In this document: positions 1-64,000 of the stretch, in pieces
Numbering within the stretch: position 1 is the first letter of the stretch
Layout of the letters: each line of letters starts with the position of its first letter
From: Chlorobaculum limnaeum
GTDB taxonomy: Bacteria; Bacteroidota; Chlorobiia; Chlorobiales; Chlorobiaceae
Direction of reading: 5' to 3'
Length of the DNA stretch: 64,000 nucleotides
NCBI RefSeq assembly: GCF_001747405.1
Contig: NZ_CP017305.1
Span: 1,196,001 to 1,260,000 of the forward strand
Position numbers and translations under genes: made by a program
The notes under the pieces: generated by a model
Databases searched by the model: none
What the model was told of the DNA's origin: nothing
What the model saw: the letters and a program-made list of their open reading frames with translations, nothing else

Positions 1-42
1 GGGGCATCGTGCCGTTACTGTCGCAACCGCGCTTTGGGCAAT

Positions 43-71
43 AAAAAAACCCCTGATTGTACAGGGGTTTT
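43..71 (-). terminator. Intrinsic terminator of tRNA-Cys
   Basis: An 8-bp stem (AACCCCTG at 48-55, CAGGGGTT at 62-69) encloses a 6-nt loop. Read on the minus strand it is followed by a run of seven U residues from the A-tract at 43-49. It lies directly downstream of the minus-strand tRNA-Cys, so it most likely ends that transcript. Confidence 0.75.
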
Positions 72-80
72 GCGGGTGTC

Positions 81-154
81 TGGAGGTGAAGAGCGGATTC
101 GAACCGCTGTACGAGGTTTTGCAGACCTCTGCCTAGCCACTCGGCCACTTCACC
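81..154 (-). tRNA. tRNA-Cys (GCA)
   Basis: The reverse complement folds as a 74-nt tRNA. The acceptor stem GGTGAAG (154-148) pairs with CTTCACC, and a T-arm with GGTTCGAATCC is present. The anticodon loop reads CTGCAAA, giving anticodon GCA. The discriminator base is U, as expected for cysteine tRNAs, and the CCA end is encoded (81-83). It stands alone and is followed by a strong terminator. Confidence 0.96.
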
Positions 155-256
155 AAAGTGAACCTAAGGTAAGAAAAAAATCGTTTTTACAAAACTGCGA
201 CTTTTTTCATTTTCGGAAATCCGGTCCGGGCGCTTCCGGCTGGGAGGTGAAACGAT

Positions 257-1111
257 ATGGTAACACAGAATTACATGGACGTTATGATCGATTTCAGGGT
301 TGAGAGGGAAAAGTGCACCCAGTGCGGCAGTTGCTCGAAGGATTGCCCGTCGCGCATCATCGTGATGGATGGCGAGGGGTATCCGGCGATTGCGCCCGAA
401 AAGGAATCCTTCTGCCTCAGGTGCGAACACTGCCTGGCCATCTGCCCGGCGGGAGCGATTTCGATTCTCGGCTACAGGCCCGGGGAGAGTCTGCCGATCA
501 AAGGCGGCTATCCCGATCCGCTGCAACTTGAAACGCTCATCAAAGGGCGGCGCTCGGTGCGGCGGTACAAGCCGGAAAATCTCGATGCCGCCCTGATGCA
601 GAAGCTGCTCGAAGTGGCCTGGCACGCGCCGACCGGCGTGAATTCGCGCCAGGTGCGCTTCACCGTGCTCGATGACCGCGCCAAAGTTGCCCGCCTGCGC
701 GACGAGGTGATGGAGGGGCTGATCCGGCTCGACAGGGAGGGGATGTTGCCCGCCTCGAAAGCCTACTACGCGAAGTTCGTGAAGCTATGGGAGAAGCACC
801 GTGTCGATCTCGTTTTCCGTGATGCGCCGCACATGCTTGTCGCGTCCGCCCCGAAGAGCCTCTCGACGCCGAAGGAGGATTGCATGATCGTGCTGACCTG
901 CTTCGAGCTGTACGCGCAGGTTTGCGGCGTCGGTACGCTCTGGAACGGCATCGCCTCCTGGGCCATCGACGAGATGCTGCCCGAGGTTCGCCGGAGCCTC
1001 GGCATTCCGGACGACCATCTTTTCGGCTACGCGATGCTCTTCGGTAAGCCTGCGGTACACTACGCGCGAACCGTGCAGCACCGCCCGGCGCTGATCCATC
1101 GCGTACCGTAG
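257..1111 (+). CDS. Nitroreductase family protein with N-terminal 2[4Fe-4S] ferredoxin domain
   Basis: This 284-residue protein joins a bacterial ferredoxin domain to a flavin-dependent nitroreductase. Two CxxCxxCxxxCP clusters are visible (C20/C23/C26/C30 and C53/C56/C59/C63), enough to bind two [4Fe-4S] centres. From about residue 95 the RRSVRRY motif starts the FMN-binding nitroreductase fold. The ferredoxin part presumably feeds electrons to the flavin. The substrate is unknown. The ATG at 257 follows a good Shine-Dalgarno site, GGGAGGTGA, so the start is secure. It stands alone between the tRNA and the convergent SRAP gene. Confidence 0.9.
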   Translation: MVTQNYMDVMIDFRVEREKCTQCGSCSKDCPSRIIVMDGEGYPAIAPEKESFCLRCEHCLAICPAGAISILGYRPGESLPIKGGYPDPLQLETLIKGRRSVRRYKPENLDAALMQKLLEVAWHAPTGVNSRQVRFTVLDDRAKVARLRDEVMEGLIRLDREGMLPASKAYYAKFVKLWEKHRVDLVFRDAPHMLVASAPKSLSTPKEDCMIVLTCFELYAQVCGVGTLWNGIASWAIDEMLPEVRRSLGIPDDHLFGYAMLFGKPAVHYARTVQHRPALIHRVP

Positions 1112-1121
1112 CGCGGTCGCG

Positions 1122-1814
1122 TCACGAAGCAGATTCGGCTACTCGCTCGATGCACTCCGGGGTGTCGTTGCGGGGATTGTTGACCATCGTTGAAACCGGC
1201 CAGAGGTCGAGCGCCTTTTCATCGGCGGGATCGAGCAGGCGCGTGGTGTCGCGGTTCGAGGAGTCGAGCCAGGCGGCCCACTCGGCCTCTTCGAGGATCA
1301 CCGGCATCCGGTCGTGCACCGGCTTCATCTCTCGGTTCGCGCCGGTGGTGATGATCGTGCAGGTGCGGAGCGGCGGCGACGGCGGGCCGGGCGGCTGCCA
1401 CTCGTCCCACAGCCCGGCAAGAGCCATCGGGCGGTCGTCGCGTCGATGGATGTACCACGGCTCCTTGCGCTTCTCCCCGGCGGGTTTCCACTCGTAGAAG
1501 CCGCTGGCGGGAACGATGCAGTGCCGCCGGTTGAGCATATGGCGGAAAAAGGGTTTGACGGCGAGGCTCTCGGCGCGGGCGTTGATCGGGCGGTTTTTCG
1601 GCATCTCCTTCGACCAGTGCGGAATCAGCCCCCAGCGGGCCATGCCGAGCCGGTAGCGCCCGTGATCGCCGAAAAGCGTCACGACTGAACTGCCGGGCGC
1701 GATGTTCCAGCTCTGCCGGTAGCCGAACCCCGGCGCTTCCTCGAAAGGCAGTTCGAGCTGCCGGAGCTGTTCGATGAAATGGCTCAGCTCGTAAAATCCG
1801 AATCGTCCGCACAT
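1122..1814 (-). CDS. SRAP-domain protein (HMCES/YedK family)
   Basis: This 230-residue protein begins Met-Cys-Gly-Arg. Removal of Met exposes the catalytic Cys2 that, in this family, forms a thiazolidine crosslink with abasic sites in single-stranded DNA. The other family motifs are present: an SGFYEWK segment with the catalytic Glu, and an HDRMPVIL segment with the conserved His. Length is typical. It is divergent from umuDC, a usual SOS-associated neighbourhood, so it probably protects abasic sites during lesion bypass. The intergenic region holds a dyad that could serve both promoters. Confidence 0.93.
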   Translation of the reverse strand: MCGRFGFYELSHFIEQLRQLELPFEEAPGFGYRQSWNIAPGSSVVTLFGDHGRYRLGMARWGLIPHWSKEMPKNRPINARAESLAVKPFFRHMLNRRHCIVPASGFYEWKPAGEKRKEPWYIHRRDDRPMALAGLWDEWQPPGPPSPPLRTCTIITTGANREMKPVHDRMPVILEEAEWAAWLDSSNRDTTRLLDPADEKALDLWPVSTMVNNPRNDTPECIERVAESAS

Positions 1815-1869
1815 GGTCGTGATGATTTACCTGCCGCATCTATATGAAGCATACAAAAAGCGCGGAGGT

Positions 1870-1887
1870 CATGCAACCGGTTTCATG
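1870..1887. promoter_or_regulatory. Candidate operator dyad between SRAP gene and umuDC
   Basis: An 18-bp near-perfect dyad, CATGCAACCGGTTTCATG, with one mismatched pair per half, sits in the 138-bp gap between the divergent SRAP and umuD genes. Its location suggests a shared operator, perhaps for a LexA-type damage repressor. I do not know the LexA box of this lineage, so the regulator is speculative. Confidence 0.3.
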
Positions 1888-1952
1888 CGGCTCATCAGCG
1901 CTGTTTTTCCTATCTTTCCACGAAAACCTGAACCGCCAGAACGCACCAGACC

Positions 1953-2405
1953 ATGAAACTGATCCGAATCTGCAACACGCCCCGTATCGATTTCTATACG
2001 GCTGACCTGACGACGAAGCTCGAACTGCCGATGGCTTCGACCTTGCTCTCCGCGGGATTTCCGTCGCCCGCCGAAGACCACATCGAACTGAAGCTCGACC
2101 TGAACCGCGCCCTCGTCAAGCATCCGAGCGCCACCTTTTACGGGCGCGTCAAAGGCTCTTCGATGATCGAAGCGGGCATAGCCGAGGGGGACATTATCGT
2201 CATCGACAAGTCGCTCGAACCCAAAGATGGCGACATCGCAGTCTGCTTCCTCGACGGCGAATTCACCGTCAAGCGCATCTCCAGCGGCGCGGAGGGCCTC
2301 TGCCTCTTGCCCGCCAACAGCGAATTCAAGCCCATCCGCATCGCCGAAGAGAGCGAGTTCCAGATTTGGGGCATCGTGACCTACGTGATTCACAAAGCGA
2401 GATGA
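1953..2405 (+). CDS. umuD: UmuD-like S24 peptidase, polymerase V accessory subunit
   Basis: A 150-residue LexA/UmuD-like protein. The likely self-cleavage site is Ala34-Gly35 (SAGF), followed by the S24 serine in KGSSM (S70) and the general-base lysine in FTVKRI (K107). RecA-stimulated self-cleavage would give UmuD', which partners UmuC. umuC follows 111 bp downstream on the same strand. No extra N-terminal DNA-binding domain is present, which separates it from LexA. Confidence 0.92.
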   Translation: MKLIRICNTPRIDFYTADLTTKLELPMASTLLSAGFPSPAEDHIELKLDLNRALVKHPSATFYGRVKGSSMIEAGIAEGDIIVIDKSLEPKDGDIAVCFLDGEFTVKRISSGAEGLCLLPANSEFKPIRIAEESEFQIWGIVTYVIHKAR

Positions 2406-2516
2406 GGGAGAATCATGAATTATGAATTGAAGATTAGGGAATTTGTGGTGTCCGGTATTCTGTCTTCGTCCTTTTTGTCCTTGAACACCTTGCTTCCTCT
2501 GTAAACAACCGCCATC

Positions 2517-3800
2517 ATGTTCGCCCTCGTCGATTGCAACAACTTCTATGTCTCCTGCGAGCGGGTGTTCAATCCGGGGCTGAACGGGCGGCCGGTGGTG
2601 GTGCTGTCGAACAACGATGGCTGCTTCATCTCGCGCTCCAACGAGGCCAAGGCGCTCGGCCTGCCGATGGGCGGCCCGGCCTTCAGGTTCCGCAAGACGC
2701 TCGAAGCGCACCGGGTGGCGCTCTACTCGGCCAATTTCGCGCTCTATGGCGACATGTCGTCGCGGGTGATGAACACGCTGGCCGCGCTCGCGCCGTCGAT
2801 GGAGGTCTACTCGATCGACGAAGCGTTCCTCGACATGACCGGCTTCGAGCGGATCGGTCTCGAAACCTATGTGCGATCTATACGACATAGAGTACGGCGC
2901 GACACCGGCATTCCGGTCAGCATCGGCCTCGCGCCGACCAAGACGCTTGCCAAGCTGGCAAACCGGATGGCGAAGAAGAATCCGCAATTCGAGGGGGTTT
3001 GCATCCTGCCCGACCGCGAGGCGGCCCGGCGGGCGATGGCGTCGATGGAGGTGGGCGATGTGTGGGGCATCGGGCGGCGGCATACGGAGTTCCTGAACCT
3101 CAACGGCGTCAGGACGGCGCTCGACCTCGCCGATGCGCCGCCCGCGTGGGTGCGCAAGCATCTGCACATCACCGGCGCGCGGGTGCAGGCGGAGCTGAAC
3201 GGCGATTCGTGCCTGCCTCTCGAACTGGTGCGTCCGCCGAAGCAGAGCATCTGCACCTCGCGTTCTTTCGGCAGCGCCGTCACGGACGAGGCCGCGCTTG
3301 GCCAGGCGGTGGCGCACTTCGCAACGAAATGTGCGCTGAAGCTTCGCGGCGAAGGGGAGCTGGCCGCGCTCGTCACGGTCTTCATCTGCACCAGCCCCTT
3401 CGAACAGAAGCATCGGCGCTACTACGGAACCCGCACAGCTTCGCTGCTGCTGGCCACGCAGGACACCCTCGCCATCGTCCGCGCCGCCGCCGCCGTGCTT
3501 GGCGACATCTTCAAGCCCGGTCTGTCCTACAAAAAAGCCGGAGTGATCCTCGGTGGCCTCGCTCCAGTCGCCGCCACCGAACTGCGCCAGGCCTCGTTCT
3601 TCGACCCGGAGCCGCTGCAAGTGCAGGAAACATCCTCGAAGCTCATGCAGGCGCTCGACGCCGTCAACTCCCGCTACGGCCAGGGCACGCTGCGCATTGC
3701 CGCCGACGCGGGCACCGGCTGGAAGCAGCGCCAGGAAAAGCTCTCCCCGCACTACACGACGAGTTGGGATGATATTATCGAGGTACGGGTTGACAGTTGA
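2517..3800 (+). CDS. umuC: Y-family DNA polymerase V catalytic subunit UmuC
   Basis: A 427-residue Y-family polymerase, normal length for UmuC. It starts [15 protein letters not shown], giving the first catalytic Asp, and carries YSIDEAFLD, giving the second acidic pair, near residue 100. An HhH-like region and little-finger domain follow, with the UmuC-type C-terminal DUF4113 region ending in TTSWDDI. It performs error-prone lesion bypass with UmuD'. The umuD-umuC gap carries an AT-rich tract, and a similar tract begins at its stop codon. Confidence 0.93.
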
Positions 3801-3830
3801 TAATGGATAACGGATAATGGATAGTGCGGG
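3796..3830. repeat. AT-rich dispersed tract (GATAATGGATAACG type)
   Basis: Tandem units of about 9-10 nt (GATAATGGATAACGGATAATG) lie at the umuC stop. Related tracts occur near 2413-2437, 8618-8650, 8882-8905, 19740-19785, 20488-20510 and 37444-37482, each in a gap or at the end of a gene. This is a recurrent intergenic sequence of unknown role. Confidence 0.5.
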
Positions 3831-3969
3831 AAGTTGGGGGGGGGTGATTGTTGCGGATTACGGTTTGTTGTCTCCATCGTTTTTTGCGACATTGTATGCG
3901 CAGTTTCAGTCAGCGATTGCAAGGGCGGGCCTTGGGGAGTCGGCCATTTGCAGTTGAAATGTCAAACGT

Positions 3970-4617
3970 ATGAGTTCAATGCAGGGGAAGGCGGCGGATA
4001 CGGTGGTGGTTCTGGATTTCGAGACGACGGGTCTCTCCCCGGAGCATGGAGATCGGGCGATCGAGATCGGGGCGGTGCTCGTCGAGCGCGGCGAGATTGC
4101 CGGGCGTTTCCAGCGGTTGATGAATCCCGGCTTCCGGGTCAGTTCGTTTATCGAGCGCTATACCGGCATTACCAACGACATGCTCAAAGGGCAGCCGCGC
4201 TGCGAAGAGGTGATGGCTGAGTTTGCCGCCTTCATCGAAGGGCACAATATCGTCGCGCACAATGCGGCGTTCGACCGCCGCTTTCTCGATTTCGAGCTGA
4301 AACGCACGAGCCGGGTCTATGAAGGCGACTGTTGCTGCTCGCTGCTCGTTTCAAGACGCATCTATCAGGATTCGCCAAACCACAAGCTCCAGACGCTGGT
4401 TTCTCACGTGGGCATCGAGCCTGTCGGCAAGTATCATCGCGCGCTGGCCGATGCCGAGATGACGGCGCAGTTGTGGCTTTCGATGATTGGTAGAATTCGG
4501 CAAAATTACGACATTTCGATTGTCTCCTTCGAGCTGATGCAAGAACTCTCGAAGATCGACAGACTCTACACCCACCGCTATCTGGTCTCTCTCAGCGACA
4601 AGCAGAGGAGCGCCTGA
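3970..4617 (+). CDS. DnaQ-like 3'-5' exonuclease (DEDDh family)
   Basis: A 215-residue exonuclease-fold protein. Exo I is [10 protein letters not shown] (D and E near residue 15), Exo II is the [10 protein letters not shown] segment near residue 100, and Exo III is [10 protein letters not shown] (H and D), which makes it DEDDh. It resembles the epsilon proofreading domain of DNA polymerase III or a stand-alone DnaQ paralogue. No helicase or UvrC-like domain is attached. The start is uncertain: ATG at 3970 or 3979, with no clear ribosome-binding site. Confidence 0.88.
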
Positions 4618-4663
4618 GCCGCCATCGGAAGGTTTGCGCCCAGTTCATTTCCTCCGTCGCTCC

Positions 4664-4696
4664 GTCCACATTGTCCACTCTGTCCACAAAGTCCAC
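4664..4696. repeat. 9-bp-period repeat, four GTCCAC units
   Basis: GTCCAC occurs at 4664, 4673, 4682 and 4691, exactly 9 bp apart with free spacers (ATT, TCT, AAA). It lies in the gap before the TIR-STAND gene. The same array in reverse complement is at 8702-8734, and a two-unit copy is at 41319-41333. Confidence 0.75.
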
Positions 4697-4749
4697 TTTT
4701 TTCTGTACTTTTTGCGCCAAAGGCTATCTTCAGAAAAGTGTGAGTCTGT

Positions 4750-7395
4750 ATGCGCAACCCCCATTCTGCCAATCGCATGGATTCTGCGGATAAAGCAAGG
4801 AAAGATTTCTTTATCAGTTACACCGGCGCTGACCGGCAATGGGCTGAGTGGATTGCATGGCAACTGAGGGAGGCCGGGTATTCGGTGGTTCTTCAGGCGT
4901 GGAATTTTCATGCGGGCGGGAATTTTGTCTTTGAGATGCACCGAGCAGCGAGAGAGACGACGCGAACCGTCGCGGTGCTGTCACCGAACTATCTCGATGC
5001 GCTGTTCACCCATCCGGAGTGGATCGCGGCATTCGCGCACGATCCGACAGGAACAGAGCGTTTGCTGATACCGATTCGGATTGCCAATTTTGTGCCGGAT
5101 GGAATGTTTGCCGGAAAGATTTATATCGATCTGGTCGGATTGAAAGAGGATGAAGCAAAAGCGCGGTTGCTTGATGAAATCGCGAAATCGATACAGGGCG
5201 GCTCGATTCCTCCGTCAACGCCACCGGCTTTTCCACAATCGGCGAAGCGTCCGGCGCAGAGCGCATCAACCGCGCCTCGTTTTCCCGGCATTCTGCCCGA
5301 TCATCACAATCTGCCTCGCCGGAATCCGAACTTTTCCGGTCGGGAAAAGCTCTTGCTCGATCTTCGCAAATCGTTGACCAAAGGGCAGAAAACCGCCCTG
5401 ACGCAGCAGGCGTTGTATGGGCTGGGCGGGATAGGCAAGACGCAGCTTGCTGTCGAGTATGCGTATCGGCACAGCGCGTCGTACGAGGTGATCTGGTGGA
5501 TTCGCTCGGAGGAGCCTTCGACGCTGGCGAGCGATTACGCGGCTTTGGCGCTGGAGCTGGGTTTGCCGGAGAAAGAGGAGGCCAATCAGGCGATGGTCGT
5601 TCAGGCGGTCACGAGGTGGCTGGAGCGCAACAACAACTGGCTGCTGATCTTCGACAACGCCAGAGATGCCGCCAGCATCAAGCCGTATCTGCCACGCTCG
5701 GCAAGCGGCCATGTGCTGATCACCTCTCGGAATCCCGACTGGAGGAGCGTCGTCAACCCGCTGCCGGTCGAGGTGTGGGAGCGGAATGAGTCGGTCGCGT
5801 TTCTCTTGAAGCGAACCGGGCGGACGGATGAAGCGGGAGCCAACGCCCTCGCCGAAGAGCTCGGCGACCTGCCGCTCGCGCTTGAACAGGCCGCAGCCTA
5901 TTGCGACAACAAAAAGAAAAGTTTTGCGGACTATCTGACGCTTTTCAACACCCGGAGAACAGAACTCTGGAACCGCGAAAAAGCGCCGGACGGCTACAAG
6001 GAAACCGTCGCGACAACGTGGAGCTTGGCCTTCGAGGAGATTCGCAAGGTTCCGATGGCCGAAGAGCTGCTGTCGCTATGCAGCATCGTAGCGCCGGATG
6101 CTATTCCACGGACTCTGCTCAATAGGGCGTTGGAGATTTATAAAGTAGTGGAAACAGTCGATGAGTTTGTGATTGATGATGCATACGATGCGTTGCGCTC
6201 CTATTCATTGATCACGCTTGAAGAAAAGTTCGTCAACGTTCATCGCTTGTTGCAATCAGTCGTCAGGGATCGGATGAACGAGGATGATCTGACCGGTTAT
6301 CGGCAAGCAATGGTATTGGCTTTGAGTGAACAGTTTCCAAAAGCAGGATACGATGATCCGTATTGTTGGCCGGAATGCTACATATTACACCCTCATTCGC
6401 TGTATATACTTGAGGATGTTCAGTTAGATTATGATAAGGTTTGGTATGCTCGAACAATATTACTGAATTTCATCGCGGGTTATAATTTAGGAAGAGGATT
6501 GTATGTTGATGCTGAGACTATTTATCGACGAATAATTGAAATAAGAGAAAAGCAATTAGGTTCAGATCATCTTGATGTGGCAGAAAGTATAAATAACTTG
6601 GCTGTGCTTCTGTATTCAAAGAGAGAATATTTGGAGGCGGAGCTGTTGTTAAGAAAAACTTTGGTGATAAGAAAAAGATATTTCGGTATTGATCATCTTG
6701 AAATTGCAACGACTCTCAATAATTTAGGAATGTTACTGACAGATGAGGGGAAGTATGAAGAAGCAGAGCCCTTTTTGCTTCAGTCGTTAACGATAACAGA
6801 AAATAAATTAGGTAAAGATCATCATGATCTTATAACGGTTCTGAATAATCTTGGCATATTATTTTATGCTCTTGGTAAGTATGATGAAGCGTTTGTATCG
6901 TATCGGCGAGCTTTAGATATTATTGAAAGGCGTTTTGGTTTTAATAACCTTTATATGTCAAAAACATTGATAAATTTTTCTAACTTGTTGGGAAAGTGTG
7001 GTTTAATAGAAGAGTCTGAGCTGTTGGCTCGTCAGTCTTTAATGATCGCGGAAAAACAACTTGGTGCGTATCATCCGGATTTGGTGACAAAGCTAAGTGG
7101 CTTGGCAATCTTGCTTAAGAAGGCAAAGTGTTATGATGAGGCATTATTTTTGCATAAAAGGGCTTTAGCGATATTGCTCGATCGGCTTGGTGCTGATAAT
7201 GTTGATGTTGCGAAATCTATAAATAATATTGGGATAGTGCTGCAAGAAATGGGAAGATATGAGGAGGCGAAACTGCATTTTCTAGATGCAATAAAAATAT
7301 TAGAAAAACGGTATGTTTTTAATTATCCCGATACCAAAATCGTTCGAGAGAATCTCGACATTCTTTTGCAGCTGATGCAAGACGACAAAAAGTGA
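4750..7395 (+). CDS. TIR-NB-ARC-TPR protein (bacterial NLR-like STAND NTPase)
   Basis: An 881-residue predicted defence protein. Residues about 17-150 form a TIR domain (FFISYTGADRQWAEW); the Glu in GNFVFEM (E62) aligns with the catalytic Glu of NAD-cleaving TIRs. NB-ARC follows: P-loop GLGGIGKT (224-231), Walker B LLIFDN, LITSRN sensor and DLPLALEQAA. About seven 42-residue TPR units of kinesin-light-chain type fill roughly residues 575-870. In known bacterial relatives ligand sensing by repeats triggers the TIR effector; that role is inferred here. The 5' part is about 60% GC and the TPR part about 32% GC in lines I counted. ATG at 4777 is an alternative start; neither start has a strong ribosome-binding site. 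Confidence 0.93.
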   Translation: MRNPHSANRMDSADKARKDFFISYTGADRQWAEWIAWQLREAGYSVVLQAWNFHAGGNFVFEMHRAARETTRTVAVLSPNYLDALFTHPEWIAAFAHDPTGTERLLIPIRIANFVPDGMFAGKIYIDLVGLKEDEAKARLLDEIAKSIQGGSIPPSTPPAFPQSAKRPAQSASTAPRFPGILPDHHNLPRRNPNFSGREKLLLDLRKSLTKGQKTALTQQALYGLGGIGKTQLAVEYAYRHSASYEVIWWIRSEEPSTLASDYAALALELGLPEKEEANQAMVVQAVTRWLERNNNWLLIFDNARDAASIKPYLPRSASGHVLITSRNPDWRSVVNPLPVEVWERNESVAFLLKRTGRTDEAGANALAEELGDLPLALEQAAAYCDNKKKSFADYLTLFNTRRTELWNREKAPDGYKETVATTWSLAFEEIRKVPMAEELLSLCSIVAPDAIPRTLLNRALEIYKVVETVDEFVIDDAYDALRSYSLITLEEKFVNVHRLLQSVVRDRMNEDDLTGYRQAMVLALSEQFPKAGYDDPYCWPECYILHPHSLYILEDVQLDYDKVWYARTILLNFIAGYNLGRGLYVDAETIYRRIIEIREKQLGSDHLDVAESINNLAVLLYSKREYLEAELLLRKTLVIRKRYFGIDHLEIATTLNNLGMLLTDEGKYEEAEPFLLQSLTITENKLGKDHHDLITVLNNLGILFYALGKYDEAFVSYRRALDIIERRFGFNNLYMSKTLINFSNLLGKCGLIEESELLARQSLMIAEKQLGAYHPDLVTKLSGLAILLKKAKCYDEALFLHKRALAILLDRLGADNVDVAKSINNIGIVLQEMGRYEEAKLHFLDAIKILEKRYVFNYPDTKIVRENLDILLQLMQDDKK

Positions 7396-7444
7396 CTCGA
7401 CAATACCAGATATCAAAATCCATCCAACCAACCCCAATCTACCC

Positions 7445-8656
7445 ATGACCTCAACCTTTGTCATCCTTCTGCTCGTCCTACTCATCGCCGCGCTCGGATT
7501 CCTGCTTCTGCGCAGCCAGCGGGAGTCGAGTGCGCTTTCGGTTGAGAATGCGCGGTTGGCGGCGGAGGTGGCGCATGAGCGGGAGCGGGGAGCGTCCGTA
7601 GCTGAAGCCCGGCGGGCGGATGAGGCGCGGTTGGAGGCGGCGATGGAGAATCTGGCGAACCGGATCGTGGAGGAGCGGGGCGCGGCGCTTTCGGAGCAGC
7701 ACCGGCAGCGGCTCGACGGGCTTCTGGAGCCGTTTCGGTTGCAGCTCGACTCGTTCCGGCAGCGTGTCGATGAGGTGCATCGCAGCGACACGGAGCTGTC
7801 GGCGCGGCTGCTCGAACAGGTGCGGCAGCTTCAGGAGCTGAACCACCAGGTGAGCGACGAGGCCAACAACCTGGCGCGGGCCATCAAGGGGGAGAGCAAG
7901 AAGCAGGGGGACTGGGGCGAGCTGATTGTCGAGCGGCTGCTGGAGGCCTCGGGACTCGTGAAGGGGCGCGAATACACCGTTCAGGAGAGCGACCGAACGG
8001 AGGATGGGCGGTTCGTGCGGCCTGACTTCATGGTGCACCTGCCGGGCGAAAAGGCGGTGGTGGTCGATGCCAAAGTGTCGCTCACCGCCTACGAGCGCTG
8101 GTGCGGCGAGGAGCACGAGGCGCGACGCAGCGAGGCGTTGCGCGAGCATGTGCAGTCGGTGCGGCGGCACGTCGCCGAGCTGGAGCGCAAGGACTACGCG
8201 GCGCTCCGGGGCAACCGTACGCTCGACTTCGTCATCATGTGCATCCCGCTCGAACCGGCGTATCAGGCGGCGATGCAGGCCGATACGTCGCTCTTCTACG
8301 ATCTGGCGGGGCGGAACGTCGTCGTCACCGGCCCGGCGACGCTCATGATTACGCTGCGCCTCATCGCGCAGATCTGGCGGCGCGAGAACGAGAACCGCAA
8401 CGCCGAGCTGATCGCCGACAAGGCGGGCCGCATCTATGACCAGGTGGTGCTGGTCGCCGAAGCGATGACCGATGCCCGCCGCAAGCTCTCCGGCGTCTCG
8501 GAGAGCTTCGACCTCGCCATGAAGCGCCTCACCGAAGGCCGCGGCAACCTCGCCGGACGCGCCGAGGAGATTCGCAAACTCGGCGCGAAAGTCTCGAAGC
8601 GGTTGCCGCAAGAGTTAATGGATAATGAACAATTGATAATTGATAATGAATCGTAG
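7445..8656 (+). CDS. rmuC: DNA recombination protein RmuC
   Basis: A 403-residue RmuC homologue. An N-terminal membrane anchor (residues about 4-22) is followed by a long coiled coil rich in Glu, Arg and Ala (about 25-140), then the conserved RmuC nuclease-like domain with RPDFMVHLP and VVVDAKVSLTAYERW. RmuC limits recombination at inverted repeats. The last dozen or so residues (LMDNEQLIIDNES) are encoded by a dispersed AT-rich repeat. The TAG stop is part of the GTAG head of an adjacent REP-like hairpin, so the natural C-terminus appears to have been extended. Confidence 0.93.
   Translation: MTSTFVILLLVLLIAALGFLLLRSQRESSALSVENARLAAEVAHERERGASVAEARRADEARLEAAMENLANRIVEERGAALSEQHRQRLDGLLEPFRLQLDSFRQRVDEVHRSDTELSARLLEQVRQLQELNHQVSDEANNLARAIKGESKKQGDWGELIVERLLEASGLVKGREYTVQESDRTEDGRFVRPDFMVHLPGEKAVVVDAKVSLTAYERWCGEEHEARRSEALREHVQSVRRHVAELERKDYAALRGNRTLDFVIMCIPLEPAYQAAMQADTSLFYDLAGRNVVVTGPATLMITLRLIAQIWRRENENRNAELIADKAGRIYDQVVLVAEAMTDARRKLSGVSESFDLAMKRLTEGRGNLAGRAEEIRKLGAKVSKRLPQELMDNEQLIIDNES
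8618..8650. repeat. AT-rich dispersed tract inside the rmuC 3' end
   Basis: Units such as AATTGATAATTGATAATGAA overlap the last codons of rmuC. The inverted counterpart (TTCATTATCAATTATCAACT) lies at 8885-8904, so the rmuC-sbcD gap is bracketed by the same tract in opposite orientations. Confidence 0.55.
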
Positions 8657-8682
8657 GGGCATCCCGACAAGTCGGGATGCCC
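8653..8682 (+). repeat. REP-like hairpin with GTAG head
   Basis: GTAG at 8653-8656 is followed by a perfect 12-bp stem, GGGCATCCCGAC (8657-8668) and GTCGGGATGCCC (8671-8682), with an AA loop. A GTAG tetranucleotide at the foot of a hairpin is the hallmark of REP sequences recognised by RAYT transposases. A RAYT-like gene with GTAG hairpins of its own is present at 46.8-47.7 kb. Confidence 0.7.
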
Positions 8683-8701
8683 GTGATTGGCAGTGTTTTT
8701 T

Positions 8702-8734
8702 GTGGACGAAGTGGACGCTGTGGACTTTGTGGAC
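8702..8734. repeat. 9-bp-period repeat, four GTGGAC units
   Basis: GTGGAC occurs at 8702, 8711, 8720 and 8729 with 3-nt spacers. It is the reverse complement of the array at 4664-4696. It lies in the rmuC-sbcD gap. Confidence 0.75.
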
Positions 8735-8917
8735 AAAGATTTACAGACGCAACTGGCTTTTTGTGGGTTTTTTGGAAAAGAGCTTTACAAAACAAAGCAC
8801 CTGTGCGGTTGCAAAATTTTGCCATGAAAACCGTGCGTTTTCACTGCCCGGCGCTTGGCGCTCCCGGTGGCGGTTCCTACATTGTTCATTATCAATTATC
8901 AACTCTCCCTTTATCCC

Positions 8918-10174
8918 TTGTCTTTAAGAATCCTTCATACCTCCGACTGGCATCTCGGGCGGTCGCTGTTCGGGCGGAGCCGCCTGCATGAGTTCGAGGC
9001 GTTTCTCGACTGGCTGGCGGGAACCGTCGAGTCGCGCGGCATCGAGGTGCTCGTCGTGGCGGGCGATATTTTCGACACCACCACGCCCGGCAACGCCACG
9101 CAGAAGCTCTACTATCAATTCCTGAACCGCATCGCCCTCACGCCTGGATCGCCGTGCCGACACGTCGTCATCACGAGCGGCAACCACGATTCGCCCACCT
9201 TTCTCGATGCGCCGAAGGAGCTGCTGCGCTCGTTCGACGTGCATGTGCTTGGCGCGGTGACGGGCGAACTGGCGGACGAGGTGCGCGTACTCTTCGACCG
9301 GCAGGGAAGTCCCGAAGCGATTGTCTGCGCGGTGCCGTTCCTGCGGGATCGCGACATTCGCACGGTCGAGCCGGGGGAGAGTCTGGAGGACAAAATCCGC
9401 AAGCTCTCCGACGGTGTCTCGCTGCACTACGCCGAGATTGCGCGGATTGCCGCCGAACGCCGCCGGAGCCTCGGCGAACAGATTCCGGTGATCGCGATGG
9501 GCCACCTCTTCACGGCGGGGTGCGTCACGAGCGAGGATGACGGCGTACGTGAAATTTACGCCGGAGCGCTTTCGATTGTCTGCTCGACCGCCTTTCCGCC
9601 TGTCTTTGACTACGTTGCCCTCGGCCACATGCACGTACCGCAACGGGTTGACAAAACGGAACATATGCGCTATTGCGGCTCGCCGATTCCGATGGGATTC
9701 GGCGAAGCGAAGCAGCAGAAGCTGGTGCTTCAGGTTGATTTCGAGGGGCGCGAGCCGACCGTCACGGAGATCGAAATTCCCCGCTTCCAGCCGCTCGAAC
9801 GGCTCGCCGGGAGCCTCGACGAACTGAGCGCCGCCATTGCCGCGCTGCGGTCGGCGGGCAGCAACGCCTGGCTGGAGATCGACTATCGCGGTGACGAAGC
9901 GCCCGCGACGGTGCAGGAGGCGATGGAGCAGGCGGTCGCGGGATCGCTGCTCGAAATCCGGCGCATCCGCAACAACCGTCCGCTCCAGCAGGCGCTGCGC
10001 CACTCCGCGGCGGACGAGACGCTCCAGCAGCTCGACCCCGAAGCGGTTTTCAACCGCTGCCTCGAAGCGTACGGCACGGACGAATCCCTCCGCCCCGCGC
10101 TCGTCGAGAGCTACCGCGAGGTGCTTCGCTCGATCCGCGAAGAGGACGTGATGGCCGAGGAGACGAAATCATGA
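8918..10174 (+). CDS. sbcD: Exonuclease SbcCD, nuclease subunit SbcD
   Basis: An Mre11-type phosphoesterase of about 418 residues. All metal-binding motifs are visible: TSDWHLG at the start, AGDIFD, SGNHDS, GHLF and LGHMH. SbcD partners SbcC to cut hairpins and protein-blocked ends. I place the start at TTG 8918, giving fMet-SLRILHTSDWHLG, the usual SbcD N-terminus. The open frame runs upstream to 8855, but those codons are a dispersed AT-rich repeat. The 3' end overlaps sbcC by 4 bp (ATGA), which implies translational coupling. Confidence 0.93.
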   Translation: MSLRILHTSDWHLGRSLFGRSRLHEFEAFLDWLAGTVESRGIEVLVVAGDIFDTTTPGNATQKLYYQFLNRIALTPGSPCRHVVITSGNHDSPTFLDAPKELLRSFDVHVLGAVTGELADEVRVLFDRQGSPEAIVCAVPFLRDRDIRTVEPGESLEDKIRKLSDGVSLHYAEIARIAAERRRSLGEQIPVIAMGHLFTAGCVTSEDDGVREIYAGALSIVCSTAFPPVFDYVALGHMHVPQRVDKTEHMRYCGSPIPMGFGEAKQQKLVLQVDFEGREPTVTEIEIPRFQPLERLAGSLDELSAAIAALRSAGSNAWLEIDYRGDEAPATVQEAMEQAVAGSLLEIRRIRNNRPLQQALRHSAADETLQQLDPEAVFNRCLEAYGTDESLRPALVESYREVLRSIREEDVMAEETKS

Positions 10175-13100
10175 TTATCCAGAAGCTCCGTTTCGCCAAT
10201 CTGAACTCGCTGCAAGGGGAGTGGGAGATCGATTTCACCCGGCCCGACTATCTTTCGGACGGGCTGTTTGCCATCACCGGCCCCACCGGATCGGGCAAAA
10301 GCACCATTCTCGACGCCATTTGCCTCGCGCTCTACGGCCAGACGCCGCGCCTCGGGCGGATCACCAAAAGCAGCAACGAAATCATGTCGCGCCATGCGGG
10401 GGACTGCTTCGCCGAGGTGACCTTCGCGACGGCTTCCGGCGCGTACCGCTGCCACTGGAGCCAGCACCGCTCCCGCCACAAGCGCGGCGGCGAGTTGCAG
10501 GCGCAGAAGCATGAGATTTCCGACGCGGCGTCGGGCGCGGTTATCCAGACAAAATTGCAGGAGACGTTGCTGGAAGTCGAGGCGCGAACCGGCATGGACT
10601 TCGACCGCTTCACCCGTTCGATGCTGCTCGCCCAGGGCGCGTTTGCGAAGTTTTTGCTGGCGGACGCCGACGAGCGCGCTCCCGTGCTCGAACAGATCAC
10701 CGGCACGGTACTTTACTCGACTATTTCGATGAAGGTGCACGAGCGGCGGCGCGACGAGCAGGCGCGGCTCGACCGGATTCAGCTCGAATGCGAGGGCATC
10801 CGCCTTTTGAGCGAGGAGGAGCTGCGAGTGCTCGAAAACGAGCGAGCGGAGCGCATCGAAACGGAACACGAGTTGAACGCCGAGTTCGAAAGCGACTCGG
10901 CGGCGCTGCGCTGGCTTCAGGAGATCGCCCGTCTCGAAGAGTTGCTCGCGGCCATCGGCGGCGAAGCAACGGCGCTCGACGTCGAGCGCGAGGCGTTTCG
11001 GCCGGACGCGGAGCGGCTCCGGCTTGCCCGCAACGCCGCCGCCGTCGAACCGCTGCACGCCGTGCTGACGCTGAAACGGGCGCAGTTGCAGCGTGACAGC
11101 GATGAACTTGCCGCCCGGGAGGCGGGGCGTCCCGATGCCGAGCATGAGTGCCGGGAGGCGGAAGCGCGGCACGAAGCTGCCGCAGCGGCGCTCGCTTCGG
11201 CGCAGGAGAGCGTGGCGGCGGCGAAGCCGCTCATCGCGCAGGCGCGTCAGCTCGACGCGGTGATCGAGGGCAAGCGGCTGGAGGCCGGGCGGCGCAAGCG
11301 GGAGCTGGAAGCGCTCGAAGAGCGGCGCGGGCGGCTTGACGCCGAACGCACGGCGGCTTCGGCGAGCGTCGCATCCTCTCGCAATGAATTGCTGGCTCTC
11401 CGAACCTGGCAGGAGGAACATCGCGAGGATGCATCGCTCGTCGGCGCGCTCTCGGGCATCCGCCACGCCTTCGATGAATTGCGCCCGGCTGCGGAGCGGG
11501 AGCAGGCGGCGGCGTCCGGCATCGCCTCCGTCCGGCAATCTATCGAGAGCTTGCGAGATGAGATCGCGAAGATCGAGCTTGAATCGAAAGCCTCGCAAAT
11601 CGCGTACGATGAGGCCCGCCAGTCGCTCGACGAGCGCAAGGCGTTGTTCGATTCGCAGCTTGGCGGCTCGACGCTCAAGGCGCTTCGCGACCAGCTCGAA
11701 CTGCTGCGCGAGCGCCGACGGCTGCTCGAAGAGATCGTAACGCTCTATGCGTCGGGCAAGAAGCTGCTGCCGAAGATCGAGCGGATCGACACGGAGATTC
11801 AGGAGAGCGAACGCAGGCGTGGCGACAGGTTGCTCAAGCTCGATCATGCCCGCGAGCTTCTCGCCCATGCGGAGCGCGAGGCGGCTTCGCAGGAAGAGAT
11901 CGCGCGGCTGGCCGACAAGGTGCGCAGTTACGAACAGGATCGGCTCGCTCTCGTGGAGGGCAAGCCCTGTCCGCTGTGCGGTTCGGAGCACCATCCTTAT
12001 GCTGACGGCTTGTTGCCCGAGCGCGGCCAGGAAGCGTTGCAAGCGGCGCGAACTGCCGCGCGGGAGCGTGACGCGGCTGTCCGAAAGCTCGAAATCGAGC
12101 TTGCCTCGCTTGGCAAGGAGATCGAACAGATGCAGCAGCATCGCGATGACCTGGCCGCCATGCGCGAGTCGTCCGGGCGGCAGTGCCTTGCGTTGCTCCA
12201 AAAAGCAGGTATCGCAACCGCGCCGCGTGAAGCCGAGCCGGTCGTGCTCGAAGCGCTTGCGGAGAGCGGGCGAAAGGCTGACGAGCTTTCCGCCCGCATC
12301 GAGCAGCTCGACCTGCTTGAGCAGCGGATTCGCGAAGATGAAGCCCGCTTGCAGCAGCTCTCCGAAACCGCGCGAAACGACGAGCGTCGGCTCGAATTGG
12401 CCTCGGAGCATCTGCGCGTCAGTCGCCTCGACCTCGCGCGTCTCGAACGCGAGCGCGAAGCCGTGCGTCGAGAACTCGGCGAGCGGACGCTGCTCTTGCG
12501 CCGTCTCGTCGAACCGTACGGCGTCACGAACGATGAGGAGATTGCCGAATCGCTCCTCGCCGGGCTGGAAGAGCGGCGCGATGCGTGGGTGAGCGAGGAG
12601 GCGCGGGGCAAGAGTCTCGAACGCTCTGTGCAGGATGGCGAATCGTCACTCCGCAACATCGACGAACAGCTTGCTGCGCTCGATGCCGACCTCGTCGCCC
12701 GGTGCGAGGAGGCAGCAGCGGTAGTCGCTGATGTCGAATCCGGCAGAAAAGAGCGATATGAATTGTTTGGCGACAAATCACCCGATGCCGAGGAGGAGCG
12801 GCTCGAACGCCTTGCGCAGGCGGCGCGTGACCATCTCACGAGTGCGTCGGAAATGCTCAGCGCCGCGCGGCAGGCGCTTGCCGTGCTCGATACCTCGATA
12901 GCGGAGCTGCGTCGCAACGTCGAAGAGGAGCGCACGGAGGTCGGGAGCAGGGAGGCGGAGTTCGCCAAAGCGCTCGCCGGAAAAGGGTTTGCCGACGAAG
13001 CGGCGTTTGTCGCGGCCTCGCTTCCGGAGGCCGAACGCGAGCGGCTCGAAAGCGCCGCGACTTCGCTGGAGAACCGGAAGCGCGACATCGATCTCAGGCG

Positions 13101-13836
13101 CTCCGACCGTGAGGCGCGGTTGCGAGATGAGCTGGAGCGCCGCCTCACGGCGTCGTCCGCCGACGAGCTTGCGGTGCGGCTCGAAGCGCTTCACGAGAGG
13201 CTTCGAGAGGTGCGCGGGCGGATCGGAGCCATTGCGAGCCAGCTCGAAGCGCACGCGCAGGCGGCGGAAGAGCATCGCTCGAAAATGGCGGCGGTCGAAG
13301 CGCAGAGAGCCGAGTGCCGTCGCTGGGAAATGCTGCACAATCTGATTGGCTCGGCGGACGGCAAGAAGTTCCGTAACTTCGCGCAGGGTATCACCTTCGA
13401 GATCATGATCACCCACGCCAACAAGCAGCTCTCGCGCATGACTGATCGCTACGTGCTTCTGCACGATCCCGCGGGCGCGCTCGAACTGAGCGTCATAGAC
13501 CAGTGGCAGGCGGGCGAAGTGCGCTCCACGCGCAACCTCTCGGGCGGCGAGAGCTTCATCGTCAGCCTCGCGCTCGCGCTCGGCCTGTCGCAGATGTCGA
13601 GCCGAAACGTTCGCGTCGATTCGCTCTTTCTCGACGAAGGGTTCGGCACCCTCGACGAAGAGGCGCTCGAAACGGCGCTGAAAACGCTTGGCAGCCTCCA
13701 GCAGTCCGGCAAGCTGATCGGCATCATCTCGCACGTACCCGCCCTTCGGGATCGCATCGCCACGCACATCAAAGTCACACCGCAGAGCGGCGGCAGGAGC
13801 GCCATCGAAGGCCCCGGCGTCAGCGGCCCTGGGTGA
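10171..13836 (+). CDS. sbcC: Exonuclease SbcCD, ATPase subunit SbcC
   Basis: A 1221-residue Rad50/SMC-like ATPase. The N-terminal Walker A is GPTGSGKSTILDA (near residue 37). Long Glu/Arg/Ala-rich coiled coils flank a zinc hook, CPLC at residues 600-603, almost exactly at the midpoint. The C-terminal half-domain has the ABC signature NLSGGESF and Walker B SLFLDEGFGTLD. It forms the ring-shaped SbcCD nuclease with the gene just upstream. Length is normal for the family and I see no truncation. Confidence 0.95.
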   Translation: MIIQKLRFANLNSLQGEWEIDFTRPDYLSDGLFAITGPTGSGKSTILDAICLALYGQTPRLGRITKSSNEIMSRHAGDCFAEVTFATASGAYRCHWSQHRSRHKRGGELQAQKHEISDAASGAVIQTKLQETLLEVEARTGMDFDRFTRSMLLAQGAFAKFLLADADERAPVLEQITGTVLYSTISMKVHERRRDEQARLDRIQLECEGIRLLSEEELRVLENERAERIETEHELNAEFESDSAALRWLQEIARLEELLAAIGGEATALDVEREAFRPDAERLRLARNAAAVEPLHAVLTLKRAQLQRDSDELAAREAGRPDAEHECREAEARHEAAAAALASAQESVAAAKPLIAQARQLDAVIEGKRLEAGRRKRELEALEERRGRLDAERTAASASVASSRNELLALRTWQEEHREDASLVGALSGIRHAFDELRPAAEREQAAASGIASVRQSIESLRDEIAKIELESKASQIAYDEARQSLDERKALFDSQLGGSTLKALRDQLELLRERRRLLEEIVTLYASGKKLLPKIERIDTEIQESERRRGDRLLKLDHARELLAHAEREAASQEEIARLADKVRSYEQDRLALVEGKPCPLCGSEHHPYADGLLPERGQEALQAARTAARERDAAVRKLEIELASLGKEIEQMQQHRDDLAAMRESSGRQCLALLQKAGIATAPREAEPVVLEALAESGRKADELSARIEQLDLLEQRIREDEARLQQLSETARNDERRLELASEHLRVSRLDLARLEREREAVRRELGERTLLLRRLVEPYGVTNDEEIAESLLAGLEERRDAWVSEEARGKSLERSVQDGESSLRNIDEQLAALDADLVARCEEAAAVVADVESGRKERYELFGDKSPDAEEERLERLAQAARDHLTSASEMLSAARQALAVLDTSIAELRRNVEEERTEVGSREAEFAKALAGKGFADEAAFVAASLPEAERERLESAATSLENRKRDIDLRRSDREARLRDELERRLTASSADELAVRLEALHERLREVRGRIGAIASQLEAHAQAAEEHRSKMAAVEAQRAECRRWEMLHNLIGSADGKKFRNFAQGITFEIMITHANKQLSRMTDRYVLLHDPAGALELSVIDQWQAGEVRSTRNLSGGESFIVSLALALGLSQMSSRNVRVDSLFLDEGFGTLDEEALETALKTLGSLQQSGKLIGIISHVPALRDRIATHIKVTPQSGGRSAIEGPGVSGPG

Positions 13837-13850
13837 CGCTGGCAACGGCC

Positions 13851-14441
13851 TCAGTAGTAGGCAACCAGATAGTAGATGTTCTTCTGGAGTTCGCTTATGA
13901 CGAAGCGGTAGCTGATGTCGTTGCGCCACCAGAAGAGGGGGTGCCACCAGGCGGGTTCGGTCGCTACCAGCCGGAAACGCTTGCCGCTGCCCGCAAACAC
14001 CTTTTTCCAGGTTTTGTTCAGGCGCAGCATGTGCGGCGGATCGCTCACTACGAGCGCACTCTTCCACCCGTTTTTATCCATCAGGTCCGAGGTGTTTTCC
14101 GCCTCCTCCCAGCTCGTTTCCGACCAGGTATCGACCACGATGTTTTTTCTCGGCACGCCACGCTGGATGAGCCTGCGTTCACGCCAGTTCGGACGATCAG
14201 GATGGTAGTAGCGGCTGTCGATGCCGGTCAGCAGGATGTGCCTGGCGTAACCGGCCTTGTAGAGATCGCCTCCCTTTTTTACCCGCAGCCCGTCGTCACC
14301 ACCCAGAACCACGATCACGTCAGCCTTTTCGGGTTTTGCCGAATGCAGCGACACGAGAAGCCCGAGACCAAGATAGAGCGTGGCGCACAAGGCGCTTGAG
14401 ATCAGGAAGAAAAGCAGGGAGATTTTCAGAAAAGCTTTCAT
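13851..14441 (-). CDS. YdcF/SanA/ElyC-family protein (DUF218)
   Basis: A 196-residue protein with one N-terminal membrane segment (about residues 7-30) and a DUF218 fold. ADVIVVLGGDDGLRVKKGGDLYKAGYA and the later LLTGID are the family signature. Members act at the cell envelope (SanA, ElyC) but the reaction is unknown. It converges on sbcC with only 14 bp between the genes. Confidence 0.85.
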   Translation of the reverse strand: MKAFLKISLLFFLISSALCATLYLGLGLLVSLHSAKPEKADVIVVLGGDDGLRVKKGGDLYKAGYARHILLTGIDSRYYHPDRPNWRERRLIQRGVPRKNIVVDTWSETSWEEAENTSDLMDKNGWKSALVVSDPPHMLRLNKTWKKVFAGSGKRFRLVATEPAWWHPLFWWRNDISYRFVISELQKNIYYLVAYY

Positions 14442-14930
14442 GGTAGCGAACGGCTGTAATGACTGATCGTGTAACTAAGGATTAAGGAGTTCGGGCAAAG
14501 GCCAAACCGGGAATTGGAGGTTCTGCAAAGGGTTTGCCGTTGCGCCTGCCGCGTACGCCGCGATTGCTGGCGGCAGAGAGGTTCTGTAGGTTCCGGATGT
14601 GGCATCGGGGTTATTCCCGAAAATAAAATACGCAGCCAAAGAACGGAAACGGAAAAAACTAGCATGACGCAGAGGTGATCCCGTTTGTTGTGCTGAAATC
14701 TATAACTCTTTTTGAAATATCAATTATGTTCTTTTTCAGGCCGAGCGATTTTCTTTGATTTTGGTGTGATGCATTATTTGCGTGTTATTTGGGGTGTTTG
14801 TTTGCGTATTATTTTAAATTGTTCGTATATTGCTGTAAGTGTGGTGAATAAAGTAGTTTCCAACTGTTTGCCCGTGTCAGCTCGCTGGCAATGAGGAGTG
14901 GAAGCGTAAATAACACGAGAAGGGGGGAAG
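14442..14930. other. Non-coding gap, no gene seen
   Basis: The left half is GC-rich and the right half (from about 14690) is strongly AT-rich. I find no credible coding frame, tRNA or clear terminator. The AT-rich part may hold the promoter of the small membrane protein downstream. Confidence 0.4.
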
Positions 14931-15338
14931 ATGGATACAAGCCATATCGGTGCCATTCTGGTTTTATTGATAATCATATATTTTCTGTTCCGTCTTGGGC
15001 ATGCGCTGGCTACCGGTTATTTCAACAACCCGTTTTATCCTTGGGTGGGCGCGATTTTTCTTTTTCTGATGGGATTGGAGCCAGTTCTGGATAATAAAAA
15101 TCCTGCCGGTTTTCTGTGGTTTATTCCCATATGCACCTATATCCTGCTGAAGCTTTTCGATGGTTTGAGTTTTGAAACATCGCTGAAGCAACGTTCCAAA
15201 GCGGTTGTTTTTTCGGCAGGATCGTCCATCATTGTTTACCTGATAACGCATCATTTTTTTCATTTTGGCGTTATGGAGGCATCGCTCGGTTCGATCATTG
15301 CTGCTTTTATCCTTGGTAAGGCGGGTTTCACTTCATAG
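14931..15338 (+). CDS. Small integral membrane protein, unknown function
   Basis: A 135-residue hydrophobic protein that I do not recognise. About four membrane segments are visible: residues 6-28, 37-53, 61-76 and 90-128, the last possibly two helices. There is no signal peptide or metal motif. The start is supported by a strong ribosome-binding site (AAGGGGGGAAG) just before the ATG. It stands alone in an AT-rich stretch between larger gaps. Confidence 0.65.
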   Translation: MDTSHIGAILVLLIIIYFLFRLGHALATGYFNNPFYPWVGAIFLFLMGLEPVLDNKNPAGFLWFIPICTYILLKLFDGLSFETSLKQRSKAVVFSAGSSIIVYLITHHFFHFGVMEASLGSIIAAFILGKAGFTS

Positions 15339-15590
15339 TTCCACTCCGGGATTCATCGCACATATTTCCTGATCCGTTCGCAGAATGGATGGTCAACCTG
15401 GCGCAAAGAATGATTGACCTGTGCATTCCATCAAACCAAAATTACGGTTGAATCGATTTTTTTCAGGCAGTCAGATTTCCGTTTATTCCCGTCTCAATAA
15501 ATACTTTTCGTATATATAACGAGACGATACGGCCATTTGTTTCAATACCTGCGGGGAATTGGATGAAAGAGACCGATGAAAAGTCAGCGG

Positions 15591-16220
15591 TCAGGAGGCG
15601 GCGTCGTTGTCGATCGTTTCTTCGATGAGGTTGTTGAGGTCGTCGGGAAGATGATTGTCCTGAACGTCGAGAATTCGCACTCCGGTGGCGAAGCGTTTGC
15701 TGTAGTAGCTTTCGTTGAGGGTGTCGCGGGTGATGCCTTTGGAGAGCGAGGAGTGGACGAAGGTGTCGTTGCCGATGAAAATGCCTACGTGGTTGATGCG
15801 GTTTTTGCCGTTCGTGAAGAAGACAAGATCGCCGGGCCGGAGTTCGCTTCGGTCAACCTTTGCTCCTATCGATGCCATTTCACGTGACGAACGCGGCAGA
15901 TTGACGTCAAGCTCCTTGTTGAACATGAAGCGGACAAAACCCGAGCAGTCGAAACCCGAAGGGGTATCTCCGCCGAAACGGTAACGGATGCCGAGGTACT
16001 GCCTGACGTTGGTAAAAAGATTCCTGATGTTTTCCGCCGATTGTTTGACCGGCGTCATCATTGTGGCGGAAGGGGAAGCGGGGGCGATGTCGGTTAGCTC
16101 ATCGGCAGCCATCAGAGCCGGAGAGTTGAAACACAGAGATGCGGCAACGGTTGCGCAGGCCATGAGCCGTTTCAGAACCGGAAGGTCTGTCCATGATTGT
16201 CGCTCTCTTCGCATAGGCAC
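15591..16220 (-). CDS. NlpC/P60 family cell-wall hydrolase
   Basis: A 209-residue exported peptidase. A signal peptide ends near residue 38 (ALMA-ADE). The NlpC/P60 domain carries the catalytic Cys in GFDCSGF (C92), the His in INHVGIFIG and a third polar residue near FVHSS. These enzymes cut peptidoglycan stem peptides (gamma-D-glutamyl-diamino acid bonds). The domain is preceded by a short linker and no LysM or SH3 domain is present. It acts in the periplasm, probably in wall remodelling. Confidence 0.92.
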   Translation of the reverse strand: MPMRRERQSWTDLPVLKRLMACATVAASLCFNSPALMAADELTDIAPASPSATMMTPVKQSAENIRNLFTNVRQYLGIRYRFGGDTPSGFDCSGFVRFMFNKELDVNLPRSSREMASIGAKVDRSELRPGDLVFFTNGKNRINHVGIFIGNDTFVHSSLSKGITRDTLNESYYSKRFATGVRILDVQDNHLPDDLNNLIEETIDNDAAS

Positions 16221-16284
16221 TGGGGTTTTGCCAACTATCGGAATGAACTATAGTTGACAACGTTAAAGCTTTTGTTACAGAACT

Positions 16285-18525
16285 TTACAGTTTAGGACTC
16301 TTTTCCGGATTCTCCAAACCGTCCTGACGGCGCTGTCGTTTTTTTCTTAGCTTTTTTCTGATTTGTAACTGATTTTTTTTGATGAACTCGGAGGCATCCT
16401 CACCGATTTTACGGATAACCGCGCTTCCGAACGGGAAGGATTTCGGGGCGATCACATCGCCATACCCCTCTTCGATGCTGCTGGAGTTGAATTGCGCCGG
16501 ATAGATCATGATCTTGCTGATGTCGGGAACATGCTTTTCGAGACGCTCCGGCACGTGGTCGAAAAAGGGGCGGTAGGAGACCGACTCCCGGCGGGCGCTG
16601 ACGAATGCGATAAGGTCGTCAGCCCTGAACTGGAGCTTCTGTTTCGGCATGTCCTCCCATTCGCGGAAGTTTTTGAAGGTCTGGTACAGAACTGGCGAGC
16701 CGGAAAGCTTCGTTTTCAGCGCCTCAGTGATCGCCAGACGGCTTTTACGGTCGCAATGGATCAGCAGGGGTATGCCCAGCTCCTGGGAGAGGCGGCTCAT
16801 TTTACGCACCCACTGCGCGAATCCCTTCTCCTTTTCGGAGAGCGGCGGGCAGATCGCCACGACTCTGCGGTGCAGGGCGAGCGGGCGCGTGAGATGGCAG
16901 ATCATCGTGGTTTTGCAGGTGCATCCCACGATGCTCTCCGTGGCGTCGTTGATCATCCGGTCGATGAACCCCTGACGGCTCGGCCAGTCGAAAATGATCA
17001 GGTCGGACTGCGACTCCTTGACCGTTCTGCCGATGCCGCTGCAAATGTTGTAGTCGATGGTGGCAACGATGTTCAGGCGGGTGTCGAACGAAGCCGCAAA
17101 ATTGACTGCTGCGGCCAGCTCTTTCCGCGCTTTTTTTACGTTTAGCTCCGCCTCCTGATCGTTGGGTACGACGCTCAGCAGGGTCAGCGGATTGGGTGAA
17201 CGCTTTTCGCGGATCATCACCGCCAGCTCCAGCACCCGTTCGGAGGGTTTTCCCTCGGCGATGGGCAGCAGAATCTGCTCGTCGGTTTCACCGGGTTTGA
17301 TTTCATCGGTATGCTCGCCGTTTTCTTCAAGCACCAGTTTCTTGGATGCGGCCTCCGTCATGAGCGAAGCCACGATGCAGGTCACGAGGATGAGGATGAT
17401 GGTGCCGTTGAGAATGTTCAGGTCGATGATGCGGGCCTGGTAGCCGACGAGGATGATCGCGATGGTGGCGGCGGCGTGGGAGCTGCTCAGGCCGAAGATC
17501 ATCTGGCCCTGCGCCTTTGAGTATCCGAGCGCTTTCCGGGTGAGCAGGGCGGCGACCCATTTTCCGGTGAGCGCCACGACGGTCAGCACGGCCGCGATGA
17601 TCAGCGATACCGGAGTGCTCATGATCACGCGCAGGTCCACCAGCATCCCGACGCTGATGAGGAAAAAGGGAATAAAGAGCGAATTGCCGATGAACTCGAT
17701 GCGGTTCATCAGCGCCGATGCGTTCGGGATGAGCGGATTGAGCGCGAGGCCCGCCGCGAAGGCGCCAACGATCGGCTCGATTCCGGCAAGCTTTGCAAGG
17801 AATGCCGAAAAAAAGACGGCAGCCAGCACAAAGATATAATGGGCATGTTTCTCGTTTTCGAGCCTGGTGAAAAACCAGCGGGCGATGGCGGGCAAAACGA
17901 GAAAGACAATAAGCGTGAAAAATGAAAACGAAATAGCCAGGTGCAACCAGAAGTTCTGGTCGATACTACCCTGGCTGTAGTTGATGATGAGCGCCAGAAT
18001 GATAAGCACGGCGGTATCGGTCAGGATCGTGCCGCCCACCGTAATTGCCACGGCCTGGTTTTTGGCTACCCCCATGCGGCTTGCTATCGGGTAGGCCACC
18101 AGCGTGTGCGTGGCGAACATGCTGGCTGTCAAAAGGCTCGTGCTCAGTGGATAGTTCAAAATGTAGCGGCAGACCGGATAGCCGATGGCGATGGGGATCG
18201 CGAAGGTCAGCGCGCCGAACAGGACGCTTTTGTACCGGTTTTTTCTGAAATCGTTTACATCGAGTTCGAGGCCCGCGATGAAGAGGATGTAGAGCAGGCC
18301 TATGGTCGAAAACAGCTCCACCGCCGAGCTTTTTTCGAGCAGGTTCAGGCTGTGCGGGCCGATGAACACGCCCGAGAGGATCAGGCCTACCGTGCCGGGA
18401 ATGTTGAAGCGTTTGAAGACGATCGGCGCAAGCAGGATGATGAACAGCACGAGCGAAAAGACCAGCACGGGGTTGGTCAACGGAAGATGGAACTCCTTGA
18501 GAAGCTGTTGGTAATAGGATTCCAT
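16285..18525 (-). CDS. Cation:proton antiporter (CPA2/Kef type) with C-terminal cytoplasmic domain
   Basis: A membrane transporter of about 746 residues. Residues up to about 400 hold 11-13 helices of the Na+/H+ exchanger family, with the typical GLILSGVFIGPHSLN and GAFAAGLALNPLIP segments. The C-terminal 330 residues look like tandem universal-stress-like domains; no TrkA-N motif is obvious. The frame continues upstream to 18603, but the ATG at 18525 (MESYYQQLLKEF) has an AGAGGA site 9 nt upstream and I prefer it. It exchanges K+ or Na+ for H+. Confidence 0.92.
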   Translation of the reverse strand: MESYYQQLLKEFHLPLTNPVLVFSLVLFIILLAPIVFKRFNIPGTVGLILSGVFIGPHSLNLLEKSSAVELFSTIGLLYILFIAGLELDVNDFRKNRYKSVLFGALTFAIPIAIGYPVCRYILNYPLSTSLLTASMFATHTLVAYPIASRMGVAKNQAVAITVGGTILTDTAVLIILALIINYSQGSIDQNFWLHLAISFSFFTLIVFLVLPAIARWFFTRLENEKHAHYIFVLAAVFFSAFLAKLAGIEPIVGAFAAGLALNPLIPNASALMNRIEFIGNSLFIPFFLISVGMLVDLRVIMSTPVSLIIAAVLTVVALTGKWVAALLTRKALGYSKAQGQMIFGLSSSHAAATIAIILVGYQARIIDLNILNGTIILILVTCIVASLMTEAASKKLVLEENGEHTDEIKPGETDEQILLPIAEGKPSERVLELAVMIREKRSPNPLTLLSVVPNDQEAELNVKKARKELAAAVNFAASFDTRLNIVATIDYNICSGIGRTVKESQSDLIIFDWPSRQGFIDRMINDATESIVGCTCKTTMICHLTRPLALHRRVVAICPPLSEKEKGFAQWVRKMSRLSQELGIPLLIHCDRKSRLAITEALKTKLSGSPVLYQTFKNFREWEDMPKQKLQFRADDLIAFVSARRESVSYRPFFDHVPERLEKHVPDISKIMIYPAQFNSSSIEEGYGDVIAPKSFPFGSAVIRKIGEDASEFIKKNQLQIRKKLRKKRQRRQDGLENPEKSPKL

Positions 18526-18820
18526 GCTCGTGCGTCCTCTTCTGGTTTGGTTTGCTGACCTAAGGGCGACCGGGTTGAATTTAAGCAATTTAACTGAATG
18601 CACAGGTTTTATGCCTCAGATAGCCAAGGCTGCTTTCTCCTTGAGCTATTTTTTATGAGAATCTCGCAAAGTACTTTACAAGACAAAGTGTAAGAAAGGG
18701 TAATGAAATGCAACTGGCAAAAACAGGCGTCACTTCATTCAGATTATGGTTCGCTTGGTAGTCGTTACTCGCCACGCTATTTTCTCTCTTCTTGAGAAAA
18801 CACTGTTTCCATTGCACTGT

Positions 18821-19687
18821 ATGAAGAGTCGCTCCGCATCTCTTGGCGTGGTCATTACTGGCGGCACTGCCGGACTCGGGCTGGCGATGGCGAGGGAGTT
18901 TTTGCGGGCGGGTGATCGCGTGGTGGTCTGCTCGCGCCGCGATTCGAATCTCGCGTTGGCGTTGCAAACGCTCGAAAGAGAGGTGCCGGGAGGGGAGGCG
19001 CATGGTATGGCGTGCGATGTTTCTGATCCCCGGCAGGCCGCCGAATTTGCCGCTTTTGCCGCCGGAAAGCTTTGCGTCATCGACCGCTGGATCAACAACG
19101 CGGGCACGGCGGGCCGGATGCGCCGCCCGCTCTGGGAACTCGATCTTACGGACATCGACGAGACCTGCCGCACCAATCTCTCCGGCAGCATGATGCTTTG
19201 CTCGGAAGCGCTGCGCGTGATGCTCCGCCAGCCCGACGGAGGGGCGGGGCCGCGCTATCATATTTTCAACATGGGATTTACAGCCGCAGGCCTCCACTCG
19301 TCGCCCACCTCCGTGCCGCACCGGGCCTCCAAGCGGGCGGTGGCGATCATGAGCGAGCTGTTTCGCCAGGAACTCGAAGCCGCCGGAAAGCGCTCGGTCG
19401 GCGTTCACGAGCTGAGTCCAGGCCTGGCGCTCACCGACCTCCTGCTCCGCGATGCCACCCCCGAGCAAAAGCGTTTCTTCAACGCCATGGCCGAAACCCC
19501 GGAAACCGTCGCAGCAAAGCTCGTGCCGATGATCCGTGCCGCCACGGGCCGAGGCGGCACGCTACGCTACCAGCCGGTATTGTTTATGCTCGCGAAGCTG
19601 GCGGCGTCGCTGTTCGGGTATCGCAAAGAGCGGTTTTTTGACAGGGAGGGAGAGTGGCGTTCGGGTGGGGGAGTGCTGAAGCTTTGA
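18821..19687 (+). CDS. NYC1/NOL-like short-chain dehydrogenase/reductase
   Basis: An SDR of about 288 residues. The cofactor motif is TGGTAGLG (TGxxxGxG) with a CDVSD acidic segment and NNAG. The order WINNAG, TNLSGSMMLCSEA, HIFNM, SPGLALTDLLL and PETVAAKLVP follows plant chlorophyll b reductases NYC1/NOL, so a role in (bacterio)chlorophyll side-chain chemistry is plausible. The active-site YxxxK reads HxxxK (HRASK). The start is uncertain: ATG 18821 gives a compact SDR N-terminus, and the frame extends to 18746. Confidence 0.82.
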   Translation: MKSRSASLGVVITGGTAGLGLAMAREFLRAGDRVVVCSRRDSNLALALQTLEREVPGGEAHGMACDVSDPRQAAEFAAFAAGKLCVIDRWINNAGTAGRMRRPLWELDLTDIDETCRTNLSGSMMLCSEALRVMLRQPDGGAGPRYHIFNMGFTAAGLHSSPTSVPHRASKRAVAIMSELFRQELEAAGKRSVGVHELSPGLALTDLLLRDATPEQKRFFNAMAETPETVAAKLVPMIRAATGRGGTLRYQPVLFMLAKLAASLFGYRKERFFDREGEWRSGGGVLKL

Positions 19688-19789
19688 CAGGTCGGATAGG
19701 TCTGCTAGAAATAGGGAAGGGCGGACTCGCGGATCCGCCCCTGAAAATTCATTCTTATTCAATTCATAACTCATAATTCATCATTCTCT

Positions 19790-20155
19790 TTACGCCGCTA
19801 CCCATTGCACGGCGCTGTCGAGGTTTTCGAAGAGGTCGATGCTGCGTGAGCCGGTTTTTTCTTCGTCGCTGAACAGACCGGTGATGGCGCTGTGGTTGCC
19901 GTTTTGCAGCACGATGGCCACTTTGTTTTTCTTTTTGCCAGGCTTGTCGAGTTCTCCGATAATCGGAATGACCGAGGAGATGGTCGAGAGCGGGAGGCTC
20001 GCTTCGTCGTTTTGCCTGAAGATCCAGATGCGGTTCTTGTGTTCGTATCCGGGCAGCGCGGCGATGCGAAGGAATGCTTCGAGAATCGCTGAAAAGCTGA
20101 CGCCGCCGTTGAACGTAACCTTGATGTAGGTCTCTTCGTTGATGATGGTGTACAT
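19790..20155 (-). CDS. Hypothetical protein, STAS/SpoIIAA-like size
   Basis: About 121 residues, starting MYTIINEETYIKV. I do not recognise a named family with confidence. The alternation of strands and helices and the size are compatible with a SpoIIAA/STAS-like fold, but no signature is seen. The frame continues upstream to 20275, but that part is poor coding sequence. It stands alone. Confidence 0.65.
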   Translation of the reverse strand: MYTIINEETYIKVTFNGGVSFSAILEAFLRIAALPGYEHKNRIWIFRQNDEASLPLSTISSVIPIIGELDKPGKKKNKVAIVLQNGNHSAITGLFSDEEKTGSRSIDLFENLDSAVQWVAA

Positions 20156-20505
20156 AGTTGTGTTCCGTTCAGCGTTGTGAGTTGCATGATGGCGATGGTC
20201 ATGATTGACCACCCTCTTCAATGGTATATTAACAAAAATTATGCCAAACGTGTAGGAATTTGATTGCCGCAGCACCTGATAGAGCGTAACTCATATTTAT
20301 ACAGTCACTTGAAAAAGTTATCCGTATGATTGCGGGCAGGTCGGGAGGGCGGTAAAAAACTACATTCGCGTCGGTATATCGTTGAGTGCCGGGAAAAAAG
20401 ACATTATGGTGGGAAATTTAATGCCTTCATGGCTGATGCAGGGTCCATCCGAAGCAAAAAAAAGGCGGACACCGAGGTCCGCCTTTTCAATGCATCATTC
20501 ATCAT
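20156..20505. other. Gap with a terminator, otherwise nothing seen
   Basis: The 350-bp gap between two minus-strand genes holds the terminator of the large oxidoreductase (20456-20487) and a short AT-rich dispersed tract near 20488-20510. No coding sequence is apparent. The right-hand promoter of the small hypothetical gene must lie in the left part. Confidence 0.5.
20456..20487 (-). terminator. Intrinsic terminator of the FAD/Fe-S oxidoreductase gene
   Basis: A 7-bp stem GGCGGAC/GTCCGCC (20464-20470 and 20477-20483) with a 6-nt loop. On the minus strand it is followed by eight U residues (A-tract 20456-20463). It lies 19 bp past the stop of the gene at 20506-24168. Confidence 0.85.
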
Positions 20506-23500
20506 TTAAAACAGCACCGCCTGAGCTTTTGCCGCCTGGACGAGGAAGCGTTCCATCCAGTCGGGGCCGGAGTGCTTTTCGGCCAGCGCCACGGCGATGT
20601 GCTTTGGCTCGACGCCCATGTCGCGGTTGCGCCCGAGGCCCTGTACGCATGACGGGCAGTTGGTGAGGATCGTCGCCGTCTCTGCGCCGTGCATCGACTC
20701 CTTCAGCGCTTCGCGCTTGCGGTGCAGCATCGAGTCGGTGATGTCGGGCCGCGAGAGCGCCAGCGTGCCCGCCTCCGAGCAGCAGTGCGGCACGTCGGTC
20801 ACCTTGCCGAAGCCGCCGACGTCGCGCAACAGGTCGCAGGCCTTGCCCTTCAGCGAGTCGTGGCAGGGGGCGTGGTAGAGGCTTCCGGTCGCGCCACCGT
20901 CAACCCGCATCCCTTTTTCGTAAGCGTAGCGCGACACATCGACGATCCGGTTGCCGAAGAGCTTCGGCGCATCCATGATTTCGAGTCCCTCCATGCAGGT
21001 GCCGCAGGAGATCACGCAGGCGTCGAAATCGAAATAGGAGAACATCTCGCGAATCTGGCTGAACATCACCGTGTTGCGCAGCACGATCGAGGCGTACTCC
21101 TCCTCTTTGGCGTTGACGTTCAGCGGAAAGCCGCAGCAGAGGAAGGGAGGCGGCAGCACCACGCGCGTGCCGGTTTCGAGCAGAATGTGGATCGCGGCCA
21201 TCGAGATGGTCGAGTGCAGTCGCTCCGAGCCGCAGCCGGGGAAGTAGAAGACCGTGGAGGTCGCCTCCTTGCCCGCCGGTTCGAACACCAGCACCTGATC
21301 GCTGTCGCAGGGCGGCAGCACGTCGCGCAGCGTCTTTTCCGGCACCGGCGGCACCGCCGAGCGCAAGAGCCGCAGCGGCGGAAGCACATTCTGCGCATCG
21401 GATGCCTGCAACGGCGCGGTCATTTTCGCGCCAGCCCGCTGGGCCGCGCCGCCAAACCTCAGCACCGTGTTGCGGAACATCTTGTTGTAGAACGGCGAGC
21501 GGTTTGCCAGGTAGTTCAGCGTCATCCTGGTGATGGGCGGCGAGTCCTTGAAGCCGCGCGCCGAGAGAATCTCCCGTTCGAGAATCGACACCTCGCCCGA
21601 ATCGATGTCCACCGGGCAGGGCTTGAGGCACTTGTGGCAGATGGTGCAGTGATCCGAGACCTCCTCCAGCCACTGCAAGAGCCTGAAATCGGTCGAGCGT
21701 TCGCGCTGGGCGTCGTAGAGCAGCGCCTCGATAAGCGAACCGATGGCGAGGTTCTTGTTGCGCGGATGGTAGAACATGCCGCGCGCCGGGTAGTAAACGC
21801 AGCAGTCCGGCTTGCACTTGCCGCAGCGGATGCAGTAGTCCACCTTTTTCGACAACTCTTCGAGCTTGCCGCGCTTGAGAATGTGCGCCTCCAGCTCCAG
21901 CAGGTTGAACGACGGGGTGAAGATGTGGTTCAGCGCCTCGTAATCCTCCAGCTTGCCGGGGTTCATGATGCCGTCCGGGTCGATCTCGCGGCGATAGGCG
22001 GTCAGTTCGTCGATACGCGCCTTCTCCATGTACTTCAGCTTTGTCACGCCAATGCCGTGTTCGCCGGAAACGACGCCGCCGAGCGAAATTACCTTCTCCA
22101 TCACCTGGTCGATGACGTGATCGGCCCGGTCGAGCATCGGGCGGTCGTTCGAGAGCACCGGCACGTTCACGTGCACGTTGCCGTCGCCGGCGTGCATGTG
22201 CGTGGCCAGCACGATGCGCCGGTCGCGCACGTGCTTGTAGGCCACCTCGATGGCGTCGAGCGTTTTCGGATAGCCCCGGAAGAGCTGCTTCAGCTCGGTG
22301 CGGAACTCCTGCAAAAGCGTCAGCGAGCGCAACAGCAGCGGATCGGCGGCTTCGAGACGGTTGCGTATCAGGTCGCAGAGGCCGAGGCCCGCAGGAATCT
22401 TCGCCTCGAAGGGCGAGAGGCTTTCGGGATTGCTGTTCTCGCGCAGCATCGCGTCGATCCGGTCAACGTACTTGAGTTGCGCGTACCGCTCCTCCTCGAC
22501 ATTCAGGTCGTCGATGAAGCGGGCGAAGACGGCGAGCTGCTCGATGGGGATGACGATATCCTCGTTCAGCTTGAAGGCGTTGGTGCGCCGGGCAATCGCG
22601 CCGAGCTTCTTGCGATCCTGCCAGAACTGAACGCTCTCCGCCTGGTCGCGCGCCACGAACATGAGCGTGTTCGGGTGCTTGCCGAGCAGTGTGCGCACAC
22701 GCTCCACGCCCGCCTCGACCTCCGATTCCGAGTGTCCGGCGATGTCGATCAGCAGCACCGCTTTCGGCGTCTGCGGACGGGTGGCCTTTACCTTGTAGTC
22801 GATGGCGCGGATGTACTCGTCGTCGAAGTGCTCGAGGGCGAGCAGCGTTTCGTGCTCGACATTCTGGTACGGAAACGCCTTCGCGAGTTCGACGATCACG
22901 CGGCTCGCCTCGTCCATGTCGGGGCCGAAGAACTCCAGGCAGAGCGTGCGCTTCTCTTCGTACTTCGGATAGAGCACGAACACCGCCGAGGTGATCACGC
23001 CGTCGGTGCCCTCCTTCTGGAGGCCGGGGACGCCGCCGAGCGCCTTGTTGGTGATGTCCTTCCAGAGCCCCTGCTTGCGGATCTCCGTGCCGCGCAGCGA
23101 GATCCGTTTGAGCGGAGCGCCGTGCTGGTCGAGCACCTCGTAGGTCACGGTATCCTCCGGCAGAATCTTGCGTAACTGGTGGTCGGTTCGCCGCACCGTC
23201 CAGAGCTTGCCGCCCGGCATGGCGATCTTCCATTCGAGCAGGTTGTCGATGCAGGTGCCCCAGCGCACGGCCATCTTGCCGCCCGCGTTCTCGGCGATGT
23301 TGCCGCCAATGGTGCAGGCCCACTCGCTGGTGGGGTCGGTGGCGAAGACCAGGCCGTGCTGGTCGGCGTGGTGCATGGCTGCCTCGGTAATGACGCCTGC
23401 TTCGACCTCGATCACGCTGCCCGCCACCGTGTGGCCGTCCTTCAGGTGAAACGTCCGCTCGGTGATGCCGCGCACACGGTTCAGCCTTTCGGTGTTGATG

Positions 23501-24168
23501 ATGACGCAGTCCGAGCGCAGCGGCACCGCGCCGCCGGTGAGTCCGGTGCCCGCGCCGCGTGGAATCACGCGCAGACCGAGTTTTGCGATTGCCGCGATCA
23601 GCGGGGCTACCTGCGCCTCGTCGTCCGGCGTCACCACGGCCACCGGCAGGTACAAACGCCAGTCGGTGGCGTCGGTGGCGTGGGACACAATCGAAAAGGG
23701 GTCGAACAGGACATTCCTCGCGCCAACGATGGGGGCCAGCTCCTTTTTGAGCTTGCGCCGGAACTCCGGCAGCCGCTCGATTTCGGCGCGGAACTTCTCC
23801 AGCTTCGCGCGAAGGGTCTGCACGATCGCCATCACTCTCGGCTCGCCGTTGGCCGACGACTGGATTGTCTCGATGTCCTTGCGGGCGTGTTCAAAAATCC
23901 GGTTGCGCCTCCGCTCCGAGCCGATCAGCTCCTGGAACAGATAGGGATTGCGGCCATGAATGAGAATATCGCCGAAGAGCTGCATGAGTAAGCGGGCCGA
24001 GCGTCCGGTCACGCGGAGGTCGCGCAGTTCGTCAATCTGCCGCACAACCTCTTCGCCGAGGATGAACGAAATCGCCTGCCGGTCGCTTGCGGAGGTGTAG
24101 TTATAAGGTATCTCGCGCTTGACGGCAGGAACCGCCCGCGCGGCATCAGGCTCTTTATTGACAGTCAT
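20506..24168 (-). CDS. Large FAD-linked oxidase / Fe-S oxidoreductase (DUF3683 type, YdiJ-like)
   Basis: A 1220-residue fusion enzyme. Residues about 15-130 look like DUF3683. A GlcD-type FAD-binding domain follows (VVTPDDEAQV, RGAGTGLTGGAVP), then its cap domain with HMHAGDGNVHVN and GEHGIGVTK. Next comes a two-cluster ferredoxin domain (CIRCGKCKPDCC, CTICHKCLKPCPVD) and a C-terminal GlpC/GlcF domain with paired CCG motifs (CCGFPLN, HCCSEAG). Such enzymes oxidise 2-hydroxy acids such as D-lactate or D-2-hydroxyglutarate and pass electrons through Fe-S clusters. The substrate here is not determined. It is complete and monocistronic. Confidence 0.9.
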   Translation of the reverse strand: MTVNKEPDAARAVPAVKREIPYNYTSASDRQAISFILGEEVVRQIDELRDLRVTGRSARLLMQLFGDILIHGRNPYLFQELIGSERRRNRIFEHARKDIETIQSSANGEPRVMAIVQTLRAKLEKFRAEIERLPEFRRKLKKELAPIVGARNVLFDPFSIVSHATDATDWRLYLPVAVVTPDDEAQVAPLIAAIAKLGLRVIPRGAGTGLTGGAVPLRSDCVIINTERLNRVRGITERTFHLKDGHTVAGSVIEVEAGVITEAAMHHADQHGLVFATDPTSEWACTIGGNIAENAGGKMAVRWGTCIDNLLEWKIAMPGGKLWTVRRTDHQLRKILPEDTVTYEVLDQHGAPLKRISLRGTEIRKQGLWKDITNKALGGVPGLQKEGTDGVITSAVFVLYPKYEEKRTLCLEFFGPDMDEASRVIVELAKAFPYQNVEHETLLALEHFDDEYIRAIDYKVKATRPQTPKAVLLIDIAGHSESEVEAGVERVRTLLGKHPNTLMFVARDQAESVQFWQDRKKLGAIARRTNAFKLNEDIVIPIEQLAVFARFIDDLNVEEERYAQLKYVDRIDAMLRENSNPESLSPFEAKIPAGLGLCDLIRNRLEAADPLLLRSLTLLQEFRTELKQLFRGYPKTLDAIEVAYKHVRDRRIVLATHMHAGDGNVHVNVPVLSNDRPMLDRADHVIDQVMEKVISLGGVVSGEHGIGVTKLKYMEKARIDELTAYRREIDPDGIMNPGKLEDYEALNHIFTPSFNLLELEAHILKRGKLEELSKKVDYCIRCGKCKPDCCVYYPARGMFYHPRNKNLAIGSLIEALLYDAQRERSTDFRLLQWLEEVSDHCTICHKCLKPCPVDIDSGEVSILEREILSARGFKDSPPITRMTLNYLANRSPFYNKMFRNTVLRFGGAAQRAGAKMTAPLQASDAQNVLPPLRLLRSAVPPVPEKTLRDVLPPCDSDQVLVFEPAGKEATSTVFYFPGCGSERLHSTISMAAIHILLETGTRVVLPPPFLCCGFPLNVNAKEEEYASIVLRNTVMFSQIREMFSYFDFDACVISCGTCMEGLEIMDAPKLFGNRIVDVSRYAYEKGMRVDGGATGSLYHAPCHDSLKGKACDLLRDVGGFGKVTDVPHCCSEAGTLALSRPDITDSMLHRKREALKESMHGAETATILTNCPSCVQGLGRNRDMGVEPKHIAVALAEKHSGPDWMERFLVQAAKAQAVLF

Positions 24169-24746
24169 AGGTATTCAATACTGGCGAAAAAATATTCATG
24201 CTTCATCCGAATCTCGTTCGGCAGGAAGCCACGATAAATAATGACGATAAAAATTCCGAACTCTTGCGTTTTTCCGTTCGGCCCGTTTATGGCCGCCGAC
24301 CCGTTTCGCAAGCGTTTCTTCAGGCATTAACGCCATACAAGGGAATAGCTTGTGCAGCAATATAACGAAACTCCCCGTAACTCGTTGACTTGCCATTTCC
24401 AACGCTGCGAGTTCACGATCGATACACTTTGTCGCCCTCCTCTCGACGAAGCCTCGGGGCGTGGTGATCGAGTCGTTCATCAAGCGTTAACACACTTAAC
24501 CCGTCTTGCCTCGTGAACATTCCCGGCCCGATTTTTCCCTCCACCCGTCACCTGTCGCGCATTACCGGTTTTCCTGCTTGTAAATGGCGTAACCAATCAG
24601 TATATAACACAATGCTGATGTTCGTGGCAGTTCCGTTGCGTCAGCGCTCACTCTGACCCTCGTTCAGCAACCGGTATCTTTTCCATGAGTTATTGTTCCA
24701 AATATTCTCAGGCTGCGCCCATCCGACCGAAAGGAGGTTCGTGCTG
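24169..24746. other. 578-bp gap upstream of the restriction locus
   Basis: Moderately AT-rich. One minus-strand frame (24196-24483) is listed separately at low confidence. I see no tRNA, integrase, direct repeat or clear promoter that would mark the left border of the downstream defence locus. Confidence 0.4.
24196..24483 (-). CDS. Possible small protein, unrecognised
   Basis: A 95-residue frame beginning MMNDSITTPRGFVERR, Arg/Lys-rich and without known motifs. It could be a real small gene, a remnant or chance. It sits between the large oxidoreductase and the restriction locus. Confidence 0.25.
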   Translation of the reverse strand: MMNDSITTPRGFVERRATKCIDRELAALEMASQRVTGSFVILLHKLFPCMALMPEETLAKRVGGHKRAERKNARVRNFYRHYLSWLPAERDSDEA

Positions 24747-27700
24747 ATGGATAATCCCTTTTTCGATCACCCGATTCTGAACTCGCCTTACGACTATCCA
24801 GTTCGTCACTGGGAGCTCGATTCGACCGGCCAGCCGACGCAGCGCGTCATTGAAACCCGACGCCGGGCCGATTTCATCACGCCGATTCCGAAGCCAAAGA
24901 AGCGCCGGGCTGAAGAGGAGCAGCAGGAGATTGTGTTCGACGAGGGGAGCGGTTTGTCAACCGAAACGCAGCAGTACGATCCAACCTCGATGATCAACGC
25001 GGTTCGCGTCGAGGTCGATAAGTGGCGTCAGTTGCCCCATCCCTCAAGCTGGCAGGTGACGCCCGAAACCGCCCGGTTGCTCAGGCACTGGCGGCATCAC
25101 GACTTCAGCGGCATCCGCCCCTTCTTCTGCCAGCTCGAAGCGGTTGAAACCGCGATCTGGCTGACCGAGGTTGCGCCTCATGCGGGCAAAACCGGCAAAC
25201 GCTTCCTCGACCATCTCGAAAGCGCCAAAGAGAACGCCAATCCCGAAATCCTTCGGCTGGCGCTCAAGCTCGCCACCGGCGCGGGCAAAACCACCGTGAT
25301 GGCCATGCTCATCGCCTGGCAGGCGGTCAACGCCGCTCGCCATCCTCAGGGCCGCAAGTTCACCCGAGGCTTTCTCATCGTCACCCCAGGCCTGACCATC
25401 CGTGACCGCCTGCGCGTGCTCCTGCCGAACGACTCCGAAAGCTACTACAAGCATCGCGAGCTGGTGCCGAGCGACATGATCGGCGACATCGAACGCGCAA
25501 AGATCGTCATCACCAACTACCACGCTTTCCGGCTCCGCGAGCGGCTCGACCTCTCGAAAGGCAACCGCGCACTGCTGCAAGGGCGCGGCGCTCCGTTGCA
25601 GACGCTCGAAACCGAGGGGCAGATGGTGCAGCGCGTCATGGGCGAGCTGATGGGGCTGAAAAACATCATGGTCATCAACGACGAGGCGCACCACTGCTAC
25701 CGCGAAAAGCCGGATAACGCCGAGGTGAGCGGTCTAAAGGGGGACGAGCGGAAAGAGGCCGAAGAGAACAACGAGGCTGCTCGCGTCTGGATCAGCGGTA
25801 TCGAAACGGTTAAGCGCAAGCTTGGCGTGAACTGGGTGATCGATCTGTCGGCGACGCCGTTTTTTCTGAGTGGTTCCGGTTATGCCGAGGGTACGCTTTT
25901 TCCGTGGACGATGAGCGACTTCTCGCTGATGGACGCCATCGAGTGCGGCATCGTCAAGCTGCCGCGCGTGCCCGTTGCCGACAACATTCCCGGCGGCGAC
26001 ATGCCGAAGTTCCGCGAACTCTGGAAACATATCGGCAAGAAAATGCCGAAGAAGAGCCGCAGCAAGTCCAACGCCTACGATCCGCTCAACATTCCGGTCG
26101 AGTTGCAGACCGCCCTCGAAGCGCTTTACGGTCATTACAGCAAAATCTTCGACGAGTGGTGGAAGGAGAAGATCAGCGTACCGCCCTGCTTCATCATCGT
26201 TTGCAACAACACCTCGACCTCCAAGCTGGTCTATGATTACGTCTCCGGCTTCCGGCGCGAGCGCGAGGATGGTTCGGCGGAGTTCCATAACGGCAGGCTC
26301 GAACTTTTCCGGAACTTCGACGCCGACGGCACGCCGTTGCCGCAGCCGCGTACGCTGCTCATCGACAGCAAGCAGCTCGAGTCGGGCGAGGCGCTCGACA
26401 GGAACTTCCGTGACGTGGCCGGGCCGGAGATCGAGCAGTTCCGTCGCGAAATCATCGAGCGCACCGGCGACCGCCGCCAGGCCGAGAATCTCACCGATCA
26501 GGAGCTTCTGCGCGAGGTGATGAACACCGTCGGCAAGGCGGGGCGCCTCGGCCAGTCGATCCGCTGCGTGGTGTCGGTCTCGATGCTCACCGAGGGGTGG
26601 GACGCCAGCACCGTTACCCACGTGCTCGGTGTGCGGGCCTTCGGTACGCAGCTTCTCTGCGAGCAGGTCATCGGACGCGCTCTGCGCCGTCAATCCTACG
26701 AGTTGAACGAAGAGGGGCTGTTCGATACCGAATACGCCGACGTGCTCGGCATTCCGTTTGACTTCACCGCCAAACCGGCAGTCATCAAGCCGACGCCGCC
26801 CCGCGAAACCGTGCATGTCCGGGCGGTGCGCCCGGAGCGCGACCATCTCGAAATCACCTTCCCGAACCTCTCCGGCTACCGGGTCGAACTGCCGGAAGAC
26901 AAACTTTCCGCCGCGTTCAACGACGAGTCAGTGCTCGAACTGACGCCCGACCTTGTCGGCCCGTCGATCACGCGGAACTCCGGCATCATTGGCGAAGCGA
27001 TCGATCTCAGCCTCGACCATCTCGACAGCATCCGCCGCTCGACGCTGCTGTTCCATCTGACCCAGCGTTTGCTCTTCACCAAGTGGCGCGATCCGAACGA
27101 AGCGCCGAAGCTGCACCTCTTCGGCCAGCTCAAGCGCATCACGAAGGAGTGGCTCGACGCCTGCCTCGTCTGCAAAGGCGGAACCTATCCCGCGCAGCTC
27201 ATGTATCAGGAGCTTGCCGACATGGCCTGCAACCGCATCACCGCCGCCATCACGCGGGCCGAATTCGGCAAGCGCCCCGTCAAGGCGATGCTCGACCCGT
27301 ACAATCCGTCAGGCTCGACCATGTACGTCAGCTTCAATACCTCGAAGCGCAGCCGCTGGGAGACCGACGCCCGCAAGTGTCACATCAACTGGGTAGTTCT
27401 CGACAGCGATTGGGAAGGGGAGTTCTGCCGGGTGGCTGAATCGCATCCAAAGGTGAACGCCTACGTCAAGAACCACAACCTCGGCCTCGAAGTGCCGTAC
27501 CGTTACGGCTCAGAAATGCGCCGCTACCTGCCGGATTTCATCGTGCTTGTCGATGACGGTCACGGCAGTGATGACCTGTTGCATCTGGTCGTTGAAGTCA
27601 AGGGCTATCGCCGCGAGGACGCCAAGGAGAAAAGATCGACGATGGAGACCTACTGGATTCCCGCCGTCAACAATCTCGGCACGTTCGGGCGCTGGGCCTT

Positions 27701-27794
27701 CGCCGAGCTTACCCAGCCCTACACCTTCGAGATCGACATGGCAAAGCAGATCGAAGAGGCGTTCGGGGTGATGCTGGAAGAGGTCAGGAAATAA
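24747..27794 (+). CDS. Type III-like restriction helicase-endonuclease (Res subunit)
   Basis: A 1015-residue DEAD/DEAH translocase-nuclease. Walker A is GAGKT (about 178-182) and the Walker B is DEAH (about 312-315). Motif VI is in EQVIGRALRRQ. A C-terminal PD-(D/E)xK nuclease shows PDF (about 928) and EVKGY (about 949). It matches stand-alone type III Res proteins that pair with a beta-class methyltransferase, here the next gene 57 bp downstream. ATG 24747 is preceded by a perfect AAAGGAGG site at 24730-24737, so this start is preferred over the upstream frame opening at 24693. Confidence 0.92.
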   Translation: MDNPFFDHPILNSPYDYPVRHWELDSTGQPTQRVIETRRRADFITPIPKPKKRRAEEEQQEIVFDEGSGLSTETQQYDPTSMINAVRVEVDKWRQLPHPSSWQVTPETARLLRHWRHHDFSGIRPFFCQLEAVETAIWLTEVAPHAGKTGKRFLDHLESAKENANPEILRLALKLATGAGKTTVMAMLIAWQAVNAARHPQGRKFTRGFLIVTPGLTIRDRLRVLLPNDSESYYKHRELVPSDMIGDIERAKIVITNYHAFRLRERLDLSKGNRALLQGRGAPLQTLETEGQMVQRVMGELMGLKNIMVINDEAHHCYREKPDNAEVSGLKGDERKEAEENNEAARVWISGIETVKRKLGVNWVIDLSATPFFLSGSGYAEGTLFPWTMSDFSLMDAIECGIVKLPRVPVADNIPGGDMPKFRELWKHIGKKMPKKSRSKSNAYDPLNIPVELQTALEALYGHYSKIFDEWWKEKISVPPCFIIVCNNTSTSKLVYDYVSGFRREREDGSAEFHNGRLELFRNFDADGTPLPQPRTLLIDSKQLESGEALDRNFRDVAGPEIEQFRREIIERTGDRRQAENLTDQELLREVMNTVGKAGRLGQSIRCVVSVSMLTEGWDASTVTHVLGVRAFGTQLLCEQVIGRALRRQSYELNEEGLFDTEYADVLGIPFDFTAKPAVIKPTPPRETVHVRAVRPERDHLEITFPNLSGYRVELPEDKLSAAFNDESVLELTPDLVGPSITRNSGIIGEAIDLSLDHLDSIRRSTLLFHLTQRLLFTKWRDPNEAPKLHLFGQLKRITKEWLDACLVCKGGTYPAQLMYQELADMACNRITAAITRAEFGKRPVKAMLDPYNPSGSTMYVSFNTSKRSRWETDARKCHINWVVLDSDWEGEFCRVAESHPKVNAYVKNHNLGLEVPYRYGSEMRRYLPDFIVLVDDGHGSDDLLHLVVEVKGYRREDAKEKRSTMETYWIPAVNNLGTFGRWAFAELTQPYTFEIDMAKQIEEAFGVMLEEVRK

Positions 27795-27851
27795 AACAAC
27801 GGATACCGCTTGGCGCTCTCAAGCCCAAGTTGCGAAATCATCATAACCATC

Positions 27852-30644
27852 ATGGCAAAAAAGCAATCGTTACCGCTCGACGTCGATATTTTCAGGCACG
27901 ACGAGGCGACGCGCAAGAACATACCGACCGCCGAGCATCAGTCGGTCATGGAGAAGGATGCAGAGAGTCCCGTCCGCGTGGCGTACGAGCGGCGGAACCG
28001 CGACCTCGATCCGCAGCTTGTGTGGCGCGGCAAGGATGAGCAGGACTGGTCGGAACTCGTGGTGCCCGCTCCGCCGCTCTACATTCAGGAGAAGGTGCAC
28101 CCGAAGGTGCTGATCGACGATTTGATGCGCCGCAGCAGGGCCGATGCGATGGCTGCCGAGGCGCAGTTCGACCTTTTTGCCGACTTCAACGGCTTGCCGG
28201 ACGAGGACGCCAAAACCGAGTTCTACCGGCACGACGCGCATTGGGCCAACCGCATGATTCTCGGCGACAGCTTGCAGGTGATGGCGAGTCTCGCCGAGCG
28301 CGAGGGGCTTCGCGGCAAGGTGCAGTGCATTTACATCGATCCGCCGTATGGCATCAAGTTCAACTCCAACTTCCAGTGGTCAACCACCAGCCGCGACGTC
28401 AAGGACGGCAACACCGACCACATCACCCGCGAGCCGGAGCAGGTCAAAGCGTTCCGCGACACCTGGCGCGATGGCATCCATTCGTATTTGACGTATCTGC
28501 GCGACCGCCTGACCGTGGCGCGGGATTTGCTGACCGAATCCGGCTCGATTTTCGTCCAGATCGGCGACGAGAACGTGCATCGGGTGAGAGCTTTGATGGA
28601 TGAAGTTTTCGGGGATGAAAATTTTGTTGCTCAAATCAATTTTTCTACAACCAGTGGTTTTAATTCCGAGTTTCTTGCCTCCACTGGAGATTCACTTCTG
28701 TGGTACTCGAAAAACATATCAAAGCTCAAGTTTCGTCGTTCATATGAAGTGATTGAAAAATCGGCAGCGGCTGGAAATTACATGTGGATAAGAACTCCGG
28801 ATGGTGTTTTGCGGAGTATGACAAAGAGTGAGCGTGAAGACAGTTCTAATATTCCTGATGGTGGAAAAATATACCAGCCGACATCGTTAGTTTCACAAGG
28901 CGCGACGAATTCACCAACAGAATTCGTTTATCAGAAAAAAAATTATAACCCACCACCAAATCAGCATTGGAAAACAGCAGTTCAAGGAATGTTTCGGCTT
29001 GCTAAAGCAGGACGAGTTCACGTTGCAGCAAACAGTATTCGCTATGTTAGACTTGCTGATGATTTTAGTGCTAAAGCGAGAACTACATCTTGGACAGATA
29101 CTGCCACCGGAAATTTTACTGAGGACAAAATGTATGTGGTTCAAACTGCTTCAAAAGTTATCGAACGCTGCATCCTGATGGCAACCGATCCCGGTGATTT
29201 GGTGATTGATCCGACGTGTGGTTCGGGGACGACGGCTTTTGTGGCGGAGCAGTGGGGGCGGCGGTGGATTACCGTCGATACTTCGCGCGTGGCGCTGGCT
29301 CTGGCGCGGGCGCGCATCATGGGGGCGCGGTACTCGTACTACCTGCTTGCCGACAGCCGCGATGGGCAGCTCAAGGAGGCGGAAATCACCGGATCGGCTC
29401 CGTCGTCGCAACCCGCCAGAGGCGACATCCGGCACGGATTCGTCTATGAGCGCGTGCCGCACATCACGCTGAAATCGATTGCCAATAACGCCGAAATCGA
29501 CGTCATCTGGGAGCGGCACCAGCAACGGCTCGAACCGCTTCGCCAACAGCTCAACAACGCCCTCGGCAAGCAGTGGCAGGAGTGGGAAGTCCCGCGTGAA
29601 GCCGCCAGGAACTGGCCCGAAGAGGCGAGCGCCCTCCACGCCGCATGGTGGGAAGAGCGCATCGCACGTCAGCAGGAGATCGACGCCTCCATCGCCGCCA
29701 AAGCAGAATTCGAGTACCTCTACGACAAACCGTACATCGACCGGAAGCGAGTCCGCATCGCAGGCCCCTTCACCGTCGAAAGCCTCTCGCCGCACCGCGT
29801 GCTTGGCGTCGATGAAAACGACGGCCTCATCGACTCCCTCGTCGAAACCGGCAGCGGCTACGACGACCAGCAGAGCTTCGTTTCGATGATCCTCGAAAAC
29901 CTGAGAACCTCCGGCGTCCAGCAAGCGAACAAAAGCGACAAGATCGACTTCATCTCGCTCACCCCGTGGCCCGGTGAGCTGGTCTGCGCCGAAGGGCGCT
30001 ACCTCGACGCCGACGGCGCGACCGAACGCCGCGCGGCCATCTTCATCGGCCCCGAATTCGGCACCGTCTCGCGTCCCGACCTCGTCGGAGCCGCCCGCGA
30101 AGCCGGAGACGCCGGATTCGACGTGCTCGTCGCCTGCGCCTTCAACTACGACGCGCACTCCTCCGAATTCAACAAACTCGGCAGAATTCCGGTGCTCAAA
30201 GCCCGGATGAACGCCGACCTCCACATGGCCGAAGACCTCAAAAACACCGGCAAAGGCAACCTCTTCGTCATCTTCGGCGAGCCGGACATCGACATTCTCG
30301 ACGCAGACGGCGGCAAGATACAAGTCCGTGTCAACGGCGTGGACGTCTTCCACCCCAACACCGGCGAAGTCCGCAGCGACGGAGCCGAAGGCATCGCCTG
30401 CTGGTTCATCGACACCGACTACAACATGGAATCCTTCTTCGTCCGCCAAGCCTACTTCCTCGGCGCGAACGATCCCTACAAAGCCTTGAAAACAACGCTG
30501 AAATCAGAAATCAATCAGGAAGCCTGGTCAACGTTAAACAGCAATATTTCTCGACCCTTCGCCAAACCGCACACGGGAAGGATCGCAGTAAAGGTAATCA
30601 ACCACCTCGGCGACGAGGTGATGAAGGTGTATCGGGTGGGATAA
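27852..30644 (+). CDS. Site-specific DNA-methyltransferase (type III Mod-like, beta class)
   Basis: About 930 residues. DPPYGIKF (D163) precedes DPTCGSGTT (D453), the beta-class order for N6-adenine or N4-cytosine methyltransferases. The segment between them, about 28590-29165, should be the target-recognition domain and is clearly more AT-rich than both flanks. A long C-terminal extension (about 450 residues) follows the SAM-binding fold. It forms the modification half of the locus with the Res gene upstream. The start ATG 27852 (MAKKQSLPLDVDIF) is preferred over the TTG at 27810. Confidence 0.92.
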   Translation: MAKKQSLPLDVDIFRHDEATRKNIPTAEHQSVMEKDAESPVRVAYERRNRDLDPQLVWRGKDEQDWSELVVPAPPLYIQEKVHPKVLIDDLMRRSRADAMAAEAQFDLFADFNGLPDEDAKTEFYRHDAHWANRMILGDSLQVMASLAEREGLRGKVQCIYIDPPYGIKFNSNFQWSTTSRDVKDGNTDHITREPEQVKAFRDTWRDGIHSYLTYLRDRLTVARDLLTESGSIFVQIGDENVHRVRALMDEVFGDENFVAQINFSTTSGFNSEFLASTGDSLLWYSKNISKLKFRRSYEVIEKSAAAGNYMWIRTPDGVLRSMTKSEREDSSNIPDGGKIYQPTSLVSQGATNSPTEFVYQKKNYNPPPNQHWKTAVQGMFRLAKAGRVHVAANSIRYVRLADDFSAKARTTSWTDTATGNFTEDKMYVVQTASKVIERCILMATDPGDLVIDPTCGSGTTAFVAEQWGRRWITVDTSRVALALARARIMGARYSYYLLADSRDGQLKEAEITGSAPSSQPARGDIRHGFVYERVPHITLKSIANNAEIDVIWERHQQRLEPLRQQLNNALGKQWQEWEVPREAARNWPEEASALHAAWWEERIARQQEIDASIAAKAEFEYLYDKPYIDRKRVRIAGPFTVESLSPHRVLGVDENDGLIDSLVETGSGYDDQQSFVSMILENLRTSGVQQANKSDKIDFISLTPWPGELVCAEGRYLDADGATERRAAIFIGPEFGTVSRPDLVGAAREAGDAGFDVLVACAFNYDAHSSEFNKLGRIPVLKARMNADLHMAEDLKNTGKGNLFVIFGEPDIDILDADGGKIQVRVNGVDVFHPNTGEVRSDGAEGIACWFIDTDYNMESFFVRQAYFLGANDPYKALKTTLKSEINQEAWSTLNSNISRPFAKPHTGRIAVKVINHLGDEVMKVYRVG

Positions 30645-30685
30645 GTGAAAGATAAGCGTATTTATAATATTAAACACATATTAAT

Positions 30686-32275
30686 ATGGAACATTATCTT
30701 AATTTTAATGACTCGGAGTTCCGAAAAAGCTTTGCTGATGTGTTCAATGTTGATCGAATGATTGAGACCTCGTTTGATCTTACAGATACTCAACGCAAGC
30801 AAAGTAATAATAGATTTGAAAAACAGTGCTGTATTGATTTTTCTGGCGTAGCCGCAGCTTTGCTAGTTGATGATGAAGGTTATCGCCTATTTGAAAATAT
30901 TTTAAGATCGATTCAAGATTTTAATAAAAAGAGGATAAGAATGCATTTCAGATTTATGCTTGTGTATCCCTACAGTGCACATGCAATGTCAAGAATACAG
31001 GCGGAGACCTCAAAAAACAGGACGAGTATTAAAGAACCTTCAATTAGTGAGATGCCTTATGATGTTGTTGGTAGGGTTGAGTCAGTAGATTATGATACTT
31101 TTATGAGATCGAATTTTGTGAAAAATCAACAACGCTTTTTAGAAAATATTGGCATCTTATTAGAAGAGTATGATATTTGTGCAAAAGGTGAGAATCGATT
31201 AAATATTCGTTTTACACCAACAGCTGTTAATGTTTGTATGTATAGATTAAATGATTGTATTTATATAAGCCCGTATTTGTTGGCTAAAGAAAGAAGACGA
31301 GATGATGTATGTGTTATGAGAGCGCCTGTTATAAAGATGACAAGGGATAATGATCGTGAAACTTTTGATGCCTACTTGGATCATTTTAGATATTTGTGGA
31401 ATTTACCTCAGTCTATTTTTCTTGAAGATGCAACGTATTATAAAGATTTAAGTGTTCAGAATGGTATTGCAAAAATAAAGCCGCCGAAAGATATTGATTA
31501 TAAATATAAGGCTATGAGAATTAAAGAAAAAAGAATTAAAGGAAGTAGCCGTTCTGGTGATTCAGGTTCATGGAGATTGCAGGTAAAAGATTTACTGTTT
31601 AGAATGTGCAGAGAAATGCCTATAGAATTGCCTACCAAGGAGACTGTTTTTATTGCATGTGCATGGCGGCAAGAAGATGCACATCTATCATCAAGTCCAA
31701 ATGTTTTAGCAAAAAAAATAAACAAGTGGTTAAAAGAGGATCTTGGCAGTGCTATAGACGTGCATATTGTTGAGGCAGAGGCGGGCGGCGACTTGGATAA
31801 AAAAATATATTCAGGGTTGAATTCAAGCACTGTTGGTATAATTTTGTTGACTTGTGATGTCGCAAGAGATGGTGGAGGGTTTTATGCTAAACCTAATATC
31901 TATCATGAATTAGGATACCTTATGGGCAAATATGCAGGCTATGGTTATGAGAAAAGAGTTATTCCGGTTATTCAGAAATTGAATGGAATTGCAGTTGAGG
32001 CTCCAACAAATATATCAAATAAAGCATCAATTTATTTTGAGGGCGATAGGATTGATGCTGTTTATAAGGATATACTCATGTCTTTGTATAAACTTTTAGT
32101 ATTAGAAATTGGAGTGATATGTTCTGCACTTAGGTCTCATTTGAAAAGAGTAGAAGGTGTTTATGAGTTTTTTCCAAACGCAATAACTTGGGCTGAAAGT
32201 ATACGCGAGTCCATTAAGTCATTGCCGTGTAAAGATTGTGAGGTAAAGGATTGTTCTAATATATGCAAAGATTGA
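30686..32275 (+). CDS. Putative effector with PLD-like-like middle region and C-terminal TIR-like domain
   Basis: A 529-residue AT-rich gene (30-40% GC in lines I counted), 41 bp behind the methyltransferase. Residues about 315-450 resemble the predicted nucleotide-binding TIR-like domain (PF10137 type): VFIACAW at the start, VGIILLTCDVA, then KPNIYHELGYLMGK and RVIPVI. Residues about 60-290 are less clear; IRFTPTAVNVCMYRLNDCIYISPYLL and a YLDHFRYLWN helix recall the DUF5919-like (PLD-like fold) regions of some regulators. The C-terminus has a Cys cluster (CKDCEVKDCSNIC). I infer an abortive-infection-type effector linked to the restriction genes. No known system with this exact trio comes to mind. 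Confidence 0.8.
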   Translation: MEHYLNFNDSEFRKSFADVFNVDRMIETSFDLTDTQRKQSNNRFEKQCCIDFSGVAAALLVDDEGYRLFENILRSIQDFNKKRIRMHFRFMLVYPYSAHAMSRIQAETSKNRTSIKEPSISEMPYDVVGRVESVDYDTFMRSNFVKNQQRFLENIGILLEEYDICAKGENRLNIRFTPTAVNVCMYRLNDCIYISPYLLAKERRRDDVCVMRAPVIKMTRDNDRETFDAYLDHFRYLWNLPQSIFLEDATYYKDLSVQNGIAKIKPPKDIDYKYKAMRIKEKRIKGSSRSGDSGSWRLQVKDLLFRMCREMPIELPTKETVFIACAWRQEDAHLSSSPNVLAKKINKWLKEDLGSAIDVHIVEAEAGGDLDKKIYSGLNSSTVGIILLTCDVARDGGGFYAKPNIYHELGYLMGKYAGYGYEKRVIPVIQKLNGIAVEAPTNISNKASIYFEGDRIDAVYKDILMSLYKLLVLEIGVICSALRSHLKRVEGVYEFFPNAITWAESIRESIKSLPCKDCEVKDCSNICKD

Positions 32276-32346
32276 TGATGCGTGTGGGAGATGGAGAAAT
32301 GAGCAGAAAAAAGAGCATGAAGGTTTCAGAAGGCAGGTAGCCATCG

Positions 32347-32466
32347 ATGTCTCGTTCGTCGGCGATTGAGTATCTGACCTTTGTCTCCGCCGTCAGCAAC
32401 TCGGATGCTCCCGTGTAGATTCGCTATGGTGACTGAGCTGTTGCCGTCGAAAGAGAGAGGTTTAGT
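32347..32466 (+). pseudogene. Probable RhuM-family gene remnant
   Basis: Frame 32347 reads MSRSSAIEYLTFVSAV..., then SDAPV-stop-IRYGD-stop. This follows the start of RhuM (virulence/Fic-associated) proteins, which read roughly EYLxFxAxx...SVExRYEDENIWLTQK. Stops at 32416 and 32434 fall where Glu codons are expected, and the rest of the gene is missing. The match is short, so the call is tentative. Confidence 0.4.
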
Positions 32467-32511
32467 GGATCCTGAATCAGATATATTTTTTGAACGAAAA
32501 CAGGGAGTAAG

Positions 32512-32760
32512 ATGGCAAAGAGGTATGAGGTAGGCAATGATTTTTTTCGTGAAAAAATTTTGGCTGCCATGTTAGTTGGATTCCGTAACGTCAAAAATCC
32601 ATCAACCGTGACGGTTCATCCGGAACTCATGGTGAAGATAAGGGAGAATTTCAAGGATAAAGTGATATCGCCGAAACAATTTGGCGATGTGGAAGTGTTT
32701 TGCGGGCTGAGGGTCATTGAAGACGTGACGAAAGAAAAGGATTACATCTCAGTCAATTAA
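32512..32760 (+). CDS. Small hypothetical protein
   Basis: An 82-residue protein that I do not recognise. It is preceded by a good ribosome-binding site (CAGGGAGTAAG). The sequence is mixed charged and ends CGLRVIEDVTKEKDYISVN. It sits just downstream of the restriction/TIR-like locus and RhuM remnant and may belong to the same mobile stretch. Confidence 0.55.
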   Translation: MAKRYEVGNDFFREKILAAMLVGFRNVKNPSTVTVHPELMVKIRENFKDKVISPKQFGDVEVFCGLRVIEDVTKEKDYISVN

Positions 32761-32850
32761 ACCTTGGGAAAACAATAGTTCAGGCTCAGCGAAAAGTTGA
32801 CCGGCAAGCAGACGTGCATCGCCGGATGGATGCACGTTCTTTTCGTCTTC

Positions 32851-33123
32851 TCACTTTTTGATGTAGGCGTTAAGGCCGATGGTTACGGGTTTGCCCTCGA
32901 TGATGACGTCGGTGACGGCGTTGCCGTGGGTGCTGGCGACGACGAGGGTTTTGCCGGATGACGAGGGGGTCGGTTTTTCGAGGTCTATTTCGATGCAGAG
33001 CTTGTTGTCCCTGATTTCAACGGTCATGGCCATATTGTGCGTTGCTTTGATGGTTACAGAGTTGCTGCCGGTCTCAATATACTCTTCCGCTGGGGGTCCG
33101 TCGTTAGATTTCTGAATTCCCAC
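32851..33123 (-). CDS. Small conserved hypothetical protein
   Basis: A frame of 90 residues from GTG 33123; an internal start at MAMTVEIRDN is possible. The core (VEIRDNKLCIEIDLEKPTPSSSGKTL) followed by VVASTHGN and IGLNAYI resembles a widespread family of short beta-rich proteins with conserved SSSGKT and GLNxY motifs, of unknown role. It has no signal peptide. Confidence 0.6.
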   Translation of the reverse strand: MGIQKSNDGPPAEEYIETGSNSVTIKATHNMAMTVEIRDNKLCIEIDLEKPTPSSSGKTLVVASTHGNAVTDVIIEGKPVTIGLNAYIKK

Positions 33124-33228
33124 GGTCGGGTGGCTTTAAATCTTCAAGGTCTCTTCCACGTCCAGCTAAACGGTCTGCCTGTTTATCCGGGAAACGAGAC
33201 AGAGCGCGTACCGGCAGCCAATCCCCGA

Positions 33229-33876
33229 TTACTCCTTGCCGGATCGACCTTGATCGGGCTCGATTACGATATGCACCTCGTTACGCCGCAGGAAGGGGAT
33301 GGTCCATGGAGGATCGTACGAGGCGAGCTTTGGTTCCGACAGCGCGCGATAGCCCTGTTTTTTGAGCCAGGTTTGCAGTTGTCTGCCATACTTTTCAAGA
33401 TTGGCGGCGGAGTGAAGGCCCGAAAAGGTGACTACGGCAATCGTCGAGGGGGGCAGCTCCCTGAGCTTCACTTCGGGATCGAGCGGTTCGGGGGCAGACT
33501 CCAGGGTAAAACCCTCGGGAAGTACGAACGCCATGCTCCATCCGCCTTTGCCGGGTTGCTGCAAGACTGGCGCCGTCATGGAGATTTTTTCGCTGCTGCG
33601 CTCCTGCAAAACCGGCGCCGTCATGCTGATCGACGTTTTCGACCTGTTCTTGCCGAAAATATATCCCGCCAGCCGCTTGAAGCCCTTGCCGCTTGCGGCA
33701 GTGTAACTCTCTCCGTCGAGGAAGGTTTCGGCGATCACCATCGGGCCATAACGACGCACTTCAAACGCGCCATCGTGTTTCAGCAGTTCGTAGTGCGGTT
33801 CAGCGGCGTCCCGTTTTCCCAGCACGGAGCATCCTGCAAGCAGGAGGCTTGTCAGCATCAGCAATACGGTTTTCAT
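33229..33876 (-). CDS. SOUL-family heme-binding lipoprotein
   Basis: A 215-residue lipoprotein. The signal peptide ends in the lipobox LLAGC (C16). The mature part has the SOUL/HBP pattern: YELLKHDGAFEVRRYGPMVIAET at the start, a GFKRLAGYIFGKN helix, ISMTAPVL and FVLPEGFT. SOUL proteins bind heme or tetrapyrroles, so in a phototroph an envelope role in tetrapyrrole handling is plausible. It is monocistronic and convergent with small genes to its left. Confidence 0.9.
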   Translation of the reverse strand: MKTVLLMLTSLLLAGCSVLGKRDAAEPHYELLKHDGAFEVRRYGPMVIAETFLDGESYTAASGKGFKRLAGYIFGKNRSKTSISMTAPVLQERSSEKISMTAPVLQQPGKGGWSMAFVLPEGFTLESAPEPLDPEVKLRELPPSTIAVVTFSGLHSAANLEKYGRQLQTWLKKQGYRALSEPKLASYDPPWTIPFLRRNEVHIVIEPDQGRSGKE

Positions 33877-34128
33877 GATCTCGTTCCCTTTTTATCATTG
33901 TGGTGCGTCATCGTTACGCTCTCTTCAACGACGGAAGGCTGAAAAAGGTTTTTTCGATGGATCGTGGCAGCGAGTGGATTTTAACTTCCATTGTGGAAAA
34001 TATGGCGACAAGTCTAAGCTCGATGGCAGCATCGGCGACGAAGGCCCTGTGTTGCTTCATAGCTGCAATTGTATGAGCTTTGTAGTGTTGGCGGACAGTT
34101 TCAGGAACAATCACAGGAGCATATAACC

Positions 34129-34482
34129 ATGGATACCCGAAAGCTGATCGAAAATTACCATCTTGCATGGACGAGCGGGGATTTTACCACAGCCCGCAAC
34201 TCTCTTGCTGGCGACCTCGATTTCAGAGGAAGCATGGATACGTTTACCAACGCCGACGATTTCATCGCTGCACTGACCCGGTTCCGGCAGATGGTGCAGA
34301 GCGTAGAGCTGTTGCAGCAATTTTATGATGAAACCGGTGCGGCGTTGCTGTATGATTGTCATACCGCTTCTCCCGCAGGGATTATTCGTACCGCAGAATT
34401 CTTTACCGTTACAGCCGACCGGATTTCCGCAATCAGGCTTGTGTTCGATGCCACAATATTAAGGCAAGCTATGCAGGCATGA
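34129..34482 (+). CDS. NTF2-like (SnoaL-type) small protein
   Basis: About 117 residues with an NTF2-like pattern: an N-terminal helix (LIENYHLAWTSGDFTTARNSLAGDLDFRG has that arrangement in two pieces), a central FIAALTRFRQMV helix, and closing strands ending IRLVFDA. The family covers polyketide cyclase-like and ketosteroid-isomerase-like folds, and function cannot be assigned. ATG 34129 has an AGGAG site 11 nt upstream and is preferred over the frame start at 34069. Confidence 0.75.
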   Translation: MDTRKLIENYHLAWTSGDFTTARNSLAGDLDFRGSMDTFTNADDFIAALTRFRQMVQSVELLQQFYDETGAALLYDCHTASPAGIIRTAEFFTVTADRISAIRLVFDATILRQAMQA

Positions 34483-34610
34483 GCATTCCCTGGTCTATGG
34501 TTTTTGTGGGGGGGAGCATCTTGATGGCGGGAAATCAGTGAGCGTTCCTTAAGTTACTGAAGCACTGGAGGTTGCATCAACCCGATCGCTCAACATCCAC
34601 AAAAATTCGT

Positions 34611-35810
34611 ATGATATCTTATGACGCAGTGATTTCGGGCGCTGGCCCGGCAGGATGTTCGGCGGCGTTGTTTCTTGCGCGGAGAGGGCGCAAGGTTCTG
34701 TTGCTTGAAAAGGAGCGTTTTCCGCGAGACAAGGTATGCGGTGATGGCATCACCTCGGTCTCTTCCGTCCTACTGGATGAGATGGGCGTGATGGATATCG
34801 TCCGTCAACGGGCTGTGCAACCGCCTGTATTTAAAGGGGTAACGATCTATTCTCCAACCGGCGCAGTCGTGAATGGAAAGTTTTCCGAGCAACGCTGTTC
34901 TGCGGGCGTGGCTTGTGTCATTCCAAGAAAAATCCTCGACGACTGCATCGCTGCCAAAGTCAAAGAGAATCCGTCGATAACTTTTCTCGAAAATACCGCC
35001 GTCAACGATCTTGTCATGCGCGGCAACCGGGTGAGTGTCGTCGGTACGTCAAAAGGGGAGTTCGCCGGGCGCGTCGTCATTGCTGCCGATGGTTTTTATT
35101 CGCCGATTGCCTCCCGGCTGAACCTGAAAAACAGCCTGAAAACCCATCAGGGTTTTGCCATTCGCGCCTATTTTTCGCAGGTCGAGGGGCTAACTGACTC
35201 AATCGAACTTCATTACGACAAGTCGATGCTGCCGGGCTATGGCTGGATATTTCCGGCGGGCCACGGGAGGGCCAATATCGGGGTTGGCGTAATCACTCGC
35301 TTCAAGGATCAGCGCGGACTCAAGCGTTTGTTCGAGCGGTTTGTGAGTGAGAGTGCGATGGCATCCGAAATGCTCAGAAATGCCGTCATCGAGCCGGGTA
35401 CGCTCAGGGCGTGGCCGCTTCCGCTTGGTTCGTTTCAGGGACGGCGGGGTGTGGGCAATGTGTTGCTCGCCGGCGATGCCGGGAGCTTTGTCGATCCGCT
35501 GACCGGCGAGGGTATCTATTACGCGCTGAAAAGCGGTCAACTTGCCGCCGAGTCTGCGGCGCGGGCGCTGAATGCGGATGACGCAACTGCGGCAGCAGCC
35601 TTGTATGAAAAGCTCTGGCGAAAGGCGTTCCAGTTTCACGATTTCACCGTCGGGTACGCTCTTCAGACACTGTTGAACAACGAGTATATCCTGGAGTCAC
35701 TGATGCAGTTTGCAGCCAGAAAACAAACACGAGCCGATTTGCTGGCTGATGTTATCGGTCATAACTGCAAAAAAATCGAGCTTCTTAAACTGATCGTTCC
35801 GTTTTTTTGA
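34611..35810 (+). CDS. Geranylgeranyl reductase family FAD-dependent oxidoreductase
   Basis: About 399 residues. The Rossmann motif GAGPAGCSAAL is at the start, followed by the family DKVCGDGIT segment and, near residue 300, the GDAGSFVDPLTGEGIYYAL motif that binds FAD. This is the BchP/ChlP/GGR superfamily, which reduces prenyl double bonds of geranylgeranyl groups in chlorophylls, quinones or lipids. Whether this is BchP itself or a paralogue cannot be settled from sequence alone. It is monocistronic. Confidence 0.88.
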   Translation: MISYDAVISGAGPAGCSAALFLARRGRKVLLLEKERFPRDKVCGDGITSVSSVLLDEMGVMDIVRQRAVQPPVFKGVTIYSPTGAVVNGKFSEQRCSAGVACVIPRKILDDCIAAKVKENPSITFLENTAVNDLVMRGNRVSVVGTSKGEFAGRVVIAADGFYSPIASRLNLKNSLKTHQGFAIRAYFSQVEGLTDSIELHYDKSMLPGYGWIFPAGHGRANIGVGVITRFKDQRGLKRLFERFVSESAMASEMLRNAVIEPGTLRAWPLPLGSFQGRRGVGNVLLAGDAGSFVDPLTGEGIYYALKSGQLAAESAARALNADDATAAAALYEKLWRKAFQFHDFTVGYALQTLLNNEYILESLMQFAARKQTRADLLADVIGHNCKKIELLKLIVPFF

Positions 35811-35921
35811 ATTACCTTGAAGAGTGATCGGGATTATTCGATAAGCTGGAGCGGCGTTATAATGTATATATTTACGGAGCAATAGAGTATTTAATACCAA
35901 TCACTGAGAAAGGAGGTCGAA

Positions 35922-37385
35922 ATGCGATATTTTTATGATTCACATTGCCATATGATGAATCTGAGCCATCCCAATCTCTCTGCGATTATCAAAAGAACGT
36001 TTAATGACCTTAAACGGAATCAGCTAAAGCGATACATACTATTTTTCAAAATAGCTTTTTTCGTGCTTTTTCTGGTTATTCCGGTTATTGTTATAACGCT
36101 ATTGGTCATGGATCAGATTGACGTTATTAAATGGTCTCTTGGTATTGTCTCGATTATTGCATTGGGTTTCTTTGTTTTTCTGATCGTCAAATTCATCAAT
36201 CCGGAAATCAGAGAAAAGACGGTTTCGCAAGTGATGGACAAGATCAAGGAGAAACTCGCGAATGTGATGAATTTGCTGGCAATAATGGAGACGGATATTG
36301 GAGACTGTCTTATCCAGATGGAAGAAGATTTGAGAATAAATTTACCATTGAAAAGCACTCTTGTCATATCGGAAAATGGTGAAAAGAAGGAGTATGAAAA
36401 AATCGTATTGACCCCACTTATCATGGATTTCGGGCTGAAGGATTCCGGGAATACAAATCTGACCTACAAGGTGAGATGGAAGCCTATAGTAGCGCAGGTT
36501 GAGGATTTGTGCACAGGAATACGTGACTACTATCTTCACCGGAAAGATTATATAAAAGAGCATCCTGAACCGCTTTTTCAGATTATCCCGTTTATGGGAA
36601 TCAATACGCAGAATTATTATTCAGAAAAAGATAAAGCGACAGGGAAAAATATCTCTGTCAGTCTCAAGCAGCTTCTTGAAAAGAATTTCGAAAAATTCAA
36701 AGATGATACCTCTCCTCAAATGAGGCGAAAGCATATCGATGAAATTCCCTGGAAAGATTTCAATGGCAATATAGAATCATTGAAGTCACACTATTTCCTC
36801 GGTATCAAAGTCTATCCGCCTCTCGGTTTCGATCCGTGGCCGGAACCGGGGGAGGAGAGGGACAAAGTATGCTTTTTATATGACTTCTGTGTAGAGTACA
36901 ATGTTCCGATTACGGCGCATTGCAATCCGGGAGGGTTTCTGGTGAATAAAGAATTTTCAGAATTTTCAAATCCATTGAAGTGGGAGGCGGTGCTGAAAGA
37001 GTATAAAAATCTCAGATTGAATCTCGCTCATTTTGGGGGCGTTGAGAGCAAGGGGTGGCGCAGAAAGATTACTGATATGATTCTTGAAAAAGATTCTGAA
37101 ACGGGTAAGTATAAATATGAGAATTTGTATACCGATATTTCATATCAAGGAGTTAATGAAACATCCTATAGGGATATGATGAATTTTATCAATGCCCATG
37201 AAAATGAGATGAGGTCGAGACTGATAGAGCGTATTATTTTCGGATCGGATTTTATGATCAATTTGCAAGATGTAAGCTCATATAGCAGATATCTGCAATA
37301 TTTCGTCAAAACAGACGCATTGACGCTCGAAGAAAAAGATATGCTGTGCAATAAAAATGCGGAGAGGTTTATGTATGTAGGCTAA
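35922..37385 (+). CDS. Amidohydrolase-family protein with inserted membrane hairpin
   Basis: A 487-residue protein. The HxH metal motif (DSHCHM) is at residues 7-11. Two membrane helices follow at about 38-66 and 72-93, then an amphipathic stretch, and only then the rest of an amidohydrolase_2 barrel: GIKVYPPLGFDP, TAHCNPGG, NLAHFGG and FGSDFMI with the final Asp. The substrate is unknown. The start has a perfect AAAGGAGG site. The gene is more AT-rich than its neighbours, and a terminator follows. A hairpin returns the chain to the same side, so the HxH can still join the barrel. Confidence 0.8.
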   Translation: MRYFYDSHCHMMNLSHPNLSAIIKRTFNDLKRNQLKRYILFFKIAFFVLFLVIPVIVITLLVMDQIDVIKWSLGIVSIIALGFFVFLIVKFINPEIREKTVSQVMDKIKEKLANVMNLLAIMETDIGDCLIQMEEDLRINLPLKSTLVISENGEKKEYEKIVLTPLIMDFGLKDSGNTNLTYKVRWKPIVAQVEDLCTGIRDYYLHRKDYIKEHPEPLFQIIPFMGINTQNYYSEKDKATGKNISVSLKQLLEKNFEKFKDDTSPQMRRKHIDEIPWKDFNGNIESLKSHYFLGIKVYPPLGFDPWPEPGEERDKVCFLYDFCVEYNVPITAHCNPGGFLVNKEFSEFSNPLKWEAVLKEYKNLRLNLAHFGGVESKGWRRKITDMILEKDSETGKYKYENLYTDISYQGVNETSYRDMMNFINAHENEMRSRLIERIIFGSDFMINLQDVSSYSRYLQYFVKTDALTLEEKDMLCNKNAERFMYVG

Positions 37386-37400
37386 CAAGATGATCGTATA

Positions 37401-37437
37401 AAAAAAGCAGCCCCGACTTGTCTGGACTGCTTTTTTT
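37401..37437. terminator. Bidirectional terminator between amidohydrolase gene and argG
   Basis: An imperfect hairpin (AAGCAG...CTGCTT, inner GAC-TT-GTC) is flanked by an A-run on the left and T7 on the right, so it can act for both converging genes. Its centre shares the CCCGACTTGTC core found in other dispersed hairpins of the window. Confidence 0.7.
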
Positions 37438-37480
37438 GTTTTCAACTGACAATTATCAATTGTCCATTAACATCTATCAA

Positions 37481-38683
37481 TTACCCCTTGTTCACCTCGT
37501 GGAAGGTCTTCAGTCCCAAGCCGTAGATTTTGATGAAGCCTTCGGCGGATTTGTGGTCGAAGGTGTCGGCTTCGGTGTAGGTGGCCAGCGCTTCGTTGTA
37601 GAGCGAGTTCGGCGAGGTGCGGCCAAGCAGGATGACGCTGCCTTTGTAGAGCTTGAGCCTGACCATGCCGGTGACCGGCTTCTGCGTTTCGTTCACGAAG
37701 GCGTCGAGGGCCTCGCGCATCGGCGAGAACCAGGTGCCGTTGTAGATGATGTTGGCGTAGTCCTGGCTAATGTTCTTCTTGTACTGGAAGACCGATTTTT
37801 CAAGCGTGAGCCTTTCGAGTTCGCGGTGTGCGAAGTGCAGGATGGTGGCTGCCGGGGCTTCGTAGATTTCACGCGATTTGATGCCGACCACGCGGTTCTC
37901 GATCATGTCGAGTCTGCCGACGCCGTTCTTCGCGCCAAGCTCGTTGAGCTTGACGATGAGATCGAGTCCCTCCATCTGCTGGCCGTCAAGCGCTACGGGC
38001 ACGCCTTCGACGAAGTCGATGTCAACCACGGTCGGCTCGTCGGGAGCTTTTTCGGGAGCCGTGGTGATCTGGTAGGCGTCAGCCGGGGGCGCGACCATCG
38101 GGTCTTCGAGCACACCGCACTCGATGCTGATGCCCCAGATGTTCTCGTCGATCGAGTAGGGATTCTTTTTGGTTGCCGAAACCGGGATGTTGTGCTCCAT
38201 CGCGTAGGCGATCTCCTGTTCGCGCGAGGTGAACTCCCAGATGCGCAGCGGGGCGATCACGCTCATCTGCGGGGCGAGAGCGGCGAAGGTCACCTCGAAG
38301 CGCACCTGGTCATTACCCTTGCCGGTGCAGCCGTGGGTGAGCATGGTGCACCCTTCGGCGAGCGCCACATCGACCAGCGCCTTTGCGAGCAACGGGCGTC
38401 CCAGTGCCGTAGCCAGCGGATAGACATCCTCGTACAGCGCGCCAGCTTTCAGCGCTTTCCAGATATACTCTTCGACGAACGTTTTGCGAAGATCGACGAA
38501 GTGGAACGACGCCGCGCCGGTGGCGATGGCTTTGGGTTCGAGGTTGTCGATCTCCATCTTCTGGCCGAGGTTGCCCGTGACGGCAACGATTTCCGCCCCT
38601 TCATACTTGTCCTTCAGCCACTTGATCATGACTGACGTGTCGAGGCCGCCGGAGTAGGCGACCGCAATTTTTTCCTTGCTCAT
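37481..38683 (-). CDS. argG: Argininosuccinate synthase
   Basis: A 400-residue enzyme that joins citrulline and aspartate with ATP. The N-terminus [18 protein letters not shown] holds the PP-loop SGGLDTS. Substrate motifs include [16 protein letters not shown] start it at ATG 38683; the frame runs on to 38977 but that part is the shadow of argR. It is the last gene of the arg cluster and ends at a bidirectional terminator. Confidence 0.96.
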
Positions 38684-38696
38684 GCGTAGGTACCCG

Positions 38697-39146
38697 TTAT
38701 GGTTGTGAGAGAATTTTCTGAATATATGATTTGACGGACGAAATTTTCCTGACGGTGGCCGGAATGACCAGCACCGTGTCGTCCCCGGCGATGGTACCGA
38801 GAATGTCGTCGTTGGCGAGCCGGTCGAGGAACGAACCGACGCCGTGCGCCCGGCCCGGCAGGGTGCGGACGATGATCGAGTTTTCGTTCGACGCCACCGA
38901 GAGCACCTCCATGCCGACCAGCCCCTTGATGATGTCCACCTGCGGTTCTTCGGGCACGGCGAGCCGGTAGCCGCCATCCGCCGCGCGGTGCCGGACGATG
39001 CCCATCTCCGCGAAATCGCGCGACAGGGTAGCCTGCGCGACCACGATGCCCTCCTTTTCGAGCAGACCGAGCAGCTCCTGCTGGCCTGATATCTCGGCGT
39101 TTTCGATCAGCTCCCTGATCTTTTTCTGCCTGCCAACCTTGTTCAT
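38697..39146 (-). CDS. argR: Arginine repressor ArgR
   Basis: 149 residues, normal for ArgR. The N-terminal winged helix has [16 protein letters not shown] (the SR-D recognition helix), and the C-terminal domain has the arginine-binding [12 protein letters not shown] segment with the paired Asp. It is embedded in the operon it presumably controls, between argF and argG, 13 bp upstream of argG. A candidate ARG box lies upstream of argC. Confidence 0.95.
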
Positions 39147-39185
39147 TGTACTTTCTTGTCAATGGTAAACAGTCCTGAATCCGCT

Positions 39186-39282
39186 GTCATTGCGAGGAGC
39201 ATCGCGACGCGGCAATCCATGCTGAATCGGCCAAGGTCGTAAAGATGGATCGCCACGTCCCGTTGTCGGGACTCGCGATGAC
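39186..39282. repeat. 97-bp palindromic element in the argF-argR gap
   Basis: The ends are inverted: GTCATTGCGAG (39186-39196) matches the complement of CTCGCGATGAC (39272-39282), and GGCAATCCAT matches ATGGATCGCC. The inner GTCCCGTTGTCGGGAC is itself a hairpin. The TCATTGCGAGGAGC...GCAATCC type is a widespread intergenic repeat. It sits inside the arg operon and its effect on transcription is unknown. Confidence 0.7.
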
Positions 39283-39318
39283 GAATTGCCGTGATTACTT
39301 GATACTCCATGACCAACT

Positions 39319-40332
39319 TCAGGCTTTCAGGCGATTGGCGGCCCGGTTCAGCCGGTGCGTCAGGTGGAACTTCCGGTAGACGTCGTGGTTCATCAGCTTG
39401 ACCATCAGCGCCTTCTGCACGTGCAGACGGTTTTCGGCCTCGTCGATGATAATCGAGTGCGGCCCGTCCATCACCTCGGCGCTGATCTCCTGGCCGCGAT
39501 GGGCGGGCATGCAGTGCATCACCACCGCCGACGGTTTGGCTTCGGCGAGCATCTTCGAGTTGATCTGGAACGGCGCGAACGCCTTCAGCCGCTCGGCCAT
39601 CTCCTCCTCCTGGCCCATGCTGGTCCAGACGTCGGTGTAAAGCACGTCGGCGTTCCGGGCGGCCTCCATCGGATCGTGCAGAATCTCGATGGTGCCTTTG
39701 GCGTTGCTCCGCGCCTGCTTGAGCAGCTTCTCGTCCGGCAGGTATCCCTCCGGGCAGGCGAGCACGAAGTGGAAGGGGAGAATCCCCGCCAGCTCGATCC
39801 ACGAGTTGGCCACGTTGTTGCCATCGCCGACGAAGACCACCTTGATGTCGTCGCGCCACAGCCCCTTTTCATAGAGCGTGAAGGCGTCGGCCAGAATCTG
39901 GCACGGGTGCGACAGGTCGGTCAGCGCGTTGATGACCGGAATGTCCGCATGAGCTGCAAGCGTCTCGATGATCTCGTGCTCGTGCAGGCGGGCGACAATC
40001 GCGTCGTTGTAGCGCGAGAGCAGGCGGGCGATGTCCTCGACAGACTCACGTTCGCCGACGCCGATCGACTTGCCTTCGAGACTGATGGCGTGGCCGCCAA
40101 GCTCATAGACGCCGAGTTCGAAGGAGACGCGCGTGCGGAGCGAGGGTTTGTTGAAGATCATGGCCACGGTCTTGTGGCGGATCGGGCGGAACTCGTCGCT
40201 GTTCCGGTTCGCCTGGCGCTGCTGCTTGATGTAGAGCGAGTAGTCGAAAAGCTCGATGATCTTGCCCGCGTCGAGGCCGGTGAATCCGAGAAAGTCGCGT
40301 TTTTTCGATCCGTTTGTTTTATCCTGGCTCAT
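39319..40332 (-). CDS. argF: Ornithine carbamoyltransferase
   Basis: A 337-residue enzyme that makes citrulline from ornithine and carbamoyl phosphate. The carbamoyl phosphate motif is [13 protein letters not shown] (SxRT), DLSHPCQ gives the HPxQ segment, and HCMPAHRG gives the ornithine-site HCxP. The length is slightly above the usual 300-330. Its ATG overlaps the argB stop by 4 bp (ATGA), so the two are translationally coupled. Confidence 0.96.
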
Positions 40333-41249
40333 GAGGCTGCTCCTTCAGCGGTTGGTTCGTTTTCGATTTCATTGACAAACTGCGTGCCGACGCCTTCGTT
40401 GGTGAAGACTTCGAGCAGCAGCGAATGGGTGATCTGGCCATCGACGAGGTGCACCTTGCCGACGCCGCCGTCGAGCGTCTGGTAGGCCGAGACGACTTTT
40501 GGTATCATGCCGCCGGTGATGATCCCTGTTTCGATGAACTCCGCCGCGTCGGCTTTGCAGATCGTCTTGAGGATGCGGTTGCCGACGCGCACCCCCTCCA
40601 CGTCGCTGACGTAGATGAGCTTCTCGGCCTTGAGCGCCACGGCGATGGCTGCCGCCGCGTCGTCGGCGTTGATGTTGTAGATATTGCTCTCCATGTCGTA
40701 GCCGATGGGGGCGATCACCGGAATCAGCCCCGCGTCGCAAAGCAGGTCGATGTATCTCGTGTTGATCTCGGCCACCTCGCCGACGAGGCCGAGGGTCGCC
40801 GAGTTCGGCGATGGCTTGGCCAGAATCATGTCGGCATCGAGACCGCTCACGCCGACGGCGTTGCCGCCATCCTCGTTGATGAGCTGCACGATGTCCTGGT
40901 TCACCTTTCCGGCGAGGGTCATCTGGATCACGTCGATGGTCTGGCGGTCAGTCACGCGCTTGCCGTGCACGAAGGTGGTCTCCAGCCCAAGCTTCGCGGA
41001 GGTCTTGGTGATCGCGTCACCGCCGCCATGCACGATCACCACCTTGATGCCCACCTTGCGCAGGAGCGTCACGTTCTCGGCGAAGATGTTCTTCAGCACC
41101 TCGTCCTTCATGGCCGCGCCGCCGTATTTGATGACGAAGGTCTTGCCCTCGAATTTCCTGATGTAGGGCAGCGCCTCGACGAGCATGTAGCCGATAGCCG
41201 GTTCAGGCCTCTTGCCTTCGGGACGGAACTCGCTGCACATTTTTTCCAT
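40329..41249 (-). CDS. argB: Acetylglutamate kinase
   Basis: About 306 residues. The amino-acid kinase fold shows KYGGAAM at the phosphate-binding strand, [10 protein letters not shown] (GG motif), and [15 protein letters not shown] near the ATP site. It phosphorylates N-acetylglutamate, the second step of arginine synthesis and the usual point of arginine feedback. The N-terminal extension before KYGG is typical of arginine-inhibited forms. I use ATG 41249; TTG 41270 and ATG 41240 are alternatives without a ribosome-binding site. Confidence 0.95.
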
Positions 41250-41318
41250 GTCAAAAACTTTGAAATTCAAAAAAAAGAGGCGCTCAAAAACCCCGCCAGC
41301 GCAACTCCTGCCTGAAAA

Positions 41319-41333
41319 GTGGACGAGGTGGAC
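41319..41333. repeat. Two-unit copy of the 9-bp GTGGAC repeat
   Basis: GTGGAC at 41319 and 41328, 9 bp apart, in the argJ-argB gap. It is a short member of the family at 4664-4696 and 8702-8734. Confidence 0.5.
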
Positions 41334-41372
41334 GAAGAAGAAGGAACTCTGACAACCACCAAATCCAAACTA

Positions 41373-42656
41373 TCAACTGCGATAGCTGCCGTTGATTTCG
41401 ATGTAGCCGTGGCTCAGGTCGCACGTCCACACGGTCGCCGCGCCCGGCCCGTTGCCGAGCGAGAGCGTAATGGTGAACTCCTCCTTCGACATGATCTCCT
41501 TGGCCCGCTCTTCCGAAAAGTTTGCGTCGAGGCCCGGTTTCAGGATTGGCTCGTCGTCGAAACTGACGGCAAGCTCCTCCTGATCGAACGATGCGCCGGA
41601 GCGTCCCGCCGCCGCGATGATGCGGCCCCAGTTGGCGTCCTCGCCGTTGATGGCCGTTTTGACGAGCGGCGAGTTGGCCACGGTCATGGCCGCCATGCGA
41701 GCCTCGGCGTCGTTCCTGGCACCGGTGACGCGCAGCTCGACGAACTTGGTCGCCCCCTCGCCATCGACGATGATGAGCTGGGCGAGCATGGTCATCACCG
41801 AGCGGAGCGCCTCGCCGAAAAGCCGCGCATCCTCGCTATCCGGAAGCACTTGCGGCCCCTTGCCACTCGCCATGATCGCTGCCATGTCGTTGGTGCTGGT
41901 GTCGCCATCGACTGTGATAGCGTTGAAGCTCACCGCGTTGGCCGCAGTGAGCAGCTCCTGCAGGAGCGCCGGGTCAATCGAAACATCCGTGCCGAGGAAG
42001 GCGAGCATCGTCGCCATGTTGGGGCAGATCATGCCCGACCCTTTGGCGATGCCCGCGATTCTCGCCGTTCCGCCGGAGAGCGCGACATCGACGCCGAACG
42101 CCTTCGGGAAGGTATCGGTGGTCATGATCGCCTCGGCGGCGTCCGCCCACTGCGTCGCGCCGGAGGCGGCTTTGAGCGACGGCATGGCCTCGGCGATTTT
42201 CTCGACCGGGAGCCGCTGGCCGATGACGCCGGTGGAGGCGACGAGCACTTCGCCTGCATCGAGGCCGAACGCCTGCGCCGTGGCTTCGGCCATCAGCCGC
42301 GCGTTCTGTATTCCCGACGCGCCCGTGGCAGCGTTGGCGTTGCCGCTGTTGCATATGACGGCACGCATCCGTCCGGCAGACGCCGACAGCGCAGCCTTCG
42401 ACAGCTCGACCGGAGCCGCGCAGCAAAGGTTCGTCGTGAAGACCGAGGCGGTGCTCGACGGTTCGTCACAGAGCATCAGCATCAGATCCTTGCGCGACGG
42501 CTTGATGCCGCAGTTGATGCCCGCGAGCGTGAAGCCCTCGGGCCAGAACGCGCCGCCCGATGCGGGATCGGCAATGACCGGCGTCACGCCTTCAGGCCAG
42601 CTCGTTCTGGCGGTGAGGCGCCTGACGGCGGCTATCGATTTTTCAAATGGTTCCAA
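41373..42656 (-). CDS. argJ: Bifunctional glutamate N-acetyltransferase / amino-acid acetyltransferase
   Basis: A 427-residue ArgJ. The self-cleavage motif is NMATMLAF; cleavage before the Thr produces alpha and beta chains, and that Thr is the nucleophile. The surrounding GSGMICPNMATML and VDGDTSTND segments are family hallmarks. It transfers acetyl from N-acetylornithine to glutamate, which recycles the acetyl group in a cyclic pathway and explains the absence of argE. The start appears to be TTG 42656; no in-frame ATG is better. Confidence 0.94.
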   Translation of the reverse strand: MEPFEKSIAAVRRLTARTSWPEGVTPVIADPASGGAFWPEGFTLAGINCGIKPSRKDLMLMLCDEPSSTASVFTTNLCCAAPVELSKAALSASAGRMRAVICNSGNANAATGASGIQNARLMAEATAQAFGLDAGEVLVASTGVIGQRLPVEKIAEAMPSLKAASGATQWADAAEAIMTTDTFPKAFGVDVALSGGTARIAGIAKGSGMICPNMATMLAFLGTDVSIDPALLQELLTAANAVSFNAITVDGDTSTNDMAAIMASGKGPQVLPDSEDARLFGEALRSVMTMLAQLIIVDGEGATKFVELRVTGARNDAEARMAAMTVANSPLVKTAINGEDANWGRIIAAAGRSGASFDQEELAVSFDDEPILKPGLDANFSEERAKEIMSKEEFTITLSLGNGPGAATVWTCDLSHGYIEINGSYRS

Positions 42657-42680
42657 TCTTTTCGATGAATGAATTAGAAA

Positions 42681-43706
42681 TTAGAGCAAAGCGGTCGTTT
42701 CGTCGAAGCCGAGCATCAGGTTCATGTTCTGTACCGCCTGGCCTGCCGCGCCCTTCATGAGGTTGTCGATGGCCGTGATGACGACCAGCGACCCGTCGCT
42801 TTCGAAGGCGAGGCTGACATCGCAGAAATTGGTGTAAGCGACGTGGCTCACCTCGGTCACACCGTCGCGCAGCCTGACGAAGGGAGCGCTGGCGTAAAAT
42901 TCGGCGTACAGCTCGCGAATCGACTCCAGCGCCACCGGCGAGGCGAGGCGCACGTTCAGCACCGAGTAAATGCCGCGAACGTAGGGCGCTATCATCGGCG
43001 TCATGACGAATCGGAACGACGGATCGGTCGCCGAAGTGCCGAGCGCCTGCATGATCTCCGGGGTGTGCTGGTGCTTGCCCACCTTGTAGGCCCGCATGTT
43101 GCCGCTCATCTCAGAGAAGGAGAGTTCGAGCTTCGCGCTCCGGCCCGCGCCCGAAATGCCCGAAACCGCCGTGACGTTCACCGACTCGACTTCGAGTCCC
43201 GCCATGCCGCCGCGGAAGAGGGGAGCGAGGCCGAGGATGATGCTCGTGGCGTAGCATCCCGGATTGCTGATTGCCGTCGATCCGGCGATTTCATCGCGGA
43301 ACAGCTCCGGCATACCGTACTGGAGCACATCCTCCGCCGACTTGTCGCCGCCGTAAAAATGCTTGTGCTCGGCGGTGCTTGTCAGTCTGAAGTCGCCCGA
43401 GAGGTCGATCACCTTTTTTCCGGCTTTCACGATGCCTGGCACGAGCTGCAACGCCTCGCCATGCGGCAGGGCGAGGAAGTAAACATCGCTATCTGTCTGG
43501 CCTGAATAGGTCTGAAACGTCTTGTCGCACGGGATCGCCGGGTACAGCTCCGTAAAGCGCTTGCCCGCCTGTGTGTGCGCGTAAAGCTCATCGATGATGA
43601 TGCCCGGATGCTTCATGAGCAGCTTCACCAGCTCGGCTCCTGAATATCCCGAAGCGCCGATGACCGAAACCGTAACCTTGTTATGCTGCATCGAGGTAAG
43701 ATTCAT
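42681..43706 (-). CDS. argC: N-acetyl-gamma-glutamyl-phosphate reductase
   Basis: A 341-residue enzyme with the Rossmann motif [10 protein letters not shown] near residue 18 and the catalytic Cys in SNPGCYATS. It reduces N-acetylglutamyl phosphate to the semialdehyde. It is the first gene of argCJBFRG. Two starts, ATG 43706 and ATG 43691, are possible. An ARG-box-like palindrome lies 28 bp upstream of the first. Confidence 0.96.
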
Positions 43707-43733
43707 CAGGGTTTTGAGGCAGATTCAGTGGAG

Positions 43734-43747
43734 TGAATAAATATTCA
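43734..43747 (-). promoter_or_regulatory. Candidate ARG box upstream of argC
   Basis: TGAATAAATATTCA is an exact 14-bp palindrome matching the enterobacterial ARG-box core (TGAAT, AT-rich centre, ATTCA). It lies 28 bp upstream of argC, head of the operon that contains argR. A shorter palindrome TGAATTCA at 43764-43771 may be a second weak site, though its spacing differs from the usual 21 bp between box centres. Confidence 0.7.
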
Positions 43748-43870
43748 TAAGTGCGGATATTAGTGAATTCAAGCTTTATTTCCATGAAGAAACAGGGCAT
43801 TTCCGAATTCTTTACAATTCCGATGTTTGACTGTTTTGCCTATCTTTAGCCTAACATTCAAGAAAATACC

Positions 43871-44794
43871 ATGAATCACCGGTTCCGTGACGTCGTGATT
43901 GCACTTCTCCTGGCCGCAGGCATTGCCGTGCCTGTCTGGTTCTGGATGCGTACGCCGTCGCCGGAAAACCCGCTCACTTCGGCCATTTCCGGCCCAACGC
44001 CCATCAGCGGAACGCTTGCCGTGGCGGTTGACCGATCGCTCGTTCCGGTAGCTGAAATCCAGGCGAAAGCTTTTTCGGAGCAGTATCCGAAAGCGGCCAT
44101 AAAACTCTCACCGGAATCTTCCCGTCCGGTCTTGCGGCTTCTCGAACGCCGGGTCGAAGCGGCGCTCATCGAGGGTGCGCTGTCGGCCCGCGAAGATTCG
44201 CTGCTCTCCACGCTGAAGCGCCCCCTCAAGCGGCAGCCGGTCGCCCGCAACGCGCTGGTGTTCGTGGTCAATCGCGCCAATCCCGTCCGCTCCGTTTCGG
44301 TCGCCGTGCTGAAAGCGGTGTTCGAGGGACGCTTCACCGGCTGGCAATCGCTGGGCAAAATCGTCGCCTGCCTCGATGGCAGCAACCTCCGCGCACGGGC
44401 GTTGCTTTCGGAGTTGCTGTTGGTCAGTCCCGATTCGCTTGTCGCATCAGCCGAAGCGGACATGCCTCGCCTCCTGGAGCGGCTCCGCAAAGACCGGAAC
44501 GCCGCCGCCATCATGACGCTTCCCGCCTACGCGGCAGCTCTGCGCTCAGGCTATGCCGACAGCATCGAGGCGCTGCCGGTGAGCGCGAATGGCGGCGAAT
44601 CGGTCGAGGCTTCGCCCGAAACGCTCTACACCGGCGAGTATCCGCTCTCGACGGATATTATCTATCTCTACGATCCCTACAATCCACTTGCGACCGGCTT
44701 CGGCGCATGGCTTGCCAAAGAGGGGCAGAAACTCTTCGAACGCGGCGACATGGCTCCATACGAGCAGCTCGTGCGCACCATCATTCTCAACTGA
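43871..44794 (+). CDS. PstS-like phosphate-type substrate-binding protein
   Basis: A 307-residue protein with an uncleaved or cleavable N-terminal hydrophobic segment (about 8-26) followed by a PBP-type II phosphate-binding fold: GTLAVAVDRSL at the start, NALVFVVNRANPV, VFEGRFTGWQSLG, and a C-terminal YPLSTDIIYLYDP. No PstABC permease genes lie nearby. Instead it overlaps closely (4-bp gap) with a diguanylate cyclase gene, so it may be a periplasmic sensor rather than a transport partner. Its ligand is not known. Confidence 0.85.
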   Translation: MNHRFRDVVIALLLAAGIAVPVWFWMRTPSPENPLTSAISGPTPISGTLAVAVDRSLVPVAEIQAKAFSEQYPKAAIKLSPESSRPVLRLLERRVEAALIEGALSAREDSLLSTLKRPLKRQPVARNALVFVVNRANPVRSVSVAVLKAVFEGRFTGWQSLGKIVACLDGSNLRARALLSELLLVSPDSLVASAEADMPRLLERLRKDRNAAAIMTLPAYAAALRSGYADSIEALPVSANGGESVEASPETLYTGEYPLSTDIIYLYDPYNPLATGFGAWLAKEGQKLFERGDMAPYEQLVRTIILN

Positions 44795-44798
44795 TTGC

Positions 44799-46082
44799 AT
44801 GAAACACGGAAGCAACACAAGCGGCAAAGGCTTCATCAGGTTGACGGTACTGTTTGGCTTCATGGCGCTACTGCTGGTTGCGGGAGGCACCGCGTGGTTC
44901 GGCGCATTCCAGTCTTCCCGGCTCCGCGAAATCGCCTCAGACCAGGCGTTGCGCATGAGGCTGGTCGAATGCCGTGCCAGAATATCATCGATCGAGCAAC
45001 AGTTCGGCGATGGAACTCTTTCGGCAGGCAGGCAGATGGAGCTTCAGTCGAAGCTCCGGATCGAGTGCGCCCGGTTTTCGGAAATTGGACGCAGCGCGGA
45101 GGTGCAGCCGGAGAGCGTGCTCGGCCAGTGGCTGAAGCATCGCAAGCCGCTCGTCGCGCCGGTAAGCCGCGAATCGCTCCAGCTCATGATTGTCGATCTC
45201 GACGGCATGATCGAACAGATGAACGCCAGGATCGCCGCTGACAATGACTCGCTCGCGGCCAGCCTGAACTGGTACCTCGCCTTCATCACGATCTTGTTGA
45301 TCATCGTCGTCCTTGCCGCCGGGCGTCTCATTGTGTCGAATTACCGCCACTCGATCATTCCCCTCCACCAGCTTTCGCAGCGGCTGACGCTCTTGAACTG
45401 CAACCTGCCCGAGAGCCTGCACGACACCGCCGAAGCCGCCGAGACGCTCCTGAGCGGCGAGGAGCCATCCGCCGAAATGCGCTCTGTCAGCGAATCGGTC
45501 GTCAGCATGTGCCACGACATCGAAGAGAAAAACCGCAAGCTCGACGAGTTGCACATTCGCGATGAAAAGACCAATCTCTACAACTATCGCCACTTCAAGG
45601 AGCATCTCATCATCGATGTCGAGCGGGCACGCCGCCTCAAGGGTGACATTGCGCTCGCCATGATCGACATCGACCACTTCAAGCGCTATAACGACCGCTA
45701 CGGGCACGTTGCCGGAGACAGGGTGCTGGCGAGAATCGCCGAAATCATCAGGGAAGAGTGTCGCATGACTGACATTCCATCGAGGTTTGGAGGGGACGAG
45801 TTCGCTGTGCTGTTTCCGAAAACTGACCGGGCGACGGCGCTGGAGATTTCCGAGCGTCTGCGCAGCATCATCTGCGACGAACCGTTCGAGTACGAAAGCA
45901 ACCAGCCCGGCGGCCAACTGACGGTGAGTATCGGCGTCGCCTCATGGCTCGACGACGCCACGGATGGCACCTCGCTGATTACTAATGCCGACAAAGCTCT
46001 TTACAAAGCAAAGCATTTGGGACGGAACATGGTTTTGGCGTTTTCAAAGCCACTGGAAGTCGAGGAAGAGGAGGGGAGTTGA
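44799..46082 (+). CDS. Membrane-bound diguanylate cyclase (GGDEF)
   Basis: About 427 residues. Two membrane helices (about 12-32 and 160-182) enclose a periplasmic region of some 125 residues. A cytoplasmic linker follows, then a GGDEF domain whose active site reads exactly GGDEF. An RxxD I-site (RMTD) stands five residues upstream, so product inhibition by c-di-GMP is likely. No EAL domain is present. It is coupled to the upstream PstS-like gene; the true start ATG 44799 lies 4 bp after that stop, although the frame extends into it. Confidence 0.92.
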   Translation: MKHGSNTSGKGFIRLTVLFGFMALLLVAGGTAWFGAFQSSRLREIASDQALRMRLVECRARISSIEQQFGDGTLSAGRQMELQSKLRIECARFSEIGRSAEVQPESVLGQWLKHRKPLVAPVSRESLQLMIVDLDGMIEQMNARIAADNDSLAASLNWYLAFITILLIIVVLAAGRLIVSNYRHSIIPLHQLSQRLTLLNCNLPESLHDTAEAAETLLSGEEPSAEMRSVSESVVSMCHDIEEKNRKLDELHIRDEKTNLYNYRHFKEHLIIDVERARRLKGDIALAMIDIDHFKRYNDRYGHVAGDRVLARIAEIIREECRMTDIPSRFGGDEFAVLFPKTDRATALEISERLRSIICDEPFEYESNQPGGQLTVSIGVASWLDDATDGTSLITNADKALYKAKHLGRNMVLAFSKPLEVEEEEGS

Positions 46083-46148
46083 TGCTCCGGAAATCGATGA
46101 TGCGGAAACCAAAACATCAATGCTGGAATTAGAGAAAGGAGTGCCGTG

Positions 46149-46418
46149 ATGCCGACCATTTCAATGTTTTATGGCATATTGATCCAGATGTATTTTTATG
46201 ACAACAAACAGCACAGTTGTCCTCACATTCATGCAGAATACGGGGAGCATCACGCCTCCATTGCTATCGAGGACTGAACCGTACTCGATGGAGGATTGCC
46301 CTCCTCGAAGATGAAACTGGTTCAAGCATGGATCGAGATTCGTAAAGAAGATTTGATGGCGGACTGGAAGCTGGCAATCGCTGGTGAACCTGTATTTAAA
46401 ATCGAGCCTTTGAGGTAA
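46149..46418 (+). pseudogene. DUF4160 gene interrupted by one stop
   Basis: Frame 46149 reads MPTISMFYGILIQMYF, then HIHAEYGEHHASI, as in DUF4160 proteins. A TGA at 46275-46277 interrupts it, after which the normal C-terminal half follows in the same frame (LVQAWIEIRKEDLMADWKLA, ending KIEPLR). Only one base change would restore the gene. It is next to its common partner DUF2442. Confidence 0.8.
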
Positions 46419-46436
46419 TAAAGAAGAGAAAATATT

Positions 46437-46718
46437 ATGGATACTATCGTTAAAGCGGTGCCGTTGGATGACCACAAAATCGAAATAGTCACGAGCAGTG
46501 GTATTGAAGGAATCTTCGATGTCAAGCCATATTTGAAGGGATCAGCCTTCAAAGAACTTGAAAATGAATCCTATTTTCGACTTGTCAAGCCTGCCCATCG
46601 AGGGATCATGTGGCCAAATGAGCAGGATTTCAGTTCGGATACCATTATATGGGATATAAAGCATTCGCAGCAATCGCCTGTAAACGGCTCGGATTCTGGT
46701 TTTGATGCAGCCGGATAG
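46437..46718 (+). CDS. DUF2442 family protein
   Basis: A 93-residue protein of the DUF2442 type: HKIEIVTSSGIEGIFDVKPYL, then FRLVKPAHRGIMWPNEQDFSSDTI. DUF2442 genes are commonly adjacent to DUF4160 genes, and a toxin-antitoxin-like pairing has been suggested for such couples. Here the DUF4160 partner, 18 bp upstream, carries a stop, so this one may be left without its mate. Its C-terminal tail (about 15 residues) is not conserved-looking. Confidence 0.8.
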   Translation: MDTIVKAVPLDDHKIEIVTSSGIEGIFDVKPYLKGSAFKELENESYFRLVKPAHRGIMWPNEQDFSSDTIIWDIKHSQQSPVNGSDSGFDAAG

Positions 46719-46805
46719 GCGATTCAAAATGGTATATTTTGGTTAAAGAGTTGTGTCTTTTATGGAAAAAAATAATCAATGTTGGACGTTAAGCAAGGAT
46801 CAGTT

Positions 46806-47654
46806 ATGACATGCAAAAGAGAATTTTTGAAGGTTGACCTTCCTAAGTGGATTGAGGGGACCGTTTCGAAGTATGAACGCGGGCAAGAGTGGAATTCCGC
46901 ATGGTTCGAGACATACAAGGAACTCGGCGGTAAAAGTGATGAAAGTGGCAAGAAGGGCTGTCCGAGGGCAGCTGCAAAGACACTCTACGAACTTGGCAGA
47001 ATCATCGGCCATGGCACGGCTAGGAATCTTCCTCTATCGCAGGTCGTGCGAAAGCATTCAAAGAATGGTGCGTACGCGATTGCAGCGATTGAGCTTCTCT
47101 TTGGTGAGATCGTGGATGGTGAAATGGTTTTGAATGGGGCGGGAGAACTGGTTGACGCCGAATGGAAGAGAATTCAGAAGCGATATAGTAATGTAATCCT
47201 TGATACCTATCAGATCATGCCCAATCATCTCCACGGAATCCTGCAATTCACATCGCCGAATTCCGTAGGGACGGGTCTTGTGCCCGTCCGAAATCTTCTA
47301 GATGAATTCGTTGACAATGATCACGTCGATGATGGAAATGCCAACGCAAATATGTTGGAAAATGATATCCCCGCATCAAAGAGGATGGGCACAAGACCCA
47401 TCCCTACGGGGTTGTATAATGTAATCGGAACCTTCAAATCCCTGACACAAAATGACTATGCTTTTCATGTGCGGAACAATGGATGGCCGCCATTCATGAA
47501 ACGATTGTGGCAATTACGCTTCCATGATCATATCATCCGAAACGATGATGAATTGGATAGTATTCGGAGATATATTATCGACAATCCGATAAACTGGTTG
47601 AAAGATCAGAACAATCCGGAGAATATGATGAAGAACAATGACCTCAACGGTTAA
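46806..47654 (+). CDS. Fusion of an unrecognised N-terminal domain with a RAYT-like (REP-associated) HUH transposase
   Basis: About 282 residues. The C-terminal two thirds is RAYT-like: LFGEIVDGEMVLN, the HUH-type MPNHLHGIL, and FHDHIIRNDDELDSIRRYIIDNPINW with the Tyr of RRYI as probable nucleophile. The first beta strand of RAYTs (YFVTICTHN type) is absent; in its place is a 100-residue segment (starting KREFLKVDLPKWI, with GCPRAAAKTLYELGRI) of another family. The middle encodes two inverted GTAG hairpins. It may be a chimera born by deletion, and may be inactive. ATG 46806 has an AAGGA site; the frame opens at 46779. Confidence 0.75.
   Translation: MTCKREFLKVDLPKWIEGTVSKYERGQEWNSAWFETYKELGGKSDESGKKGCPRAAAKTLYELGRIIGHGTARNLPLSQVVRKHSKNGAYAIAAIELLFGEIVDGEMVLNGAGELVDAEWKRIQKRYSNVILDTYQIMPNHLHGILQFTSPNSVGTGLVPVRNLLDEFVDNDHVDDGNANANMLENDIPASKRMGTRPIPTGLYNVIGTFKSLTQNDYAFHVRNNGWPPFMKRLWQLRFHDHIIRNDDELDSIRRYIIDNPINWLKDQNNPENMMKNNDLNG
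47263..47409. repeat. Inverted pair of REP hairpins inside the RAYT-like gene
   Basis: Two 27-bp arms (47263-47289 and 47383-47409) are inverted copies. Each holds GTAG plus a 7-bp hairpin: GGACGGG/CCCGTCC in the left arm and GGATGGG/CCCATCC in the right. The two differ by paired changes that preserve the stems. This is the layout of a bacterial interspersed mosaic element, located within the coding frame of the RAYT-like gene. Confidence 0.8.
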
Positions 47655-47817
47655 TCATCGGCTGTCGTGAAGCGGTATCATCCGTGAGCGCCCTCATATC
47701 CCGCATACCACAATTCTCTCCCCAATACCCCGGAAATTCTTATCTTTCCCTCCATTAACCGGGAGGCCCATCCTCCGATGAACCAGTGCCCGCAACCCAT
47801 GCGCCGATGAACGACCG

Positions 47818-49086
47818 ATGAAAGCTGAATTGTACATCGCCCGTCGATTCGCGTTCAAGCCGCGCTCGCTCTCCAAGCCGACCTTTATCGTGCTGGCGTC
47901 GGTGCTGGGTATTGCCGTGGGGACGGCGGCGCTGATTCTGACGCTCTCCATCGTCAACGGATTCGCGTCGGTCATCGAGGGCAAGCTTATCAGCTTCACC
48001 TCGCATCTTCAGGTGCGCCAGCCCGACGAGCGGCGATTTGCCGAAACCCGACGCGACCTCCAGGCGCTGAAAAGCGTGCCGGGCGTCGCCTCGGTGTCGC
48101 CGTTTCTCGAAATGAACGTGATGCTCCGGAGCCGCGCCGGAAGCGGCGGCGCGGGCGGCAACATCGCTCCGGCGATGATTCAGGGCATCGCTTCCCGCGA
48201 AAGTTCGCGCTTCCTCCTGAACGGCCCGGCGCTGCTCGAATCGGCTCCCGCGTCTGCGGACGGTTCGCTGCCGATCCTGCTCGGCAAGACGCTTGCCGAC
48301 AATCTCGGCGTCAGGGCGGGCGACCGGCTGATGATCGTCGGTATCGCGAGCAAAAACGGCGCGTCCGGCATGACCGGCGGCGAGAGCGTCTTGGAGTTGC
48401 TGTCGAGCCTCGACCTGCACGTGGCGAGAGTCGCGGGCATCTACGACACCGGCCTCACCGAGGGGTTCGATGACATCGTCGCGTTCGCCGATCTCGCTCG
48501 GCTCCAGCAGCTCTACCATCCCGGCATGATCTCCGGCTACGAGGCTAACGTCGCTGACCTGCGCGATTTGAAGGCGATTTCGGAAGCCGTTGCAAGCCGG
48601 CTTGGCTATCCCTTTTACTCCTACACGGTGTACGAGCGCTACGCCAACCTCTTCGAGTGGCTCAAGCTCCAGAAAAACATCATGCCGCTGCTCATCATCA
48701 CCATCACGGTCGTGGCGGTGTTCAACATCGTCTCGACGCTGCTCGTGCTGATCATCGAAAAAACGAAGGAGATCGGCATGTTGACCGCTCTTGGCCTTGA
48801 ACCTCGCGCCGTGAGCATGGTGTTCATGGGGCAGGCGTTCATGATTTCGCTGGTCGGCATCGCGCTCGGCAACCTCTTCGCGCTCGGCCTGTCGCTCTTC
48901 GAGCTGCGCTTTCACCTCATTACGCTGCCGGAAAAGAGCTACTTCATCCGCCACGTGCCGCTCGAAATCGACCCGCTGCAATACCTCGCCGTTTCGGCGG
49001 GCGTGGCGCTCTTGACGCTGCTCTTCGCCTTCATTCCATCGCGCGTGGCCGCGTCGCTCCGGCCCAGCACCGCACTGACCACGTGA
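47818..49086 (+). CDS. LolC/E-family lipoprotein-releasing ABC permease, first copy
   Basis: A 422-residue FtsX-fold permease. Membrane helices lie at about 20-45, 275-300, 325-350 and 375-405, enclosing a large periplasmic domain. The N-terminal IARRFAFKPR and LTLSIVNGFASVIEGKL motifs are of the LolC/LolE type. It probably extracts lipoproteins from the inner membrane with an ATPase (LolD) encoded elsewhere. The next gene encodes a paralogue 10 bp downstream; the two could form a heterodimer. Confidence 0.9.
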   Translation: MKAELYIARRFAFKPRSLSKPTFIVLASVLGIAVGTAALILTLSIVNGFASVIEGKLISFTSHLQVRQPDERRFAETRRDLQALKSVPGVASVSPFLEMNVMLRSRAGSGGAGGNIAPAMIQGIASRESSRFLLNGPALLESAPASADGSLPILLGKTLADNLGVRAGDRLMIVGIASKNGASGMTGGESVLELLSSLDLHVARVAGIYDTGLTEGFDDIVAFADLARLQQLYHPGMISGYEANVADLRDLKAISEAVASRLGYPFYSYTVYERYANLFEWLKLQKNIMPLLIITITVVAVFNIVSTLLVLIIEKTKEIGMLTALGLEPRAVSMVFMGQAFMISLVGIALGNLFALGLSLFELRFHLITLPEKSYFIRHVPLEIDPLQYLAVSAGVALLTLLFAFIPSRVAASLRPSTALTT

Positions 49087-49096
49087 GGAGGAGCCG

Positions 49097-50347
49097 ATGA
49101 AAGCAGGCATCTGGATCGCCCAACGGTACAGCTTCGCGCGGAAGCGTTTCCGGGTCATCAACATCATCTCTGGCATCAGCCTCGCGGGGATCGTCGTCGG
49201 CGTCTCGACGCTGCTCGTGGTGATGAGCGTGCTGAACGGCTTCCAGAAGCTGGCCCGCGACCTCTTCACGACTGTCGAAGGCCCGGTGCAGATCGCGCCT
49301 GAGCACGGGCGCTCGCTCGTCGTGAGCGACTCGCTGCTCGCGGCCATCGCCCGGCTCGACGGCGTCGAAACGGCGCACCCCTTCGTCGAGGGGCAGGCGA
49401 TCATCACCGCGGCGGGCAAGAGCGAGCTGATCATGGTTCGCGGACTGACCGATGAGGCGCAGCGTCATCTGATGAAAAGTACGTCGAACAGGCAAGCGTA
49501 TTTCTCCGAAAGTGGTATCTCGGCGGGAAGCTTTCTTGCCGAAAGGCTGAGGCTCTATCCCGGGCAGCCGGTGCGGCTCTTCAGCCCGGAGCTGATCTCG
49601 GCGGGTCTGCAAGCGCTTTCGCAACCGGAACTTATGCCCGCGCTCTCGATGAGCGACGCACGGGTCGAGAGCAGCTTTTCGCTGCAAAAGGTGTTCGACG
49701 ACCACTACGTAATCGCGCCGGTCGAAATGGCGCAAAGCATTCTGCTCTTCGGGCCGGGCCGCTACTCGGGCATCGACATCAGGGAGAAGGCCGGGGTGAG
49801 CGACGAAGCGCTCGAAGCGCAATTGCGGCAATGGATTTCGGCAAACGGGCTGGCGCAGGAGCTGCGCGTGCTGACGCTGGGGGAGCGCCACCGCGACATG
49901 TTCGCCGTGATGCAGCTCGAAAAGTGGGCGAGCTTCGCCGTGCTGATGCTGGTGATTCTGGTGGCGCTCTTGAGCCTCGGCGGATCGCTCGCCATGACGG
50001 TCATCGACAAGCGCCACGAGCTGTTCTACCTCCGCTGCCTCGGCCTGGAAAGGCCGCAGTTCATGACCATCTTCATCGTCGAGGGCGGGCTGACCGGTCT
50101 CGTGGGCACGGCGATCGGCTCGCTCATCGCCTGGATCATCTGCAAAGCGCAGGAGCTGTATGGCATCGTCCAGCTTCCGTCGAAGAGCGCCTTCATCATC
50201 TCCGCCTATCCCGTCAGCATGAAAACCGGCGACTTCCTCGCCGTCGGAGTTGCCGCCATACTCTTCACCCTGCTCGTGAGCCTCTATCCCGCAGGAAAAG
50301 CCGCCGCTATCGCCACGAGCCGCTCGCTGGAAAACAAGATGGAGTGA
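49097..50347 (+). CDS. LolC/E-family lipoprotein-releasing ABC permease, second copy
   Basis: A 416-residue paralogue of the upstream gene with the same FtsX architecture: IAQRYSFARKRFRVINIISGIS at the start, VMSVLNGFQKLARDL, and three C-terminal helices ending SLYPAGKAAAI. A good ribosome-binding site (GAGGAGGAG) precedes its ATG. A terminator-like hairpin follows at 50417-50441. No LolD-like ATPase is in the window near it. Confidence 0.9.
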   Translation: MKAGIWIAQRYSFARKRFRVINIISGISLAGIVVGVSTLLVVMSVLNGFQKLARDLFTTVEGPVQIAPEHGRSLVVSDSLLAAIARLDGVETAHPFVEGQAIITAAGKSELIMVRGLTDEAQRHLMKSTSNRQAYFSESGISAGSFLAERLRLYPGQPVRLFSPELISAGLQALSQPELMPALSMSDARVESSFSLQKVFDDHYVIAPVEMAQSILLFGPGRYSGIDIREKAGVSDEALEAQLRQWISANGLAQELRVLTLGERHRDMFAVMQLEKWASFAVLMLVILVALLSLGGSLAMTVIDKRHELFYLRCLGLERPQFMTIFIVEGGLTGLVGTAIGSLIAWIICKAQELYGIVQLPSKSAFIISAYPVSMKTGDFLAVGVAAILFTLLVSLYPAGKAAAIATSRSLENKME

Positions 50348-50416
50348 GGGAGATTTTTCGATTCGATAGTAAACGAACGGAGCGAAGAAAACAGTACTGC
50401 ATTCAGGAGGGTTTTA

Positions 50417-50441
50417 ACCCGACGGACATATCGGGTTTTTA
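50417..50441 (+). terminator. Intrinsic terminator of the Lol permease pair
   Basis: A 7-bp stem AACCCGA/TCGGGTT (50417-50423, 50432-50438), with an 8-nt loop, runs into T residues. It lies 70 bp beyond the stop of the second permease. Confidence 0.6.
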
Positions 50442-50453
50442 CATTCACATTGC

Positions 50454-50473
50454 CCCGGCTTTCAAGCCGGGGG
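50454..50473. repeat. Palindromic repeat CCCCGGCTT-TC-AAGCCGGGG
   Basis: A 9-bp perfect stem with a TC loop. The element at 52215-52234 (CCCCGGACTT/AAGTCCGGGG) shares the same plan and the ATTG-CCCCGG flank, so both belong to one dispersed family. Confidence 0.65.
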
Positions 50474-50577
50474 CTAAGTTTGTGATGAGCTGTTTTCCGG
50501 AGAGATAAAAGATCAGGACAGCCACAGGGGATTGTCTCAAAAAGATATCGCGACAACGTCCCAGCTATCTGATATCC

Positions 50578-50736
50578 TCACTCCTTCGTGAACTCCTCTT
50601 TGCCTGCGCCGCAGACGGGGCACATCCAGGTTTCGGGGAGGGAATCAAACGATGTTCCGGCGGGAATTTCGCCTTCGGGGTCGCCGGTTTCGGGATTGTA
50701 GATATAGCCGCAGATCGTGCACTTCCATTGTTCCAT
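50578..50736 (-). CDS. Rubredoxin (52 residues)
   Basis: A short iron-only electron carrier too small for a length-filtered gene search. It starts MEQWKCTICGYIYNPETGDPE and ends near EEFTKE. The four Cys ligands lie in CTICG and CPVCG. Rubredoxins shuttle electrons to oxidoreductases at low potential. A second rubredoxin gene lies 24 bp upstream on the same strand, so the two are probably co-transcribed. Confidence 0.93.
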   Translation of the reverse strand: MEQWKCTICGYIYNPETGDPEGEIPAGTSFDSLPETWMCPVCGAGKEEFTKE

Positions 50737-50760
50737 AGTACTGCTGTTGGGTTTTGTTGT

Positions 50761-50967
50761 TCAGAGTTGCGAGACGAATTTCGTGAACTGGTTTTTCGGA
50801 CGGTCACACACCGGGCAGTTCCAATCCTCCGGCAGCTTGTCGAATGGCACGCCGGGGCGGATGTTCGTTTCGAGATTGCCCTCCGCCGGATCGTAAATGT
50901 AGCCGCATTCGGCGCACATCCATTCCTGATTGCCGCTTTGTTCCGGATCGGTTTCCTTGACGTTCAT
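50761..50967 (-). CDS. Rubredoxin (68 residues)
   Basis: A second rubredoxin with an N-terminal extension of about 15 residues (MNVKETDPEQSGN). Cys ligands are in CAECGYIYDPAEG and CPVCDRPKNQF. The start ATG 50967 has a perfect AAAGGAGG site; the frame continues to 51033 without support. The different second motif (CPVCD rather than CPVCG) and the extension suggest it serves a different partner from its neighbour. Confidence 0.93.
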   Translation of the reverse strand: MNVKETDPEQSGNQEWMCAECGYIYDPAEGNLETNIRPGVPFDKLPEDWNCPVCDRPKNQFTKFVSQL

Positions 50968-50986
50968 TGGTATTCCTCCTTTCGAT

Positions 50987-51463
50987 TTATAGCCTTCTCC
51001 TGTAAGCCACCATCGTCGAACGTACGAAGCCATGCGCCTCGTAAAAGTGCTGGGCCGGAATGTTGTCGCCGTCGGTCAGCAGCGTGGCCCGGCCATAACC
51101 CTCTTCGCGCGCCCAGCGGCAGGCGTGTTCGAGGAGCAATGCGCCGATGCCCTGACTGCGGAATGCGGGATCGATGATCATGTCTTCGAGCATCACCACC
51201 TTTTTGCCGAGCGCCGTGCTGACCAGATTCAGCAGAGAGACCATGCCGATAATTGTCCCGTCCTCTTCGCACACGAACACCGTTCCCGCCGACGGGTTGC
51301 CGATGATCATCTCCAGCCCGGCCTCCTGTTTTTTGGGGTCTGGCGTGAATTCGTGTTCCTGGCTGAAAAGAACATTCAGCAACCGGGCGCAAGCCTCGAT
51401 GTCGCCGGGTTCTGCAATTCGGATATTCGGCATGTCAACAACATTGGATTGATGTTCGTTCAT
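50987..51463 (-). CDS. GNAT-family N-acetyltransferase
   Basis: A 158-residue acetyltransferase. The acetyl-CoA motif RSQGIGALLLEHA is near residue 103 (Q/RxxGxG/A), preceded by MLEDMIIDPAFR, and the C-terminal part has NIPAQHFYEAHGF. The substrate is unknown. It lies upstream of the two rubredoxin genes on the same strand (19-bp gap) and may be co-transcribed with them. Confidence 0.88.
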   Translation of the reverse strand: MNEHQSNVVDMPNIRIAEPGDIEACARLLNVLFSQEHEFTPDPKKQEAGLEMIIGNPSAGTVFVCEEDGTIIGMVSLLNLVSTALGKKVVMLEDMIIDPAFRSQGIGALLLEHACRWAREEGYGRATLLTDGDNIPAQHFYEAHGFVRSTMVAYRRRL

Positions 51464-51610
51464 GCCTGTATGCTATTGAAAAACCCGGACAATACCAATC
51501 AGTTCAAACCGTTACGATCTCTTTGAACGTCGTTGCGTGAAACTTTGCCGTTGCCTGCGCCGGTTATTCATCTATGTAATACTTTGATAAAACCAGTCAA
51601 TGCTTCAGCC

Positions 51611-52096
51611 ATGTTCAAGAATTTTTTACGCAAGCGCTTGCATATCGGTGGCCCGGGCACCGTGCCGCAGGTTGATGTTTTGAGATATTGCGGCACCTGG
51701 TACGAAATCGCCTCGATTCCTCCAAAAGAGCAGCGCCGGTGTACCAACACAAAAGCCGAATATACCTTCGACGCCGCCAAGGGCCGGGTGCTGGTTCGCA
51801 ACTCCTGCCGCCGGAATGGGCGTGAAGCGTCGATACGGGCGACCGCCGTGCCGGTGGAGGGAAGCGGCAACGCCAAGCTGATCGTCACCTTTTTCAGATT
51901 CATCAAGGGCGATTACTGGGTCATCGGTCTTGCCGACGACTATTCGTGGGCGCTGGTTTCCGATACTACCGGAACGCGCTGCTGGGTGCTGTCGAGAACG
52001 CCCTACATGGATGAGGTCATCTACCGGCAGTTGCTCGATCAGTTGCGCCTGAAGGGAATCGATACGGCGAAGCTGGTGAAGACCGCGCAAGGGTGA
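51611..52096 (+). CDS. Lipocalin family protein (Blc-like)
   Basis: About 161 residues. The lipocalin motif is at residues 25-34 ([10 protein letters not shown]), then YSWALVSD and [13 protein letters not shown], with a Blc-type closing segment ending [12 protein letters not shown]. Bacterial lipocalins bind lipids in the envelope. Unlike E. coli Blc it has no signal peptide or lipobox from this start; the longer frame from 51533 does not supply one either. It may be cytoplasmic or use an unnoticed start. Confidence 0.88.
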
Positions 52097-52408
52097 GGGC
52101 TGCGTTAGAGTTGCAGGTGATTGCCTCGAAAGCGTGTATCGCTCCGGACGCACGCAAACGCCGCTGTTGTGGAATATTGGGCTAAAGCTCTGATTTATTA
52201 TGCGTTAAATGCTACCCCGGACTTAAGTCCGGGGCAATTGTTAAGATTTTTTTATCAACGGAACAAAAACAAAAGGTAAGCTGAGTCTGTATCTGTTTGT
52301 CATTCAGTCCTGACAAGTCGGGCTCAGCATGACAGGATGAGGAAATTGGTTCTGATTCTTTTAACTTCTCCCGCATTTGCAGGCAATCAGTAACCTTGTT
52401 CCGACCGC
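52097..52408. other. 312-bp gap with two palindromic repeats
   Basis: It holds the perfect palindrome at 52215-52234 and a hairpin at about 52298-52334 (TGTCATTCAG...CTCAGCATGACA with an inner CCTGAC-AA-GTCGGG core). No gene is evident. The promoter of the GDT1-like gene must lie in the right part. Confidence 0.55.
52215..52234. repeat. Perfect 20-bp palindrome CCCCGGACTTAAGTCCGGGG
   Basis: A self-complementary palindrome followed by CAATTG and an AT-rich run. It shares its design with the element at 50454-50473. It may also work as a terminator for the lipocalin gene, since a T-run (GATTTTTTTAT) follows 10 bp later. Confidence 0.7.
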
Positions 52409-53074
52409 ATGGACGCTTTCTGGCTCTCCCTCGTCATGATTTTTCTCGCCGAGCTGGGCGACAAGACCCAGCTTGTGGCGCTGACGCTCGCAACCTGCTA
52501 CAACACGCGCGTCGTGCTGTGGGGCATTTTCTGGGCGACGCTTGCCGTGCATGTCTTTTCGGCGGGCATCGGCTGGTTCGTCGGCGGTCTTCTGCCGGGC
52601 GACTGGATCGCGTTCATCGCGGGTGTATCCTTCATCATCTTCGGCTTCTGGACGCTGCGCGGCGACAGCCTCGACGACGATGAGGCGGGGGAGTGCAAAA
52701 CCGGCGTCAATCCCTTCTGGCTGGTCTTCTCGACCTTTTTCATGGCAGAGCTTGGCGACAAGACCATGCTCTCGACGATCAGTCTTGCCACCACCAATCC
52801 CTTTTTGCCGGTCTGGCTTGGCTCGACCATCGGCATGGTGGTCTCGGACGGTCTCGCCGTCATCGTGGGCCGGATGATGGGCAAGAACCTGCCCGAAAAG
52901 GCGATCCGCATCGGCGCATCCTTCGTCTTCTTTCTCTTCGGCGCCTGGTGGATGTACGAGGGCGGCTCGAAATTTTCGCTGCCCGTCTGGTCAGCTGCCC
53001 TTCTGACGCTCGTCGGGGCCGCGCTCTTTTTCTTCCGCGATCTGATCGGGAAGCGGCGCGGAAACGAGGCGTAA
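52409..53074 (+). CDS. TMEM165/GDT1 family membrane transporter
   Basis: A 221-residue membrane protein with two homologous halves. Each carries the signature ELGDKTQ or ELGDKTM (in [14 protein letters not shown] and [16 protein letters not shown]). The family exports Mn2+ or exchanges Ca2+/Mn2+ for H+. Six to seven hydrophobic helices are visible. It is convergent with the following ATPase gene at 53087. Confidence 0.93.
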
Positions 53075-53086
53075 GCCACTGACGAT

Positions 53087-55612
53087 TTATGACGCGGCGA
53101 CGGTTTCATAGGCTGGCAGGAAGAGCGTGCTGCCGCCGGAAGCCGCGTCGAGCGTGACCTGCCAGAAGGGGAGCCAGCCGGTGGTCACGATCTGTATCAC
53201 CACGTCGCTTCGGCGTGGTGCGATCTCTTCGGTCGTCAGCGCCGATTCGGGGTGTTCCCATCGTGCCGCGATTCCGGCGGCCTCTTCTTTCAGCGTAGTC
53301 TCGATCTCCTCCTGCTGACGCTTCAGTTCATCGATGGTCTCCACCGACTCCTCGATATCCGCCTTGGCGTTTGCCGTCATGCGCCGCCGGTTGATGGCGC
53401 TGCCGATGCCTCGCGTGCTTTTCCGTCCGAGGAAAAAGCCGAGCATGGTTTCGCCAAGTCCGATCAGCTCGCCAGCCTTCCGGTTCTGGTGCTCCGCCTC
53501 GTCCTGCGCCAGTTCGCGCTCCTCCTTCCTGATCTTTTCGGCGATGCGTTCAAGCTGCGTGGCATATTTTTTTTCGAGCGCATCGACCTCACGGTCTCGC
53601 TGTTCACGCGCCGACTGTTGCAGGCGGATGGTGAAATCGCGCTCGCTCTCGTTGTCGCTCCGGAACAGGCCGGTCGCCGGATGGATGGTGACGGGCATAC
53701 GTTCGCGCCGGTAGAGCCAGTCCGAGAGCGAGCGGCTGCACGATGAGAGCTTCCGGGCGTTGCCGAGCGTTTCGGGCAGCGCCGCGAATCCGGCGGCGTT
53801 GGCGTCGGGGCGATCCGAAAGCTCGTCCAACGTGGCGGCGAGCGGCTGGCTTTTTTCCCAGTCGGGATTGCCCGCGACATCAATCTCCGTGCAGGCGAGC
53901 ACAATGCGTCTCGTCTGGCTTATGCCGCGTTTGGCGTCCACGAAATCCACCGAAGCGCCGCCGATGAGCGCCGGTTCGTAGAGCAGCGCCGCCGACGCTG
54001 GCGCTCCCTGCGAGCGCCGGGCGAGCGCCGCCGCCGGGTCGATGGTGGCTGGGACGAAGAGTTGCTTGATCGAAGGATCGAGTCCTGGCGGGAGGGCGGA
54101 GTAACCCGATGGCAGCGGCGTTGCCTCTGAAGCTTCAGTGGCGGTCGGAGACGCGGGACGAGGCGAGGCTGCCGGAGGTTGCGCGGTCGAGCCGTTTTTG
54201 CGCCCGGCCATGAGCGTTCTTATCTGCGGGCGGGTCATCGGGCCGGAGAGGAAGCTCATCGCCCAGCGGGTCTGGAAGATCACCGGACGCTCCTCGTGCA
54301 CGTTGTGCATGAGAAAGACCCTGTTGCCGAGCTTGCTGATGACCGTGTCGAAATCGAATCCGGCGTCCGATCCGCCCGCCTCGCTGATGGCGCTTTTCAG
54401 CCCTTCGAGCACGCGGGCCTTGTCGCGCTCGGCCTGCAACTTGCCGATGAACCAGGTGCCGGTGTTGGTCAGCGCTTTGTAGTCGAGATCGACCGGATTC
54501 TGCGTCACCAGCACACAGCCGACGCCAAACGCGCGGGCCTGCTTGAGCATCGTCATGAGCGGCCGTTTCGATGGCGGCTCGGCGACCGGCGGCAGGTAGC
54601 CGAACACCTCGTCGAAGTAGAGCAGCGCCCGGAGGCTGGAGGTGCCCTGCTGCGAGCGCGTCCAGGTCAGCACGTTTTCGAGCAGCAGCGTGACGAAGAA
54701 CATCCGCTCGTTCTCCGACAGGTGCGCGAGCGAGAAGATCGCGACCCGTGGCCGCGCGTCGGCGGTGTAGAGCATGGAGGCGATGTCGAGCGGCTGGCCG
54801 GAGAGCCAGCTCTGGAAGGAGGACGAGGCGAGTAGCGCGTTGAACGACATGGCGAGTTCGAAGCGCTCTTTTTCCGGGTAGAAGGTGTTGACATCGAACA
54901 CACCGATCTGCCGCACGGGCGGGTTCTGGATGGAGCCGATCAGCGTGGCCAGGTCGAGGTCCGTGCCCGCCCGCCAGAAGTGCTCGAAGATGGCGGAGAG
55001 CAGAATCGATTCGCGGCTCTTGACCGGATCGGCGTCGATGCCGACCAGGCCGCAGAGGGCGCTGACCGTTCCGGCGATGCGCTCGCGGATTGTTTCGGCC
55101 TCCGTGTCGAAATCGAGCTTCGGGGCGGCGAGGCTGCCGAGGATGTTCACCGGAATTCCGGCGTCGGAGCCGGGCGTGAAGATCGTAAATTCAGCGGCGG
55201 CTTTGAGTTGGCGGATCCGTTCGGGAGCGATACCCCAGTCGGCGAGTCCGTTCTTCCACATCGCGGCAGTCGCGGCAGCAAGCTCTTCGGGACTCTTGCC
55301 CTTGCGCCGCGCCTCGTCCTGGTCGATCCACGGCAGGAAATCTTCGGGCGAGAGATCGGGGAACTGCAAGAGCAGGTTGGTCATGTCGCCCTTCGGATCG
55401 ACGAGGATCACCGGCACCTTGTCGAGCGCCGCCTCTTCGAGCAGGTCGATGCAGAGGCCGGTTTTGCCGCTGCCGGTCATGCCGACGCAGACCGCGTGGG
55501 TGGTGAGGTCGCGGGCGTCGTAATGCACCGGCAGATCGAGCCGCGCGCCCGATTGCAGGTCGTATTCCGCGCCGAGGTAAAAGGAGCCGAGGCGCTCTTC
55601 GGGAGCTTTCAT
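53087..55612 (-). CDS. HerA-like ATPase / ATP-binding protein
   Basis: An 841-residue P-loop ATPase. Walker A is GMTGSGKTGL (about residues 44-53) and Walker B is LLYFDEVFGYLPP (about 335-347), with a VTQNPVD sensor-like strand after it, as in HerA/FtsK-type translocases. The C-terminal 300 residues include a Glu/Arg-rich coiled coil (about 660-790) and a beta-rich tail. It lacks the adjacent NurA or DUF4297 partner seen in HerA defence pairs, so a housekeeping role is equally likely. The substrate is unknown. Confidence 0.85.
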   Translation of the reverse strand: MKAPEERLGSFYLGAEYDLQSGARLDLPVHYDARDLTTHAVCVGMTGSGKTGLCIDLLEEAALDKVPVILVDPKGDMTNLLLQFPDLSPEDFLPWIDQDEARRKGKSPEELAAATAAMWKNGLADWGIAPERIRQLKAAAEFTIFTPGSDAGIPVNILGSLAAPKLDFDTEAETIRERIAGTVSALCGLVGIDADPVKSRESILLSAIFEHFWRAGTDLDLATLIGSIQNPPVRQIGVFDVNTFYPEKERFELAMSFNALLASSSFQSWLSGQPLDIASMLYTADARPRVAIFSLAHLSENERMFFVTLLLENVLTWTRSQQGTSSLRALLYFDEVFGYLPPVAEPPSKRPLMTMLKQARAFGVGCVLVTQNPVDLDYKALTNTGTWFIGKLQAERDKARVLEGLKSAISEAGGSDAGFDFDTVISKLGNRVFLMHNVHEERPVIFQTRWAMSFLSGPMTRPQIRTLMAGRKNGSTAQPPAASPRPASPTATEASEATPLPSGYSALPPGLDPSIKQLFVPATIDPAAALARRSQGAPASAALLYEPALIGGASVDFVDAKRGISQTRRIVLACTEIDVAGNPDWEKSQPLAATLDELSDRPDANAAGFAALPETLGNARKLSSCSRSLSDWLYRRERMPVTIHPATGLFRSDNESERDFTIRLQQSAREQRDREVDALEKKYATQLERIAEKIRKEERELAQDEAEHQNRKAGELIGLGETMLGFFLGRKSTRGIGSAINRRRMTANAKADIEESVETIDELKRQQEEIETTLKEEAAGIAARWEHPESALTTEEIAPRRSDVVIQIVTTGWLPFWQVTLDAASGGSTLFLPAYETVAAS

Positions 55613-55728
55613 GATCCGGGAGGGTAAGATGTTCTCTGTACATCCGCTGAATTAGTAAATAAAGAAATATGTTCTGATCTTTTCAAGAATCGTGTATTTC
55701 TGGGAATTGCCGTAAAACAGAATTATCG

Positions 55729-56397
55729 ATGGCCAAGCTTCTCGAACTCAGAGACCTCTCGTTCGGCTACGACAAAGACGGGCCGCTGCTCTTCGAGCAT
55801 CTGTCGCTCAGCGTGGGCACGGGGGAGTTCCTCATCATCAAGGGCGCGTCGGGGAGCGGCAAGTCAACGCTTTTGCGCCTCATCTGCCGTCTCAACACGC
55901 CGCGTTCCGGCTCGATTCTCTTCAAAGGGCGGAACACCGCCAACATTCCGCCGCCCGAGCTGCGCTCGAAGGTGACCTACGTGGCGCAGATTCCGCAGAT
56001 GATCGAGGGCACGATTCGCGACAATCTTCTGCTCTCGTTCACTTTCGCACAGGGACGCCGCAAAGCCGCGCCGGATGACGCGACGCTGGAGCGGATGCTC
56101 GAAGCGTTCTACCTGCACGGCGTCGGGCTGGAGCAGTCGGCAAGCAAGCTCTCGGTTGGCCAGAAGCAGCGCCTCTCGATCATGCGCGCCATTCTCAACG
56201 TGCCGGACATGCTGCTGCTCGACGAGCCGACCTCGGCGCTCGATGCCGAAAGCGCCGCGATGGTCTTTTCGATCATCGAGCGCCTCAACACCGAGGAGGG
56301 CAAAACGCTCATCATCGTCACCCACAGCGACTACAGCCCCGCCGTGCCAAGGGTCAGAAAGTGCATCTTCCGCAACGGAAACCTCGAATGCGCATGA
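55729..56397 (+). CDS. fetA: ABC transporter ATPase (FetA/YbbL-like)
   Basis: A 222-residue ABC ATPase: Walker A GASGSGKSTL, signature LSVGQKQRL, Walker B MLLLDEPTSALD, and a D-loop/H-motif ending IVTHSD. It is paired with a UPF0014-type permease whose ATG overlaps its stop (ATGA). The pair matches FetAB, an iron exporter that protects against oxidative stress. The symbol is given by homology of the pair. Confidence 0.88.
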   Translation: MAKLLELRDLSFGYDKDGPLLFEHLSLSVGTGEFLIIKGASGSGKSTLLRLICRLNTPRSGSILFKGRNTANIPPPELRSKVTYVAQIPQMIEGTIRDNLLLSFTFAQGRRKAAPDDATLERMLEAFYLHGVGLEQSASKLSVGQKQRLSIMRAILNVPDMLLLDEPTSALDAESAAMVFSIIERLNTEEGKTLIIVTHSDYSPAVPRVRKCIFRNGNLECA

Positions 56398-57179
56398 ACC
56401 AGATCATCGAAATTTCGATTCCGCAGCTTCTGCTGGCCTTGCTTTTCATCGTGATTGCGCAAGTGACCTCGCTCGTTCACAAGCTCGGGCTGAACCGGGA
56501 CATTACGGTGGGCGCGATCCGCACCGTCTCGCAGCTTTTCGTGATGGGCTACGCGTTGACCTTCATTTTCGGGGCGCAGAATCCGTGGCTGACGCTCGGC
56601 ATCTTTGTCGTCATGGTCTTTTCAGCGGTCTTCATCATTCGCGGGCGGGTGAAGGAGAAGCAGATCGCCTACGAAATACCGACCTTTCTGACGATGCTGT
56701 CGAGCTACTTCCTCACGGCGCTGTTCGTCTCGTGGCTGGTGATTGGTGTGCATCCGTGGTGGGAGCCGCGCTACTTCATTCCGACGGCGGGGATGGTGAT
56801 CGGCAACTCGATGTCCGCGCTGGCGATCTCCATCGAGCGCCTCTTCTCGCAGATGCGCCAGCAGCGGGAGGTGGTCGAAATGAAGCTCTGCCTCGGCGCG
56901 AACTACAAAGAGGCGAGCCGCGACATATTCACGGGAGCAGTCAAGGCGGGGATGATCCCGTCGATCAACGCCATGATGGGCGTGGGCCTGGTTTTCATTC
57001 CCGGCATGATGTCCGGCCAGATTCTCGCCGGAGCCGACCCGCTCATCGCCATCCGCTACCAGATCGTCGTCATGTTCATGCTGGTCGGCTCGACGGCAAT
57101 GAGCACCATCATCGTCACCCACATCATCCGCCGCCGCTGCTTCGGCGAAAGCGAAGAGCTGCTGGTGTCGGCGGAGTGA
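56394..57179 (+). CDS. fetB: ABC transporter permease (FetB/YbbM-like, UPF0014)
   Basis: About 261 residues. Seven membrane helices are visible. The UPF0014 pattern is seen in AIRTVSQLFVMGYAL and GMVIGNSMSALAISIERLF, with the cytoplasmic EMKLCLGANYKEASRD loop that contacts the ATPase. ATG 56394 overlaps the stop of the ATPase gene; ATG 56388 is equally close, and the frame opens at 56361. Confidence 0.9.
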   Translation: MNQIIEISIPQLLLALLFIVIAQVTSLVHKLGLNRDITVGAIRTVSQLFVMGYALTFIFGAQNPWLTLGIFVVMVFSAVFIIRGRVKEKQIAYEIPTFLTMLSSYFLTALFVSWLVIGVHPWWEPRYFIPTAGMVIGNSMSALAISIERLFSQMRQQREVVEMKLCLGANYKEASRDIFTGAVKAGMIPSINAMMGVGLVFIPGMMSGQILAGADPLIAIRYQIVVMFMLVGSTAMSTIIVTHIIRRRCFGESEELLVSAE

Positions 57180-57258
57180 GGTGGAAAATTTTTGTATCTT
57201 GTAAAAGAAAAATCAATTTGTATGTTTTAATGATTGACTTAATAACGGAGTGATAATT

Positions 57259-57471
57259 ATGACACTTGATGAAAAAATCCATCAGTACGCGCAGAGATTG
57301 CCGTACTCATTTCAGGAAGAAGTATTCGATTTCGTTCAATTTCTTCTATTGAAAGCAGAGCAGCAGGAAAAACAGGATTTCGAGTCTTTATCTTTGTCAA
57401 ACGCCATGCGTGACATGGAAGATGAGCCGGATTTATACAGCCTTTCTGATATACGGACAACTTTTTCATGA
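57259..57471 (+). CDS. DUF2281-type antitoxin-like protein
   Basis: A 70-residue protein (MTLDEKIHQYAQRLP) with a DUF2281-like core FQEEVFDFVQFLLLK and an acidic tail. It directly precedes a MazF/PemK-type gene and overlaps it by 4 bp (ATGA), the usual antitoxin-toxin order. The start ATG 57259 has an ACGGAG site; GTG 57250 is upstream. Confidence 0.8.
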   Translation: MTLDEKIHQYAQRLPYSFQEEVFDFVQFLLLKAEQQEKQDFESLSLSNAMRDMEDEPDLYSLSDIRTTFS

Positions 57472-57824
57472 AACAGGATAAGCGAGCAGGAGATATCGTC
57501 GTATTTCGGTTTCCACAAACAAACCTTGAAAAAGGCAAGCTACGTCCAGCGCTTTTACTGGCTAAGTTGCCTGGTGAATATGATGATTGGTTGACTTGCA
57601 TGATTTCGTCGCAAGTTCGTCATTGTGTTGATGGGTTTGATGAAATCGTGCAAGAGAACGATGTCGATTTTAAACAAAGCGGTCTGAAAGTTACCAGCGT
57701 GATTCGGTCTGGTCGTCTTGCTGTTATATCGGGGGAGTCTCTGATTGGGGCAATTGGTCAAATTTCCGATGAAAGATTGGATCGGGTGAAGAAGCATTTA
57801 TCGAATTGGGTTCTTGGTATATAA
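57468..57824 (+). CDS. MazF/PemK-type toxin
   Basis: A 118-residue MazF-fold protein: RAGDIVVFRFPQTNLEKGKLRPALLL at the start is the PemK/MazF signature, with the conserved Arg before PAL. MazF toxins are ribonucleases that cut mRNA at short motifs. The antitoxin-like gene overlaps its start by 4 bp, implying coupled expression. Its codons are more AT-rich than the core genes nearby. Confidence 0.88.
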   Translation: MKQDKRAGDIVVFRFPQTNLEKGKLRPALLLAKLPGEYDDWLTCMISSQVRHCVDGFDEIVQENDVDFKQSGLKVTSVIRSGRLAVISGESLIGAIGQISDERLDRVKKHLSNWVLGI

Positions 57825-57879
57825 TAATGTACGGAGTATCATAAATCATTCATACTAATTAAGTTGAAATTATTTTTAA

Positions 57880-58752
57880 ATGAAAAACTTAACAGGAACG
57901 TGGATTGGAACGATTCGGGGCACCAATCAAGGTGCTGTGTTTGCTAAGTTTTCAGAAACTAATGGTTGTATATCAGGTGAGGTTCACATAAATGACCCTG
58001 TGCATGGTACTGGAGTTTATACTGTATCAGAAGGAAAAAATTCTTATGATAAAATCAGATTAGTTCTAATTCCTAATAAAGTTACTATAAAATATGGGCA
58101 CGGCATTGTAACTGTTCTTGCTCATTTAGTCAGCCAAACACAATGTGAAGGGGAGTGGCGGTCAACAATTGGTACAGCAGGAACGCTTACAATAGCAAAG
58201 GTGGATATGCTTGATACAGGCATTAAAGATGCAGGTTATAATGATATTCAGCAAATGAAATCAACTACAATGATATGCGATCAAGGAAATTCATTAAAGT
58301 CAGGGCGTACAAAAGTTTTTGTCAGTTATAGCCATGAAGATTCTGATTGGTTGAAAAGGCTTAAAATACATCTTAAACCTTTAGAACGCGATTACGCCAT
58401 TGATATTTGGGAGGATACGAAAATTCAGCCTGGTTCAAAATGGGTTGAAGAAATTGAGAAAGCAATCCAATCGGCAAAGATTGCGTTGCTAATTATTAGC
58501 GCAGATTATCTTGCTTCAGATTTTATAGTTAATAACGAACTACCTCCTTTGCTTGATGCCGCCAACAAAGATGGTGCTTTAATTATGCCGCTAATTGTTA
58601 GCCCTTCAAGGTTTATGTCGGTTAAAAATTTATCGCGATTTCAGGCAATCAATGATCCAAAAAAACCATTAATCAATATGTCAAAAGGTGCACAAGAAGA
58701 GATTTTAGTTAATTTGACAGAAAAGGTCGAAAGTATTCTTAGAGCTAATTAA
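57880..58752 (+). CDS. TIR-domain protein with unrecognised beta-rich N-terminal domain
   Basis: A 290-residue AT-rich gene. Residues about 144-280 form a TIR domain: KVFVSYSHEDSDWLKRL, DIWEDTKIQPGSKW with a catalytic-type Glu in WVEEIE, and ALLIISADYLASDF. Residues 1-110 are strand-rich (GTWIGTIRG, FAKFSE, EGEWRSTIGTAGTLTIAKV), resembling a small beta barrel or sandwich that I cannot name; it may bind a ligand. It follows the MazF pair by 55 bp. A perfect 18-bp inverted repeat follows. Confidence 0.85.
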   Translation: MKNLTGTWIGTIRGTNQGAVFAKFSETNGCISGEVHINDPVHGTGVYTVSEGKNSYDKIRLVLIPNKVTIKYGHGIVTVLAHLVSQTQCEGEWRSTIGTAGTLTIAKVDMLDTGIKDAGYNDIQQMKSTTMICDQGNSLKSGRTKVFVSYSHEDSDWLKRLKIHLKPLERDYAIDIWEDTKIQPGSKWVEEIEKAIQSAKIALLIISADYLASDFIVNNELPPLLDAANKDGALIMPLIVSPSRFMSVKNLSRFQAINDPKKPLINMSKGAQEEILVNLTEKVESILRAN

Positions 58753-58774
58753 ATAAAAACTCTGAATTCATCAT

Positions 58775-58819
58775 CGAATATCTGATCTATTAGATATAAT
58801 ATAATAGATCAGATATTCG
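58775..58819. terminator. Perfect 18-bp inverted repeat between TIR gene and lgt
   Basis: CGAATATCTGATCTATTA (58775-58792) pairs exactly with 58802-58819, with a 9-nt loop. A second hairpin, CGCCCC/GGGGCG (58822-58840), and a third CGAATATCTGA (58842-58852) follow directly. It lies between convergent genes and may act as a bidirectional terminator, though the T-run is short. Confidence 0.5.
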
Positions 58820-58867
58820 CCGCCCCATCTCCACGGGGCGACGAATATCTGAAATCAAACAGCCACT

Positions 58868-59737
58868 CTACCTCTTTCCACCTCCAGCAATACCAGCCTT
58901 TGCCGCCCGCTGCTTCGACAGCAGCACAATTCCCACGCCGACGGCGATCATAATGAAGCAAAGTACCTGGCCCATCGAGAAGTTCAGGAACACGAAGCCG
59001 AGTTGGGCGTCGGGTTCGCGGAAGAATTCGATGAAGAAGCGTACCGTGCCGTAGCCGATGAGGTAGAGGCCGGAGAGGAAACCTGGCCAAGGCGCTTTTT
59101 TGCGGATTGACCAGAGAATGACGAAGAGCACGATGCCTTCGAAGAACGCTTCGTAGAGCTGCGACGGATGACGAAGTTCCACGGTCGGAGCATCGGGGAA
59201 GTACATGCCGATGGCCGAGGTGGTCACGCGGCCGTAGAGTTCGCCGTTGATGAAGTTGCCGAGGCGGCCAAAAGTGTAGCCGAGCGGCAAGGCAGGGATG
59301 AAGAGATCGACGGTTTTGAGAAAGTCCACCTGCTGCTTGCGGGCAAAAAGCCACATGGCTATGGCGACGCCGATCAGGCCGCCGTGGAACGACATGCCTG
59401 AAATTCCGGAGAAGGCGCACGCGCCGCTGCCGAAGTTGAACGGCAAAAGCGTACCGATTGGATCCAGCAGAAACCACTCGAAGCCATAGAATAATATATA
59501 GCCCAAACGACCGCCGATCAGCACGCCGCCCATCGCCCAGGTCAGGGCGTCACCGGGGAAGGTTTTGTCGAACGGGAGCTTTTCGTTGGCAATTCTGTAT
59601 CTCGAAAGTAGATAGACGATGGCGAAGGCCACAATGTACATGGTGCCGTACCAGCGGATGGCGATGCTTCCGACCGAAAAAATGACGGGATTCATTTGAG
59701 ACGGGAGGTGCTGCCACCAGGCTGTAAAATCGTACAT
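58868..59737 (-). CDS. lgt: Prolipoprotein diacylglyceryl transferase
   Basis: A 289-residue membrane enzyme that adds diacylglycerol to the lipobox Cys of lipoproteins. The Lgt signature is visible (GGRLGYILFYGFEW, GMSFHGGLIG with the conserved His, and the RLGNFINGELYGR segment). Seven or so membrane helices are present. It is convergent with the TIR gene and divergent from the aclBA operon. Confidence 0.95.
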   Translation of the reverse strand: MYDFTAWWQHLPSQMNPVIFSVGSIAIRWYGTMYIVAFAIVYLLSRYRIANEKLPFDKTFPGDALTWAMGGVLIGGRLGYILFYGFEWFLLDPIGTLLPFNFGSGACAFSGISGMSFHGGLIGVAIAMWLFARKQQVDFLKTVDLFIPALPLGYTFGRLGNFINGELYGRVTTSAIGMYFPDAPTVELRHPSQLYEAFFEGIVLFVILWSIRKKAPWPGFLSGLYLIGYGTVRFFIEFFREPDAQLGFVFLNFSMGQVLCFIMIAVGVGIVLLSKQRAAKAGIAGGGKR

Positions 59738-59868
59738 GGAAAAAAATATTTCAGGGTTGCGGAGGTTAACAATTCTTAAAGTCTTGGAACGTAATAGAAT
59801 ATAGTTATATTTAAACCTTGCACACTTCTTTTCGTTCGCAAACTACCCGTAACATAAACATATAGAGC

Positions 59869-61065
59869 ATGGCTAAAATTCTTGAAGGGCCTGCCATGAA
59901 ATTGTTCAACAAGTGGGGCATTCCTGTGCCTAATTATGTTGTTATCATGGACCCTGAACGTCTTGCACAGCTTGGTGAAGCTAATAAATGGCTGCGTGAA
60001 TCAAAACTTGTCGTCAAAGCTCACGAAGCCATCGGCGGCCGGTTCAAGCTCGGTCTCGTCAAAATCGGCCTCAACCTCGACGAAGCCATCGCGGCCTCGC
60101 GCGAGATGATTGGCGCAAAGATCGGCACCGCCGAAGTCCGCCAGGTTATTGTGGCGGAGATGCTCGATCACGATGCAGAGTTTTATGTCTCCATCATTGG
60201 CAACAAAGACGGTGCGGAGTTGCTGATTTCCAAACATGGCGGCGTCGATATCGAAGATAACTGGGACAGCGTCCGCCGCCTCCAGATTCCGCTCGACGAG
60301 AATCCCACCATCGAGCAGCTCACCGAACTGGCCCAGAACGCCGGTTTCGAAGGTGAAATCGCCGAGCGCGTCGGCAAGATTTGCTCACGTCTCATCCTCT
60401 GCTTTGACAACGAGGACGCTCAGTCCATCGAGATCAACCCGCTGGTCATCCGCAAGAGCGACATGCGTTTCGCTGCGCTCGACGCTGTGATGAACGTCGA
60501 TTGGGATGCACGGTTCCGCCATGCCGACTGGGATTTCAAACCGGTTTCCGAAATTGGCCGTCCGTTCACCGAGGCCGAGCAGCAGATCATGGACATCGAC
60601 TCCCGCATCAAGGGTTCGGTCAAGTTCGTCGAGGTTCCGGGTGGTGAAGTGGCTCTCCTGACCGCTGGCGGCGGCGCTTCGGTTTTCTACGCCGACGCGG
60701 TCGTTGCAAGGGGCGGCACCATCGCCAACTATGCCGAGTACTCTGGCGACCCGGCTGACTGGGCTGTCGAGGCGCTCACTGAGACCATCTGCCGCTTGCC
60801 CAACATCAAGCACATCATCGTCGGCGGTGCTATCGCCAACTTCACCGACGTGAAGGCTACCTTCAGCGGCATCATCAACGGCTTCCGCGAGAGCAAGTCC
60901 AAAGGCTACCTCGAAGGCGTCAAAATCTGGGTGCGCCGTGGCGGCCCGAACGAGGCGCAGGGGCTTGCCGCCATCAGGCAGCTTCAGGAGGAAGGGTTCG
61001 ACATCCACGTCTACGACCGCTCCATGCCGATGACCGACATCGTCGATATGGCTTTGAAGTCTTGA
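59869..61065 (+). CDS. aclB: ATP-citrate lyase, subunit B
   Basis: The 398-residue beta subunit (MAKILEGPAMKLFNKWGIP), related to the ATP-grasp domain of succinyl-CoA synthetase beta chains. The conserved LLTAGGGASVFYADAV and GGPNEAQGLAAI segments are seen. With AclA it cleaves citrate to acetyl-CoA and oxaloacetate, the key step of the reductive TCA cycle. It is the first gene of a two-gene operon; the 130-bp upstream gap is AT-rich and should hold the promoter. Confidence 0.96.
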   Translation: MAKILEGPAMKLFNKWGIPVPNYVVIMDPERLAQLGEANKWLRESKLVVKAHEAIGGRFKLGLVKIGLNLDEAIAASREMIGAKIGTAEVRQVIVAEMLDHDAEFYVSIIGNKDGAELLISKHGGVDIEDNWDSVRRLQIPLDENPTIEQLTELAQNAGFEGEIAERVGKICSRLILCFDNEDAQSIEINPLVIRKSDMRFAALDAVMNVDWDARFRHADWDFKPVSEIGRPFTEAEQQIMDIDSRIKGSVKFVEVPGGEVALLTAGGGASVFYADAVVARGGTIANYAEYSGDPADWAVEALTETICRLPNIKHIIVGGAIANFTDVKATFSGIINGFRESKSKGYLEGVKIWVRRGGPNEAQGLAAIRQLQEEGFDIHVYDRSMPMTDIVDMALKS

Positions 61066-61127
61066 GACGCTTCCCTGAAAGACGTTGAAACAAAAGAATA
61101 TAGAAACTCATTAAATTTGATTGAACC

Positions 61128-62960
61128 GTGAGCATTCTCGCAAATAAAGATACCCGAGCAGTCATCATTGGTGGTGTGGCAGGCGTCAATGCGGCAAAAC
61201 GCATGGCCCAGTTCGACTACCTGATCAACCGTCCACTGACTGTCCAGGCGTTCGTCTATCCCCCCGAAGCCGGCCAGCAGAAAGAAATCTTCCGCGGCGG
61301 CGAACTCAAGAACGTTACCGTTTATTCGTCGCTGACTCCTGCTCTCCAGGAGCACCCGGAAATCAACACCGCGCTCATCTACCTTGGCGCATCGAGGGCT
61401 ACCCAGGCCGCCAAGGAGGCTCTTGAATCCCCGAACATCCAGCTGGTTTCGATGATCACCGAGGGCGTTCCGGAAAAAGACGCCAAGCGCCTGAAAAAAC
61501 TTGCCCAGCAGCTCGGCAAGATGCTGAACGGCCCGTCGTCGATCGGCGTCATGTCCGCTGGTGAGTGCCGTCTCGGCGTGATCGGCGGCGAGTACCGCAA
61601 CCTGAAGCTCTGCAACCTTTACAGGCCGGGTTCCTTCGGTGTTCTGACCAAGTCCGGCGGTCTCTCCAACGAGGCGATGTGGCTCTGCGCCCAGAACGGC
61701 GACGGCGTCACCTCTGCCGTGGCTATCGGCGGCGACTCCTATCCCGGCACCGACTTCGTCACCTACCTCGAAATGTTCGAGAAGGATCCCGACACCAAGG
61801 CAGTCGTGCTGGTTGGCGAAGTTGGCGGCAATCTCGAAGAGGAAGCTGCCGAATGGCTGGCTGCCGAACCGCGCCGCATCAGGCTGATCGCCGCTATCGG
61901 CGGCACCTGCCAGGAGGTTCTGCCGCAGGGCATGAAGTTCGGTCACGCTGGCGCGAAAGAGGGCAAGAAGGGCGCAGGCTCGGCCCGTTCCAAGATGAAC
62001 GCCCTGCGTGAAGCCGGCGCGCTCGTGCCCGATACCTTTGGCGGTCTCAGCAAGGCTATCAAGCAGGTTTACGAAGAGCTGCTCGCCTCTGGCGCCATCA
62101 AGCCCGAGTCCGAAATCGACGAGGCGCTCTTGCCCGAGCTGCCGCCGAGCGTTCAGGAGGTCATGAAGCAGGGTGAAGTGATCGTCGAGCCGCTCATCCG
62201 CACCACCATATCCGATGATCGCGGCGAAGAACCTCGCTACGCCGGTTACGCCGCTTCGGAACTTTGCGCGAAAGGCTACGGCATCGAGGATGTCGTCGCT
62301 CTGCTCTGGGGCAAGAAGCTTCCGACCCGCGAGGAGTCCGAGATCATCAAGCGCATCATCATGATCTCCGCCGACCACGGTCCGGCCGTGTCGGGCGCTT
62401 TCGGAACCATCATCGGCGCTTGCGCAGGCATCGATATGCCGCAGGCTGTCTCTGCCGGCATGACCATGATCGGCCCGCGTTTCGGCGGTGCTGTGACCAA
62501 CGCTGGCAAATACTTCAAGATGGGCGTGAAGGAGTATCCGAACGACATCCCCGGTTTTCTTGCCTGGATGAAGAAGAACGTCGGCCCGGTTCCTGGCATT
62601 GGCCACAGGGTCAAGAGCCTCAGGAACCCCGACCAGCGCGTGAAGTACCTCGTCAGCTACGTGAAGAACGAAACGTCGCTGCACACGCCGATTCTCAACT
62701 ACGCGCTCGAAGTCGAGAAGATCACGACCGCCAAGAAGGATAACCTGATCCTGAACGTCGATGGCACCATGGGTTGCATTCTCATGGACCTCGGCTTCCC
62801 GGAGCACTCCCTGAACGGCTTCTTCGTTTTGGCCCGCACCATTGGCATGATCGGCCACTGGATCGACCAGAACAACCAGAACTCGCGCCTGATCAGGCTC
62901 TACGACTACCTGATCAACTACGCCGTCAAACCGGAACGCCCGGTTCCCGACAAGAAGTAA
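61128..62960 (+). CDS. aclA: ATP-citrate lyase, subunit A
   Basis: The 610-residue alpha subunit of ATP-citrate lyase. It starts with GTG (MSILANKDTRAVIIGGVAGVNAAKR). The phosphohistidine motif is GHAGAKEGKKG with His273. The C-terminal part holds a citrate-synthase-like domain (VSGAFGTIIGACAGIDM, GIGHRVKSL). The gene lies 62 bp after aclB, co-transcribed with it, and ends at a strong terminator. The pair marks CO2 fixation through the reductive TCA cycle. Confidence 0.96.
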   Translation: MSILANKDTRAVIIGGVAGVNAAKRMAQFDYLINRPLTVQAFVYPPEAGQQKEIFRGGELKNVTVYSSLTPALQEHPEINTALIYLGASRATQAAKEALESPNIQLVSMITEGVPEKDAKRLKKLAQQLGKMLNGPSSIGVMSAGECRLGVIGGEYRNLKLCNLYRPGSFGVLTKSGGLSNEAMWLCAQNGDGVTSAVAIGGDSYPGTDFVTYLEMFEKDPDTKAVVLVGEVGGNLEEEAAEWLAAEPRRIRLIAAIGGTCQEVLPQGMKFGHAGAKEGKKGAGSARSKMNALREAGALVPDTFGGLSKAIKQVYEELLASGAIKPESEIDEALLPELPPSVQEVMKQGEVIVEPLIRTTISDDRGEEPRYAGYAASELCAKGYGIEDVVALLWGKKLPTREESEIIKRIIMISADHGPAVSGAFGTIIGACAGIDMPQAVSAGMTMIGPRFGGAVTNAGKYFKMGVKEYPNDIPGFLAWMKKNVGPVPGIGHRVKSLRNPDQRVKYLVSYVKNETSLHTPILNYALEVEKITTAKKDNLILNVDGTMGCILMDLGFPEHSLNGFFVLARTIGMIGHWIDQNNQNSRLIRLYDYLINYAVKPERPVPDKK

Positions 62961-62980
62961 GCGTCAGGGTTAGACAAGAC

Positions 62981-63018
62981 AAAAAAAGCCGCCCAGACTC
63001 AAAAGGGCGGCTTTTTTT
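62981..63018 (+). terminator. Terminator of the aclBA operon
   Basis: Stem GCCGCCC/GGGCGGC (62988-62994 and 63005-63011) with a 10-nt loop, A7 before and T7 after, so it works in both directions. It lies 20 bp past the aclA stop. Confidence 0.92.
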
Positions 63019-63139
63019 GTTTGTGGGGGATTTGAGGGCTGGGGAATAGGGTGTTTTTCCGAGACTTTTCGTAGTTTTTACATTGCATAATAGTCATCAA
63101 AGTAGTACACAGAAACCATACTGCTCATTGGAACAGAAC

Positions 63140-64000
63140 ATGCCAAACTATGACTTTAAAACGCTGTCTCCGGTTGATTTTGAGATACTCTCTCACGATT
63201 TAATTCAAGAGGAACTTTCTCTGACTTTGCAGTCTTTCACTTCAGGCAGAGATGGGGGAGTTGATTTTCGCTACTCGCTTGATGACTCTGGGGATATTGT
63301 GATACAATGCAAACACTACACTGATTCAGGTTATGATTCTTTACTGAATACTCTCGAAAAAAAGGAACTCCCCAAAATCCGAAAGCTCTCGCCAAAACGT
63401 TATCTGTTAACTACATCTGTTCCTCTGACGCCTTACCGCAAGGACAAGATTTTTCATCTTTTAGACCCATATATAATATCTACTAACGATATTTATGGAA
63501 AGGACGATTTAAACAATCTCCTTGGGAAATTCTCATTCATTGAAAGAAAGACCATTAAACTCTGGTTGTTTAGTCTACCACTTCTGGAAGATTTGTTACA
63601 TGCTCGCATTCATAACATATCCAAGGCAGAGCTTCAACGTATTCGAGAAAAGGCAAAGCTTTACGTGCAGAATGACAGCTTTAAACAAGCGGCTGAAATC
63701 CTTGAGACACACAATTTCTGCGTTATTGCTGGATTGCCTGGCATTGGTAAGACAATCCTTGCCGAAATGCTTGCCCTTGATTATAATCGAGCTGGATACG
63801 AAATCATCAAAGTCACCCATGATATAGCAGAAGCTTGGGACCTCAACAGTACAGAGACAAAAAGACTTTTTTACTATGATGATTTCCTTGGTCAATCATC
63901 AGTTACCGAGAAGCTTCGAAAAAACGAGGATCAGTGCATTTTGGATTTCGTTCATGCAGTGCGCGATACCCCTCATACAAAGCTCATTATGACGACAAGG
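63140..64000 (+). CDS. Mrr-like nuclease/STAND NTPase (Avs-like), 3' end cut by the window
   Basis: The frame from ATG 63140 runs to the window edge without a stop (287 codons). The first 110 residues look like an Mrr-type restriction domain: FTSGRDGGVDFRY followed by IVIQCKHY gives the D...QxK nuclease core. A linker leads to a P-loop NTPase, VIAGLPGIGKTILAEMLA (near residue 210), with LFYYDDFLG and LIMTTR motifs of STAND proteins. Mrr-STAND proteins are Avs-type antiphage sensors. The gene is more AT-rich than aclBA just before it. Function is inferred. Confidence 0.85.
   Translation, partial: MPNYDFKTLSPVDFEILSHDLIQEELSLTLQSFTSGRDGGVDFRYSLDDSGDIVIQCKHYTDSGYDSLLNTLEKKELPKIRKLSPKRYLLTTSVPLTPYRKDKIFHLLDPYIISTNDIYGKDDLNNLLGKFSFIERKTIKLWLFSLPLLEDLLHARIHNISKAELQRIREKAKLYVQNDSFKQAAEILETHNFCVIAGLPGIGKTILAEMLALDYNRAGYEIIKVTHDIAEAWDLNSTETKRLFYYDDFLGQSSVTEKLRKNEDQCILDFVHAVRDTPHTKLIMTTR

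Follow-up and report, generated by a model that had tools for sequence, protein, structure and literature searches.

A rare TIR-like gene in an exchangeable position behind a type III-like restriction-modification pair of Chlorobaculum limnaeum

Organization of the locus

The analyzed window is a 64,000-nt stretch (positions 1,196,001-1,260,000) of the complete, 2.80 Mb genome of Chlorobaculum limnaeum. It contains three genes on one strand, separated by gaps of 57 and 41 bp, and their coordinates, order and strand all agree with an earlier sequence-only reading of this DNA. The features of the locus are as follows.

24747..27794, + strand: Res, type III-like helicase-nuclease of the BPTD_3080 family (NF046055, Pfam ResIII and RE_endonuc, motifs, dN/dS)
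27852..30644, + strand: Mod, type III-like beta-class DNA methyltransferase (PDLC03632, N6_N4_Mtase, motifs)
30645..30685, + strand: AT-rich junction of Mod and the third gene, 41 bp (DNA of the congener G008 is alignable up to 30674)
30686..31615, + strand: N-terminal part of the third gene, about 310 residues, unclassified (common to the Tistrella homologue; no HKD)
31616..32275, + strand: C-terminal TIR-like domain of the third gene (PF10137, TIR_2, five-protein alignment, AF2 model)
32298..32403, + strand: decayed 5' remnant of rhuM containing an in-frame TAG, immediately downstream of the third gene (tblastn)

Res (1015 aa; ATG start with GGAGG upstream) matches the NF046055 "BPTD_3080" profile with 1371.5 bits over residues 6-1001, above the curated cut-off of 800, and contains the Pfam domains ResIII and RE_endonuc. 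All its motifs are intact, namely Walker A GAGKTT at residue 178, DEAH at 312, SATP at 368, QVIGRALR at 640 and PD...EVK at 929. Mod (930 aa counted from the ATG; the open frame begins at 27810) matches the PADLOC MTase_III model PDLC03632 with 1437 bits along the full length, as well as Pfam N6_N4_Mtase. It retains the DPPY and DPTCGSGT motifs, and has a long C-terminal extension. These profile matches and catalytic motifs bear out the earlier assignment of the two genes to a type III-like restriction-modification (RM) pair. The pair is intact and under purifying selection, with dN/dS of 0.05-0.10 for Res (compared with three congeners, G007, G012 and G010) and 0.08-0.29 for Mod (compared with G007, G010 and G063).

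The PADLOC REase_III models of classical type III enzymes (EcoP15I type) score at most 20 bits against Res, and a PDB sequence search with Res gave no match of solved structure. Given this weak likeness to classical type III Res, "type III-like" is the right term: Res may function like a type III enzyme, but it belongs to a separate family. The middle of Mod (approximately 28627-29127) shows no DNA similarity to G007, G063 or other relatives, while its flanks are alignable, which fits a swapped target-recognition region. A second, diverged Res/Mod pair of the same family is encoded in the same genome (L038, C1:2122096-2127997), in the order Mod-Res and followed by a DUF3800 gene.

No terminator-like site was found between the genes of the trio. 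Co-transcription of the third gene with the RM pair is plausible, given this and the 41-bp gap.

The window and the genome contain further TIR genes. The gene at 4750-7395 of the window encodes an NLR-like TIR - NB-ARC - TPR protein of 881 aa (TIR_2, 110 bits; NB-ARC; TPR_12) and is followed by rmuC (7445-8656), and another TIR gene lies at 57880-58752 (290 aa; TIR_2, 65 bits; PF10137, 25 bits). Genome-wide, TIR_2 is matched 19 times, a high number for 2.8 Mb. Downstream of the locus, the 301-aa open reading frame at 33037-33942 has no match in Pfam, PADLOC, NCBIfam or PHROGs. The window also contains an ATP-citrate lyase gene, and the FMO bacteriochlorophyll a protein is encoded in the genome (725 bits); both point to a green sulfur bacterium as the most likely host.

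Domains of the third protein

The third gene (30686-32275, + strand) encodes a protein of 529 aa, P0003. Its C-terminal part scores 19.2-22.1 bits against PF10137, below the curated cut-off of 24.7, and 19 bits against TIR_2, while the homologue from Tistrella described below exceeds the PF10137 cut-off with 26.6 bits. In a five-protein alignment the catalytic-type Glu E408 in NIYHELGYLMGK (motif (N)V..E.G) is conserved, and the Glu motif HE-[LI]-G is common to P0003 and three bona fide PF10137 proteins (95-134 bits). In spite of the sub-threshold score, the conserved Glu upholds the TIR-like domain of the PF10137 type that had been read from the sequence.

The AF2 model of the TIR part (pLDDT 67, pTM 0.69) shows beta and alpha elements alternating as in a flavodoxin-like fold. 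Foldseek with this model gave no match in PDB at E<0.001; its list is made up of flavodoxin-like folds of a generic kind, among which SEFIR (5y8e) and TIR-STING (9lmq) rank in the middle and are not significant. The AlphaFold model of the whole protein (two sequences) has a mean pLDDT of 36 and is unusable, and the Foldseek matches obtained with it were discarded; a PDB sequence search with the third gene returned nothing useful.

For the first 310 residues, Pfam gave no family at E<=3. The sequence-only reading had described a middle region, with a mark of uncertainty, as PLD-like; the HxK(x)4D motif and a Pfam PLD match are both absent, so that neither motif nor Pfam supports a phospholipase D (HKD) identity.

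Origin and relatives of the third gene

The GC content of the third gene is 34.6% (GC3 0.26), compared with 61.1% (0.81) for Res and 57.0% (0.70) for Mod. Relatives of P0003 were sought in 98 genomes of the class, 395 of the phylum and 385 of the Tistrella class, and in addition among genome contigs, in plasmid and phage sequences and in viral contigs. The only full-length relative found is encoded on plasmid pTM3 of Tistrella mobilis (L003, 11767-13359; 26-28% identity). The scan of genome contigs yielded Tistrella only, G376 gave a weak match to the TIR part alone, and none was found in viral contigs, the phage collection or E. coli genomes. No other locus among the 56 that show similarity to Res, a count that includes fragments and one duplicate, carries a P0003 homologue. 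From its base composition and distribution, the third gene looks like rare, recently acquired cargo. Direct repeats flanking it are of chance length only, and hence no mobile-element ends were identified.

The Tistrella homologue adjoins Nudix, truncated NrdJ-like and PfkB-like genes with no Res or Mod alongside, and the Res/Mod genes of Tistrella itself are on this replicon too, at a distance of about 235 kb. The pTM3 region 8422-13950 of L003 comprises, on one strand, genes for a Nudix hydrolase, a truncated adenosylcobalamin-RNR-like protein, a PfkB-like protein, the TIR-like P0003 homologue and a 179-aa protein. It is possibly an unnamed nucleotide-centred defence operon. Since the searches yielded a single full-length homologue, the usual context of the third gene is poorly sampled. 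The sequence-only reading held that occurrence of the gene mainly in unrelated contexts would speak against a dedicated trio; such a context is indeed what we observe, on scarce data (one relative).

Exchange of genes behind Mod in congeners

Congeners share synteny with the DNA on both sides of the third gene, on the left up to approximately 30674 (in G008) and on the right from 32278-32466. In congeners whose Res is 79-93% identical to that of the window this slot is occupied by other genes. It contains an intact RhuM gene after Mod in G007. In G008 and G003 a remnant of Mod precedes the slot, and the occupants are a NACHT-domain gene in G008 and DUF4760-like and UDP-glucose dehydrogenase genes in G003. 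At other sites, a PIN_12 gene directly follows Mod in G010, and a RelE-N/UvrD helicase gene follows Mod in G063 (UvrD by Pfam; the RelE-like start by eye). In three congeners (G007, G010, G012) a DUF4062-HATPase gene, missing from the window, is located directly after Res.

The rhuM remnant of the window was detected by tblastn with the intact RhuM of G007 as the query (51% identity, E=4e-4), and its local DNA alignment score is 76, compared with a shuffle maximum of 54. Like the window, G020, G008 and G003 have rhuM remnants in the slot or close to it, and remnants of Mod and Res occur in G003, G008, G017 and G020. Most of Res and Mod has given way to a STAND-type ATPase gene in two genomes, G020 and G017: a STAND/NACHT-like gene of about 1500 codons lies between fragments of the Res N-terminus and the Mod C-terminus (2182-6741 of L081 in G020; 6998-11568 of L080 in G017, there as two open reading frames).

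The presence of different genes at the same slot in close relatives suggests a swap-in cargo position, not a fixed three-gene machine. Exchange of an accessory gene of a restriction operon is thereby visible at single-gene resolution within one genus.

Wider Res loci and TIR genes beside Mod

Elsewhere, the most common third gene encodes a RelE-N/UvrD helicase (13 of the 56 fetched Res-bearing loci). This protein, of about 700 aa, combines a RelE-like N-terminus with a UvrD helicase, and variable genes are inserted before it (L035, L040, L089, L093-L095, L098, L099, L101, L103-L105). Across the wider set of relatives, the positions between Res and Mod or downstream of Mod are taken by DUF262/GmrSD, DUF3800, DUF2971 and AAA genes.

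The 54 genomes with BPTD_3080-family Res contain 11 PF10137 matches, and besides the gene of the window, two of the PF10137 genes are situated inside an RM operon. In G324, with the order Res-Mod-TIR, the TIR gene (L061, 12320-12985; 221 aa, 102 bits) overlaps the stop of Mod by 4 bp; in G655 (L108, approximately 9595-10407) it lies directly after Mod and before Res. Both proteins belong to a single short type that lacks the N-terminal region of P0003, and the adjacent Mods are 75% identical, so that the two cases amount to about one further independent pairing, found in two distant genomes. Still, the pairing of RM with TIR recurs, since sister systems in two lineages have a different, short PF10137 gene immediately next to Mod. 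Some RM-TIR coupling may thus be real, as suggested by the recurrence of PF10137 genes beside Mod, and the short TIR gene of G324 and G655 is a better candidate for it than the gene of the window.

Interpretation

The best-supported reading, which we consider rather probable, is that the TIR-like gene is independent cargo on an intact type III-like RM operon. The operon would be a platform on which accessory genes are exchanged, with the TIR-like gene as its present occupant. Mod would methylate the host DNA and Res would cut unmodified phage DNA; the third gene, probably read through from the RM promoter, would encode an NAD-consuming or NAD-derived signalling effector acting via E408, with the N-terminal region as the likely trigger. 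The third protein would then be a largely independent second defence gene product rather than an obligate RM subunit. All of these activities, from DNA cleavage and methylation to the depletion of NAD and protection against phage, are predictions made from the genes.

The sequence-only reading had proposed a dedicated trio, in which restriction is backed by a TIR-like second layer. A functionally coupled, PrrC-like design of this kind, where RM cuts first and the TIR-like protein, held inactive by Res/Mod or sensing them, depletes NAD when restriction fails, seems doubtful for the window. The common strand, the 41-bp gap without a terminator, the different PF10137 gene abutting Mod in G324 and G655, and the precedents of PrrC with PrrI and of HEPN or RhuM genes in RM operons (PMC3710099) all agree with it. 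However, the third gene is compositionally foreign, is not conserved with the RM pair (no other Res locus shows the linkage), has its relative in an unrelated operon, and gives way to unrelated genes in congeners whose Res is 79-93% identical, and the short TIRs of G324 and G655, which lack the N-terminal region, may with their similar Mods reflect one event. A dedicated trio is thus not supported for the window, and what survives of the proposal is the general pairing of restriction with a TIR second layer, as represented by G324 and G655. A broader version, in which the slots behind Res and Mod are dedicated to interchangeable back-up effectors (TIR, RhuM, PIN, NACHT, GmrSD, DUF4062-HATPase and RelE-UvrD being the occupants named), each wired to a common signal of the RM complex, so that an incoming TIR-type NAD effector would be RM-gated on arrival, appears unlikely. 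If a cargo slot did confer control gated by the RM pair, it would offer a natural modular chassis in which to study how a failure of restriction is relayed to cell-wide responses.

The third protein might also be no NADase effector, its TIR-like flavodoxin fold serving in regulation or repair as a domain that binds or processes nucleotides. The sub-threshold Pfam score, the generic flavodoxin-like Foldseek list, where SEFIR and TIR-STING are not significant, and the Nudix, RNR-like and PfkB-like genes of the Tistrella operon are consistent with such a role, but the HE-[LI]-G motif agrees with the bona fide PF10137 proteins and the Tistrella homologue exceeds the family cut-off, and we regard this possibility as quite improbable. 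That the third gene is a non-functional relic, carried for a time by a defence locus in decay, is scarcely credible, since the window has three intact frames and dN/dS of Res and Mod is well below 1, although the Mod/Res remnants in four congeners (G003, G008, G017, G020) and the rhuM remnants demonstrate frequent decay.

Comparison with known systems

Res and Mod of the window are clear full-length members of the BPTD_3080 family (NF046055) and of PADLOC MTase_III (PDLC03632), respectively; the window has a TIR-like gene where the RelE-N/UvrD helicase is the commonest third gene of BPTD_3080 loci elsewhere. The homologue on pTM3 of Tistrella mobilis is full-length and has the same two-part layout as P0003, but differs in its neighbours, with no Res/Mod among them. 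With the PF10137 TIR effectors of Pycsar (PycTIR) and CBASS (Cap12) the third protein shares the C-terminal domain with the conserved Glu motif, while its N-terminal region has no cyclic-nucleotide, STING or SAVED domain recognised by Pfam, and the trio, consisting of Res, Mod and the TIR-like gene only, contains no Pycsar or CBASS nucleotide cyclase gene. Our literature search on the RM-TIR trio, BPTD_3080 and PF10137, which covered mainly open-access papers, revealed no named system of this kind.

The two-tier concept itself has been published: PrrC acts as a second line behind PrrI, and RhuM and HEPN genes occur in RM operons (PMC3710099). The locus resembles PrrC/PrrI and the HEPN- and RhuM-linked operons in that an effector gene is added to a restriction operon, and RhuM even fills the same slot in G007 and persists as a remnant in the window. 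It differs from them in that the effector is TIR-like, the RM pair is type III-like and not type I, and a coupling of effector and RM is only putative here. Designs that join RM with an effector are already known from PrrC, and the locus of the window would be a variant with a TIR-like gene.
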